From positions 1 to 42,962 of the forward strand of contig QHRU01000081.1 in the NCBI GenBank assembly GCA_003220225.1: a DNA stretch of 42,962 nt, in the 5' to 3' direction. Positions within the stretch are counted from its first letter, which is position 1. Every line of letters begins with the position of its first letter. The stretch comes from Candidatus Rokuibacteriota bacterium (GTDB lineage Bacteria; Methylomirabilota; Methylomirabilia; Rokubacteriales; CSP1-6). The notes under the pieces were generated by a model. The model did not search any database. It was given only the letters and a program-made list of their open reading frames with translations, and was not told the DNA's origin. The position numbers and the translations under genes are program-made. Shown piece by piece: positions 1-42,962 of the stretch.

Positions 1-196
1 GGCGGCCCTCGTGTATCAGCGCGCGCGTGCGCGTGGGTGTCGCCATCAGCACGCGATCCGGATCCTCGCTCGCGCGTGGGCCCGCATTCTCTGGCGCTGC
101 TGGCAGGACCGCACCCCATACCACGTCGGCCGACATCGCGCCGCGCAGGCGCTCGCCGCCGCCTGAGCGCGCGATGGTTGACACAGGATGTCTCAT
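1..196 (-). CDS. Possible N-terminal part of an unrecognised protein, cut by the window edge
   Basis: An open frame begins with ATG at 196 and runs off the start of the window without a stop (65 codons). It begins MRHPVSTIARSGGG and has a second in-frame ATG before the residues SADVVWGAV. I recognise no family. It starts 16 bases after the stop of the chromate transporter on the same strand, so it could be the next gene of that run. Chance open frames of this size are common at this GC content, so support is weak. It is not the second half of a two-gene chromate transporter. Confidence 0.28.
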   Translation of the reverse strand, partial: MRHPVSTIARSGGGERLRGAMSADVVWGAVLPAAPENAGPRASEDPDRVLMATPTRTRALIHEGR

Positions 197-212
197 GGAT
201 GGCCCTCGGGGG

Positions 213-755
213 CTATGGCGCGGGCTCCGGACGGTTCAGCCAGAGGCCGAGTGCGGCCATGACGACGATGACGGCGGGCGTGTTGAGCTTGAGGAGCCCG
301 ACGGCGGCGAACGTCGCGGCCGCGATCGCGATCGCGCGCGCGCTCACGAGGGTGGGGCGCGCCATGCGAAGCGTGGTGACGGCGACCAGCCCCACCACGG
401 CGGCGCTCATGCCGCGCATCAGCGTCGCCACGTCGGGCGTCAGCCCGCGCGCGATGTAGAGCGCCGCGAGCAGGACGAGGACGACGCCGCCGGGGACGAT
501 CACCGCCGCGAGACCGCCGAGGGCGCCGGCCACGCCGGCCAGGCGGTGACCGAGCGTGATCGAGAGGTTCGAGAACGTCGCCCCGGGCAGGAGCTGCGCG
601 AGCGTGAAGTCCTGGAGGAACTCGTCGACGCGCATCCAGCGCCGGCGCGTCACGAGCGCCTCGTAGAAGAACGCAGCGCGGCCGCCGCCGACGGAGAGGA
701 TGCCGGTCAGCGCGAAGGCGCGCACGACCTGCGCGACGGACACGGGCGCGGTCAC
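213..755 (-). CDS. Chromate transporter family (CHR) protein, single-domain form
   Basis: A 180-residue membrane protein of the chromate ion transporter family, whose members move chromate or related oxyanions across the inner membrane. Visible family features are the glycine-rich LSVGGGRAAFF segment near residue 18, an aromatic/basic stretch RRRWMRVDEFLQDF, the QLLPGATFSNL segment near residue 54 and a Gly/Ala-rich helix pair GVAGALGGLAAVIVPGG. The length matches one CHR domain; the short-chain form usually acts as a pair of adjacent genes, but no second CHR gene is visible in the window. The start is GTG at 755, four bases after the mgtE stop, so the two genes are probably cotranscribed. 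Substrate is not shown by the sequence. Confidence 0.85.
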   Translation of the reverse strand: MTAPVSVAQVVRAFALTGILSVGGGRAAFFYEALVTRRRWMRVDEFLQDFTLAQLLPGATFSNLSITLGHRLAGVAGALGGLAAVIVPGGVVLVLLAALYIARGLTPDVATLMRGMSAAVVGLVAVTTLRMARPTLVSARAIAIAAATFAAVGLLKLNTPAVIVVMAALGLWLNRPEPAP

Positions 756-759
756 GCGC

Positions 760-2106
760 TCACGCGAGAAAGCGAAGGAGCGCCGTCGCCAGCCCGAGGA
801 AGATGGTGACCCCGAGCACGTCCTGAAGCGCCGTCTCGAAGGGGCCCGCCGTCAGCGCGGGGTCGAAGCCGAGGCTCTTGGACACCATCGGGATCGCGGT
901 GCCCGCCGCCCCCGAGAGGTTGACCGAGATGAACATCGAGACGGCTACCACGAGGCCGAAGGACACCGTGCCGTGCCACACCGCGCCGAGGATACCGACC
1001 ACGACGCCGCACACGGCGCCGATGATCGACGTCGTCTGGATCTGGCGCAGCAGCGGCTCCCACCAGCGCGCGAGCTGCACGTGGCCGGTGGCGAGACCGC
1101 GCACGACCATCGTCACCGACTGCAGCCCCGTGTTGCCGGAGATGGCCTGGATGACCGGCATGAAGGAGGCGAGGAGGATCACGCGGCTGAGCGTGGCGTC
1201 GTAGTAGTGGATGACGATGCCCGCGCCCAGCTCGATGAGCAGGGTGGTGAGGATCCAGGGTAGGCGCATGAGCGCGATCTCGCGCGGCGAGCGGCGGTCG
1301 AGCTCGGAGGCGTCCGAGCCGGCGAGCCGGAAAATGTCCTCCGACGCCTCCTCGCCGAGGACGTCGATCACGTCCTCGACGCTGATGGTGCCAAGCAGCC
1401 GGCGCTCCTTGTCGGTCACCGGCACCGCCACGAGATCGTACTTGGCCACGAGCCGCGCCACCTCTTCCTGGTCGGTCTCCGGCGACACGCTCACCACGCT
1501 CGGATCGCGGATCGCCCACATCGGAGTCGTCGGCGCCGCGGTGAGCAGGCGCCGCAGCGGCACCACGCCGACGAGGTGGCGGTGGTCGTCGACCACGTAC
1601 AGCTCGAAGCCGCGTCCCTCGGGCGCTGACTTGCGGATCTGCTCGATGGCCTCGGCCACGGTGGCCGACTCGCCCACCGCCACCGCGTTGGGCGACATGA
1701 GCCGGCCCGCCGTGTCCTCGGAGTACTCGAGCAGCTCCTGGACGTCCTCGGACTGCTCCTCCTTCATCATCTCGAGCAGGCTCTCGGCCTGCGCGGGCGG
1801 CAGCTCCTCGACGACCTCCGCCGCGTGGTCCGGCGGCATCTCGTCGAGGATGCGCGAGACCTCGAGCTGATCGAGCGCCTGCACGAGCTGCAGCAGCGTC
1901 TGGTCGTCGAGCTCGGAGAGGACTTCGCCCGCGCGCTGCGCGGAGAGCAGCCGGAACACGGTCACCTGCGCCTCGAGCGGCAGGTCGCGCAGGAGCGCCG
2001 CGACGTCGGCGGGATGCGCGGCCGTGAGCAGATCGACGAGCCGGCGGCGGTCGCCGCGCTCGAGCAGCGCCTGGACGGTCTCCACGCTCCGGGCGGTCTC
2101 TTCCAT
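760..2106 (-). CDS. mgtE: Magnesium channel/transporter MgtE
   Basis: A 448-residue MgtE, the dimeric Mg2+-selective channel of the inner membrane gated by its cytoplasmic domains. The order is typical: N-terminal helical domain (about 1-130, rich in Leu and acidic residues), two CBS domains (about 135-255, with VVDDHRHLVGVVPLRRLL and DKERRLLGTISVEDVIDVLG), a connecting helix, then five membrane helices (about 285-448). The pore signature MPVIQAISGNTGLQSVT and the C-terminal AGPFETALQDVLGV segment are present. The ATG at 2106 was chosen because MEETARSVETVQALL fits the family start; the open frame extends 67 codons further upstream as low-complexity Arg/Gly-rich sequence, which I discard. It is followed four bases later by a chromate transporter homologue. 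Confidence 0.95.
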   Translation of the reverse strand: MEETARSVETVQALLERGDRRRLVDLLTAAHPADVAALLRDLPLEAQVTVFRLLSAQRAGEVLSELDDQTLLQLVQALDQLEVSRILDEMPPDHAAEVVEELPPAQAESLLEMMKEEQSEDVQELLEYSEDTAGRLMSPNAVAVGESATVAEAIEQIRKSAPEGRGFELYVVDDHRHLVGVVPLRRLLTAAPTTPMWAIRDPSVVSVSPETDQEEVARLVAKYDLVAVPVTDKERRLLGTISVEDVIDVLGEEASEDIFRLAGSDASELDRRSPREIALMRLPWILTTLLIELGAGIVIHYYDATLSRVILLASFMPVIQAISGNTGLQSVTMVVRGLATGHVQLARWWEPLLRQIQTTSIIGAVCGVVVGILGAVWHGTVSFGLVVAVSMFISVNLSGAAGTAIPMVSKSLGFDPALTAGPFETALQDVLGVTIFLGLATALLRFLA

Positions 2107-2210
2107 CGCGCCTATCGTTCTCACAGGTGACACCCATCGCACAAGCGGGATCGAGCCTCTGCGGGCGGGGACGGTCAGCGCGTGGCGGAGATCTCGGCGA
2201 GCGCGCGGCG

Positions 2211-2576
2211 TCAGTAACGGCCGTCGGCCGAGTGCGCGTCGTAGAACTCGAGCGCGGCCCGGGCGCGCGCCTCCGCCTCGCCCCGGCCGTATGTGCTCAG
2301 CATCCACGCCGCGGTGGCTTCCTCCGGCGCCGACGGCGCCGGCGGCACCGCGGGGGCCGACGCCAGCGCGGGCGCCGTCGCGCGGGGCGGTCGGACGCGG
2401 CGCGCTGGCGCGGACCCGACGAACGGTCGTGACGGCAGCTCGATCATCGGGGCGGGCCGGTCGGGCACGCCCGGTGGGGACGTGGCGGGGCGCACGGGCT
2501 CATCGACCGGCGCGCTCGCGCTCCACGGCTCGGCGGGCTCCGACCGCGGCGGCTCGCTCGTCGTGGGCAGCGTCAC
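2211..2576 (-). CDS. Hypothetical Pro/Ala-rich small protein
   Basis: A 121-residue open frame from GTG at 2576. The first about 85 residues are rich in Pro, Ala, Ser and acidic residues with no hydrophobic segment, as in a disordered linker. The last 35 residues look folded (WMLSTYGRGEAEARARAALEFYD), which argues that the frame is translated. GAGGGA lies about 14 bases upstream of the GTG, a poor ribosome-site distance. It lies upstream of and on the same strand as mgtE, separated by about 100 bases. Function unknown; I recognise no family. Confidence 0.5.
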   Translation of the reverse strand: MTLPTTSEPPRSEPAEPWSASAPVDEPVRPATSPPGVPDRPAPMIELPSRPFVGSAPARRVRPPRATAPALASAPAVPPAPSAPEEATAAWMLSTYGRGEAEARARAALEFYDAHSADGRY

Positions 2577-2673
2577 GGCTGGCGGTGGTCCCTCAGCGCT
2601 CGACCGGATCGAGGCAGACGGCGCGGGCGCTCGGCGTGCTCTCGTCGCTCACGGAGAAACTCCTCGAAGCCCT

Positions 2674-2704
2674 CTGTCACGGCGCACCAGAGGCATGCAA
2701 TAAT
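2674..2704 (+). promoter_or_regulatory. Possible extended -10 promoter of the HtrA-like protease gene
   Basis: TGCAATAAT at 2696-2704 resembles an extended -10 element in an otherwise GC-rich stretch, with a weak CTGTCA 19 bases upstream. Transcription would start near 2711, just before the ACGAGGAA ribosome site at 2717-2724. Confidence 0.35.
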
Positions 2705-2731
2705 CCCACCATCGAAACGAGGAATCCGCCT

Positions 2732-3775
2732 GTCACGCGTCTCGCTCGCGCGGTCCTCGCCGCGCTGATGGTGGCGGCGCTCGCGGGGCCTGCGGCCGCG
2801 CAGGACCTCACGCCCGAGGAGCGGCGCACGATCGAGATCTTCCGCCGCGCGCGGCCGTCGGTCGTCTTCATCACGAGCCTGGCGCTGCGCCGTGGCCTCT
2901 TCACGCTCGACGTGCAGCAGATCCCGTCGGGGACGGGCAGCGGCTTCGTCTGGGACCGCGAGGGTCACGTGGTCACGAACTTCCACGTGATCCAGCAGGG
3001 CGACGCCTTCTCGGTGACGCTCGCGGACCAGTCGGAGTGGGAGGCGCGCGTGGTCGGCGCCGCACCCGAGAAGGACCTGGCCGTGCTGAAGATCCGCGCG
3101 CCGCGCGAGCACCTGACGCCGCTGGCGCCCGGCACTTCGCGCACGCTGCTGGTCGGCCAGCACGTCTACGCGGTCGGTAACCCGTTCGGCCTCGACCATT
3201 CCCTCACCACGGGGGTGGTGAGCGCGCTCGGGCGCGAGCTGCGCTCGCCGAGCGGGCGGCGCATCCGCGACGTCATCCAGACCGACGCCGCCATCAATCC
3301 CGGAAACTCGGGCGGCCCGCTGCTCGACTCCGGCGGCCGGCTCATCGGCGTCAGCACCGCGATCTTCAGCCCGAGCGGGGCGTCGGCCGGGATCGGCTTC
3401 GCGGTTCCGGTCGACACGGTCACGCGGCTCGTGCCGCAGCTCATCGCGCGAGGGCGCGCCATCCAGGCGGGCATCGGCGCCTCCTTCATCCCCGAGCGCT
3501 TCAATAAGGCCGTCGGCGTGACGGACGGCGTGGCGCTGGCCGAGGTGCAGCCCGACGGCCCCGCCGCGAAGGCCGGGCTCGCCGGCGCGCAGCTGACGCG
3601 CTCGCGCCGCGTGGTCCTGGGCGATCGCATCGTCGCCGTGGATGGCAAGCCGGTACGCTCGGAGGACGACGTCCGGGACCTCTTCGAGGCGGCTGGTGTC
3701 GGCGCCACCGTCACGCTCACCGTGGCGCGTCAGAGCGCGCGGCGCGACGTGCGCGTCGCGCTGGCGCAGGACTAG
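2732..3775 (+). CDS. HtrA/Deg-family periplasmic serine protease, one PDZ domain
   Basis: A trypsin-like (S1C) protease with one PDZ domain, expected in the periplasm, where this family degrades damaged proteins. The triad is complete: His in TNFHVIQ (about 85), Asp in EKDLAVLKI (115) and Ser in NPGNSGGPL (193). A PDZ domain covers roughly 245-345 (GVALAEVQPDGPAAKAGL). The N-terminus TRLARAVLAALMVAALAG-PAAA is a clear Sec signal peptide, but no ATG, GTG or TTG precedes it in frame at the right place. The ribosome site ACGAGGAA (2717-2724) points to a start at the GTC codon at 2732, which I annotate as the probable start. The alternatives are ATG at 2768, which leaves only 11 residues of signal peptide, or GTG at 2636. 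Confidence 0.88.
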   Translation, partial: VTRLARAVLAALMVAALAGPAAAQDLTPEERRTIEIFRRARPSVVFITSLALRRGLFTLDVQQIPSGTGSGFVWDREGHVVTNFHVIQQGDAFSVTLADQSEWEARVVGAAPEKDLAVLKIRAPREHLTPLAPGTSRTLLVGQHVYAVGNPFGLDHSLTTGVVSALGRELRSPSGRRIRDVIQTDAAINPGNSGGPLLDSGGRLIGVSTAIFSPSGASAGIGFAVPVDTVTRLVPQLIARGRAIQAGIGASFIPERFNKAVGVTDGVALAEVQPDGPAAKAGLAGAQLTRSRRVVLGDRIVAVDGKPVRSEDDVRDLFEAAGVGATVTLTVARQSARRDVRVALAQD

Positions 3776-3785
3776 GAGGATGGAC

Positions 3786-4121
3786 ATGCAGGGCGTCAAG
3801 GATTCGAGCGCACTCTACGAGGTGGAACGCCGCGCGCGGCACGCGGAGCGCCCGGGCTTCCGTATCAACGAGCTGCAGATCTCGCCCAAGCAGCAGGTGC
3901 CGTGGCACTTCCACACCAACATCCAGGACACCTTCTACGTGCTCGAGGGCGAGCTGCGGCTCTTCCTGCGCGAGCCGAAGGAGGACGTGCGGCTGCGCCC
4001 CGGCGAGACCTACAGCGTGCGCCCCGGCCGGCCGCACCTCGTCACCAACGCCGGGCAGAGCTCGGCCACGTTCCTCGTGCTGCAGGGCATGGGCGAGTAC
4101 GACTACGTCCCGCTGACGTGA
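3786..4121 (+). CDS. Cupin-domain protein
   Basis: A 111-residue single-domain cupin, a small beta-barrel that usually binds a metal. Motif 1 is VPWHFHTNIQDTFYVLEGEL (about 38-57), with the HxH pair but Gln-Asp where many members have a Glu ligand. Motif 2 is RPGRPHLVTN (about 80-89), with its His. AGGAGG ends immediately before ATG 3780, so the second ATG at 3786 has the better spacing and is used here; translation from 3780 would add MD. It starts 10 bases after the protease stop. Substrate unknown. Confidence 0.85.
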   Translation: MQGVKDSSALYEVERRARHAERPGFRINELQISPKQQVPWHFHTNIQDTFYVLEGELRLFLREPKEDVRLRPGETYSVRPGRPHLVTNAGQSSATFLVLQGMGEYDYVPLT

Positions 4122-4123
4122 CA

Positions 4124-4206
4124 CTCAGCGGAACGCGCGGAAGAACGCGCGCACGTCCTCGGCCAGCGCGGCGGGCTCCTCGAGCGCGGCGAAGTGTCCG
4201 CCCGAC
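4124..4206 (-). pseudogene. Detached duplicate of the epoxide hydrolase 3' end
   Basis: These 83 bases are identical to 4298-4380, the last 27 codons of the epoxide hydrolase gene, including the His-containing GGHFAALEEP segment and the stop. Upstream of the duplicate the reading frame runs into the dispersed palindromic element at 4216-4290 through TWQASGGHF rather than the EMKSGGHF of the intact gene. It is therefore a fragment, either a tandem duplication or the remnant of a second, very similar hydrolase. Confidence 0.8.
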
Positions 4207-4215
4207 GCCTGCCAC

Positions 4216-4290
4216 GTGGGGGGCCCCGACATGGCCCCCCACACCCCCCCGACGCTCGGAGCGGCCCGGCGAAGCCGAGCCGCTCCTCGA
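4216..4290 (+). repeat. Dispersed palindromic element, copy 1
   Basis: Full-length member of a repeat family with two hairpins. Hairpin 1 (4217-4241) has the arms TGGGGGGCC and GGCCCCCCA around a short loop; hairpin 2 (4258-4286) has the arms GGAGCGGC and GCCGCTCC around CCGGCGAAGCCGA. It ends with CTCGAT. It lies between the two 83-bp copies of the hydrolase 3' end. Other copies are at 5467-5575, 7102-7177, 10272-10350, 10374-10447, 14416-14437 and 29203-29318. Confidence 0.85.
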
Positions 4291-4298
4291 TCGCCCGC

Positions 4299-5450
4299 TC
4301 AGCGGAACGCGCGGAAGAACGCGCGCACGTCCTCGGCCAGCGCGGCGGGCTCCTCGAGCGCGGCGAAGTGTCCGCCCGACTTCATCTCCGTCCAGCGCCG
4401 GAGGTCCGTGTATACGCGCGACACCCACGCGCGCGGCGGGTGCAGGATCTCCTTCGGGAAGGCGGCGTAGGCCGCCGGCGCCGTCACGGGTTGCCTGGCC
4501 GTGATCGGCCACGGCGAGTGGTTGCGCGCGTAGTAGGGCCAGAAGGACGAGTTGATGGCGCCGGTGACCCAGTAGAGCATCACGTTCGTCAGCAGCGTGT
4601 CCTTGTCGAAGCGTCGCTCGACGTCTCCGTCGCAATCGCTCCACGCGCGGAACTTCTCGACGATCCACGCGGCGAGCCCCACCGGCGAGTCGGTCAGCCC
4701 GTACGCCAGCGTCTGCGGCTTCGTGCCCTGGATCGCCTGGTAGCCGGTCTCCTCGCGCAGCCAGTGGTCCAGCTCCTCGAGGTACGCGCGCTCGTCCGGC
4801 GCCGGTGTCGCAGCGGGCGCGCCGCGGTCGCGCGGCACCGCCAGGAGGTTGACGTGGACGCCGACGAGCTTGTCGGCGTGCGCGGCGCCCAGGTACGACG
4901 TCACGAAGGCGCCCCAGTCACCGCCCTGCGCGGCGAAGCGCGCGTAGCCGAGCACGTCGGTCATGAGCGTGGCGAAGAGGTCGGCCATCTGCGGCACGCT
5001 GAAGCGCGTCTGGTTCGGCTGGAACGAGAACGTGTAGCCCGGCAGTGAAGGCGCGACGACGGTGAACGCGTCAGCCGGATCGCCGCCGAAGCGCGCCGGA
5101 TCGGTCAGCATCGGGACCAGCCGCCGGAATTCGACGATCGAGCCCGGCCAGCCGTGCGAGAGCAGCAGCGGCATCGGGCGCGGCCCCACCCCGGGCTCGT
5201 GGATGAAGTGCAGGTCGATGCCGCCCAGCGCCACGGTGAACTGCCGGCGCGCGTTGAGCTCCACCTCCTGCGCGCGCCAGTCGTAGCGGTCGCGCCAGTA
5301 GCCGACGAGCGACTTCATGTAGGCGAGGTCGGTGCCGTAGCGCCACGGCTCGCCGGGGATCTCGTCGGGCCAGCGCACGCGCGCCAGGCGCGCGCGCAGG
5401 TCGTCGAGCACGGCGTCGGGCACGCGGATGGTGAACGGGCGGGGCGTCAC
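4299..5450 (-). CDS. Epoxide hydrolase (alpha/beta hydrolase with EHN domain)
   Basis: A 383-residue microsomal-type epoxide hydrolase, which opens epoxides to diols through a covalent ester. The N-terminal EHN domain (about 1-110) begins PFTIRVPDAVLDDLRARL and carries the oxyanion-hole HGWPGS (99-104). The nucleophile is Asp178 in QGGDWGAFV, and the catalytic His is His361 in SGGHFAALEEP. The cap-region Tyr residues expected in the family are plausibly in LYWVTGAI and RNHSPW surroundings. Length is normal. The last 83 bases are duplicated downstream on the far side of a dispersed repeat (see 4124-4206). Upstream of the start lies another pair of repeat copies. Confidence 0.93.
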   Translation of the reverse strand: MTPRPFTIRVPDAVLDDLRARLARVRWPDEIPGEPWRYGTDLAYMKSLVGYWRDRYDWRAQEVELNARRQFTVALGGIDLHFIHEPGVGPRPMPLLLSHGWPGSIVEFRRLVPMLTDPARFGGDPADAFTVVAPSLPGYTFSFQPNQTRFSVPQMADLFATLMTDVLGYARFAAQGGDWGAFVTSYLGAAHADKLVGVHVNLLAVPRDRGAPAATPAPDERAYLEELDHWLREETGYQAIQGTKPQTLAYGLTDSPVGLAAWIVEKFRAWSDCDGDVERRFDKDTLLTNVMLYWVTGAINSSFWPYYARNHSPWPITARQPVTAPAAYAAFPKEILHPPRAWVSRVYTDLRRWTEMKSGGHFAALEEPAALAEDVRAFFRAFR

Positions 5451-5466
5451 GGCCGGAGATTATAGA

Positions 5467-5575
5467 CGTGGGGGGCCCCGAAATGGCCGTTCGATAAACG
5501 TGGGGGGCCCCGAGATGGCCCCCCACACCCCCCAGCGCTCGTCGCGCCCCGGCGAAGCCGTGGCGCGCCTCGATG
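5467..5575 (+). repeat. Dispersed palindromic element, a half copy followed by a full copy
   Basis: A truncated unit at 5467-5488 (hairpin 1 broken off after GAAATGGCC) is followed after ten bases by a full unit at 5499-5575 with both hairpins and the terminal CTCGATGACGC. The pair fills the gap between the divergent-looking upstream end of the epoxide hydrolase gene and the 3' end of the DUF4142 gene. Confidence 0.85.
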
Positions 5576-5578
5576 ACG

Positions 5579-6208
5579 CTATCTCGCCGGCGGGCAGCTT
5601 CCGAAGTTCGAGCCTGCGGCCGGTGCGTAGGCGCCCTGGCACCACGGGATGATCAAGGCCGCGGGCAGCGCCGCCGGCGCTGGAACGGGACCGAGCACGA
5701 CTTCCGAGTTCACCTGCCGCGCCAGCGCGAGGTGGTCGCGCAGCATCGGCAGCGACCGCGTCGCCCACGCCTTGAGATCCGGATCCGAGGAGATCTCCGC
5801 CGCGCGCTCGAAGAGCGCGATGTCCTCCGTGTGGTCGCGGACGATCTCCGACATGTAGGCGCGATCGAAGTCGGGGCCGCTGAGCCCGCTCAGCCGATCG
5901 CGCATCGCCTGCTGCGACGGCTCGAGCGCCGTCGGCACGTCGAGACCCTTGCGGCGGGCGAGCGCCGCCAGCTCCGCGTTGGCGCGGCCGTGGTCGGCCA
6001 CCATGCGCTCGGCGAAGGACCGCACGGACGGCCGGACCGCGCGCTGCGTTGCGACGCGTCCGAGCTCGACCTCGGCCGTGCCGCCTGTCGCGGCCTTGCT
6101 CACGAACTCACGATCCGCCTCGTTCACCAACTGGATTTGAGCCGCCGCCGGACCGGTCAGGGCGACCAGCGCCGCGGCGACGAGGCTGATGATGGTCAGC
6201 ACCTTCAT
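5579..6208 (-). CDS. DUF4142 family secreted protein
   Basis: A 209-residue protein with a Sec signal peptide (MKVLTIISLVAAALVALTGPAAAQ) followed by a DUF4142 helical-bundle domain, about residues 28-165. Family hallmarks are the DREFVSKAATGGTAEVELG opening, the RSFAERMVADHGRANAELAAL segment and the FDRAYMSEIVRDHTEDIALFE segment with its conserved His. The fold is ferritin-like in related families; a biochemical role is not established. The C-terminal 40 residues (Pro/Ala-rich, ending FGSCPPAR) lie outside the domain. A strong ribosome site, GAGGAGGAGT, precedes ATG 6208. It is divergent from the aldolase gene. Confidence 0.88.
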   Translation of the reverse strand: MKVLTIISLVAAALVALTGPAAAQIQLVNEADREFVSKAATGGTAEVELGRVATQRAVRPSVRSFAERMVADHGRANAELAALARRKGLDVPTALEPSQQAMRDRLSGLSGPDFDRAYMSEIVRDHTEDIALFERAAEISSDPDLKAWATRSLPMLRDHLALARQVNSEVVLGPVPAPAALPAALIIPWCQGAYAPAAGSNFGSCPPAR

Positions 6209-6312
6209 GACACTCCTCCTCGGGGGGCCACCCCGGCGTCGCTCGCCGCAAGACGAGTGCCACCGAGGTGCGGTACAGTGGCCCGGGCGTATCCGCCCGA
6301 AGGGAGAGCACC

Positions 6313-7101
6313 GTGCGAGAAAACCGCCTCAAGACGATGTGGAAGCGCGGCGAGACAGCGGTCAACGGGTGGCTGTCGATTCCCACGGCCTTCACGGCCG
6401 AGGTCATGGCGCACCAGGGCTTCGACTCGCTGACCGTCGACATGCAGCACGGCGTGGTGGATTACCAAACCGCCGTCTCCATGTTCCAGGGTATCTCCAC
6501 CACGGGCGTGATGCCCTTCGCGCGCGTGCCGTGGAACGACCCGGCGTACCTGATGAAGATCCTCGACGCCGGCGCGTACGGCGTCATCTGTCCGATGATC
6601 AACACGCGCGCGCAGGCGGAGGCGCTGGTGGCCGCGTGCAAATACCCGCCCCGCGGCTACCGCTCCTTCGGTCCCGTGCGCGCCTCGATCTACGCCGGCA
6701 GCGATTACGTCGAGCGCGCCAACGACGACATCGTGATCATGCCGATGATCGAGACGGCGGAGGCGCTCAAGAACCTCGACGCGATCCTCTCGACACCGGG
6801 GGTGGACGCGATCTATGTCGGTCCCTCGGACCTGAGCCTGGCGCTGGGCTGCAAGCCGAGGCTCGACCAGACGGACGCGCCGGTGGTAGAGGCGCAGCAG
6901 CAGATCGTCGAGGCCTGCAAGCGCCACGGCGTCATCGCCGGCATCCACAACGCCACCGCCGCGTACTCGCTCAAGATGATCGCCGCCGGCTATCGCTTCG
7001 TCACCCTCGCCAGCGACTCGCGCCACCTCGCGCTGAAGGCGGCCGAAGAGGTGGCGGCCGTGCGCAAGACCGTGGGCGGCGGCGTGGTGCCGGCCTATTA
7101 G
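6313..7101 (+). CDS. HpcH/HpaI family class II aldolase
   Basis: A 262-residue aldolase of the HpcH/HpaI family, TIM-barrel enzymes that use a divalent metal to cleave or form 2-oxo-acid aldols with pyruvate. Recognisable stretches are VDMQHGVVDY (near 42), FARVPWNDPAYLMKILDAG, GAYGVICPMINT, the metal-ligand Glu in MPMIETAEALKNLD and the YVGPSDLSLALG loop. The GTG at 6313, seven bases after AGGGAGAG, is preferred over an upstream ATG at 6268. A small hairpin, GGGCG-TATC-CGCCC, lies just before the ribosome site. The physiological substrate cannot be read from the sequence. Confidence 0.92.
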   Translation: MRENRLKTMWKRGETAVNGWLSIPTAFTAEVMAHQGFDSLTVDMQHGVVDYQTAVSMFQGISTTGVMPFARVPWNDPAYLMKILDAGAYGVICPMINTRAQAEALVAACKYPPRGYRSFGPVRASIYAGSDYVERANDDIVIMPMIETAEALKNLDAILSTPGVDAIYVGPSDLSLALGCKPRLDQTDAPVVEAQQQIVEACKRHGVIAGIHNATAAYSLKMIAAGYRFVTLASDSRHLALKAAEEVAAVRKTVGGGVVPAY

Positions 7102-7177
7102 ATGGGGGGCCCCGACATGGCCCCTCAAACTCCCCAACGCTCCGAGCGCCCCGGGGAACCCGGGGCGCTCCTCGATG
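7102..7177 (+). repeat. Dispersed palindromic element, copy inside the NUDIX gene start
   Basis: A full element with both hairpins (hairpin 2 arms GAGCGCCCCGG / CCGGGGCGCTC) begins directly after the aldolase TAG and ends with CTCGATGACGC. It supplies the only ATG codons (7102, 7117) and about 25 codons of the following NUDIX open frame. Confidence 0.85.
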
Positions 7178-7782
7178 ACGCGCTTCGCGCGAGGGCGGTC
7201 GCGCATCTCGCGGCGTTCGAGCGGCGCGGGCTGCCGGTCGACGGGCGGCGGCCGGCTGCCGTCGCCGTCGTGCTGCTGAGCGACGATGCGGGCCGCGCGT
7301 GCTTTCTCCTCACGCGCCGCGCGGCCGGCCTGCGTAAGCACGCCAGGCAGTGGGCGTTGCCGGGGGGACGGCTCGAGCCCGGCGAGTCGGCGCTCGAGGC
7401 CGCGCGGCGCGAGCTCTCGGAGGAAGTCGGCCTCACGCTCGGCGCCGACGCGGTGCTCGGCCTGCTCGACGACTATCCGACGCGCTCGGGCTTCCTCATC
7501 ACCCCGGTCGTCTTCTGGGGCGGCGCCGACCCCGTGCTGGCGCCGAACCCCGACGAGGTCGCCTCCGTGCACCGCGTCCCGCTCCAGGACCTCGACCATC
7601 CCGACGTGCCGCGCCTCGTGACGATTCCCGAGAGCGACCGGCCCGTCATCCAGGTGCCGCTGCTCTCGACGCTGGTGCACGCGCCGACGGCGGCCGTCGT
7701 CTACCAGCTGCGCGAGGTCGTGATGCACGGCCGGCCGACGCGCGTCGATCACTTCGAGCAGCCCGTGTGGGCGTGGGGATAG
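7102..7782 (+). CDS. NUDIX hydrolase with a repeat-derived N-terminus
   Basis: A 226-residue NUDIX hydrolase of the CoA pyrophosphatase-like type, which hydrolyses nucleoside diphosphate linkages. The complete Nudix box, [20 protein letters not shown] followed by VGL, covers about residues 90-112 (G-x5-E-x7-REL-x-EE-x-GL). Before it lies the [12 protein letters not shown] strand typical of the CoA-type subfamily. The first 25 residues ([20 protein letters not shown]) are translated from a dispersed palindromic element; no other in-frame start exists before the conserved domain begins near residue 27. ATG 7102 touches the preceding TAG (TAGATG), allowing reinitiation; ATG 7117 is the alternative. 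It is followed two bases later by the selenoprotein gene. Confidence 0.9.
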
Positions 7783-7784
7783 CG

Positions 7785-8828
7785 ATGACATTCACGCTGA
7801 TCGATCAGGGCCGCGTGGGCACGGTGCCGGCGAGCGTCGAGGGCGGTCGCGTGCGGCTGTCGGCGGACGCGCTGCGCGCCGCGCTGGGCTGGGAGCTGCA
7901 CGACGCGACGCTCTGCAACGACGCGATGTGCGTGCCGTTGCCTGCCGGCTCGCGGCTCGGCGAGGGCGGCGTCTTCGACCTCGGCGAGGTGGCGGCCACG
8001 CTCGACCGGCCGCTCGCCCTCGACGCCGACGAGGGCGCGGCCTACCTGGGCGTCTCCGCCGGGGAGCGCGCGCAGGCGCTCGGAAGCCTGATCGCGCCCG
8101 ACTTCACGCTGCCCGATCTGGCGGGCCGGCCGCACACGCTCTCGTCCTATCGCGGCAAGAAGATTCTCCTGGTGGCCTGGGCCTCGTGGTGAGGCTGCCG
8201 GCTCGACCTGCCCGTGTGGCAGGCGCTCCACGAGGAGCTGCGCGACCGCAACTTCGTCGTCATCGCCGTCGCGCTCGACAAGAGCGCGGAGGACGCGCGC
8301 CCCTGGATCGAGAAGGCGGCGCCGACCTATCCCGTTCTGATCGACACCCAGCACGTCCTGCCCGACCTCTACAACATCGTCAACGTGCCCACCGCGCTCT
8401 GGATCGACGAGCGCGGGCGCATCGTGCGGCCCAACGACGTCGTCTTCGGCACCGACACGTTCAAGCACATCACCAACCTCGAGTCCGCGAAGCCGCTCGC
8501 CGCCGTGCGCGCATGGGTGCGCGGCGAGACGGCCGGCTTCGCGCCGGCCGAGACGCGCGCGCTCCAGACGCTGCCGACGGCGCTGGACCAGCAGGCGCGC
8601 GCCGAGTTCGGGCTGGCGGAGTGGCTGGCGCGGCACGGCAAGCGCGACGCGGCCGAGCGTCACTTCGTGAGGGCGGGCGAGCTGGCGCCGCACGACTTCA
8701 CGATCCGGCGCGGCTCGATGCCGATCCGCGGCATCGATCCCATGGGTCCGCAGTTCCGCGAGATGCTGCAGACGTGGGTCGGCGGCGGCCGCCCGTACTA
8801 TCGCCCGCTCCCCGACACGCGTGGCTAG
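7785..8828 (+). CDS. Redoxin/thioredoxin-fold selenoprotein (UGA read as selenocysteine)
   Basis: A 347-residue protein if UGA at 8190-8192 (codon 136) is read as selenocysteine. The frame continues without break on both sides: LVAWASW-U-GCRLDLPVWQALHEEL. This is the ResA/TlpA-like active-site position, where a redox Cys is expected (motif W-U-G-C-R). The redoxin domain spans about 100-245 (APDFTLPDLAGRPHTLSSYRG; VPTALWIDERGRIVRPND). Residues 1-95 form an unassigned N-terminal region, and residues 265-325 look like a helical repeat (EFGLAEWLARHGKRDAAERHF). A hairpin fitting the bacterial SECIS rules starts 15 bases after the UGA. Without selenocysteine insertion the product would stop at 135 residues, before its active site. 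It overlaps the next gene by eight bases. Confidence 0.87.
8190..8223 (+). promoter_or_regulatory. Bacterial SECIS-like hairpin after the in-frame UGA
   Basis: UGA is at 8190-8192. CCTGCC (8207-8212) and GGCAGG (8218-8223) form a perfect 6-bp stem with loop CGTGT. The loop begins 21 bases after the UGA and has G at its second position, both within the accepted bacterial SECIS consensus (loop 16-37 bases away, a G in the first two loop bases). Confidence 0.78.
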
Positions 8829-9303
8829 GACGGTGCTCGTCGTGTGTCAGGCCAACACCTGCCGCAGCGTGATGGCGCACGCGCTGCTCGAGAAGATGCT
8901 GGCGGCGCGCGGTCTCGACGGCAGTATCCGGGTCCGCTCCGGCGGCATCGGGCCCCACGCGCGTGACGGCATGATCCCCTCGCTCGACGCCCGCCTCGTG
9001 CTGCGCGAGGACGGCATCCACCTCGCGGAGGACACGATCGTCTCCACCGACCTCAAGGCCCACGGCGACGTCCTCGCCGCCGCCGACCTGATCCTGACCA
9101 TGACCGAGGAGCAGAAACGCCTCGTACGTGCCCAGGTCGACACCGCGGAGGGCGCGGTCTACACCCTGGGCGAGTTCGCCGGTGACGGCGGCGACATCCG
9201 CGATCCGGTGGGCCAGGACGAGGCGCGCTATCGCTCCACGCGCGACGAGATCAAGCGCCGGCTCGAGGCCTCGCTCGAGCGGCTGCTGCGGCTGCTCGCC
9301 TGA
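8821..9303 (+). CDS. Low-molecular-weight protein tyrosine phosphatase family protein
   Basis: A 160-residue LMW-PTP/arsenate-reductase-like phosphatase. The P-loop VVCQANTCRS near residues 8-17 holds the nucleophilic Cys and the Arg of C-x5-R-S. The general-acid Asp is in IRDPVGQDEARY (about 132), where tyrosine phosphatases carry a DP pair. The length is typical. It starts at GTG 8821, overlapping the selenoprotein gene by eight bases, so translation is probably coupled. The substrate (protein phosphotyrosine or arsenate) cannot be settled from sequence. Confidence 0.9.
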   Translation: MARTVLVVCQANTCRSVMAHALLEKMLAARGLDGSIRVRSGGIGPHARDGMIPSLDARLVLREDGIHLAEDTIVSTDLKAHGDVLAAADLILTMTEEQKRLVRAQVDTAEGAVYTLGEFAGDGGDIRDPVGQDEARYRSTRDEIKRRLEASLERLLRLLA

Positions 9304-10250
9304 TCGGCCGCCGCGCGTTCGTCGCCGGCCTCGCCGCCGGCCTCGTCGCGCGCCCGACCCCGGCGCCCGCGGTCGTCCCGCGCGTCGGCGTCCTCACCGA
9401 CGACACGGCGCTGACGGCCATCTTCGTGCAGGGTCTGCGCGACGCGAACTGGGAGATCGGCGAGGACGTGCTCGTGATGCGCCGCGGCGGCGCGGCCGGC
9501 GCCGACCGCTGGCGGTCTGCCGCGCGCGAGCTGGTCGGGCTCCGCGTGAGCGTCCTAGTCGCCGGTGACCACGCGGCCGCGCGCGCGGCGCGCGCCACGA
9601 CGGACGCGATTCCGATCGTCGCCATCGACTTCGAGCGCGACCCGATCGGCAGCGGCTTCGTGAAGAGTCTCTCGCGACCCGGCGGCAACGTCACCGGGTT
9701 CTTCTGCGACTTCAGCGAAGGGATGACCCGGCTGGCGACGGCGCTCCAGGACGCGGTGCCGACGGTGCGGCAGGTGGTGGCCCTGACGGACGGCGAGTCC
9801 ACCGAGATCCAGGCGCGGACGCTGCGCGACGCCGCCGGCGCGCTCGGCCTGGAGGTGAGCACGCTCGACGTCGGCGCTGCGGCGCCCGACGCGCTGATCG
9901 ACCGCCTCGCTGCCTGGCGCGCGACGTTCGTCGTGCTGGCCTCGCCGCGCCTCGAGAGCGAGGCCACGCGGCTGGCCAAGCGCGCGCTGCGCCGCAGGCT
10001 GGCGTCGGCGGGCGCCTTCATCCGCTACGCTCACGCCGGGGGTCTGCTGTCGCGGGGACCGAGCCTCCCCGACGCGTTCCGGCGCGCCGCCGCGACGGTC
10101 GATCGCCTGCTGCGCGGCGCCCGCGCCGCCGACATCGCCGTGGAGCGCCCGCCGCGCTTCGAGCTCGTCGTCAATCTCAGGACGGCCGCCGCCCTCGAGC
10201 TGCGTCTGTCGCCTGCCTTGATGTCGAGCGCAGACCACATCGTCCGCTGA
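9300..10250 (+). CDS. ABC transporter substrate-binding protein (uncharacterised, PF04392-like)
   Basis: A 316-residue periplasmic binding protein of the type often annotated as ABC transporter substrate-binding protein. Landmarks are GVLTDDTALTAIFVQGLRD, the DAIPIVAIDFERDPIGSGFVKSLSRPGGNVTG segment (about 105-137) and a C-terminal FELVVNLRTAAALEL strand that is diagnostic for the family. A twin-arginine-like signal, IGRRAFVAGLAAGLVARP, starts directly after a CTG codon at 9300. No ATG, GTG or TTG occurs between the preceding stop and residue 42, so CTG 9300, overlapping the phosphatase stop as CTGA, is the probable start; GTG 9426 would delete the signal and first strand. No permease or ATPase gene is adjacent. 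Confidence 0.85.
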   Translation: MIGRRAFVAGLAAGLVARPTPAPAVVPRVGVLTDDTALTAIFVQGLRDANWEIGEDVLVMRRGGAAGADRWRSAARELVGLRVSVLVAGDHAAARAARATTDAIPIVAIDFERDPIGSGFVKSLSRPGGNVTGFFCDFSEGMTRLATALQDAVPTVRQVVALTDGESTEIQARTLRDAAGALGLEVSTLDVGAAAPDALIDRLAAWRATFVVLASPRLESEATRLAKRALRRRLASAGAFIRYAHAGGLLSRGPSLPDAFRRAAATVDRLLRGARAADIAVERPPRFELVVNLRTAAALELRLSPALMSSADHIVR

Positions 10251-10271
10251 CGCGCGCCTCGGAGCCGTCGG

Positions 10272-10350
10272 GATGACGAGGGCCGTCACGGCTGCGCCGG
10301 GGCGGCCCGAGCGCTTGGGGGGTTTGGGGGGCCATGTCGGGGCCCCCCAT
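10272..10350 (-). repeat. Dispersed palindromic element, inverted copy a
   Basis: Reverse-orientation copy: hairpin 2 side first (gccgggg-like arms near 10296-10310), then GGGGGG(C) hairpin 1 at 10325-10350. It fills the gap after the binding-protein gene. Confidence 0.8.
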
Positions 10351-10373
10351 CACACTAGGGGCCTGTCGGAGTA

Positions 10374-10447
10374 TCGAGGGGTGCCACGGCTTTGCCGGGG
10401 CGCCCCGAGCGTGTGGGGGGTATGGGGGGCCCTTCGGGGCCCCCCAT
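10374..10447 (-). repeat. Dispersed palindromic element, inverted copy b
   Basis: A second reverse-orientation copy beginning with TCGAGGGG and ending with the CCCCCCAT arm at 10439-10447. Its hairpin 1 loop is CCTTCGG rather than CATGTCGG. With the preceding copy it forms a head-to-tail pair occupying most of the 218-base gap before the CACHE-domain gene. Confidence 0.8.
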
Positions 10448-10468
10448 GTCACTGGGTATGCTCGGGCG

Positions 10469-11433
10469 GTGGTGGCGGTGCGCCGCTGGCTCGACCCGTG
10501 GATGCGGAACCGGCTGTTCCGCAAGTACGTCGTGCCGTTCGTCGCCGTGGTCTCGTGGGCGCTGCTGACCAACGGCCTCCTCGAGATCTACTTCACGTAC
10601 AAGGAGTCGCGCGAGCAGCTCGCGCAGATCCAGCGCGAGAAGGCCAACGCCGCCGCGCTGCGGATCGAGCACTTCGTGCGCGAGATCGAGCGCCAGATGG
10701 GCTGGACGACGCAGCCGCAGGTGGTGCCGGTCCCCGCCGCGCTCGAGCAGCGGCAGATCGACTACGTCCGGCTACAGCGCCAGGTGCCCGCCATCACCGA
10801 GGTCGCCTTCCTCGACGGGCGCGGGCGCGAGCAGCTGCGCGTCTCCCGGCTGGCCATGGACGAGGTGGCCGGCGGCGCCGACGTCTCCAGCGAGCCGCGC
10901 TTCCGCGAGACGCGCGGCGGACGCGTCTGGTACGGGCCCGTGTACTTCCGCAAGGACTCGGAGCCGTACATGACGCTCGCCGTGCCCCACGGCTCCTCCG
11001 CCACGTCGCCGGTCACCGCGGCCGAGATCAACCTCAAGTTCATCTGGGACGTCGTCTCGCAGATCCGCGTGGGTCGCCTGGGCCAGGCCTACGTGGTTGA
11101 TCGGCAGGGGCACCTCATCGCGCATCCCTGACGGGCCGCTGGCGCAAGCTGGGCTTCGACCTGCACTTCGGCATCGGCGTCGCGCAGGGCTACGCGACGC
11201 TCGGCGCCATCGGCTTCGAGGGGCGCTGGGACTACGGGGCGATCGGCACCGTGACCAACCTCGCCGCGCGGCTGTGCGGCGAGGCGCGCGGCGGCCAGAT
11301 CCTCGTCTCGCGCCGGCTCTACACCTCGGTCGAGGACCTGGTGGAGGTCGAGCCGCTCGGCGAGCTGACGCTCCGCGGCTTCGCGCGGCCGGTGACGGCC
11401 TTCAACGTGCTTCGCGTGCGGGCGACGGCGTAA
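10469..11433 (+). pseudogene. CACHE-domain adenylate/guanylate cyclase with large internal deletion
   Basis: The first part (10469-11131) encodes a membrane sensor: a transmembrane helix (RKYVVPFVAVVSWALLTNG) and an extracytoplasmic CACHE domain ending QAYVVDRQGHLIAHP, then TGA. The second part, in another frame from about 11130 to 11433, encodes only the C-terminal half of a class III cyclase domain (GIGVAQGYATLG, TNLAARLCGEARGGQILVS, LRGFARPVTAF). In intact relatives a HAMP domain, often a GAF domain, and the metal-binding half of the cyclase lie between. All of this is missing, so the join looks like a deletion that also changed frame. The catalytic aspartates are absent, so no cyclase activity is expected. 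The start among GTG 10469, 10472, 10478 is uncertain. Confidence 0.8.
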
Positions 11434-12175
11434 CGCCCACGCGCCCGGCCACGGGCAGCTTCAGCGCCGGCGCCCGCACGTCCAGCCCGAAGATCAGTCC
11501 GAGCACGTTCACCTCCACGCCCTCGTCCACGCCGGCAAGCACGCCGGCCAGCCCGAGCAGCGAGAGCTGCACGCCGCGGTGGCTCGGCGTGAGCCCGGCC
11601 GGCGCGCCGTGGGGCAGGTAATCCTTGCCGATCGCCGTCGGCGGCAGGTGCAGACGCAGCTCGGGCACGGCGTGGCCGATCCACGCGATGAACGTGTTGC
11701 TGTTGGGCCCCGGCCACGTGCGGTACGTCTCCCGGTACGGATACGCGGCGACCGCGGCCTCGACCTTCGCGACCAGCGCGTCGACGCCGTCGCCGCGTGC
11801 GTCCACGAGCAGCTCCGGGCGCGCGCCGAACCAGTGGTCGTCGGGCCCCGCGCGGTCGATCCGGATCGCCGGCGCGCCGGCGTCCACGCCCCAGCCGATG
11901 ACCTCGTAGCGCCGGTACGTCTCGGCGCCGCTCGGCTTCACCACGATCCACGGGTGCACGGCGAACACACCGCGCCAGCCGAGCGCGCGCGCTGCGTAGA
12001 CCTGGATCACCGGCTCGCGCGCCGTCGCGGGATCCGGCGCCTGGCCCGACGGGCCGCGCCGCATCTCCGACCACCGCTCCGCGGGACGCCTATCCCCAGG
12101 GGGGGCATGAACGACCGCGGCGCACCCCGTGAGCGTCACGACCAGCGCCAGCGCCGCCGCCCGCCGCGCGGCCAC
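11402..12175 (-). CDS. DUF3750 family lipoprotein
   Basis: A 257-residue protein of the DUF3750 family. A lipoprotein signal, RRAAALALVVTLTGCAAV, has the lipobox LTGC, so the mature protein is probably membrane-anchored in the periplasm. The domain is recognised from AVHPWIVVKPSGAETYRRYEVIGWG, PGPNSNTFIAWIGHAVPEL, LPPTAIGKDYLP and the closing GVEVNVLGLIFGLDVRAPALKLPVAGRVG. GTG 12175, with AGGA eight bases before it, is chosen as start. Its 3' end overlaps the cyclase remnant on the other strand by 32 bases. The family has no established function. Confidence 0.88.
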   Translation of the reverse strand: MAARRAAALALVVTLTGCAAVVHAPPGDRRPAERWSEMRRGPSGQAPDPATAREPVIQVYAARALGWRGVFAVHPWIVVKPSGAETYRRYEVIGWGVDAGAPAIRIDRAGPDDHWFGARPELLVDARGDGVDALVAKVEAAVAAYPYRETYRTWPGPNSNTFIAWIGHAVPELRLHLPPTAIGKDYLPHGAPAGLTPSHRGVQLSLLGLAGVLAGVDEGVEVNVLGLIFGLDVRAPALKLPVAGRVGVTPSPAREAR

Positions 12176-12198
12176 GCTCGTCCTGCCGACGGCAGGGT

Positions 12199-13131
12199 TC
12201 AGCGCGCCGCCTCCGCGGCGCCGAGCTCGAGCTCGGCGAGCACGCCGTAGTGGTCGGAGGGCCAGAGCGTCGAGCCGTCGGGGCGCCGCGCCGGCGTGTC
12301 GAGGACGACACGGCTCGTGCGCACGCGCGGGGTGGGGGCCCCGTTCGGCACGACGAAGATGAAGTCCACGCGGCGCGTGACCGTGGACGTCGGCGCGCCC
12401 GGCCGCTGCCACACGGTGGCGCCGGGCTCGGCGGGCCGGACGGCGCGGAACGCGTCGACGAAGCCGTGCTCGCGGCCGAGCGCGGCCATCCAGTCGGTGG
12501 TGTCGGCGGCGTTGAAGTCGCCCATCACGAGGGCGGGCAGGGGACCGCGCCGCGCGCCCACCACCTCCACGATGCGCCGCACCTGGCAGGCGTCGTGGCC
12601 CGTGTGGGTCGAGAAGACGTCCAGCGGCCCGCGCGGCGTCCGCACGGTCGCGCGGAGCAGCACGCGCGGATCGTAGAAGCGCCGGCAGCGCGGCAGGTCC
12701 ACCACGCTCCTCTCGACGATCGGAAAGCGGCTGAGGATGGCCGGGCCCTCCTCGAAGTTCATGCCCCGCACGATCAGCCCGTCGATCCAGGCGAGACCGG
12801 AGACGCGCCGGGTGGCAGAGGCGTGCGTGAAGTGCAGGCCGAGCGCCGTGGCGAGCCGCGCGGCGACGTTGCCGCGCCCGTGCGTGATCGACGCCTCCTG
12901 GAGACCGACGACGTGGGGCGCGAGCGCCCCGAGCTCGCGCGTGACCATGGCCAGGCGCTCCTCGAGGTGCTCGCCGTCGCCGCGCCAGCCGGAGGATGGC
13001 CCGCCGTGCAGGAGGTTGAAGGTGACGACGCGGAGCGTGGGGACCGGCTCGTCCCCGGCGGCGGCGCCGCCGGGGAGCACGGCCAGCAACAGGACGGCGG
13101 CTATGAGAGCGGGTAACGGAACGGCGCCCAC
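12199..13131 (-). CDS. Secreted endonuclease/exonuclease/phosphatase family protein
   Basis: A 310-residue metal-dependent phosphoesterase of the EEP fold (DNase I-like nucleases, inositol phosphatases, sphingomyelinases). A Sec signal peptide occupies about 1-25 (ALIAAVLLLAVLPGGAAAG). Catalytic landmarks are the Asn of VVTFNLLHGG (38), the Glu of VVGLQEASI (about 78), FSTHTGHDACQVRRI, the Asp-Asn of VMGDFNAAD (about 207) and the Asp-His of WPSDHYGVLAEL near the C-terminus. All are intact. The start is GTG 13131 with AGGGGAT upstream; it overlaps the small basic protein gene by 31 bases. The substrate is unknown. Confidence 0.9.
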   Translation of the reverse strand: MGAVPLPALIAAVLLLAVLPGGAAAGDEPVPTLRVVTFNLLHGGPSSGWRGDGEHLEERLAMVTRELGALAPHVVGLQEASITHGRGNVAARLATALGLHFTHASATRRVSGLAWIDGLIVRGMNFEEGPAILSRFPIVERSVVDLPRCRRFYDPRVLLRATVRTPRGPLDVFSTHTGHDACQVRRIVEVVGARRGPLPALVMGDFNAADTTDWMAALGREHGFVDAFRAVRPAEPGATVWQRPGAPTSTVTRRVDFIFVVPNGAPTPRVRTSRVVLDTPARRPDGSTLWPSDHYGVLAELELGAAEAAR

Positions 13132-13250
13132 CCGATCCCCTGGATGGGTGTCGGCTTGTAGGCCTTGGCCGTCTTCGCGGCCGCTTTCGGGGCGGCCTTC
13201 GCCGGAGCCTTCGCCTTCGCCGGCTTCTTCGTGCGTGCTGGTTTTTTCAT
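13101..13250 (-). CDS. Small Lys/Ala-rich histone H1-like protein (49 aa)
   Basis: A 49-residue open frame from ATG 13250 to TAG 13101. Residues 1-30 are Lys/Ala/Pro repeats (KKPARTKKPAKAKAPAKAA), as in bacterial H1-like DNA-binding tails; the last 15 are different and look specific (PTPIQGIGWAPFRYPLS). A good promoter, TTGACC-N18-TAGATT (13287-13258), would start transcription at about 13251, the first base before the ATG, so the message is probably leaderless. The gene overlaps the start of the following EEP gene. DNA binding is inferred from composition only. Confidence 0.72.
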   Translation of the reverse strand: MKKPARTKKPAKAKAPAKAAPKAAAKTAKAYKPTPIQGIGWAPFRYPLS

Positions 13251-13257
13251 GGCGCGC

Positions 13258-13287
13258 AATCTACAGTAAGCGTCACATGCCGGTCAA
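13258..13287 (-). promoter_or_regulatory. Sigma70-type promoter for the small basic protein
   Basis: On the minus strand TTGACC (13287-13282), an 18-base spacer and TAGATT (13263-13258). The -35 lies inside the first codons of the divergent PPOX gene. The expected start point is one or two bases upstream of ATG 13250. Confidence 0.6.
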
Positions 13288-13699
13288 ACGAGCGCGCTTC
13301 TCCAAGCGTGTCGCGAAGCTTTTCGGCGCCGAGCGCGTGTGTCGCGTGGCCAGTGTCGGCGAGGCGGGTATGCCGCACCTGGTGCCGGTGTGCCACGCGC
13401 TGGTCGGCGAGCGGGTGTACTTCGGCTCCGGCAACGACGCGCGCAAGGTGCTCAACCTCCGGCAGAACCCGCGCGTCGCCGTCACCGTCGACCTCTACGC
13501 CGAGGACTGGTCGCAGATCAAGGGCGTGATGCTGCAGGGCACGGCGAAGCTCGTGCGGCGCGGTCCCGCCTTCGCACGCGCCCGCAAGCGCCTCTACGCG
13601 AAGTACCCGCAGTATCCGCGCGAGGCCGCGCTGTCCGTCGCCGACTCCGTGATCGTGGAGGTCACGCCCACGCACGTCTTCACCTGGGGCCTGGACTGA
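13277..13699 (+). CDS. PPOX-class pyridoxamine 5'-phosphate oxidase-like flavoprotein
   Basis: A 140-residue split-barrel protein of the pyridoxamine-phosphate-oxidase-like superfamily, which binds FMN or F420. Visible features are RVCRVASVGEAGMPHLVPV, VYFGSGNDARKVLNLRQNPRVAVTVD (about 50-75, the usual cofactor phosphate-binding region), KGVMLQGTAKLV and the C-terminal VEVTPTHVFTWGLD strand. The ATG at 13277 has no strong ribosome site and lies 26 bases from the divergent small basic protein gene. The reaction is not predictable. Confidence 0.87.
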   Translation: MPVKRARFSKRVAKLFGAERVCRVASVGEAGMPHLVPVCHALVGERVYFGSGNDARKVLNLRQNPRVAVTVDLYAEDWSQIKGVMLQGTAKLVRRGPAFARARKRLYAKYPQYPREAALSVADSVIVEVTPTHVFTWGLD

Positions 13700-13791
13700 G
13701 CGTCCCACCCCGGGAGGTTCGCCGCTGGCAACCGCCGCCTCCGTCGCGGCGGCCGGTCCGTCGGCGCCTTCGGTGGTACGAGCGGCCGTTC

Positions 13792-14412
13792 GTGTGGTGG
13801 CGGCGGCACGCGTGGATCCCCGTCTGGATCGCCGTCTTCCTCACGCCGGTCGCGCTGCTCGCGCTGCGCCTCATCGACGACACGAGCTTCGCCCTCCTCC
13901 TGCAGCCGGTGCTGATCGTGCTGGTCGTGCTCTTCCTGGCCATGGTCGCGGTGGCCGTGCGCACGAGCGCGCGGCGCTCGCTCGGCCGCGCGCTCGCCGC
14001 CGGCGGCGGCGCCGTGCTCGCGGCGGGGCTGCTCGCGCTGCCGACGATCCACGTCATCGGCCAGCGCTCGTGTCCGGAGTGGATGGGCGTGGACCGCGGC
14101 ATCCAGGTGTCCGGGCAGATGTTCGACGCGTGGCGGAAAGGCGAGCTGCCGCCGCCAGAGGTCTGGGCGGGCACGGCCGTCGCCGAGGCGTGGAAGGCGC
14201 GCGTGGGGAAGCTGCGCCTGATCGACTACAAGCTGATGGACTCCGGCTGCTGGGAGCGGCTGTCGCCGGTCACGACCGGGAAGACGTGGCACGAGTTCCG
14301 CGTGACCGTCCAGCAGGGCGACCGCGATCGATTCTCGAAGATGGTGACCGTGTACACGCGCGCCACGCGCCACGGCTGGGCCGTCGCCGAGGTCGAGGGT
14401 CCCGAGCCTTAG
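13792..14412 (+). CDS. Membrane protein of unknown function
   Basis: About 206 residues from GTG 13792. Three hydrophobic segments lie near the N-terminus (IPVWIAVFLTPVALLALRL, LLLQPVLIVLVVLFLAMVAVAV, GGAVLAAGLLALPTIHVIG), followed by a soluble domain of about 110 residues with two Cys (QRSCPEWMG, DSGCWERL) that might form a disulfide if periplasmic. The frame is open back to the preceding stop (possible CTG start at 13696), and the extra residues RRLRWYERPFVWW look coding, so the true start may be upstream. I recognise no family. Confidence 0.65.
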   Translation: MWWRRHAWIPVWIAVFLTPVALLALRLIDDTSFALLLQPVLIVLVVLFLAMVAVAVRTSARRSLGRALAAGGGAVLAAGLLALPTIHVIGQRSCPEWMGVDRGIQVSGQMFDAWRKGELPPPEVWAGTAVAEAWKARVGKLRLIDYKLMDSGCWERLSPVTTGKTWHEFRVTVQQGDRDRFSKMVTVYTRATRHGWAVAEVEGPEP

Positions 14413-14415
14413 TAA

Positions 14416-14437
14416 ATGGGGGGCCCCGAAATGGCCT
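14416..14437 (+). repeat. Dispersed palindromic element, truncated copy
   Basis: Only the first arm and loop of hairpin 1 remain (TGGGGGGCCCCGAAATGGCC), as in the half copy at 5467-5488. It lies four bases after the stop of the membrane protein and just before the 3' end of the convergent GNAT gene. Confidence 0.75.
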
Positions 14438-14444
14438 GGCTAAG

Positions 14445-14972
14445 CTAACGGCCGCGCGCGAGCCGGCGCAGTGGTGCCCCGGCGAGCCGCGTGAGGATCC
14501 ACTCCTTCCTGAGGCCGGCGCCCAGCCGCCGGTAGAAGCGGATCGACGGCGTGTTCCAGTCGAGCACCGCCCACTCCATGCGCCCGCAGCCACGGCGCAC
14601 GGCGACCCGCGCGAGGGCCCGCAGCAGCGCACGGCCGGCGCCGGCGCCGCGCGCCTCGGGCAGCACGAAGAGATCTTCCAGGTAGAGGGTCGGCTGGCCC
14701 AGGAACGTCGAGTAGGTGAAGAAGTAGAGGGCCAGGCCGATGGCGCGGCCGTCGCGCCGGCAGATCAGCGTGTCGAAGTACGGGCGCCGGCCGAACCCGT
14801 GGCGGCGGATGGCGGCGGGGGCGATGCGGCATTGGCGCTCGAGCCGCTCGTAGCGCGCGAGGCCGCGGATCAGCTCGCAGATGACGGCTGCGTCGCGCGC
14901 GGTGCCGCGGCGGACGCTCAGGGCTCGCTTCGGCGGGACACGGGCGCGGCGCCGGCGCCGGGCGCGGGCCAC
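14445..14972 (-). CDS. GNAT family N-acetyltransferase
   Basis: A 175-residue acetyl-CoA-dependent N-acetyltransferase most like the diamine/thialysine acetyltransferase group. The acetyl-CoA site is seen in LYLEDLFVLPEARGAGAGRALLRAL (about 95-118), with the R/Q-x-x-G-x-G/A loop as RGAGAG. Motif B is AVLDWNTPSIRFYRRLGA (about 133-150). The basic N-terminal run (MARARRRRRARVPPKRAL) is unusual and may be an over-extended start. GTG 14972 sits two bases from the stop of the M20 peptidase gene, so the pair is likely an operon. Confidence 0.87.
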   Translation of the reverse strand: MARARRRRRARVPPKRALSVRRGTARDAAVICELIRGLARYERLERQCRIAPAAIRRHGFGRRPYFDTLICRRDGRAIGLALYFFTYSTFLGQPTLYLEDLFVLPEARGAGAGRALLRALARVAVRRGCGRMEWAVLDWNTPSIRFYRRLGAGLRKEWILTRLAGAPLRRLARGR

Positions 14973-14973
14973 C

Positions 14974-16314
14974 TCAGGTTCCGGCCAGCTGCAGCAGGAG
15001 CTCTGTGTACGCGCGCGCGCCCGCGCGGACGTTTTCGAGTGAGATGCGCTCGTCGTTGCCGTGCACGCGGCGCCATTCCTCGTCGCCGAGGATGAACGGG
15101 CTCCAGCCGTAGGCGGCGAGCCCCATGCGCCGGAACACCCAGCTGTCGGTGAAGGCGACGAGGATCTCGGGCGCGACCACCACGCCCGGCGCGCGACGCG
15201 CCAGCGTGTCGACCAGCGCCTTGTACATCTCGGTGTCGGGCGGGGAGAGGTTCGGCGCCTTCGGCTCGCGCACGAACTCGACGCGCACGTGGTCGTCGTC
15301 CACCACGCGCGTCACCCAGTCCCGGATCTCCCCCGGGTCGTCGCCGGCCAGCACGCGGCAGTCGATGTCCGCCACCGCCTCCGGGGGAATGACGTTGAGC
15401 TTCTCGCTGGCGCGCAGCATGTTGACCGCGAACGTGGTACGGACCATGGCCGCTCGCTGGCGGTGAGCGAAGAACCGGGCGCGAAAGGCGGGATCACGCA
15501 GCGAGACCGCGAGGTCGTCGAAGCCGCGGCTCTCCTCCGGCGGCAGCACGCGCGCGAGCGCCCGGAAATATTCCTGCACCTCCGGCAGCACGCGCGGCGG
15601 ACGCTCGGCGGCGAGCAGCCGGGCGAGCGCGCGGATGAGGCGGTGCGGCGCGGTGTCGGGCCACGGCATCGAGCCGTGGCCCGGGGTGCCGACGGCGGTC
15701 AGGCTCAGCGGCAGCCCCGTCTTCTCCGAGATGATGATGGAGGCGAACGGCGCGCGCTTGTGCGGATCGATCTCGATGCCGCCCAGCTCCGACAGCGCGT
15801 ACTCCGCCCCGGCCAGCCAGTCGGGATGCGTGGCGGCGATGAACTGGGCGCCGAACGCGCTGCCCGCCTCCTCGTCCGCGGTGGCGAGGAAGACGAGGTC
15901 GCGCGTGAGCCGCGCGCCGGCGCGCTTGAGCGCGAGCACGGCCGCGAGCTGCAGGATGCCGGTGGACTTCATGTCGATGGCGCCGCGGCCATAGAGGAAG
16001 CCGTCCTTGATCTCGCCGCCGAACGGAGCCACCGTCCAGAAGCGCCGGTCGGCGTAGACGACGTCGATGTGATGGTGCAGCACGATGGCGCCGAGCGAGC
16101 CGTCGCCGCGCACGCGCGCGACGAGGTTGGCGCGGCCCGGCGCCGACTCCACCGTGCGGCTCTCGATGCCGGCGCGCTGAAGCACGTCGGCCAGGAACCG
16201 CGCGCCGGCGATCTCGTTGCCGGGCGGGTTGGTGGTGTCGATCTGGAGGTAGGCGCGGAGCAGGTCCACGGCCTCCGCCCCGACCGCCGTCCAGTCGATC
16301 ATGGCGCGGGGCAT
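14974..16314 (-). CDS. M20 family metallopeptidase
   Basis: A 446-residue di-zinc M20 peptidase of the ArgE/DapE/carboxypeptidase G2 type, cleaving acyl-amino acids or short peptides. The metal-site motifs are in order: LHHHIDVVY (His and Asp ligands, about 81-84), YGRGAIDMKS (bridging Asp), ATADEEAGSAFG (catalytic Glu and ligand Glu), SELGGIEID and the C-terminal WRRVHGNDERIS His. The dimerisation domain is inserted at about 205-325 (VGTPGHGSMPWPDTAPHRLI). The second ATG at 16302 is an alternative start. It overlaps nothing upstream and precedes the GNAT gene. Substrate unknown. Confidence 0.92.
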   Translation of the reverse strand: MPRAMIDWTAVGAEAVDLLRAYLQIDTTNPPGNEIAGARFLADVLQRAGIESRTVESAPGRANLVARVRGDGSLGAIVLHHHIDVVYADRRFWTVAPFGGEIKDGFLYGRGAIDMKSTGILQLAAVLALKRAGARLTRDLVFLATADEEAGSAFGAQFIAATHPDWLAGAEYALSELGGIEIDPHKRAPFASIIISEKTGLPLSLTAVGTPGHGSMPWPDTAPHRLIRALARLLAAERPPRVLPEVQEYFRALARVLPPEESRGFDDLAVSLRDPAFRARFFAHRQRAAMVRTTFAVNMLRASEKLNVIPPEAVADIDCRVLAGDDPGEIRDWVTRVVDDDHVRVEFVREPKAPNLSPPDTEMYKALVDTLARRAPGVVVAPEILVAFTDSWVFRRMGLAAYGWSPFILGDEEWRRVHGNDERISLENVRAGARAYTELLLQLAGT

Positions 16315-16318
16315 GGTA

Positions 16319-17044
16319 TTACCCGGCGCGCGGGGACGCGCGGCGCGGGGACGGCTCGCCGATGTGCACGTGCGCGCCCGTGGCTTCGCCCGCGACGGCG
16401 CCGCGGAAGGCGAGGAACGACACGCCGCGCGCGCGCAGCCAGGTCATGAGCGCCTGGCCCTCCGGGCTGTCGGGATGGACGGCCACGTCGAGCGCGTTGC
16501 GGTGGTCGAAGCCGAGGCGGTCGTGCGCCGGCGTCTGCCCGAGCGCGCTGACCGGCAGCGCGCGATGGAAGCGCTCGGCGAAGAAGCGCTCGACGCGCGT
16601 GACCTGGGCGAGCGACCAGTCCTGTAGGCCGTGGAAGCGCAGCAACGTCGGCGTCACCGTGAGCGCGCCCGGCTTGCTCGGCGGCAGCGACGCCAGCACG
16701 GCGGCCGCCGCCGCCTCCGCCACCATCCTCTCGGCCTGCGCGATCTCGGCGTGGGTCGAGGCGAGCGCCGCCTCGGCCGCCGACAGCGCCTGCGCGGCGA
16801 CGTCCGCTTCGCGGCGGGCGATCAGGCCGTCTTCCACCAGCTGCCGGCGCGTGGCCAGTCTCTCGCGCGCGTGGGCCACCGCGTCCTCGCGGAAGGGCAG
16901 GAGGTCGGCGAGGCTCGCGCGGTACTCGCGCGCGGCGCTCACCAGCTCGGACGGGACCGGCGAGGACGCGCCCGTCACGGGCGCCCCCGTCAGCGCCAGC
17001 AACACCAGCGCGCACGCGATCGGCCGTCGGCTCATCGCGCTCAT
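16319..17044 (-). CDS. Secreted protein with coiled coil and M15-like C-terminal domain
   Basis: About 241 residues from ATG 17044. A signal peptide (RRPIACALVLLALTGAPVTG) is followed by a long helical, Ala/Glu/Arg-rich coiled-coil region at about 25-120 and a C-terminal domain. That domain has DRLGFDHRNALDVAVHPDSP and ATGAHVHIGEPS, recalling the H..D and HxH zinc ligands of LAS (M15) peptidases such as D-Ala-D-Ala carboxypeptidases; this assignment is inference from the spacing. A nearby ATG at 17035 is an alternative start. The gene ends four bases before the M20 peptidase ATG, so the two are probably coexpressed. Confidence 0.72.
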   Translation of the reverse strand: MSAMSRRPIACALVLLALTGAPVTGASSPVPSELVSAAREYRASLADLLPFREDAVAHARERLATRRQLVEDGLIARREADVAAQALSAAEAALASTHAEIAQAERMVAEAAAAAVLASLPPSKPGALTVTPTLLRFHGLQDWSLAQVTRVERFFAERFHRALPVSALGQTPAHDRLGFDHRNALDVAVHPDSPEGQALMTWLRARGVSFLAFRGAVAGEATGAHVHIGEPSPRRASPRAG

Positions 17045-17096
17045 CTTACCGCGCGTGTCACTTGACCTCGACGGCGGCACCCCGCAGAGTTACGGA

Positions 17097-18392
17097 ATGA
17101 CGCGGCTCCTCCTGCCCGACGACGTCGTCTTCACCTGCCAGCAGTCGGGCGCGTGCTGTCGCAACGAGTGGCTCATCGGGGTCGAGGAATCGGCGCGCGC
17201 GCGGCTCGAGGCGGTGGACTGGACGCGGCTCGATCCTCCGCTGCCGCCCGGCCCGAAGTTCCGGCCGCTGCCGTTCGTGCTGGCCGGCGGCGAGCGCACG
17301 ACGTTCGCGCGACGGCCCGACGGCGCCTGCGTGTTCCTGGAGCCGGACGAGCGCTGCGGCATCCACACGCGCCTGGGCGCTCGCGCCAAGCCGCAGGTGT
17401 GCCGCGAGTTCCCGTACTCGTTCGTCGAGACGCCCGACGGCGTGGCGGTGGGGCTGTCCTTCGCGTGCACGGCCGTGCGCGCCCACCAGGGCCGCACGCT
17501 GCCCGAGCAGGAGGCCGAGGTGCGCGAGGTGCTCGCGGGCAGCACCCGCGTCCGCCGGCTGCCCGATCCGCTGGTCCTCTACTCGTCCGTGGACATCACG
17601 TGGGCGCAGTACCGCCCCATCGAGTCCGCCGTGCTCGCGCTGCTCGCCCACGACGAGTGCACGCTGCCGACAGCGCTCCTGGCCGGCAGCGTGCTGATCA
17701 GCCTGTGCGTGGGGCTCTCGCAGGTGGAGGCGAAGGCGCGGCGGGAGGACCGCGCGCCGACCGAGACGCTGGTGGGCGGCCTCGCCCAGCTCGAGGCCGA
17801 TCGCTATCGCAAGGTGATCGCGGTCGCCGCGCAGGCACGCTACCCGCGGCAGCCGCGTCTGACGCCGCTGGCGCCGCTCTACACGTGGCTCGAGTTCTCG
17901 CGCCGGCGCCCGACGCGGCTCGGCCTCGTGCTGGCGCTCTACCGCAACTTCTTCCGCTTCCGCCGCGGGCGCGGCCGGCTGCCGGACTGGATCACCGGCG
18001 GCCCCCCGTTCGACATCGCGGAGGTGCAGGCGATCGCCTTCGACGCCGCCGCCCCCGAGATCGACCCGTTCCTGCGCGAGTACTGGCGCCACGTCGTCTT
18101 CCGCAAGACGCTCACGCCGCTGCACGGCGTCTTCCGCGGCTACCAGACCATGCTCGCCCTCTACGCCTTCACGAAGTGGGCGGCCAAGCTGACGGCGCTG
18201 CGGCGCGGCCGTCGCACGGTGACCGGGGGGGACGTGCGGGATGCCGTGCGGCTGATCGAGCAGCGCTTCGTGCTCCACGCCCGCTTCGCCGAGGTGTTCA
18301 CGCTGAGCCCGGTGCTCACCGTGATGGCCGACCGCCTCTTCCAGGACCCTGCCTTCGTGCGGGGGGCCGTCCTGGAGCCCGAGCGCCCCTAA
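17097..18392 (+). CDS. YkgJ/FliB-like cysteine-cluster protein
   Basis: A 431-residue protein with an N-terminal Zn/Fe-S-binding cysteine cluster of the YkgJ family: FTCQQSGACCRNEW (about 12-25), GACVFLEPDERCGIHTRLG (about 74-92) and KPQVCREFPYSF (about 98-109). Members include FliB-type lysine methylases of flagellin, but the family is functionally mixed. The C-terminal 250 residues are helical, with TWLEFSRRRPTRLGLVLALYRNFFRF and RHVVFRKTLTPLHGVFRGYQT, and I recognise no enzyme motif there. The start is ATG 17097; it is divergent from the secreted coiled-coil protein. Confidence 0.82.
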   Translation: MTRLLLPDDVVFTCQQSGACCRNEWLIGVEESARARLEAVDWTRLDPPLPPGPKFRPLPFVLAGGERTTFARRPDGACVFLEPDERCGIHTRLGARAKPQVCREFPYSFVETPDGVAVGLSFACTAVRAHQGRTLPEQEAEVREVLAGSTRVRRLPDPLVLYSSVDITWAQYRPIESAVLALLAHDECTLPTALLAGSVLISLCVGLSQVEAKARREDRAPTETLVGGLAQLEADRYRKVIAVAAQARYPRQPRLTPLAPLYTWLEFSRRRPTRLGLVLALYRNFFRFRRGRGRLPDWITGGPPFDIAEVQAIAFDAAAPEIDPFLREYWRHVVFRKTLTPLHGVFRGYQTMLALYAFTKWAAKLTALRRGRRTVTGGDVRDAVRLIEQRFVLHARFAEVFTLSPVLTVMADRLFQDPAFVRGAVLEPERP

Positions 18393-18393
18393 C

Positions 18394-18430
18394 AGGTCGA
18401 TTTCGCACGCGAAGGTCGACTTCGCATGCG
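18394..18430 (+). repeat. Paired 18-nt direct repeat upstream of the pilT promoter
   Basis: Two copies, AGGTCGATTTCGCACGCG (18394-18411) and AGGTCGACTTCGCATGCG (18413-18430), differ at two positions and are 19 bases apart. They end 20 bases before the -35 box of the promoter at 18451, a position suited to an activator or repressor site. Confidence 0.6.
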
Positions 18431-18450
18431 CCGTAAATAGGGGAAATACC

Positions 18451-18480
18451 TTGACCCGGCGCGCGCGGACGCCTTAGGCT
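18451..18480 (+). promoter_or_regulatory. Sigma70-type promoter of the pilT operon
   Basis: TTGACC (18451-18456), an 18-base spacer and TAGGCT (18475-18480). Transcription would start near 18487, giving a leader of about 50 bases before the pilT ribosome site AGGAG at 18527-18531. Confidence 0.65.
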
Positions 18481-18538
18481 CGTTACGTCCCGTGTTTCGC
18501 GCCCGGGCGTGCCCGGTGGACCTCAACAGGAGCCAACC

Positions 18539-19618
18539 ATGGCCAGGCTCGACGCCTTTTTCAAGCTGATGTTCGACTCGGGCGCCTCCGACCTGCACAT
18601 CACGTCGGGCCAGCCGCCGATCCTGCGCGTGCATGGCGAGCTCGAGCGCGTGAAGTACGACCCCCTGGACGACGAGACGCTGCGCGCGATGCTCTACGAG
18701 ATCGCGCCCGAGCAGAAGATCAAGACGTTCGAGGAGACGGGCGACATCGACTTCGGCTACGAGATCCCGGGCGTGGCGCGCTTTCGCGCCAACTACTTCA
18801 TGCAGAAGTACGGCTGCGGCGCCGTGTTCCGCCAGATCCCGACCAAGGTCCTGACCGCCGACGACCTCGGGCTGCCGCCGATCCTCAAGAAGTGCGCGAT
18901 GCTCCCCAAGGGTCTCGTGCTCGCCACCGGCCCCACCGGCTCCGGCAAGTCCACGACGCTGGCCGCGATCGTCGACCACGCGAACAAGCACCGGAAGGAC
19001 CACATCGTCACCATCGAGGATCCGATCGAGTTCGTGCACACCAGCCAGGGCTGCCTGGTGAATCACCGCGAGGTGGGTTCGCACACGAAGTCGTTCGCCG
19101 CCGCGCTGCGCGGCGCCCTCCGTGAGGATCCGGACATCATTCTCGTCGGCGAAATGCGCGACCTGGAAACGATCCGCCTCGCGCTGGAGGCGGCGAACAC
19201 CGGTCACCTCGTGCTCGGCACCCTGCACACCACGAACGCCGCCAAGACGATCGACCGCATCATCGAGGTGTTCCCGGCCGAGGAGCAGGCGCAGGTGCGC
19301 AACGGACTTTCGACCGGCCTCAAGCTCGTGGTGGCGCAGAATCTCTTCAAGCGCGTGGACAGGAAGGGCCGCTGCGCGGCGCTGGAGATCCTGGTGTGCA
19401 CGCCCGCCGTGGGCAACCTGATCCGCGAGGGCAAGACCGTCCAGATCCCGTCGGCCATCCAGACGGGCAAGCAGCTCGGCATGCAGACGCTCGACGACGC
19501 GATCATGGCGGTCCTCACAAAGGGCTGGATCAGCGGCGAGGAGGCCTACGACAAGTGCAATGACAAGTCGAAGTTCAAGGCGATGCTGAAGACACCGCCC
19601 GACGAGCTGAACCAGTAA
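18539..19618 (+). CDS. pilT: Type IV pilus retraction ATPase PilT
   Basis: A 359-residue PilT, the hexameric ATPase that depolymerises type IV pili and powers twitching. The N-terminal PAS-like domain (SGASDLHITSGQPPILRVHGEL) is followed by Walker A ATGPTGSGKSTT (130-140), the Asp box HIVTIEDPIEFVH, the Walker B region DIILVGEMRDLETIRLALEAA and the His box HLVLGTLHTTNA. The length is typical. ATG 18539 follows AGGAG at seven bases. A second PilT-family gene starts nine bases downstream. No pilin or assembly genes lie within the window. Confidence 0.95.
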   Translation: MARLDAFFKLMFDSGASDLHITSGQPPILRVHGELERVKYDPLDDETLRAMLYEIAPEQKIKTFEETGDIDFGYEIPGVARFRANYFMQKYGCGAVFRQIPTKVLTADDLGLPPILKKCAMLPKGLVLATGPTGSGKSTTLAAIVDHANKHRKDHIVTIEDPIEFVHTSQGCLVNHREVGSHTKSFAAALRGALREDPDIILVGEMRDLETIRLALEAANTGHLVLGTLHTTNAAKTIDRIIEVFPAEEQAQVRNGLSTGLKLVVAQNLFKRVDRKGRCAALEILVCTPAVGNLIREGKTVQIPSAIQTGKQLGMQTLDDAIMAVLTKGWISGEEAYDKCNDKSKFKAMLKTPPDELNQ

Positions 19619-19627
19619 GGAGCGGCC

Positions 19628-20803
19628 ATGCGGAAATCCGAGATCGACGACCTGCTGGGCGTGATGCTGGAGTCGTACGACAACGTGTCGGACCTCAACA
19701 TCACGTGTGAGCGTCCGCTGCAGGTGGAGGCCGCCGGCGAGCTGGTGCCGGTCCCCGTCGAGCCCGCGATCGAGAACCTGACGCCGTTCCAGACCGAGAT
19801 CTTCGCGCTGAACCTGATCAACAACGACCGGCGTCTCACCGAGCACCTGCTGCGCCAGGGCTCGTGCGACTCGTCGTACTTCCTGCCCGGCAAGGCGCGC
19901 TTCCGCGTCAACATCTTCTCCCAGCGCGGCAGCTTCTCGGTCGTCCTCCGGAAGCTGGAGACGAAGATTCCGACCATCGAGGAGCTGAAGCTCCCCGAGG
20001 CCTTCAAGAGGATGCCGGGCGAGAAGAACGGGCTCATCCTCGTCACGGGCGCCACCGGATCCGGCAAGACGACGTCGCTGGCCGCCCTCCTCAACGAGAT
20101 CAACAGCACCAAGTCCGTGCACGTGGTGACGCTGGAGGATCCCGTCGAGTACGTGCACCCCAACCGCAAGGCGACGTTCAACCAGCGCGAGCTGGGGCTG
20201 GACTACGACTCGTTCGCGAGCGGCCTGCGCGCGGCCCTGCGCCAGGCGCCGAAGATCATCCTCGTCGGCGAGATGCGCGACCGCGAGACGGCGGAGCTGG
20301 CGCTCAAGGCCTCGGAGACGGGCCACCTCGTGCTCTCCACGCTGCACACCGTCAACGCCGGCCAGGCCATCGCCCGCATCGTCGGCATGTTCGACCAGGA
20401 GGAGGAGAAGCAGATCCGCCAGCGCCTCGCGGAGACGATTCGCTGGATCGTCGGCCAGCGGCTGGTGCCGAAGGTCGGCGGGGGACGCTGGGCCGTGCAC
20501 GACATCCTGGCCAACACCATCCGCTCCAACGAGCTGATCGTGAACGGCGAGCAGGAAGGCAAGACCTTCTACGACATCCAGGACGTCGGCGATCCCTATC
20601 TGATGATGACGTTCGACCAGGCCCTGCTGCGTTCCTACGAGCAGGGCATCATCACGGAGGAGACGGCCGTCGCCTACTCGACGCGCAAGAGCATCGTGCA
20701 GCGCGGCATCGACCAGATCAAGCAGAAGCGCGGTCAGAAGACCAGCGACGTCGAGGGCCTGCGCCTCGACATCGACTACAACCGCAAGCTCGGGAAGCGA
20801 TAG
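19628..20803 (+). CDS. PilT/PilU-family ATPase
   Basis: A 391-residue second ATPase of the PilT/PilU group. It has Walker A TGATGSGKTTSL (about 140-148), the Asp box HVVTLEDPVEYVHP, the Walker B/GEMRD region IILVGEMRDRETAELALKA and the His box HLVLSTLHTVNAG. The N-terminal domain differs from PilT (SDLNITCERPLQVEAAGELVPVP), and a C-terminal extension of about 30 charged residues (QIKQKRGQKTSDVEGLR) is present. Such paralogues usually assist PilT in retraction; that role here is inferred. The gene is separated by nine bases from pilT, with GGAG before the ATG. Confidence 0.92.
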   Translation: MRKSEIDDLLGVMLESYDNVSDLNITCERPLQVEAAGELVPVPVEPAIENLTPFQTEIFALNLINNDRRLTEHLLRQGSCDSSYFLPGKARFRVNIFSQRGSFSVVLRKLETKIPTIEELKLPEAFKRMPGEKNGLILVTGATGSGKTTSLAALLNEINSTKSVHVVTLEDPVEYVHPNRKATFNQRELGLDYDSFASGLRAALRQAPKIILVGEMRDRETAELALKASETGHLVLSTLHTVNAGQAIARIVGMFDQEEEKQIRQRLAETIRWIVGQRLVPKVGGGRWAVHDILANTIRSNELIVNGEQEGKTFYDIQDVGDPYLMMTFDQALLRSYEQGIITEETAVAYSTRKSIVQRGIDQIKQKRGQKTSDVEGLRLDIDYNRKLGKR

Positions 20804-20807
20804 GACG

Positions 20808-21269
20808 ATGGCCGACGAGACCCAGGCTCAATTCGGGGCGCAGCGCCTCGCCCTCGTGTGCGAGAACGCGCCCGAGCGGCAGGTGGTCATCAGGGCCGCC
20901 GTCGAGCAGCTCGGCTACGCGATGCTCCCCGCCACCACGGCCGAGGAAGCGACCGAGCGGCTGCGCCGCCAGCCCTACGACATCGTGATCGTGGACGAGC
21001 GGTTCGAGTCGAGCGGCGTCCTCGACAACGCCGTCCTGAAGATGCTCAACACGATGCCCATCAGCGTGCGGCGGCACGTGTTCGTCGTCCTCCTCGGCCG
21101 CGAGTTCAAGACGTTCGACAACATGATCGCCTTCGCGCGCTCGGTGAACGTCGTCGTCAACCTCAACGACCTGCCGCACCTGCCCGCGATCGTCCGGAAG
21201 GGACTCGAGGACAACAACGAGTTCTATCGGGTCTTCAGGGAGATGCTGACGGAAGTCGGCAAGCGCTGA
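20808..21269 (+). CDS. Degenerate receiver-domain protein
   Basis: A 153-residue protein that resembles a response-regulator receiver: LALVCENAPERQVVIRAAVEQLGY as the first strand and helix, and YDIVIVDERFESSG with Asp63 at the phospho-acceptor position. The conserved Thr/Ser and Lys of active receivers are not evident (the strand equivalents are HVFVVLLGREFKTF and SVNVVVNLNDLP), so it may not be phosphorylated normally. It starts four bases after the PilU-like gene, so it probably belongs to the pilus-motor operon as a regulator or adaptor; this is inference. Confidence 0.75.
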   Translation: MADETQAQFGAQRLALVCENAPERQVVIRAAVEQLGYAMLPATTAEEATERLRRQPYDIVIVDERFESSGVLDNAVLKMLNTMPISVRRHVFVVLLGREFKTFDNMIAFARSVNVVVNLNDLPHLPAIVRKGLEDNNEFYRVFREMLTEVGKR

Positions 21270-21309
21270 GCGTTTCGACCCCGCGGCATGACGGCGTTTG
21301 CGTGCTGTG

Positions 21310-21927
21310 TGAACGCCCGTCGTCAGCCTGCACGACCTGCCACACCCGCTGAACGACCGGCCACACCGGCTCGCCATCCGCGGCAAGGCCTCGACGGCAG
21401 CGACCTCGAGCCGCAGCTCGCGCGCACTCTGACGTTCACCCGCTGCGCGGCGGTCGCCGAGCGCCTGCTCGGGCGCCCCGTCGAGCATCGCTTCGATCAC
21501 GCCATCTACAAGCCCGCCTTCAACGGCGCGGCCACGTCCTGGCACCAGGACGAGGCGTACGCGCTCGAGCGGAAGATCCTTCAGCGCGCATTTCTGGGTG
21601 CCCCTCCAGGACGTCACGCGCGACATGGGGTGCATGGAGTTCATCCCCGGCGGCCCCCGGGGTGCGCTCGGGCGTCATCACCGGCGCGATCGCCTGCGCG
21701 ACGCGCACGCGCTGGAGCTGGTCGGCCTGGACGCGTCCCACGCGGTGCCGTGTCCGATCCACGCGGGCGACGCGACGGTGCACTTTCCGCGCACGGTCCA
21801 CTATACCGGGCCCAGCCGGACCGGCACGCCGCGTCTGGCGTGGGCGCTCGAGTTCGGTCCCCGGCGCGGGCTCGGCGTTCGCCTGATGGCCAAGGCACGC
21901 CTCGTCTGGCGCCGCGCCACCCGCTGA
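21310..21927 (+). pseudogene. Phytanoyl-CoA dioxygenase (PhyH)-like pseudogene
   Basis: Three pieces of a PhyH-type Fe(II)/2-oxoglutarate dioxygenase lie in different frames: SLHDLPHPLNDRPHRLAIRGK (near 21330-21390), GLDGSDLEPQLARTLTF through SWHQDEAYALERKILQRA (to about 21590) and FWVPLQDVTRDMGCMEFIPGG through AWALEFGPRRGLGV (to 21927). The metal-binding HxD is in SWHQDEA and the distal His in FPRTVHYTGPS. At least two frameshifts (about 21388 and 21590) and a missing N-terminus make it nonfunctional, unless they are assembly errors. Confidence 0.85.
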
Positions 21928-21970
21928 ATTCCGGAGGCACGCGTCGTCCGCGACACCGCCGGCCGCTCGC

Positions 21971-22100
21971 CGCGAGGCCGGGGTCGTGTGAGAGCCGTGT
22001 CTTCTGGGTATTGCGTCGGTTCCGGCGGTAACTTCGTGGCTCGCTGACGAGGCGCAGCGCAACGTCGATTTGCGTGCTCGAACACGACCCCGCCCGCGCG
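21971..22100 (+). repeat. Structured repeat element A (covarying terminal stem)
   Basis: A conserved core (21996-22075; starts CGTGTCTTCTGGGTATTGCG, ends GTCGATTTGCGT) is enclosed by an inner 4-bp stem GAGC/GCTC (21992-21995 with 22076-22079), a tandem GA/GA pair (21990-21991 with 22080-22081) and an outer stem of 11 uninterrupted pairs, CGGGGTCGTGT with ACACGACCCCG, with more pairs beyond. Element B at 29418-29550 shares the core at roughly 85 % but has entirely different stem sequences that still pair. It lies between the PhyH pseudogene and the convergent 3' end of the 664-residue gene. Confidence 0.8.
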
Positions 22101-22128
22101 CGGCGCGTACCCGGCGGAGTCGCGGCGG

Positions 22129-24123
22129 TCAGCGCTTCTTGAAGGGTGAGTCTTTGGCGAGCGTGGAGGGCGCGGCCTGCGGCTGCGGGGGCTTCAGCGG
22201 TGACGTCGCCTTACGCTTGAGCGCAACTGTCAGCTCGTAGCGCTTGTCGGCGTTCGGATCGGAATTGAAGGCGGCGATCCACACCGCGCGATGCTGCTTG
22301 CCGAGCTGCTCGACTTTCGTGCCTCCCGGGCGGTGCCTGCGCGGCGCCTCGGGCTTGCCGTCCATCGGCGCTACCACGACCCACGCGTGGTCGGTGGGGG
22401 CGCCGTTCTCCGTGAGGTGGATGTCGAGATCGGTCGGGTCGGAGAGCGCGCCGGCCTGCACGCTGAAGAACCGCGTGGTGAGCGGTCCCGTCGTGACGCT
22501 GAACGTGTGCGTCGTGAATCGCTCGGCCGGCGTCGTCAGCGTGCGCGACTGCTCCGGGCGACCGCCCGGCCGCTCGGGCCGCGTCACGATCGTCGTCGAC
22601 TCTGGCGCCTCCGTGATGGCGCCCTGCAGCCACACGCCGGGCTTCGGCAGCGCGTGGCCGAGAACGTCCTTGAGGAAGTCCGGATAGGTCTTGTAGAGCC
22701 GGCCCTCGGCCACGACGTAGAGGTAGAGCTCCTGGCCGAGCGGATAGGTCTCATTCCGCGCGCGCGTCGTGAACTGGGGGTTGAGGCGCGTGAGCGCCTC
22801 CCTCACGAACCCGGGCTCCTCCTTCTCGAGGCGCTGCAGCAGGATCGCGTAGCCCTCGGCCAGCCGTCCGTCGTCGAACTCGTCGCTCTTCGCCAGCGGC
22901 ACCGAGAGCAGGTACGGGAACCGCTCGAGCGTGTCGCGCGCCGCCTCGGCGGGCGCCAGGCGGCGCTGGACGAGCGACTCCCAGCCGCGGCGCGCGCCGA
23001 CCCACCACTGCGCGGTCTCCTCGGCCAGACGTTCGAGCAGCTCCTCGCGCTCGCGCCGCTGCTCCGGCGTCTCGACCTGCACGCGCTCGCCGCTCAATCG
23101 GATCTCGACCACGAGCGGCGAGCCCGGCGGGGCGACACGGCCACCCGCGACGACCGGCGGGCTGCCGCTGGTCACGACCCCGCCCGGCGTGGTGACGACG
23201 ACGGCGGGCGGCGGCACGAGGGCCGGGCCCCTCGGGCCGACGGATCTGCCGCCGCCCGCCGGCACACCGCCGGTGACAGGAACACCGCCAGCCGCTGGAG
23301 CAGCGCCCCCGAAGCGCGGTCCGTCGTCGGCCGCCGAGGCCGCCACGTAGCCCTCAGGCGCCGCCTCAGCCGGCGCGGCCGGCACGTAAGCCGCCGGCGC
23401 CGTCTGGTCCGGCGCGGCGGGAGCGTACCCGGCCGCCGGCACGAAATCCGTCGGCTCGGGGGCGTCGATGATCTCGCCCTCGTGACCGAGCTTGCCACGC
23501 AGCGCCGCGAGCGCGAGCGGGCGGCCAAAATTCTGGGTGATCGCGTCGTGCAGCGACGAGCACCGCTCGTCGTCGAGCTGGTTCCACCCGTCGGCGAGCG
23601 TGATGAGCTCGACGAACGGACGGATGTGCTCGCTCAGCATCGTCGTCTCGCGCTCGACGTCCGCGGGCTCCGCCGCCGACAGCGCGGCGTGCAGCTCGCG
23701 GGCTTTGGCCTGACCGTCGGCCAGCGCGGAGGCGTCCTTGTCCTCGCGGTGGATCAGCGTCATGACGCGGTCGAGCACGCCCAGCGCGTTCTCGCGCGCC
23801 GCCTCCCACGCCGTGCGGCGCGCGCGCTCGGCCTCCACCCGCTCGAGCGCGCTGACGAGCGCGCCGAGGGCCTTCAGGGTGCGGATCCTGGCGGGATCGG
23901 GCGCGCCCGCGAACGCACTGGCTTCCTCGAGGAGAGCCACGCGCAGCTCGTCGAAGTCGGCGGACGTCTCCCGGAGGTCGTCGAGGAGCGCCTGGGCGGG
24001 GGCCGCGCTGGCTCTGACCTCGGCGGCGGCTGTGGCGGCGCGCCCCCCGACCTCCGCGAACCGGGTACGCAGGGCCGCGAGTCGCTGCCGCAGGTCATCC
24101 AGACGAGCGGGGGTTGGCGTCAT
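22129..24123 (-). CDS. Large protein of unknown function with coiled-coil and linker
   Basis: A 664-residue protein of unrecognised family, without signal peptide or membrane helix. Residues 1-210 are helical and Ala/Arg/Glu-rich, with coiled-coil character (LDDLRQRLAALRTRFAEVGGR). Residues 225-340 are a low-complexity Pro/Ala/Gly/Val linker (VPVTGGVPAGGGRSVGP). Residues 345-645 look folded: a mixed region with REELLERLAEETAQWWVGARRGW, then several Thr-rich beta-strands (RTLTTPAERFTTHTFSVTTGPLTTRFF; DPTDLDIHLTENG) and a basic C-terminus. ATG at 24123 follows TATACT at 24144-24139 at a leaderless-like distance. It shares its upstream region with the divergent mlaC gene. Confidence 0.75.
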   Translation of the reverse strand: MTPTPARLDDLRQRLAALRTRFAEVGGRAATAAAEVRASAAPAQALLDDLRETSADFDELRVALLEEASAFAGAPDPARIRTLKALGALVSALERVEAERARRTAWEAARENALGVLDRVMTLIHREDKDASALADGQAKARELHAALSAAEPADVERETTMLSEHIRPFVELITLADGWNQLDDERCSSLHDAITQNFGRPLALAALRGKLGHEGEIIDAPEPTDFVPAAGYAPAAPDQTAPAAYVPAAPAEAAPEGYVAASAADDGPRFGGAAPAAGGVPVTGGVPAGGGRSVGPRGPALVPPPAVVVTTPGGVVTSGSPPVVAGGRVAPPGSPLVVEIRLSGERVQVETPEQRREREELLERLAEETAQWWVGARRGWESLVQRRLAPAEAARDTLERFPYLLSVPLAKSDEFDDGRLAEGYAILLQRLEKEEPGFVREALTRLNPQFTTRARNETYPLGQELYLYVVAEGRLYKTYPDFLKDVLGHALPKPGVWLQGAITEAPESTTIVTRPERPGGRPEQSRTLTTPAERFTTHTFSVTTGPLTTRFFSVQAGALSDPTDLDIHLTENGAPTDHAWVVVAPMDGKPEAPRRHRPGGTKVEQLGKQHRAVWIAAFNSDPNADKRYELTVALKRKATSPLKPPQPQAAPSTLAKDSPFKKR

Positions 24124-24157
24124 GTCGGCGGCCCGTCAAGTATAGCCGACGGCCCGC

Positions 24158-24187
24158 GTGACAATCGCGTGGCGGTTCGCATAGACT
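24158..24187 (+). promoter_or_regulatory. Possible promoter of the mlaC-moxR operon
   Basis: GTGACA (24158-24163), an 18-base spacer and TAGACT (24182-24187). The opposite strand holds TATACT (24144-24139) for the divergent 664-residue gene, so the two promoters would be back to back. The remaining leader to 24302 shows no other feature I can support. Confidence 0.45.
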
Positions 24188-24301
24188 AAGTGCTCTGCGT
24201 CGCCGGGAGTCGCGCGCCCATCCCCAACGCGCACGCCCGTCATGCGACGGGACCGCGGTGCCGCCGGGGAGCGGCGTACTCGAGGGACAGGGGAGGCGGC
24301 G

Positions 24302-24955
24302 ATGACGGGGCGTGCGATGGCGGTCGGGATCGTGGTGGCGCTCGTGGTGATGGTGGCGGAACGCGAGGCGTGGGCCGGAGCGCCGACGGAGCAGCTGCGG
24401 ACGCAGATCGATCGCGCGATCAAGGTGCTCGAGGACCCCGAGATGGCGAAGGAGAGTCGCATGGTCGAGCGCCGCACCGCCATCCGCCGCATCGCCAACG
24501 AGATCTTCGACTTCACGGAGACCACGCGCCGCTCGCTCGGCACCCACTGGCAGGTTCGCACCCCGCAGGAGCGGGACGAGGTCACGCGGTTGTTCGCCGA
24601 TCTCCTCGAGCGCTCTTACATCGGCAGGATCGAGACGTACAGCGGCGAGAGGATCCAGTTCCTCGGCGACACCATCGACGGCGACCAGACCACCGTGCGC
24701 TCGCGGCTCATCACCAAGCAGGGCATGGAGATCCCGGTGGACTACCGGATGCACCGCGCCTCCGGCGACCGCTGGCTCACCTACGACGTCGCCATCGAGG
24801 GCGTGAGCCTGGTGGCGAATTACCGCGCCCAGTTCAACAAGATCATCCAGACCTCCGGCTACACGTCGCTGGTCAAGAAGCTGGCCGCGAAGGAGCAGGA
24901 GGGCATGCAGGCGGACCGCGAGCTGACGGTCAAGAAAGCGTCGCAGACCAGGTGA
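24302..24955 (+). CDS. mlaC: MlaC-family phospholipid-binding periplasmic protein
   Basis: A 217-residue protein of the MlaC/Ttg2D family, a periplasmic carrier that shuttles phospholipid between the outer and inner membrane. A signal peptide (MAVGIVVALVVMVAEREAWAG) precedes QLRTQIDRAIKVLEDPEM, RRTAIRRIANEIFDFTETTRRSLGTHW, RLFADLLERSYIGRIETY and the closing YDVAIEGVSLVANYRAQFNKIIQ, all typical. ATG 24302 follows GGGGAGG. No other mla gene is present; it instead precedes moxR, with a 4-base GTGA overlap, so lipid transport and the MoxR module may be coordinated or it may be a solitary relative. Confidence 0.88.
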   Translation: MTGRAMAVGIVVALVVMVAEREAWAGAPTEQLRTQIDRAIKVLEDPEMAKESRMVERRTAIRRIANEIFDFTETTRRSLGTHWQVRTPQERDEVTRLFADLLERSYIGRIETYSGERIQFLGDTIDGDQTTVRSRLITKQGMEIPVDYRMHRASGDRWLTYDVAIEGVSLVANYRAQFNKIIQTSGYTSLVKKLAAKEQEGMQADRELTVKKASQTR

Positions 24956-25893
24956 GCGCGGGGCCGGCGCGCGACGTCGCCGCGCGCATCGCGGCGAATC
25001 TCGCGACCGTCATGCAGGGGCAGACGCTGGCCATCCGGCGCCTGCTCGCCGCGTTCGCCAGCGGCGGGCACGTGCTGCTGGAGGATTACCCGGGCACCGG
25101 CAAGACGACGCTGGCGAAGGCGCTCGCCCGCTCCATCGGCGCGACGTTCAAGCGCATCCAGTTCACACCCGACCTGCTGCCCTCCGACATCCTCGGCGTG
25201 TCCATCTACGACCAGCGTGACCAGACGTTTCGATTCTACGAGGGCCCGATCTTCACGAACGTGCTGCTCGCCGACGAGATCAACCGCGCCTCTCCGCGCA
25301 CCCAGTCGGCGCTGCTGGAGGCGATGGGCGAGGGGCAGGTCACCGTGGACGGCACCTCGTACCGGCTGCACGACCCGTTCTTCGTGATCGCGACGCAGAA
25401 CCCGGTGGAGTTTCGCGGCACCTATCCGCTGCCGGAGGCGCAGATGGACCGCTTCGCGCTCCAGTTCGGCCTCGGCTACGTCGAGCCCCAGGAGGAGGTG
25501 GCCATCCTCACCGCGCAGGAGCGCCACCACCCGCTCGAGGACCTCGGCCCGGTCGCGAGCGTGGACGACGTCGCCAGGCTGCGCGCAGCCGTGCGCGACG
25601 TGCGCGTGAGCGACGAGCTACGCCGCTACGTGGTGGACGTCGTGCGCGCGACCCGCACCGCGCCCGGTGTGCAGCTCGGCGCCAGCCCGAGGGCCTCGCT
25701 GGCCCTCATGGCGGGCGCGCAGGCGCTGGCGTTGCTCGACGGTCAGGCCTTCGTGGGCCCCGAGCACGTGCAGGAGATCGCCGGCCCCGTCATCGCCCAC
25801 CGCCTCGCCGTGGATCCGCAGGCGCGCTTCGCCGGCCTCACCGGCGTCGCCGTCGTCGAGGAGATCGTCAAGACGGTGCCCGTCCCGGCCTGA
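24952..25893 (+). CDS. moxR: MoxR-family AAA+ ATPase
   Basis: A 313-residue AAA+ ATPase of the MoxR family, whose members act as chaperones for assembling or activating partner proteins. Walker A is EDYPGTGKTTLA (about 44-53); Walker B is NVLLADEINRASPRTQSALLEAM (about 106-128), with the sensor segment FFVIATQNPVEFRGTYPLPEAQMDRF after it. The lid domain ends GVAVVEEIVKTVPVPA. The GTG start overlaps the mlaC stop. The next two genes (DUF58 and transglutaminase) are the usual MoxR partners. Confidence 0.94.
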   Translation: MSAGPARDVAARIAANLATVMQGQTLAIRRLLAAFASGGHVLLEDYPGTGKTTLAKALARSIGATFKRIQFTPDLLPSDILGVSIYDQRDQTFRFYEGPIFTNVLLADEINRASPRTQSALLEAMGEGQVTVDGTSYRLHDPFFVIATQNPVEFRGTYPLPEAQMDRFALQFGLGYVEPQEEVAILTAQERHHPLEDLGPVASVDDVARLRAAVRDVRVSDELRRYVVDVVRATRTAPGVQLGASPRASLALMAGAQALALLDGQAFVGPEHVQEIAGPVIAHRLAVDPQARFAGLTGVAVVEEIVKTVPVPA

Positions 25894-25898
25894 CCGCC

Positions 25899-27233
25899 GT
25901 GTGGTTCCGCCGCCTCGCGTACCGGCAGTTCCTGCTCGCCTCCCGCACGCAGTACACGCTCGCGCGCCGTCTCACGCCGGCGGGGAAGCTCGCGGGCGCC
26001 GCGCTCGTCGGCGCGATGATCTTCGGCCCCAACACGCGGCTCACCGTCTCCTACCAGTTCTTCACCCTGGCCCTCGCCATGCTCGCGGTGGCCGCCCTCC
26101 TGTCCGTCCGCGCGCCGCGCGGGCTCGAAACGCGCCGACGTCTGCCGCGCTTCGGCACCGTGGGCGAGCCGCTGACCTATCACGTCCTCGTACGCAACCC
26201 CGGGCCCGAGGCGCGCGCGGGCCTCTCGCTGCTCGAGGACCTGGAGGACCCGCGCCCGGACTTCGCGACGTTCGTCTCGACCCACGAGCCCGACGAGGCG
26301 CGCCGCAACTGGTTCGATCGGAAGGTCGCGTACCACCGCTGGGCGTGGCTCATCGAGCAGAATCGCCGGCTCGAGATCGCCGAGCACGCGGTGCCCACGG
26401 TGCCCTCGCGCACGACGGTGGAGGTGCGCGTGACGGCCACGCCGCGCCGGCGGGGCCGCGCGCGCTTCCTCGGCGTCAGCGTGGCGCGTCCCGATCCGCT
26501 CGGTCTCGTGCGCGCGCTGCGCCAGCACGACTTGCCCGACGCGCTGGTGATCCTGCCCAAACGCTACCCGTTGCCGCCGCTCCAGCTGCCGGGAACGCGC
26601 CGCTACCAGCCGGGCGGCATCACGCTCGCGTCGTCGGTCGGCGACTCCGAGGAGTTCCTCTCGCTCCGTGAATACCGCCCCGGCGATCCGCTCAAGCGGA
26701 TCCACTGGCGGTCGTGGGCGCGCGCGGGCAAGCCGATCGTGCGCGAGTACCAGGACGAGTTCTTCGTGCGGCACGGCCTCGTGCTCGACACCTTCGTGCC
26801 GGCGCCGACGCCCGTGTTCGAGGAGGCGGTGTCGGTCTCGGCGTCGTTCGCGGCCACGGTGCACACGCAGGACTCGCTGCTCGACCTCATGTTCGTCGGC
26901 CCCGAGGCGTACGTGTTCACGGCCGGGCGTGGTGTCGGCCACGTGGACCGGATGCTGGAGGTGCTGGCCGAGGTCCGGCCGTGTCCCGATCGTGACTTCG
27001 CCGCGCTGCACCGGCTCGTGGTCGAGCGGCACAGCCTGCTGAGCGGCCTCGTGTGTGTCCTCGTCGCCTGGGACGACGCGCGCCGCGCGCTCGTGGGCCA
27101 CCTGCGTGCGCTCGGCGTGCCGAGCCTGGTGCTGGTGGTGAGCGAGGACGCCGGCCTCGACGCCGAGCTGGAGACGGCCGGCGCGCGGCGGCTCGTCCCC
27201 GGGCGGATCGCCGAAGGGCTGGCGCGGCTGTGA
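25899..27233 (+). CDS. DUF58 domain protein
   Basis: A 444-residue membrane-anchored protein. Two hydrophobic segments near the N-terminus (KLAGAALVGAMIFGP; YQFFTLALAMLAVAALLSV) precede a beta-rich domain and the DUF58 core, recognised from SLREYRPGDPLKRIHWRSWARAGKPIVREYQDEF (about 253-286). After it comes a vWA-like fold. DUF58 proteins are nearly always coded next to moxR and a transglutaminase, as here, and are thought to be part of an envelope-associated assembly or stress module. The GTG start follows the moxR stop by five bases. Confidence 0.9.
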   Translation: MWFRRLAYRQFLLASRTQYTLARRLTPAGKLAGAALVGAMIFGPNTRLTVSYQFFTLALAMLAVAALLSVRAPRGLETRRRLPRFGTVGEPLTYHVLVRNPGPEARAGLSLLEDLEDPRPDFATFVSTHEPDEARRNWFDRKVAYHRWAWLIEQNRRLEIAEHAVPTVPSRTTVEVRVTATPRRRGRARFLGVSVARPDPLGLVRALRQHDLPDALVILPKRYPLPPLQLPGTRRYQPGGITLASSVGDSEEFLSLREYRPGDPLKRIHWRSWARAGKPIVREYQDEFFVRHGLVLDTFVPAPTPVFEEAVSVSASFAATVHTQDSLLDLMFVGPEAYVFTAGRGVGHVDRMLEVLAEVRPCPDRDFAALHRLVVERHSLLSGLVCVLVAWDDARRALVGHLRALGVPSLVLVVSEDAGLDAELETAGARRLVPGRIAEGLARL

Positions 27234-29287
27234 CGCCCCCGGGACTGCTGGGCGCGGCGCTCCTCTTCTGGGGCTGGCAGACCGGCTTTCTCGCGGTGGG
27301 CGTCGTCATGGCCGCCCTGGTCGAGGGGCGCCACCTCGTCCGCTCGCGCTGGGATCTCTCGCGCACCGATTTCAACCGCGTGTCGGACCTCAGCGCGGTG
27401 TTGCTCGTGCTCATCGCGATCTACCAGTTCGTCGGCACCGACGCGGCGCGCGCCGTGCTGGCCATCCTCGAATGGCTCCCCCTCACCGTGCTCCCGCTGG
27501 TGACGTGCCAGCTCTACAGCACCGCCGGCGTCGTCGACCTCTCGATCTTCTTCTGGAGCCTGCGGCGGCGCGCCAACGAGCACCCCGAGGAGCCGGGATG
27601 GCCGATCGACCTCACGTACCCGTACGTGGCGCTGGCGCTGCTCTCGGCCAGCGCCGCCAACGTGCGCACCGGCGCCTTCTTCGCCGGCGTGGTCGCGCTC
27701 GCGGGGTGGGCCCTCTGGAGCGCGCGGCCACGCCGCTATCCCGCCGCCGTCTGGATCGCGACGCTGGCGGTGGCGGTCGCGCTCGGCTGGGCGGGCCACG
27801 TCGGGATCGCGGCGGCGCAGCGCGCGATGGAGCGCGTGGCGCAGTCGTGGCTCCTCAACCTCATCCGGCGCGACACCGATCCGTTCAAGAGCTCGACCGC
27901 GCTCGGCGAGATCGGCGAGGTGAAGCTCAGCCCGCGCATCCTGCTGCGCGTGGAGTCAGCGAACGGCACGCGCCCGCCGGCGCTCCTGCGCGAGGCGAGC
28001 TACAACGTCTACAACGCGCCGACCTGGTACGCCGTGGACGCTGCGTTCATCTCGGTGTCGCCGGAGGCCGACGGCGCCACGTGGAAGCTCGGCCCCCCCG
28101 TCCCCGAGCGCGGCCGGGTGACGGTCGCCGCCTATCTGCGGCGCGGCAAGGGCGTCCTGCCGGCGCCGAGCGGCGCCCGCCAGCTCGACAACCTGCTCGT
28201 CGTCGAGCTGGCGAAGAACCCCCTCGGTTCCGTGCGCGTGGACGAGGGCCTCGGCCTCGTGCGCTACGCGGCGCATTTCGGTGACGGCACCGCCGACGGC
28301 CCGCCGCGGACGCTCGACCTCGTGGTCCCGCGCAACGAGCAGGCGGCGGTGGAGCGCGCGGCCGCGCAGCTGGGACTCGCCGGCAAGACCCCGGAGCAGG
28401 CGGTCATCGCCGTCCGCGCCTGGTTCAGCAGCCACTTCCGGTACGCGCGCTTCCTGGGCGCGCGGCCGCAGGGCGTGTCGCCGCTCGAGGATTTCTTCTT
28501 CCGCACGCGCGCCGGCCACTGCGAGTACTTCGCGACGGGGACGGTGCTGCTGCTGCGCGCGGCGGGCATTCCCGCGCGCTACGCGATCGGCTACGCCGTG
28601 CACGAGTGGAGCCCGCTCGAGGGCCGCTGGGTCGTGCGCGCCAATGATGCCCACGCGTGGACGCTCGCGTGGGTGGGCGGCGCGTGGCGCGAGATCGACA
28701 CGACGCCGGGCGAATGGATTTCGGCCGAGCGCGAGACGGCGTCGTTCTGGACGCCGCTCGGCGATCTCTGGTCGTGGGCGACCTATCTCTTCTCGCGCTG
28801 GCGCTGGAGCGAACGCGAGGACCGGCTCGCGGGGTCGATCGGATGGCTGCTGGTGCCGCTCATCGCTCTGCTCGCGTGGCGGCTCTATCGGCGCCGGCGC
28901 GTCGCGACGGGTGCGGCGCGGGGCGCCGCCGCCACGGCGCCGCCGCCGCGCCCCGGCGACGACTCGGCGTTCTATCTCGTCGAGCGCCGGCTCGCCCAGC
29001 TCGCATTCCCGCGCGCGCCGGGGGAATCGCTCGTGCGCTGGCTGGCGCGCGTGGAGTCGGCGCGTCCGCCCGCCGTGACGACGGCGGCGCTGCCGGCGCT
29101 CCTGGCGCTGCACTACCGCTATCGCTTCGATCCCGCGGGACTCGGCGCCGCCGAGCTGACCGAGCTCGACACCGGCGCCCGCGAGTGGGTTGCGGCCCAC
29201 GACATGGGCGGCCCCGACATGGCCCCCCAGGCTCATCAAGCGAGGGGAGCGACGCCCCCCTCGGACTCCCCCGGCCAACGCTCGTAG
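27230..29287 (+). CDS. Transglutaminase-like membrane protein (TgpA type)
   Basis: A 685-residue TgpA-type protein: N-terminal membrane helices (about 1-220), a periplasmic transglutaminase-like domain, then one transmembrane segment (WLLVPLIALLAWRLY) and a cytoplasmic DUF4129-like tail. The triad is Cys in RAGHCEYFATGTVLLLRAAG, His in ANDAHAWTLAWV and Asp in WREIDTTPGEW, all within about 420-500. The GTG start overlaps the DUF58 stop by three bases. The last about 30 residues ([19 protein letters not shown]) are translated from a dispersed palindromic element that supplies the stop, so the natural end was probably near 29200. Confidence 0.92.
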   Translation: MTPPGLLGAALLFWGWQTGFLAVGVVMAALVEGRHLVRSRWDLSRTDFNRVSDLSAVLLVLIAIYQFVGTDAARAVLAILEWLPLTVLPLVTCQLYSTAGVVDLSIFFWSLRRRANEHPEEPGWPIDLTYPYVALALLSASAANVRTGAFFAGVVALAGWALWSARPRRYPAAVWIATLAVAVALGWAGHVGIAAAQRAMERVAQSWLLNLIRRDTDPFKSSTALGEIGEVKLSPRILLRVESANGTRPPALLREASYNVYNAPTWYAVDAAFISVSPEADGATWKLGPPVPERGRVTVAAYLRRGKGVLPAPSGARQLDNLLVVELAKNPLGSVRVDEGLGLVRYAAHFGDGTADGPPRTLDLVVPRNEQAAVERAAAQLGLAGKTPEQAVIAVRAWFSSHFRYARFLGARPQGVSPLEDFFFRTRAGHCEYFATGTVLLLRAAGIPARYAIGYAVHEWSPLEGRWVVRANDAHAWTLAWVGGAWREIDTTPGEWISAERETASFWTPLGDLWSWATYLFSRWRWSEREDRLAGSIGWLLVPLIALLAWRLYRRRRVATGAARGAAATAPPPRPGDDSAFYLVERRLAQLAFPRAPGESLVRWLARVESARPPAVTTAALPALLALHYRYRFDPAGLGAAELTELDTGAREWVAAHDMGGPDMAPQAHQARGATPPSDSPGQRS

Positions 29288-29318
29288 CGCCCCGGGGAAC
29301 CCGGGCCGCCCCTCGATT
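29203..29318 (+). repeat. Dispersed palindromic element, copy fused to the transglutaminase end
   Basis: Hairpin 1 begins ATGGGCGGCCCCGACATGGCC (one arm changed), followed by about 45 bases of inserted sequence and then hairpin 2 (GCGCCCCGGGGAACCCGGGCCGC) with the CTCGAT end. It is the longest and most altered copy. Its first 85 bases are translated as the C-terminus of the transglutaminase. Confidence 0.75.
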
Positions 29319-29417
29319 TCCGTGGCCCCTGAGCTCGGCGCGTGCCGAAGCTCGCGCTCCGATTGCTTCCCCCCGACCGAGGCTCGCCCGCCGGGCTGGG
29401 GCGGTGTGCTGCGAGTC

Positions 29418-29550
29418 GGGGAGGCGGCGCGGGGGCGTGAGGCCCGTGTCTTCTGGGTACTGCGTCGGACCCGGCCGATAATCGTGGCTCGCTGACTTCG
29501 CGCAGCGCTCTGTCGATTTGCGTGGCCGAACGCCCCCGCGCCGCCTCCCC
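29418..29550 (+). repeat. Structured repeat element B (covarying terminal stem)
   Basis: The outer stem is a perfect 21-bp inverted repeat (29418-29438 with 29530-29550, ending GGGGGCGT and starting ACGCCCCC). Inside it are a tandem GA/GA pair (29439-29440 with 29528-29529), an inner stem GGCC/GGCC (29441-29444 with 29524-29527) and the conserved core 29445-29523 (CGTGTCTTCTGGGTACTGCG to GTCGATTTGCGT). It sits between the transglutaminase gene and the convergent GIY-YIG gene, 20 bases from the latter's stop. Confidence 0.8.
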
Positions 29551-29569
29551 GGCTCGCTGCGCGCGTCGG

Positions 29570-29812
29570 TCAGCGCAGCAGGGCGAGCTTCTCCGAGCGC
29601 GGCAGCCGCTTGATCGCGGCTTCGCGCCGCGACGCGGTCGCGCGATCCGGCCAGGGTTCGGACCACACCAGCCGCACCGGCCGACGCGTCCGCGTATACT
29701 TCGACGCCGACCCGTCGTTGTGCCGGGTGACCCGGCGCTCGAGCGCGGGCGTGATGCCCGTGTACAGCGAGCCGTCGGCGCACTGAAGGAGGTAGCAGAA
29801 CCAGCGTGCCAC
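29570..29812 (-). CDS. Small GIY-YIG nuclease-family protein
   Basis: An 80-residue single-domain protein of the UPF0213/YhbQ type. The GIY-YIG-like motif is CYLLQCADGSLYTGITPALERRV, followed by the Arg-containing helix RRVTRHNDG and the Tyr of SKYTRTRRPVRLVWSEPW. The Glu of the active site (SRREAAIKRLPRSEK) is in its usual place. The GTG start at 29812 overlaps the divergent gene by seven bases. A nuclease role in repair is known for some relatives only. Confidence 0.88.
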   Translation of the reverse strand: MARWFCYLLQCADGSLYTGITPALERRVTRHNDGSASKYTRTRRPVRLVWSEPWPDRATASRREAAIKRLPRSEKLALLR

Positions 29813-30687
29813 CCCGCGATCCTAGCACTCCGCCGCCGCCCGCCCGCGATCTCGAGGCACGACGCGATCGGCGCTTCCGCCGCGCGCCGGGGCTCCGCGT
29901 GCGGAGCGCGAAGACCGCGCTGGCCTTCGTGAAGGACGTCGGCTTCTGCTCGACCTTCTACTGTTTTCCGGAGGGCGTGCCGTGCCTGTGGGAGGCGGTC
30001 GTCGGCCGCGCGCGCCCGCGCTGGCCGCGGCACTCGCACCACGACGACGGCGTGGGGCTGACCTGGCGTCTCAAGGACGACCTGCCCGCCGCGCGTCACG
30101 TCTACTACGGCAAGGTCCTCAAGGCGCGGCCGATGCTGGTCGCGCTCGACGTCTTCCCGGCCTTCTACGCGCTCGCGCGCGGGCGCCAGCGCGCGCGCGA
30201 CTATCGCGCCGAGTACGAGGCGGGCCGCCTCTCGCACACGGCCCGGCGTCTCATGGACGCGCTCGCCCGCGAGCACCCGCAGTACACGCGCGAGCTGCGC
30301 GGCAACGCCTTCATGCTCGAGTCCGGGAAGACGCACGAGTTCGAGCGCGCGATGGCCGAGCTGCAGCAGGGGCTCTGGGTGGTGAAGACCGAGGAGCGCT
30401 ACGAGCCGACGTTCTCGTACCGCTGGGATCTGCTGGAGGCGTGGCTGCCCGACGCCGTCGCCGAGGGCCGGCGGCTCGCGCGCGCGGCCGCGCTCGATCG
30501 GCTCCTCGCGCGCTATCTCGACACGGCGGTGTTCACCACGTCACGGGGCGTGGCTCGGCTCTTCGGCGTGCCGGTCGCGGAGGTCGCGGGTTGTGTCGCG
30601 CGGCTGATCCGGCGGGGCGTCGTGGTGGAAACGGCCGTCGAGGGCTGGCCGGGACGCTGGCTGGTGACGGCCGCCGCGATCCGCTAA
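29806..30687 (+). CDS. AlkZ-related protein (winged-helix DNA-binding family)
   Basis: A 293-residue protein resembling the AlkZ/YcaQ-related group of crosslink-repair glycosylase relatives. Typical stretches are SAKTALAFVKDVGFCSTFYCFPEGVPCLWEAVVG near the N-terminus, DLPAARHVYYGKVLKARPMLVALDVFPAFYAL, MDALAREHPQYTRELR and EFERAMAELQQGLWVVKTEERYEP. The last 70 residues look like a winged helix (GVARLFGVPVAEVAGCVARLIRRGVV). GTG 29806 overlaps the divergent GIY-YIG gene; GTG 29899 is a more conservative start. Glycosylase activity is not demonstrated for the family. Confidence 0.78.
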   Translation: MPPRDPSTPPPPARDLEARRDRRFRRAPGLRVRSAKTALAFVKDVGFCSTFYCFPEGVPCLWEAVVGRARPRWPRHSHHDDGVGLTWRLKDDLPAARHVYYGKVLKARPMLVALDVFPAFYALARGRQRARDYRAEYEAGRLSHTARRLMDALAREHPQYTRELRGNAFMLESGKTHEFERAMAELQQGLWVVKTEERYEPTFSYRWDLLEAWLPDAVAEGRRLARAAALDRLLARYLDTAVFTTSRGVARLFGVPVAEVAGCVARLIRRGVVVETAVEGWPGRWLVTAAAIR

Positions 30688-30705
30688 CGCGCCGGGTCCG
30701 GCGCG
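30688..30705 (+). terminator. Hairpin directly after the AlkZ-related gene
   Basis: CGCGCCGG-GT-CCGGCGCG begins on the base after the TAA stop. No T-tract follows, so it is a candidate hairpin for 3'-end stability or termination rather than a classical intrinsic terminator. The rest of the gap to 30894 holds only a candidate promoter. Confidence 0.5.
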
Positions 30706-30834
30706 CGGATTCTACGTCTTACAACCCATTGGAGTTTCGTCGGCCGCTGGCATGCCGTTCGCCGGGTCTCGGGCCCTATGAACACGCGGAAGAAGGCCGC
30801 CGACGGCCCAGCCGACGCGCTCGAAGCCGCCTGA

Positions 30835-30863
30835 TCGTCAGCCCGCGTCCGATCGTCTACAAT
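30835..30863 (+). promoter_or_regulatory. Possible promoter of ridA
   Basis: TCGTCA (30835-30840), a 17-base spacer and TACAAT (30858-30863), followed by GGAGG seven bases before ATG 30895. The -35 is weak. Confidence 0.45.
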
Positions 30864-30894
30864 CGCGGCGCGAATCCACTCCGGAGGTCCGGCC

Positions 30895-31287
30895 ATGCCG
30901 AAGATCGAGAAGTTCTGCGCGAACGGCGTCTTCGATCCCCCGACCTACAGCCAGGGCATCAAGGTGAGCGACGCCCAGAGCGTGCTGTTCCTCGCCGGCC
31001 AGGTCGCCTACGACAAGGACGGCTCGGTCGCCCACCGCGGCGACTTCAAGGCGCAGGCGCGCGAGGCGTTCCGCTGTCTGAAGGCGCTGGTGGAGACGGC
31101 CGGCGGCCGCATGGACAGCATCGTGAAGATCAACACCTACCTGACGGACATCCGCTACCGCGCGGATCTCGTCCCCGTGCGCGAGGAATTCTTCGGCAAG
31201 AAGGGGCCGGCCTCCACGCTCGTGCAGGTGGCCGCGCTGGCGCACCCCGACTGGCTCATCGAGGTCGAGGCGATCGCGGTCGTGTAG
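30895..31287 (+). CDS. ridA: RidA family enamine/imine deaminase
   Basis: A 130-residue RidA-type protein, which hydrolyses reactive enamine/imine intermediates to protect PLP enzymes. Landmarks are SYSQ-like TYSQGIKVSDAQSVLFLAGQVAYD, REAFRCLKALVETAGGRMDSIVKINTYLTDI and the closing VQVAALAHPDWLIEVEAIAVV. The catalytic Arg equivalent expected near residue 105 of many members is not obvious (GPASTLVQV where RSTVEV or RSAVGV is usual), so the subgroup may differ. ATG 30895 follows GGAGG. Its end overlaps the convergent LigD-type polymerase gene by 32 bases. Confidence 0.88.
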   Translation: MPKIEKFCANGVFDPPTYSQGIKVSDAQSVLFLAGQVAYDKDGSVAHRGDFKAQAREAFRCLKALVETAGGRMDSIVKINTYLTDIRYRADLVPVREEFFGKKGPASTLVQVAALAHPDWLIEVEAIAVV

Positions 31288-32350
31288 CGGTCACGAACGG
31301 CGTGAGGTCGAAGCGGCCGCGCCCGGAGGCGGCCGTCACCGGCGCCCACAGGTCGCCGAGCCGCTTCACCCGCGCCGGCACGTTGTCCATGCGGAAGTCG
31401 TCGATGGCAAGCGGGCCACGCAGCTCCTCCCACGTCACCGGCGTCGAGACCGGCGCGCGCGGGCGCGGCCGCACCGAGTACACGGAGGCGAGCGTGCGGC
31501 CCCACGCGTTCTGGTTGAAGTCGACGTGCACCCGGTCGCGCGGGCGGATCTCCTTGCGATAGACGGCGGTGGTGAGCCCCGGGTGGCGCTTCGCGATGTC
31601 GAGGGAGATCGTCTTGGCCACCGTCCAGACGTCCTTCTGCGTCGGCCCGCGCACGATCGGCACGTAGACGTGAATGCCACGGCTGCCGGTGGTCTTCGCG
31701 TAGGTCGGCATGCCGAGGCCGCGCAGCGTCTCGTTCACCACGTGGGCCGTCTCGACCACCTGGGGAAAGCCGACCTCCTCGCCGGGATCGAGGTCGAAGT
31801 GCAGGTAGTCCGGGCGGTCGACGTCGTCGCAGCGCGCGTACCACTCGTTGAGGTCGATGCAGCCGAGGTTGATCACCCAGAGCAGCGCCGCCGGGTCGTT
31901 GATCATGGGAAAGTCGATGACGTTGCCCGACGAGTGCTCGATCGAGCACGTCTCGATCCACGCGGGACGCGGCTTCGGCGCGCGCTTCATGAAGAAGAAC
32001 TCGCCGGTGGCGCCGTTCGGATAGCGCTTCATCACCATCGCGCGGTCGCGGATGTGCGGCAGGAGCACGGGCGCCATCCCGGCGTAGTAGCGGAGGAGGT
32101 CGCCCTTGGTGAGGCCGTCCTGGGGCCAGAAGACCTTCTTCAGATTGGTCAGCTTGACGGCACGGCCGCCGACGTCGATCTCGGCGTCGTTGACGTCGCC
32201 CGGGATCTCCACGGGCGAGGTGAGGCGCGCCGGCGCGGCGGCGCGGGTGCGTTGCGCGGGGTGATGGTCGCGCGTCGCGGGGCCGCGCTCCGGAGCGGAC
32301 GGGCCGCCGCGCGCCGGCTCGGGGCGCCGGGCGGCAGCGCGGCGGGCCAT
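31256..32350 (-). CDS. LigD-type polymerase/primase (non-homologous end-joining)
   Basis: A 364-residue stand-alone polymerase domain of bacterial LigD, the archaeo-eukaryotic primase-type enzyme that fills ends during NHEJ. An Arg/Pro-rich disordered N-terminus (1-55) precedes KLTNLKKVFWPQDGLTKGDLLRYYAGM, VMKRYPNGATGEFFFMKRAP, the catalytic HFDLDPGEEVGF (Asp pair), TTGSRGIHVYVPI and FNQNAWGRTLASVYSVRPRPRAPVSTPVTWEEL. No ligase or nuclease domain is fused and no Ku gene is in the window. Its ATG overlaps the upstream gene's stop as TGATG. Confidence 0.92.
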   Translation of the reverse strand: MARRAAARRPEPARGGPSAPERGPATRDHHPAQRTRAAAPARLTSPVEIPGDVNDAEIDVGGRAVKLTNLKKVFWPQDGLTKGDLLRYYAGMAPVLLPHIRDRAMVMKRYPNGATGEFFFMKRAPKPRPAWIETCSIEHSSGNVIDFPMINDPAALLWVINLGCIDLNEWYARCDDVDRPDYLHFDLDPGEEVGFPQVVETAHVVNETLRGLGMPTYAKTTGSRGIHVYVPIVRGPTQKDVWTVAKTISLDIAKRHPGLTTAVYRKEIRPRDRVHVDFNQNAWGRTLASVYSVRPRPRAPVSTPVTWEELRGPLAIDDFRMDNVPARVKRLGDLWAPVTAASGRGRFDLTPFVTATRPRSPRPR

Positions 32351-32943
32351 CAGCGCACCCGCTCGAGCCGCGGCGGCCGCGGCCCGTGGCGCACGGCCCC
32401 GACGACGGGCACGTAGTCCAGCTCGACGTCGTACCGGACGGATCTCAGAAGGAGGCCGCCCCGGCTCATGTCGCCGCGGCCGACGAACACCTTCGGGAAG
32501 GTGAGCCGCTCGCCGAACACCTCGAGCAGCGCGGTGACGTACTTGTCGGAGGCGATGCTGCCGAGCAGCGTGATGCCGTCGTCGGGCTGAAGGGCGGAGG
32601 CGACCGCGCGCGCGGAGACGAGCAGCGGCCGGCGATAGCGCGGGTTGTCGGGGTGGATGTCCACGCGCGCCGCCGCCCGCAGGCGCGCCAGGGTCACCGG
32701 CTCGTCGGGCAGCCGCAGGCCGGCGTGCGGCGTGATGACGAGCGGCACGCCGAACCTCGTGGCGTAGGTGAGCTTGCCGCGGAAATAGAGGCCGGAGACG
32801 AACGACATCACCTCGCCGAGCGGCGCCCCGCCGGGCGTGCGGAGGCGCAGGGCCAGGTCGAAGCTCGCGCGCGGCGAGAAGAGCAGCTGCGCGCGCTCGC
32901 CGCCGCAGTTGGCGGGGGAGAGCAGGAAGACGCGTCGGGACAT
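32350..32943 (-). CDS. Conserved protein of unknown function adjacent to LigD-type polymerase
   Basis: A 197-residue protein with distinctive stretches RVFLLSPANCGGERAQLLFSP, GEVMSFVSGLYFRGKLTYA, ITLLGSIASDKYVTALLEVFGE and FVGRGDMSRGGLLLRS. I know similar proteins as conserved hypotheticals but no function. Two Cys-free, soluble, alpha/beta-like character is all that can be said. It overlaps the LigD-type gene by one base and begins six bases after the LAGLIDADG gene stop, so it lies within a probable four-gene run. Confidence 0.82.
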   Translation of the reverse strand: MSRRVFLLSPANCGGERAQLLFSPRASFDLALRLRTPGGAPLGEVMSFVSGLYFRGKLTYATRFGVPLVITPHAGLRLPDEPVTLARLRAAARVDIHPDNPRYRRPLLVSARAVASALQPDDGITLLGSIASDKYVTALLEVFGERLTFPKVFVGRGDMSRGGLLLRSVRYDVELDYVPVVGAVRHGPRPPRLERVR

Positions 32944-32948
32944 CGGGG

Positions 32949-33935
32949 TTACGGAGTTGGGGGCGTCGTCAGCCGAAGGATCGGTCGACGCGTTGTCACG
33001 TGCATCCGTCGGACATGGTCCTTCGTATGTCGATAGACGGTGCTCTTACCCACCTGAAACAGTTCCATGATATCGGCCTGGCTATAGCCGGCTTTGCGGT
33101 AGAGGATCATCGCATCCGCAATCGAGCCGGCGACGACGCCGTACCCCTGACGTTTCCATGCGGTAAGTGCCTTGCGCGCTTGCTCGCGGCGGCGGAAGCC
33201 GAGCCACGGGTAAAGCGTCATGATGACGCCGGCGGCGGCCGAGCCCTTGGCCTGGGCGACCCAGGTTGGCTTGCGCGCCTTCCGCTTTGGCGTTGGCGCG
33301 GAATAGATCCTGGCGCCCATGATGGTCGCCGCACGCGTCACGACATCCTCATCGGTCATCTTGATACGGACCGTCAGAGACTTCCCGTTGATCGAGACAT
33401 TTCCCTCCCCCTCAAACAAGCCTGTAAGCCACGCCAAATCTAGAACTGTATGGCGTTGGTCCTCTCTTACTCGCGATATTCGGTCGTGACGCAGGAGAAC
33501 GCGGTAGACGGTTTCGCGGGCGACTCCGAACCCGCGAGCAAGATGCAGCTTGGTGCGCTCACCAGAGTCCCACGACTCCAGCAGCGCTCGTTCCACCGCC
33601 GGCGAAATCCTGACGTAGCGCATCGACAGCCATCCGTTCAGGACTCGCCGCACCTGTTCGCGGCGACGTGTGCCGAATAATGGGAACAGAGTCATCATCC
33701 AGGCCGCAGATTGGGGACCGTTGACCTGCGCCCGCCAAATAGGGCGGTGCGCTGGATTGACGTGAGAGCGGTCGTATGGCCCATAGGCGCGTCCGCGAAC
33801 AAGCGCCGCGAGCCTTTCTATGATGTCCCTGTCGATCATGTTGACAGCGATGCTCGGCGTGCGACCCGCCATCGCAAACGAGCCTTCACCTTCGATGAGC
33901 CCTGCGGCCCAGGCGATATCAGTTGTCTTGATCAC
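32949..33935 (-). CDS. Duplicated LAGLIDADG-HTH protein (homing-endonuclease-like)
   Basis: A 328-residue protein built of two homologous halves. Each has a LAGLIDADG-type motif (WAAGLIEGEGSF at 9-20; WLTGLFEGEGNV at 169-180), a following MTxFPLFG/MTLYPWLG plus RRREQ(V/A)R segment, and a helix-turn-helix (about 130-150, ARGFGVARETVYRVLL; about 282-306, AGYSQADIMELFQVGKSTVYRHT). Acidic residues at the end of each LAGLIDADG helix are retained (EGEG). The layout LAGLIDADG-HTH-LAGLIDADG-HTH would let one chain form both lobes, each with a DNA-reading HTH. Base composition is lower in GC than the neighbours, suggesting transfer. GTG 33935 overlaps the zinc-ribbon stop. No intron or intein boundary is visible. 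Cleavage activity is inferred. Confidence 0.88.
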   Translation of the reverse strand: MIKTTDIAWAAGLIEGEGSFAMAGRTPSIAVNMIDRDIIERLAALVRGRAYGPYDRSHVNPAHRPIWRAQVNGPQSAAWMMTLFPLFGTRRREQVRRVLNGWLSMRYVRISPAVERALLESWDSGERTKLHLARGFGVARETVYRVLLRHDRISRVREDQRHTVLDLAWLTGLFEGEGNVSINGKSLTVRIKMTDEDVVTRAATIMGARIYSAPTPKRKARKPTWVAQAKGSAAAGVIMTLYPWLGFRRREQARKALTAWKRQGYGVVAGSIADAMILYRKAGYSQADIMELFQVGKSTVYRHTKDHVRRMHVTTRRPILRLTTPPTP

Positions 33936-34075
33936 GGATCGCTACAGTCCGCCGACGCCCCGCATCGCCGACAGATGATTTTGCATTTCCGCTCTTCCAT
34001 TCTTTCTCCACAACGAGGACACATCCGCGGCGAATCTGTCACAGGCGGCCGGCGCATGGAAGCGGGTGTTTCCAT
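33932..34075 (-). CDS. Small zinc-ribbon protein (47 aa)
   Basis: A 47-residue frame from ATG 34075 (or 30 residues from ATG 34024). The C-terminal part MCPRCGERMEERKCKIICRR CGASADCSDP, split here for readability, has six cysteines as CxxC, C, CxxC, C, typical of a small zinc ribbon. The stop overlaps the GTG start of the LAGLIDADG gene (GTGA), so translation is coupled. Its start is 22 bases from the divergent gene at 34098. No ribosome site is clear for either start. Function unknown. Confidence 0.78.
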   Translation of the reverse strand: METPASMRRPPVTDSPRMCPRCGERMEERKCKIICRRCGASADCSDP

Positions 34076-34097
34076 GGCCCCCAGATTACACTCAGTC

Positions 34098-34604
34098 ATG
34101 CCCGAGTGGTCCGATCAAGAGTTCCTCCGCACCGTGTTCGACGAGACGCGGGTGGTGCGGACCCCCCTGCGCGGCATCATCGCCGGCTATCACGTGCTGC
34201 CCTACGTCCTGCTCGGGCCCCCGGAGTACGACCGGACGTCGAAGACGGTGGAGGTGCGCGGCCGCATCCGCGTGTCGCCGCGGCTCGTGCTGGGCGGGGC
34301 CTCGCCGACCTACGGCGAGATGTTCGGCGAGCGCGACCTGATGGACTCGCGGATCGTCGCGCGCGTGTTCAGCTTCCGCTACGCGGGGCGCGTCGCGCTG
34401 GAGAGCGAAGACCTGGCGATCCGGCGCCACGAGGCCGACCCGGGGGCGCAGCTCGAGCGGGTGCTGGAGGAGCTGACGCGACGCGAGGTGATCGACACAG
34501 CGGTGATCGCGTCGCCGGACGCGCGGTTCTACCCGGTCTCCCTCGACCGCTTCATCCGCGAGATTCTGGATCGCGAGTTCCGAGACGACCCAGGAGCCGG
34601 CTGA
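34098..34604 (+). CDS. Conserved hypothetical protein
   Basis: A 168-residue soluble protein beginning MPEWSDQEFLRTVFDETRVVRTP, with LRGIIAGYHVLPYVLLGPPEY, VEVRGRIRVSPRLVLG and a C-terminal helix (SLDRFIREILDREF). I recognise no family. TACACT lies six bases before the ATG, a leaderless-like placement. The 3' end overlaps the convergent response-regulator gene by 53 bases. Confidence 0.72.
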   Translation: MPEWSDQEFLRTVFDETRVVRTPLRGIIAGYHVLPYVLLGPPEYDRTSKTVEVRGRIRVSPRLVLGGASPTYGEMFGERDLMDSRIVARVFSFRYAGRVALESEDLAIRRHEADPGAQLERVLEELTRREVIDTAVIASPDARFYPVSLDRFIREILDREFRDDPGAG

Positions 34605-34932
34605 GGTCGTCGGGGTCCACCGGCTTGACGAGATGGGCGGCGAAGCCGGCGTCCTTCGCGCGCCGGCGGTCTTCCGGCTCGCTGTAGCCGGTCAGCGCGA
34701 TCATGACGGCCGGCGGCGCCGGCAGCGCCTTCAGCCGGCGCGCGACCTCGTAGCCGTCGAAGCCCGGCAGGCCGATATCCACCAGCGCGACCTCGGGCGC
34801 CTTGGTGCGCGCGAGGTCGAGCCCCTCGGCGCCGTCGGCGGCCGCGAGGACCTCGTACCCGTCCAGCTCGAGGAGCGCGCGGAGCGCCTCGCGGGCGTCG
34901 GCGTTGTCTTCGATGAGGAGGATCCGGGCCAC
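34552..34932 (-). CDS. Single-domain response regulator (CheY-like)
   Basis: A 126-residue stand-alone receiver. The acidic pair is Glu8-Asp9 in LLIEDNADA, the phospho-acceptor Asp52 is in LVDIGLPGFDGYEVARRL, Thr in MIALTGYSE and Lys in HLVKPVDPDDL are all in place, so it should be phosphorylated by a histidine kinase. No output domain or kinase is adjacent. GTG 34932 follows GGTGGA. Confidence 0.92.
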   Translation of the reverse strand: MARILLIEDNADAREALRALLELDGYEVLAAADGAEGLDLARTKAPEVALVDIGLPGFDGYEVARRLKALPAPPAVMIALTGYSEPEDRRRAKDAGFAAHLVKPVDPDDLSRLLGRLGTRDPESRG

Positions 34933-34972
34933 GGTTCCACCGTATCACGCGCGCCAAGTGACCGGCCACGCC

Positions 34973-35002
34973 TTGACAGTGCAAACGAGCGGATGGTACT
35001 TA
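34973..35002 (+). promoter_or_regulatory. Promoter of the Liv-type transporter operon
   Basis: Consensus TTGACA (34973-34978), an 18-base spacer and TACTTA (34997-35002), followed by AGGAGG at 35023-35028. It is the clearest -35 box in the window. Confidence 0.7.
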
Positions 35003-35034
35003 CTCGTGCGCACCGACCTCGTAGGAGGCTCTCC

Positions 35035-36213
35035 ATGACTTCGAAAGCACCGACCGCGCTCGCGGTCGCGCTCGCGCTTGCCGTCGGCGGCGTCATGCCG
35101 GCCACGGCCCAGGGACCGATCCGCATCGGCGCCTCGCTCTCGCTGACGGGAACGTACGCGAAGCTCGGCAAGAACCAGCACGAGGGCTACCAGCTCTGCG
35201 AAAAGGAGGTCAACGGCAAGGGTGGGCTGCTCGGCCGCAAGGTGCAGTTCGTCGTCTACGACGACCAGTCGATGCCGGCCACCGCCGTGCGTCTGTACGA
35301 GAAGCTCATCACCGAGGACATGGTGGACGCCATCATGGGTCCGTACTCGTCGCCGGTGACCGAGGCCGCCGTCAACGTGACCGAGAAGTACAAGAAGGTC
35401 ATGGTGGCGCCGCTGGCGGCCACGACGTCGATCTTCAAGAAGGGCCGCAAGTACATCTTCATGGTCATCTCGCCGGCCGAGGTCTACCTCGAGGGTCTCG
35501 TCGACATGGCGGCCAAGCGCGGCCTCAAGACGGTGGCCGTGGTCAACGAGGACACGCTCTTCTCGAAGGCCGCGGCCTCCGGCGCGGTGGAGCTGGCCAA
35601 GAAGAAGGGTATGCAGGTCGTCTTCACGGAGGCCTACCCGAAGGGCAACACCGACTTCTCGGCGCTCCTGACCAAGATCAAGGCGGCGAACCCCGACGTC
35701 ATCGCGGCCGCCACCTACTTCGACGACGCGGTGGCGCTGACGCGCCAGATGAAGGAGCTGAACGTCAATCCGAAGATGTACGGCGTGACCGTCGGCGGTG
35801 ACCTCCCCGAGTTCTACGACACGCTCAAGCAGAACGCCGAGTACATCTACGGTGCCACGCAGTGGGAGCACACGCTGCCGTACGCGGGCAACCAGGAGTG
35901 GTTCGAGTCGTACAAGAAGGAGTTCGCGCACGATCCCTCCTATCACTCCGCGGCCGGCTACGCCGGCTGCCTGGTCTACGCCGAGGCCGCGAAGCGCGCC
36001 AACAGCCTCGACGCCGACAAGGTTCGCGAGCAGCTGCTGAAGCTGGAGATGCGCACGATCTTCGGCGACTACAAGGTCGATGCGGACGGATTCCAGGTCG
36101 CGCACAAGATGGTGACGTTCCAGTGGCAGAAGGAAAAGAAGGTCACCGTCTGGCCCGACGACCTGTCGAAGGGCAAGCCGCTCTTCCCGACCCCGGCCTG
36201 GACAGGCCGCTAG
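35035..36213 (+). CDS. Branched-chain amino acid-type ABC transporter substrate-binding protein
   Basis: A 392-residue periplasmic binding protein of the LivK/LIVBP type (HAAT family). The signal peptide is MTSKAPTALAVALALAVGGVMPATAQ; the mature part starts PIRIGASLSLTGTYAKLG, with NGKGGLLGRKVQFVVYDDQS, SSPVTEAAVNVTEKYKKVMVAP, and RGLKTVAVVNEDTLFSKAAASG. The ligand is not predictable; homologues bind branched-chain amino acids, amides or aromatic and phenolic compounds. AGGAGG precedes ATG 35035. It leads the operon that continues with livH. Confidence 0.92.
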   Translation: MTSKAPTALAVALALAVGGVMPATAQGPIRIGASLSLTGTYAKLGKNQHEGYQLCEKEVNGKGGLLGRKVQFVVYDDQSMPATAVRLYEKLITEDMVDAIMGPYSSPVTEAAVNVTEKYKKVMVAPLAATTSIFKKGRKYIFMVISPAEVYLEGLVDMAAKRGLKTVAVVNEDTLFSKAAASGAVELAKKKGMQVVFTEAYPKGNTDFSALLTKIKAANPDVIAAATYFDDAVALTRQMKELNVNPKMYGVTVGGDLPEFYDTLKQNAEYIYGATQWEHTLPYAGNQEWFESYKKEFAHDPSYHSAAGYAGCLVYAEAAKRANSLDADKVREQLLKLEMRTIFGDYKVDADGFQVAHKMVTFQWQKEKKVTVWPDDLSKGKPLFPTPAWTGR

Positions 36214-36241
36214 TCGCCCGGCACGCCCGGGCATCGTCGTC

Positions 36242-37120
36242 GTGAACGTCGTCGTCACCCCGGCGATGCTCGGGCAGGTCATCATCTCGGGCATCCTCTC
36301 CGGCGCCCTCTACGCCATGGTGGCGCTGGGGCTCGGCCTGATCTTCGGGGTCATGCGCGTGATCAACATCGCGCACGGCCCGCTCCTGATGCTCGGCTCC
36401 TACACGACGTACTTCCTCTACGCACACTTCGGGATCAACCCGCTGCTCACGGTGCCGATCGCGATGGCCGTGCTCTTCGTCGTCGGCGTCCTGCTGCAGC
36501 GCGGCCTCGTCTTCCGCGTGGTGGACGCCCCCGAGCTGTCGTCGCTGCTGCTGACCTTCGGCATCTCCATCATGCTCGTCAACCTGGCGCAGCTCGCCTT
36601 CACCTCGGACCTCAGAGCGGTGGAGTACATCACCGGCTCGTGGCTCGTCGGTGGGCTGGCGTTCTCCAAGCCGCGGATGATCGCGTTCGTGTTCGCGGCC
36701 GCGGTCACCGCGCTGTCGTTCCTCGTCTTGAAATTCACGCGGCTCGGCAAGGCCATTCGCGCCACGTCGCAGAGCCGCGAGGTGGCGATGGTCTGCGGCG
36801 TCGACGTCGGCCGCATCCACATGCTGACCTTCGGCTTCGCCTCCGCGCTGGCGGCGGCCGGCGGCGCGCTCCTCGCGGTCATCGTGGCCATCCAGCCCGA
36901 GATGGGCGGCGTGTGGACGTTCAAGTCGTTTCTCGTGATCGTCCTCGGCGGCGCCGGCAACTACCCGGGCGCGCTGGTCGGCGGCCTGCTGCTCGGGCTC
37001 GTCGAGCAGGTGGCCTCGCTGTTCCTCACCACCCAGCTGTCGGAAGTGGTGGCCTACGTGCTCCTCGTGCTGGTGCTCCTGGTGCGGCCCAGCGGGCTCC
37101 TCGGCGGGCGACAGACGTGA
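36242..37120 (+). CDS. livH: ABC transporter permease LivH-type
   Basis: A 292-residue inner-membrane permease of the LivH type with about eight helices. Hallmarks are ISGILSGALYAMVALGLGLIFGVMRVINIAHG, the EAA-like loop LGKAIRATSQSREVAMVCGVDVGRIHMLTFG and the closing VVAYVLLVLVLLVRPSGLLG. The start is GTG 36242, and the gene overlaps livM by four bases (GTGA). Confidence 0.93.
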   Translation: MNVVVTPAMLGQVIISGILSGALYAMVALGLGLIFGVMRVINIAHGPLLMLGSYTTYFLYAHFGINPLLTVPIAMAVLFVVGVLLQRGLVFRVVDAPELSSLLLTFGISIMLVNLAQLAFTSDLRAVEYITGSWLVGGLAFSKPRMIAFVFAAAVTALSFLVLKFTRLGKAIRATSQSREVAMVCGVDVGRIHMLTFGFASALAAAGGALLAVIVAIQPEMGGVWTFKSFLVIVLGGAGNYPGALVGGLLLGLVEQVASLFLTTQLSEVVAYVLLVLVLLVRPSGLLGGRQT

Positions 37121-38037
37121 GGCGCCTCGTGGCCGCCGCGATTCTCAGCGTGCTGGCGGCGCTCGCGGCGTACCCGGTCGTCGGCACCGGCTACGGCGTG
37201 CGCTCGGTGCAGCAGATCTTCATGTGGATCGCGCTGGCCGGCTCGTGGAACCTCATCTCCGGTCTCACCGGCTACGTCTCCTTCGGCCACGTCGCCTTCT
37301 TCGGTGCCGGCGCCTACGCGGGCGCCATCCTCGTCGCGAGCGCCGGCTGGCCCTGGCCGCTGGCGGCGCTGGCGGGCGGCGCCGCCGCCGTCGTGCTCGC
37401 CGTCGTCATCGGCTACCCGTGCCTGCGGCTCAAGGGGCCGTACTTCGCGATCGCGATGCTCGGCCTCAACGAGGTGCTGCGCGCGCTCGTGTCCTACTTC
37501 GAGGGGCTGACGGGCGGCGGCAACGGGCTCTCGCTGCCGACGCTCGACGCCAGCGTGCCGATCTACTACGTCATGGGCGTGCTGGCCGTCGTGGTGACCG
37601 CGATGTCGTGGCTGATCGTGACCTCGCGCTTCGGGCTGCGGCTGATGACGATTCGCGAGGACGAGGTCGCCGCGGAGGCGATGGGCATCGACACCTTCCA
37701 CCACAAGCTGGCCGCGCTGCTGCTCTCCGCCGTCGGCCCCGGCGTGGCCGGCGCGCTCATGGCGCGCGACCAGGGTTACATCGAGCCGATCAGCGTGTTC
37801 CCGCTGGCCATCACGGTGACGATGATCGTGATGGCGCTCTTCGGCGGCAAGGGCACGGTGTTCGGTCCCGTGCTGGGCGCCGCCGCGCTCTTCGTCGCGC
37901 AGGAGATCGTGTGGGCGCGCTATCCCTACGTCCACCCGCTGCTCTTCGGCGCCATCATCGTCGGCGTCGTGCTGCTGATGCCGCGCGGCGTGCTCGGCCT
38001 GCTCCAGCAGCGCTACCGGCTGCCGAGGACGATCTGA
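37117..38037 (+). CDS. livM: ABC transporter permease LivM-type
   Basis: A 306-residue LivM-type permease. Family stretches are WNLISGLTGYVSFGHVAFFGAGAYAGA, IGYPCLRLKGPYFAIAMLGLNEVLRA and LRLMTIREDEVAAEAMGIDTFHHKL (EAA-like loop), with GKGTVFGPVLGAAALF near the end. The stop and the ATG of the following glycosyltransferase-like gene share a base (TGATG), so the ABC genes and the inserted gene are translationally coupled. Confidence 0.93.
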   Translation: MRRLVAAAILSVLAALAAYPVVGTGYGVRSVQQIFMWIALAGSWNLISGLTGYVSFGHVAFFGAGAYAGAILVASAGWPWPLAALAGGAAAVVLAVVIGYPCLRLKGPYFAIAMLGLNEVLRALVSYFEGLTGGGNGLSLPTLDASVPIYYVMGVLAVVVTAMSWLIVTSRFGLRLMTIREDEVAAEAMGIDTFHHKLAALLLSAVGPGVAGALMARDQGYIEPISVFPLAITVTMIVMALFGGKGTVFGPVLGAAALFVAQEIVWARYPYVHPLLFGAIIVGVVLLMPRGVLGLLQQRYRLPRTI

Positions 38038-39509
38038 TGCGCGCGGGCACGCTCGGCGGCGCGGTGGTGGTGGCCGCCTTCGGCCTGCTCGTCATGGTCC
38101 TCCTCGTGCGCTCGCTGCCCTGGCCCCTCGTCCAGGACGCGCCGGTCATGCACTACATCGCCTGGCGGATCGGCGAGGGTGACGTGCCGTACCGCGACCT
38201 CTACGACATCAACCAGCCCGGCGTGTACGTCCTGCACCTGGCGCTGCTGCGCACGCTCGGCGCCGGCGACGGCGCGTGGCGCGCGTTCGATCTCGCCTGG
38301 CTGGCCGCGACGGCCGGCGCGGTGGCGCTGCTCGCGGCACGGTGGGGCTCCCTCGCCGCCGCCGGCGCCGCGCTCGCGTTCGCCGCCTACCATCTGGCCG
38401 GCGGCGCCTGGCAGGCCGGCCAGCGCGACTTCCTGCTCTGCGTGTTTCTCGTCGCCGGCGCGCTCGGCGTCGCGCGCTGGCTCGAGCGGCGGGGCGGGGC
38501 GTGGAGCCTCGCCGGCGCCGGACTGGCGCTCGGCGCCGCCGTCGGGCTGAAGCCCTACGCGGTGCTGTTCGCGGCCGCGCTCGGCCTGGTGGTGCTGGTG
38601 ACCGCCGCGCGGCGCCGCGACGTCGGCGACGCGCTCCGCTCGATCGGCGCGTACGTCGCCGGCACGGCGGCCGTGCCCGCCGCGCTCGCGACCTGGCTCG
38701 CGCTCGCCGGCGGGCTGCGCGCCTGGGCCGACGTCGTCTTCGGCTACGCCATCCCGGTCTACGGCCATCTCGGACGCTCGGCGCCGTGGCTCGGCCACCG
38801 CTGGCTCGGCTGGGTGCCGCTGGGCCTGGCGGCCGTCGGCGGCCTCGTCGCCGCGGTGGCGACGCGCCGGGCCGACGCGCGTCACCTCGTGGCGGCCCTC
38901 GGGCTCGCCTACGGCGTGACGCACTACGTCGGGCAGGCGAAGGGCTCCGAGTACCATCTCTATCCGCTCGCGACCTTCGTCTGCGTGCTCGCGTTCTCCG
39001 CGCTGACGCCCGCGCTCGCCGCGCAGCGCGCGCGGCTCGGCGTGCCGCTCGCGATGACGCTGGCGGCGGCGCTCGTGCTGCTGACGGCCAAGGGGCTGGA
39101 GGCGTCCGACGCGCCCTGGATCTGGGACAGGGAGCGTCGCGTGCGCGTCCTCGTCGACGACCTCGGTCGGAGCCTGGCGCCGGGGGACACGGTGCAGGTG
39201 CTCGACGTCGCCGACGGCGGGCTGCACGCGCTGCTGCGCCTGCGCGTCCGGCAGCCGACGCGCTTCCTCTACGACGTCTTCTTCTTCCACGAGGCGGATC
39301 GCCCCGTCGTGCGCGCCATGCGCGCCGAGTTCGTCGCGGCGCTCGAGGCCAGGCCACCGCGGTTCATCGTGCTCATGCGCGGCTGGCCGTCGGGCGACTA
39401 CGACCGGATCCGGCACTTCCCGGCGCTGGCCGACCTGCTCGCGCGTCGCTACGACGTCGTGGTGACGCGCGAGGGGCACCGGCTGTACGCCAGGCGGGCG
39501 GGGGCGTAG
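38037..39509 (+). CDS. GT-C-type membrane glycosyltransferase-like protein 1
   Basis: A 490-residue multi-helix membrane protein of the PMT/ArnT-like (GT-C) type. The conserved N-terminal loop holds Asp34 in PWPLVQDAPVMHYIAWRIGEG-DVPYRDLYDINQPG, the arrangement of polyprenyl-phosphate-sugar-using transferases. About ten hydrophobic helices follow, and a soluble C-terminal part (about 365-490) has DTVQVLDVADGGLHALLRL and ARRYDVVVTREGHRLYAR. It is paralogous to the gene at 40195 along its length. Its position between livM and livG is not part of any standard Liv operon. Sugar donor and acceptor are unknown. Confidence 0.82.
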   Translation: MRAGTLGGAVVVAAFGLLVMVLLVRSLPWPLVQDAPVMHYIAWRIGEGDVPYRDLYDINQPGVYVLHLALLRTLGAGDGAWRAFDLAWLAATAGAVALLAARWGSLAAAGAALAFAAYHLAGGAWQAGQRDFLLCVFLVAGALGVARWLERRGGAWSLAGAGLALGAAVGLKPYAVLFAAALGLVVLVTAARRRDVGDALRSIGAYVAGTAAVPAALATWLALAGGLRAWADVVFGYAIPVYGHLGRSAPWLGHRWLGWVPLGLAAVGGLVAAVATRRADARHLVAALGLAYGVTHYVGQAKGSEYHLYPLATFVCVLAFSALTPALAAQRARLGVPLAMTLAAALVLLTAKGLEASDAPWIWDRERRVRVLVDDLGRSLAPGDTVQVLDVADGGLHALLRLRVRQPTRFLYDVFFFHEADRPVVRAMRAEFVAALEARPPRFIVLMRGWPSGDYDRIRHFPALADLLARRYDVVVTREGHRLYARRAGA

Positions 39510-39512
39510 GCG

Positions 39513-40217
39513 ATGCCGCCCGTGCTCTCCGTCGAGCGCGTGCGCAAGAGCTTCGGCGGCGTGGCCGCCGTCAACGACGTCTCGCTCGCGCTCGAGCCCG
39601 GGCGCATCTACGGCCTCATCGGCCCCAACGGCTCGGGCAAGACGACGCTCTTCAACTGCATCACCGGGATCGAGCGCCTCGACGCCGGCCGCGTGAGCTT
39701 TCGCGGCGAGCGGATCGACGGCCTCAAGCCCTGGCAGATCGCCCGCCGCGGCATCGGCCGCACGTTCCAGATCATCCGCGTCTTTCCCGAGCTGACGGCG
39801 CTGGAGAACCTGCTCGTCGTCACGCGGGGCGCGCGCGCGGAGGCGGAGCGCCGCGGGCGCGAGCTGCTCGAGTTCGTGCGGCTCGGCGACCTGGCCGGCG
39901 AGTACGCGGGCAACCTCTCCTACGGCCAGCAGAAGCTCGTCGAGTTCGTGCGTATGCTCATGACGGAACCCACGCTGATCCTGCTCGACGAGCCGGCGGC
40001 CGGCGTCAACCGCACGCTCCTCAACGACCTGCTGGACGCGGTGAGCCGGCTGCGCGACGCCGGCAAGACCGTGCTGCTCGTCGAGCACGACATGAAGGTG
40101 GTCATGGGCCTCTGCGAGACCGTGTTCGTCCTCGATCACGGGGAGAAGATCGCCGAAGGGCCGCCGGGCGCCATCCAGGCCGACGCGCGGGTCATTGAGG
40201 CCTACTTCGGTCGCTAG
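39513..40217 (+). CDS. livG: ABC transporter ATP-binding protein LivG-type
   Basis: A 234-residue ATPase. Walker A is GPNGSGKTTLFNCITG (about 38-53), the signature is LSYGQQKLVEFVRMLM, Walker B is LILLDEPAAGVN and the switch His is in LLVEHDMKVVMGLCE. The LivG-typical RRGIGRTFQIIRVFPELTALENLLV segment is present. ATG 39513 follows the GT-C-like stop by three bases, and its 3' end overlaps the second GT-C-like gene by 23 bases. Confidence 0.94.
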   Translation: MPPVLSVERVRKSFGGVAAVNDVSLALEPGRIYGLIGPNGSGKTTLFNCITGIERLDAGRVSFRGERIDGLKPWQIARRGIGRTFQIIRVFPELTALENLLVVTRGARAEAERRGRELLEFVRLGDLAGEYAGNLSYGQQKLVEFVRMLMTEPTLILLDEPAAGVNRTLLNDLLDAVSRLRDAGKTVLLVEHDMKVVMGLCETVFVLDHGEKIAEGPPGAIQADARVIEAYFGR

Positions 40218-41667
40218 CGCGCTCCTCCTGGCCGGCTTCGGGGCGTTCGCCGCGCTGCTCGCGTGGCGCTCGCTGCCGTGGCCGCTGATCCACGACGTCG
40301 CGCTCATGCACTACGCCGCGTGGCGGATCGCCGACGGCGCGGTGCCGTACCGCGACCTCTTCGACATGAACCAGCCCGGAACGTACCTCGTGCACCTCGC
40401 CGTGCTCCGCACGCTCGGCGGCAGCGACCTCGCCTGGCGCGTCTTCGACCTCGCGTGGCTGCTGGCCACCGCCTGCGTGATCGCCGCGCTGGCGGCGCCG
40501 TGGGGCGCGCTCGCCGCCGGCAGCGGCGCGCTCGTCTTCGCGACGTACCATCTGGCCGGCGGCGCCTGGCAGGCCGGCCAGCGCGATTTTCTTCTCTGCC
40601 TCTTCCTCCTCCTGGGTGCCCTCGGCGTCGCGCGCTGGCTCGAGCGCGGGCGGCTCGCGAGCCTGGTCTGGTCGGGGGCCGCCCTCGGCGCCGGGATCAC
40701 GGTGAAGCCGCACGTCGCGCTCTTCGCCGGCGCGCTCGCCGCCGTCGTCGCCGTCGCCGCCGCACGCGCGTGCGGCGTCCCGACGGCCTCCGGTGTCACC
40801 GCCGTGTTCGTCGCCGCGACCGCGGCGGCCCCGCTCGCCGTCCTCGGCTGGCTCGCCGCCGTCGGCGGCCTCGCCGCCTGGTACCAGATCGTGAGCGGTT
40901 ACCTGGTCCCGCTCTACTCGCGGCTCGGCCGCGCGTCATCGTGGAGCGTGTACCGCTGGCACGCGTGGATCCCGCTCGGGCTCGGTGTCCTCGTCTCGCT
41001 CGCGAGCGTGACGAGGCGCCGCGGCGTGAGCGCGCGCCACGTCGTCGCGGCGCTCGGGCTCGCCTACGGCCTCGCGCACTACGTCGTCCAGGGCAAGGGC
41101 TGGGAGTATCATCTCTATCCGCTCGCCGCGTTCGCCGCCGTGCTGGTGGCCGCCGAGCTGCCGTCGGCGCTCGCCGCGCGCCGCCGGCTCGTGGCCGGCG
41201 CGCTCGCCGCGTCGCTCGTGGCGGCGCTCGTGCTGCTCGGCGCCAAGGGTCTCGAGGCGGCACCGGCCACGTGGTGGTGGGACCGCGAGCGCACCGTGCG
41301 CGCGCTCGAGGCCGACCTGCGCGCGCGCCTGGCGCCCGGCGACACCGTGCAGGTGCTCGACACCACCGAGGGCGGCCTCCACGCGCTCTTCCGGCTCGGC
41401 GTGCGCGAGCCCACGCGCTTCCTCTACGACTTCCACTTCTTCCACGACGAGAACACGCCGGTGGTGCGCGCGCTGCGCGCGGAGCTCATCCGCGACCTCG
41501 ACGCGCGCCCGCCACGCGTGGTCGTCGTCTTCGAGCGCGGCTGGCCCGCCGGCGGCTACGAGCGGGTCGAGCGCTTCCCGGCGCTCGCCGCGCGGCTGCG
41601 CGAGCGATACGAGCCGGCGCTGACGCGCCCGGGCTACAGGCTCTATGCGAAACGACACGATCCGTAG
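40195..41667 (+). CDS. GT-C-type membrane glycosyltransferase-like protein 2
   Basis: A 490-residue paralogue of the protein at 38037, same length and helix pattern. Asp34 lies in LPWPLIHDVALMHYAAWRIADG, followed by VPYRDLFDMNQPGTYLVHLA; the shared YHLAGGAWQAGQRDFLL and DTVQVLDTTEGGLHALFRL make the relationship unmistakable. The start is TTG 40195 inside the end of livG; other starts would delete the first helix. It overlaps the methyltransferase gene by 23 bases. Two copies in one operon suggest successive additions of related sugars or a heteromeric pair; that is inference. Confidence 0.82.
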   Translation: MRPTSVASALLLAGFGAFAALLAWRSLPWPLIHDVALMHYAAWRIADGAVPYRDLFDMNQPGTYLVHLAVLRTLGGSDLAWRVFDLAWLLATACVIAALAAPWGALAAGSGALVFATYHLAGGAWQAGQRDFLLCLFLLLGALGVARWLERGRLASLVWSGAALGAGITVKPHVALFAGALAAVVAVAAARACGVPTASGVTAVFVAATAAAPLAVLGWLAAVGGLAAWYQIVSGYLVPLYSRLGRASSWSVYRWHAWIPLGLGVLVSLASVTRRRGVSARHVVAALGLAYGLAHYVVQGKGWEYHLYPLAAFAAVLVAAELPSALAARRRLVAGALAASLVAALVLLGAKGLEAAPATWWWDRERTVRALEADLRARLAPGDTVQVLDTTEGGLHALFRLGVREPTRFLYDFHFFHDENTPVVRALRAELIRDLDARPPRVVVVFERGWPAGGYERVERFPALAARLRERYEPALTRPGYRLYAKRHDP

Positions 41668-42292
41668 CATCGTCCGGGCCTACGACGATCCGGTGGTGCG
41701 CGCCTACTGCTGGGCGCGCTTCCTGGTGCTGCGGCAGCGCTTTCTCGAGGAGATCGGCCAGTACCTGCCGCCGTCGGGGCCGGTGCTCGACATCGGCTGC
41801 GGCTTCGGGCTCTTCTCGCTCTACTACGCGGCGACCGGTCCCGGCCGCGTCGTGCGCGGGCTCGACCTCAGCGCGCGGCGCATCGCGATGGCGCGGCGCG
41901 CGGCGCGGCGGCTCGGTCTGGAGAACGTGGCCTACGAGCTGGGCGACGCGCGCGACTTCAAGGGCGACAGCGAGGTGGCCGCCGCCTACATGCTCGACAT
42001 CGTCCACCACGTGCCGCCGGAGTCCGTCCCGGCGCTCCTCGCGCAGCTGCGGCGCTGCCTGGCGCCCGGCCGCCTGCTGCTCGTGAAGGACGTGGACACG
42101 CGGCCGGCGCCCAAGCGCTGGTTCACGTGGGCGCTCGACCGGCTGATGGCGCCGCGCACGCCGGTGCACTACTGGAGCACCGAGGAGCTGACGGGCGCGC
42201 TCGAGCGCGCGGGCTTCGGCGTGCGCCGTCACCTCATGGTGGACCTGCTGCCGTACCCGCACGTCCTCTACATCTGCGAGGCGCGGCGGTGA
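41645..42292 (+). CDS. Class I SAM-dependent methyltransferase
   Basis: A 215-residue methyltransferase. Motif I is VLDIGCGFGLFSLYYA (47-60), the acidic residue of motif II is in VRGLDLSARRIAMARRAARRLG, and motif III/IV is seen in YMLDIVHHVPPESVPALLAQLRRCLAPGRLLLVKDVD. The C-terminus HYWSTEELTGALERAGFGVRRH is typical. The substrate is unknown; small-molecule or lipid-linked sugar targets fit the neighbours. ATG 41645 lies inside the GT-C-like gene, and its stop overlaps the LivF start (GTGA). Confidence 0.9.
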   Translation: MRNDTIRSIVRAYDDPVVRAYCWARFLVLRQRFLEEIGQYLPPSGPVLDIGCGFGLFSLYYAATGPGRVVRGLDLSARRIAMARRAARRLGLENVAYELGDARDFKGDSEVAAAYMLDIVHHVPPESVPALLAQLRRCLAPGRLLLVKDVDTRPAPKRWFTWALDRLMAPRTPVHYWSTEELTGALERAGFGVRRHLMVDLLPYPHVLYICEARR

Positions 42293-42962
42293 CGCAGGCG
42301 CCGCTGCTCATCGCCCACGGGCTCACCGCCGGCTACGGCACGATGGACATCCTCCACGACGTCTCGCTCGACGTGTACGCGGGCGAGATCGTCAGCATCA
42401 TCGGGCCGAACGGCGCGGGCAAGTCCACCGCGTTCAAGACGATCGTCGGCTTCCTGCGTCCCCGCCAGGGCCGCGTGATCTTCAACGGCGCGGAGATCAC
42501 CGGCCTGCGGCCCGACCTCGTGCTGCGCCGCGGCCTCGCCTACGTGCCGCAGGGCCGCCTCGTCTTCCCGCAGATGACCGTGCTCGAGAACCTCGAGATG
42601 GGCGCCTACACCGAGCGCGATGCCGCGCGCGTGGCCGCGGCGGTCGAGCGCGTCTACGCGCTGTTTCCCATCCTGGGCGAGCGCCGCCGCCAGAAGGCGG
42701 GGACGATGTCGGGCGGAGAGCAGCAGATGGTGGCCATCGCGCGCGCCCTCATGACGTCGCCGCGTCTCATCCTGCTCGACGAGCCGTCGCTCGGCCTCTC
42801 GCCGAGGTTCGTCACGCTGATCTTCGACAAGCTGCTCGAGATGAGGCGCACCGGGTTCACGCTGATGGTGGTCGAGCAGAACGCCACGCGCGCGCTCGGC
42901 ATCGCCGACCGCGCCTACGTCCTGGAGCTCGGGAAGAACCGCTTCGAAGGCCCCGGCCAGCG
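42289..42962 (+). CDS. livF: ABC transporter ATP-binding protein LivF-type, cut by the window edge
   Basis: The N-terminal 224 codons of a LivF-type ATPase; family members end near 235-240 residues, so only the tail is missing. Walker A is GPNGAGKSTAFKTI (about 39-52), the signature is MSGGEQQMVAIARALM, Walker B is LILLDEPSLGLSP and the His-loop equivalent is VVEQNATRALGIADRAYVLELG. The GTG start overlaps the methyltransferase stop. With livG and livH/livM it completes a Liv transporter. Confidence 0.93.
   Translation, partial: MTQAPLLIAHGLTAGYGTMDILHDVSLDVYAGEIVSIIGPNGAGKSTAFKTIVGFLRPRQGRVIFNGAEITGLRPDLVLRRGLAYVPQGRLVFPQMTVLENLEMGAYTERDAARVAAAVERVYALFPILGERRRQKAGTMSGGEQQMVAIARALMTSPRLILLDEPSLGLSPRFVTLIFDKLLEMRRTGFTLMVVEQNATRALGIADRAYVLELGKNRFEGPGQ

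Follow-up and report, generated by a model that had tools for sequence, protein, structure and literature searches.

Our results identify a family of hairpin elements dispersed through genomes of Candidatus Rokuibacteriota, and sequence comparison establishes its fold and the strand on which that fold is kept, its compensatory evolution in place, its gain and loss between genomes, and its placement before the 3' neighbouring gene. Two copies, A and B, lie in the window, by which we mean the whole stretch of 42,962 nucleotides that was analysed, and they are among the roughly 49 copies carried by the host, a soil bacterium (genome of 6.03 Mb in 167 contigs searched). The element is probably a new repeated RNA, which may mark or guard gene ends. 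We tentatively suggest that it is a dispersed structured RNA of one Rokubacteria family that may act in cis as a directional boundary.

A and B have a common core within enclosing stems that are specific to each locus and still pair, and the geometry put forward in the original prediction is right at both sites. A recount bears out the 11 uninterrupted outer pairs of A together with its GAGC/GCTC inner stem and its GA/GA. For B, the inner GGCC/GGCC and the GA/GA hold while the proposed 21 outer pairs do not, since the recount gives a run of 28 uninterrupted pairs, made up of 22 Watson-Crick pairs, a G.U and 5 more. The features are as follows.

21598..21927, + strand: end of the gene to the left of A (PhyH dioxygenase)
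21974..22097, + strand: whole element A; covariance-model match of 126.3 bits (R1) and 114.6 bits (R2)
21979..21989, + strand: 5' arm of the outer stem of A (CGGGGTCGTGT), partner 22082-22092; pairing decays beyond
21990..21991, + strand: 5' GA of the tandem GA/GA of A, partner GA at 22080-22081
21992..22079, + strand: inner stem and conserved core of A, long type (CGTGTCTTCTGGGTA ... GTCGATTTGCGTG)
21992-21995 and 22076-22079, + strand: inner stem of A, GAGC/GCTC
22082..22092, + strand: 3' arm of the outer stem of A (ACACGACCCCG)
22129..24123, - strand: gene facing the 3' side of A, no Pfam match; stop 36 nt from the 3' arm of A
29411..29438, + strand: 5' arm of the outer stem of B; 28 uninterrupted pairs, one of them G.U
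29439..29440, + strand: 5' GA of the tandem GA/GA of B, partner at 29528-29529
29441..29527, + strand: inner stem (GGCC/GGCC) and conserved core of B, long type; 129.9 bits (R1)
29441-29444 and 29524-29527, + strand: inner stem of B, GGCC/GGCC
29530..29557, + strand: 3' arm of the outer stem of B
29570..29812, - strand: gene facing the 3' side of B, GIY-YIG domain; stop 12 nt from the 3' arm of B

The gene facing A is kept in the congeners G002 and G001. The gene facing B encodes a single GIY-YIG nuclease domain; relatives without B conserve this region too, which makes a link between the two unlikely. Compared with shuffled sequences, B folds far beyond chance (z = -8.35) and A, taken alone, is unremarkable (z = -1.35), so the case rests on the further copies.

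The copies in the host genome are dispersed or form head-to-tail arrays (five on contig C96, six on C136 and three on C124) in which a single palindrome serves as an arm for two adjacent copies. In every copy, the conserved core spans about 86 nt and is bounded, from inside to outside, by an inner stem of 4 bp, by a tandem GA/GA or its Watson-Crick equivalent, and by an outer stem; the whole element measures about 150 bases, and intact outer stems average 30 bp. The cores fall into a long type (CGTGTCTTCTGGGTA ... TCGTGGC) and a short type (CGTGTTTCGGGTA ... TCGGTGC), represented in the host by 21 and 27 copies, respectively. Nearly all typed copies from other genera are long, and the short type therefore looks derived in the host's genus. 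Across the family a near-invariant 5' strand (GACCCGUnnCUUCUGGG) and 3' strand (GCGUGGUC) enclose a variable stretch, and there are genus-specific core subfamilies. When the same site is compared between genomes, short-type cores apparently substitute for the older long type. Tree-like descent of cores by site was not supported, as within the genus the cores of positional orthologs resemble each other no more than those of paralogs do (identity 0.839 and 0.838, respectively), a parity that may reflect core exchange or saturation.

The host and its relatives also carry many copies of another dispersed hairpin repeat (GGGGGGCCCCGACATGGCCCCCC ... GCGCCCCGGGGAACCCGGGGCGC), in which a small stem varies between copies and still pairs; one of these relatives is G012, in which we did not find the main element. 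In the window this second repeat is present at the following positions.

4217-4296, 5498-5579, 7101-7181, 10277-10449 (reverse) and 29204-29317: copies of the GGGGGGCCCCGACATGGCCCCCC ... GCGCCCCGGGGAACCCGGGGCGC repeat

Identical 83-bp direct repeats at 4124-4206 and 4298-4380 flank the GGGGGGCC repeat at 4217-4296; the arrangement resembles either a long duplication created on insertion of a repeat or an artefact of assembly. We also observed broken copies of the main element in which one arm is swapped for the GGGGGGCC repeat (two genomes) or for a GTGCGAAGCCGCAGGCCGTTCGACGGCC repeat (two genomes); these lie at L066 2298-2418 and L081 2557-2643, and at L092 2579-2696 and L073 2514-2634.

Support for a structured RNA, one of the two original readings, comes from covariation among many copies, from compensatory changes in place and from a strand bias of wobble pairs. 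Outer stems of the further copies vary from locus to locus and still pair. Over 20 pairs (16 outer and 4 inner), 25 host copies are 96.4% paired, both partners have changed in 17 of the 20, and the covariation score is 0.674 compared with 0.186 in shuffles; for 34 copies from many genera, the corresponding values are 98.7%, 18 of 20, and 0.850 compared with 0.188. When the partner was slid by 1-3 columns as a control, only 39-49% of positions paired, the host copies giving 41-45%. The tandem GA between the stems, claimed to be invariant, is present without being so: among 101 copies it is GA/GA in 74 and TC/TC in 1, and the other combinations are mostly Watson-Crick (GA/TC in 6, GC/GC in 6, CA/TG in 2). 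Tandem G.A can adopt a sheared geometry, and the pattern fits a sheared tandem G.A that is replaceable by normal pairs. No covariation was detected inside the core, the sequence of which hardly varies and so gives no such signal. Stems of different copies have a median identity of 0.54, arm similarity between loci is uncorrelated with core similarity (r = -0.01), and even copy pairs with cores at least 90% identical have arms that are only 0.56 identical. This independence implies either that cores are exchanged between sites or that arms diverge much faster.

Which strand folds is indicated by the imperfect stem pairs. These were chosen for counting because complementarity, where perfect, might arise at the level of DNA, and the same rule was applied to G.U and A.C. 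Read on the core strand, copies in the genus have 67 G.U and 14 A.C pairs (p = 2e-9), with a G.U excess in 33 copies and an A.C excess in 4; copies from other genera have 31 and 6 (p = 4e-5), and a further, partly overlapping set has 41 and 21. Since the opposite strand would present A.C pairs and TC/TC in place of G.U pairs and GA/GA, the core-strand fold is the one kept. The selected form is probably RNA of this strand, and single-stranded DNA of the same strand may be an alternative.

The stems also change in concert at fixed sites. In 13 orthologous comparisons with flanks about 80-93% identical, in which the copies compared are not statistically independent, 103 stem pairs have changed: 53 on both sides with pairing retained (44 from Watson-Crick to Watson-Crick and 9 through G.U), 20 on one side to or from G.U, and 30 to a mismatch. 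These comparisons indicate that the two arms of a copy evolve together while its site stays the same, which explains why arms at unrelated loci are unrelated. Copies with intact stems occupy the same site across genera (L065:2758 with L035 and L036; L158 with L185). Flank alignments show that orientation is kept in about 30 ortholog pairs and opposite in five (L180/L190; L065:9951 and L073:2514; L067 and both L081 and L095; L019 and L039; L170 and L102:2492), the latter being what recombination between the arms would be expected to produce.

Inspection of flanking sites in relatives, proposed with the original prediction, revealed empty sites as well as three orthologous sites with coreless or part-core hairpins. 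A's site reads TGA-CCC-TCA in G002, leaving 3 bp between the stops, and is a 9-bp gap in G001, with no hairpin in either. The element is absent from B's site in G002, G001 and G018, and at least one of the two congeners also lacks it at the sites of the C136 array, C121, C113:152, the C53 pair and C126:54308; the covariance model found nothing at those element-less congener loci. The C136-array site is 12 bp long in G001 and the C121 site 10 bp in G002, again with no hairpin. With so many orthologous sites lacking the element, no copy seems essential. As for the reduced forms, the copy at L206 (G015) has shrunk to a hairpin that retains the core piece GCGCGGTCGAGC, which makes it a deletion product, while L208 (G015) carries a coreless hairpin where a relative has the full element, and L136 (G001) carries one at the equivalent of the C126:54308 site. 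Internal deletion is the simplest explanation for all three, the two coreless hairpins being ambiguous with insertion of a core into a hairpin.

Placement relative to genes, called with a simple codon-model gene caller, is directional. Of the host copies, 30 lie between convergent genes (arrays included), 13 have both genes running against the element and 6 have both in its direction; none lies between divergent genes, and only 1 of 46 does in a larger, partly overlapping collection taken from other genera. A and B, both on the + strand, do lie between convergent gene ends as predicted, a location that does not hold for the family in general. The 3'-side neighbour is nearer than the 5'-side neighbour for 27 of 31 non-array host copies (p = 3e-5), including 13 of 14 at convergent sites, and for 17 of 19 copies from other genera (p = 7e-4); in G002 alone the count is 7 of 13, that is, the bias is absent. 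From the end of the 3' arm to the facing stop codon the distance is mostly -7 to 54 nt with a median of about 14 nt, a spacing that recurs in this larger collection. The stem is followed by no U-run, the T fraction of the next 20 nt being 0.12-0.14, and upstream of the copies there is no shared promoter motif, information reaching at most about 0.3 bit per position.

Searches with a cross-genus model found the element in 37 of 57 genomes of one Candidatus Rokuibacteriota family, with up to 37 copies per genome at a strict threshold, and in none of the 38 genomes searched from the rest of the phylum. A contig filed with an Acidobacteria MAG (L061, QHVJ01000296.1) is 98.9% identical to host contig C109, element included, and is probably mis-binned. 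Carriage by phages was rejected after two pattern scans of viral contigs yielded no element and a single exact match that is not one. The expectation that the sequence belongs to no known family held up: Rfam 15 gave no match at gathering scores, relaxed matches being long-hairpin microRNA models far below threshold, and the Rfam intron models did not match either. Our literature search on Rokubacteria repeats found no description of such an element. Y1 (RAYT/TnpA) transposases had no matches in the host and both congeners and occur in 11 of the 57 family genomes, mostly not the copy-rich ones, and reverse transcriptase (RVT_1) occurs in 20 of the 57 and is absent from many copy-rich ones. An association with either enzyme was therefore rejected, as neither tracks the element across genomes. 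A larger autonomous parent was likewise rejected, the host genome containing no separated core halves or larger form. That the stems are ordinary terminators of the host was discarded because long coreless hairpins are rare in its genome; outside genes, perfect ones number 4 in about 86 kb and come from other repeats.

In our model of a directional boundary, RNA in the + direction would run through the element from the convergent gene, from an upstream gene, or from antisense or divergent transcription. As the polymerase nears the 3'-side neighbour, this RNA would fold into the stem of about 30 bp, interrupted by the sheared-type tandem GA and presenting the conserved internal core. The folded RNA would be terminated there or processed by cutting, and the 3' neighbour would thereby be shielded from read-through or antisense transcription. 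The strand bias, the free 5' distance, the scarcity of copies at divergent sites and the fact that stems persist are all consistent with the model. Against it, the short distance is that to the facing gene, the mRNA of which carries the opposite strand, there is neither a U-run nor a shared promoter motif, and the placement bias is absent in G002; moreover, it leaves the origin of the copies unexplained. That the element represents a new class of dispersed RNA element, combining a conserved core, freely co-evolving arms, reading from one strand, a directional transcription boundary and spread without a recognizable transposase, we regard as rather unlikely.

A possible alternative, which we hold with some doubt and consider nearly as likely as the boundary role, is a selfish, non-autonomous, MITE-like element, the core strand of which, as RNA or single-stranded DNA, is mobilized in trans by a putative enzyme, its position at gene ends reflecting target choice and tolerance. 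The abundance of copies, the tandem arrays, clean presence and absence between congeners, genus-specific core subfamilies, apparent replacement of long by short cores in place and the patchy distribution (37 of 57 genomes) all speak for it. It is harder to reconcile with the failure of Y1 transposase and reverse transcriptase to track the copies, the host and most copy-rich genomes having no Y1, with the lack of a split or larger autonomous form in the host genome, with arms that differ even between copies with cores at least 90% identical, and with stems that, unlike dead insertions, still pair in place across genera. Both the selfish and the boundary reading may be true together. The original prediction also considered an element that inserts into hairpin loops; in such a reading the core alone would be mobile and pre-existing long hairpins such as terminators would supply the arms. 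The unrelated arms at different loci (r = -0.01 with core similarity) and the coreless hairpins at L208 and at the G001 equivalent of C126:54308 agree with such insertion, but it is improbable given the hairpin-less sites of 3 and 9 bp for A (G002 and G001), 12 bp for C136 (G001) and 10 bp for C121 (G002), the rarity of coreless hairpins in the host, the L206 remnant with GCGCGGTCGAGC, which indicates that internal deletion yields such hairpins, and the co-evolution of stems in place.

Two further readings assign the element to a conventional transcript. It might be the 3'-end element, a terminator or RNA stabilizer, of the facing gene, acting in an mRNA that is the strand opposite the core. 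With a median distance of about 14 nt between stop codon and 3' arm, the hairpin lies where a terminator usually would, but on that strand the wobbles become A.C (98 compared with 20 in total), GA/GA becomes TC/TC and no U-run follows, and transcription-linked mutation on the coding strand would bias the pairs in the opposite direction, leaving this reading with little probability. Even less credible is a multi-copy gene for a trans-acting small RNA with its own promoter; although a core conserved on a single strand and discrete ends would suit it, we find no conserved upstream motif (about 0.3 bit at most), no terminator run, and about 49 copies at unrelated sites.

Among described repeats, the closest are small dispersed palindromic repeats and bacterial MITEs such as ERIC/IRU, Correia/NEMIS, RUP, RPE and YPAL (PMC2229807). 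Like these, the element is about 100-200 bp long, non-coding, intergenic, lineage-specific and patchy, with tens of copies and, in its putative transcript, long pairing between the 5' and 3' ends. The terminal repeats of MITEs are a shared recognition sequence, whereas the arms of the element are locus-specific and covary around a conserved centre, and no terminal inverted repeats of the ERIC, Correia or RUP kind are common to its copies. It is furthermore very GC-rich, no parent transposon was found, and no TA ends or target duplication were seen in intergenic sequence too diverged to define ends. REP/REPIN sequences with their RAYT are also extragenic palindromic repeats, single or in arrays, but REPs conserve the palindrome and co-occur with a Y1 transposase, in contrast to an element with an unconserved stem in a host without Y1 (PMC3116915). 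Intrinsic (Rho-independent) terminators share the GC-rich hairpin at gene 3' ends; the element differs in that its stem, about 30 bp long, encloses a conserved core of 86 nt and is not followed by a U-run, and in a placement and wobble bias that suit the strand running against the facing gene. The TRIT-type terminators of mycobacteria are a conserved terminator motif that follows stop codons on the mRNA strand. With the structured RNAs curated in Rfam 15 the element has in common a conserved core with covarying stems. Because it lacks shared arms, a Y1 partner, a known parent, a U-run and an Rfam match, we regard it as an undescribed RNA family within the dispersed-repeat kind.

Dispersed hairpin repeats of bacteria normally conserve the arms that are recognized, and the element reverses this relation. 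Owing to the strength of compensatory change, the copies come near to being independent replicates of one fold, and they make a covariance model of this undescribed RNA family directly available. With its presence and absence, inversions, tandem arrays and broken arms, the family offers natural experiments on a multi-copy RNA hairpin at gene ends in an uncultivated phylum.
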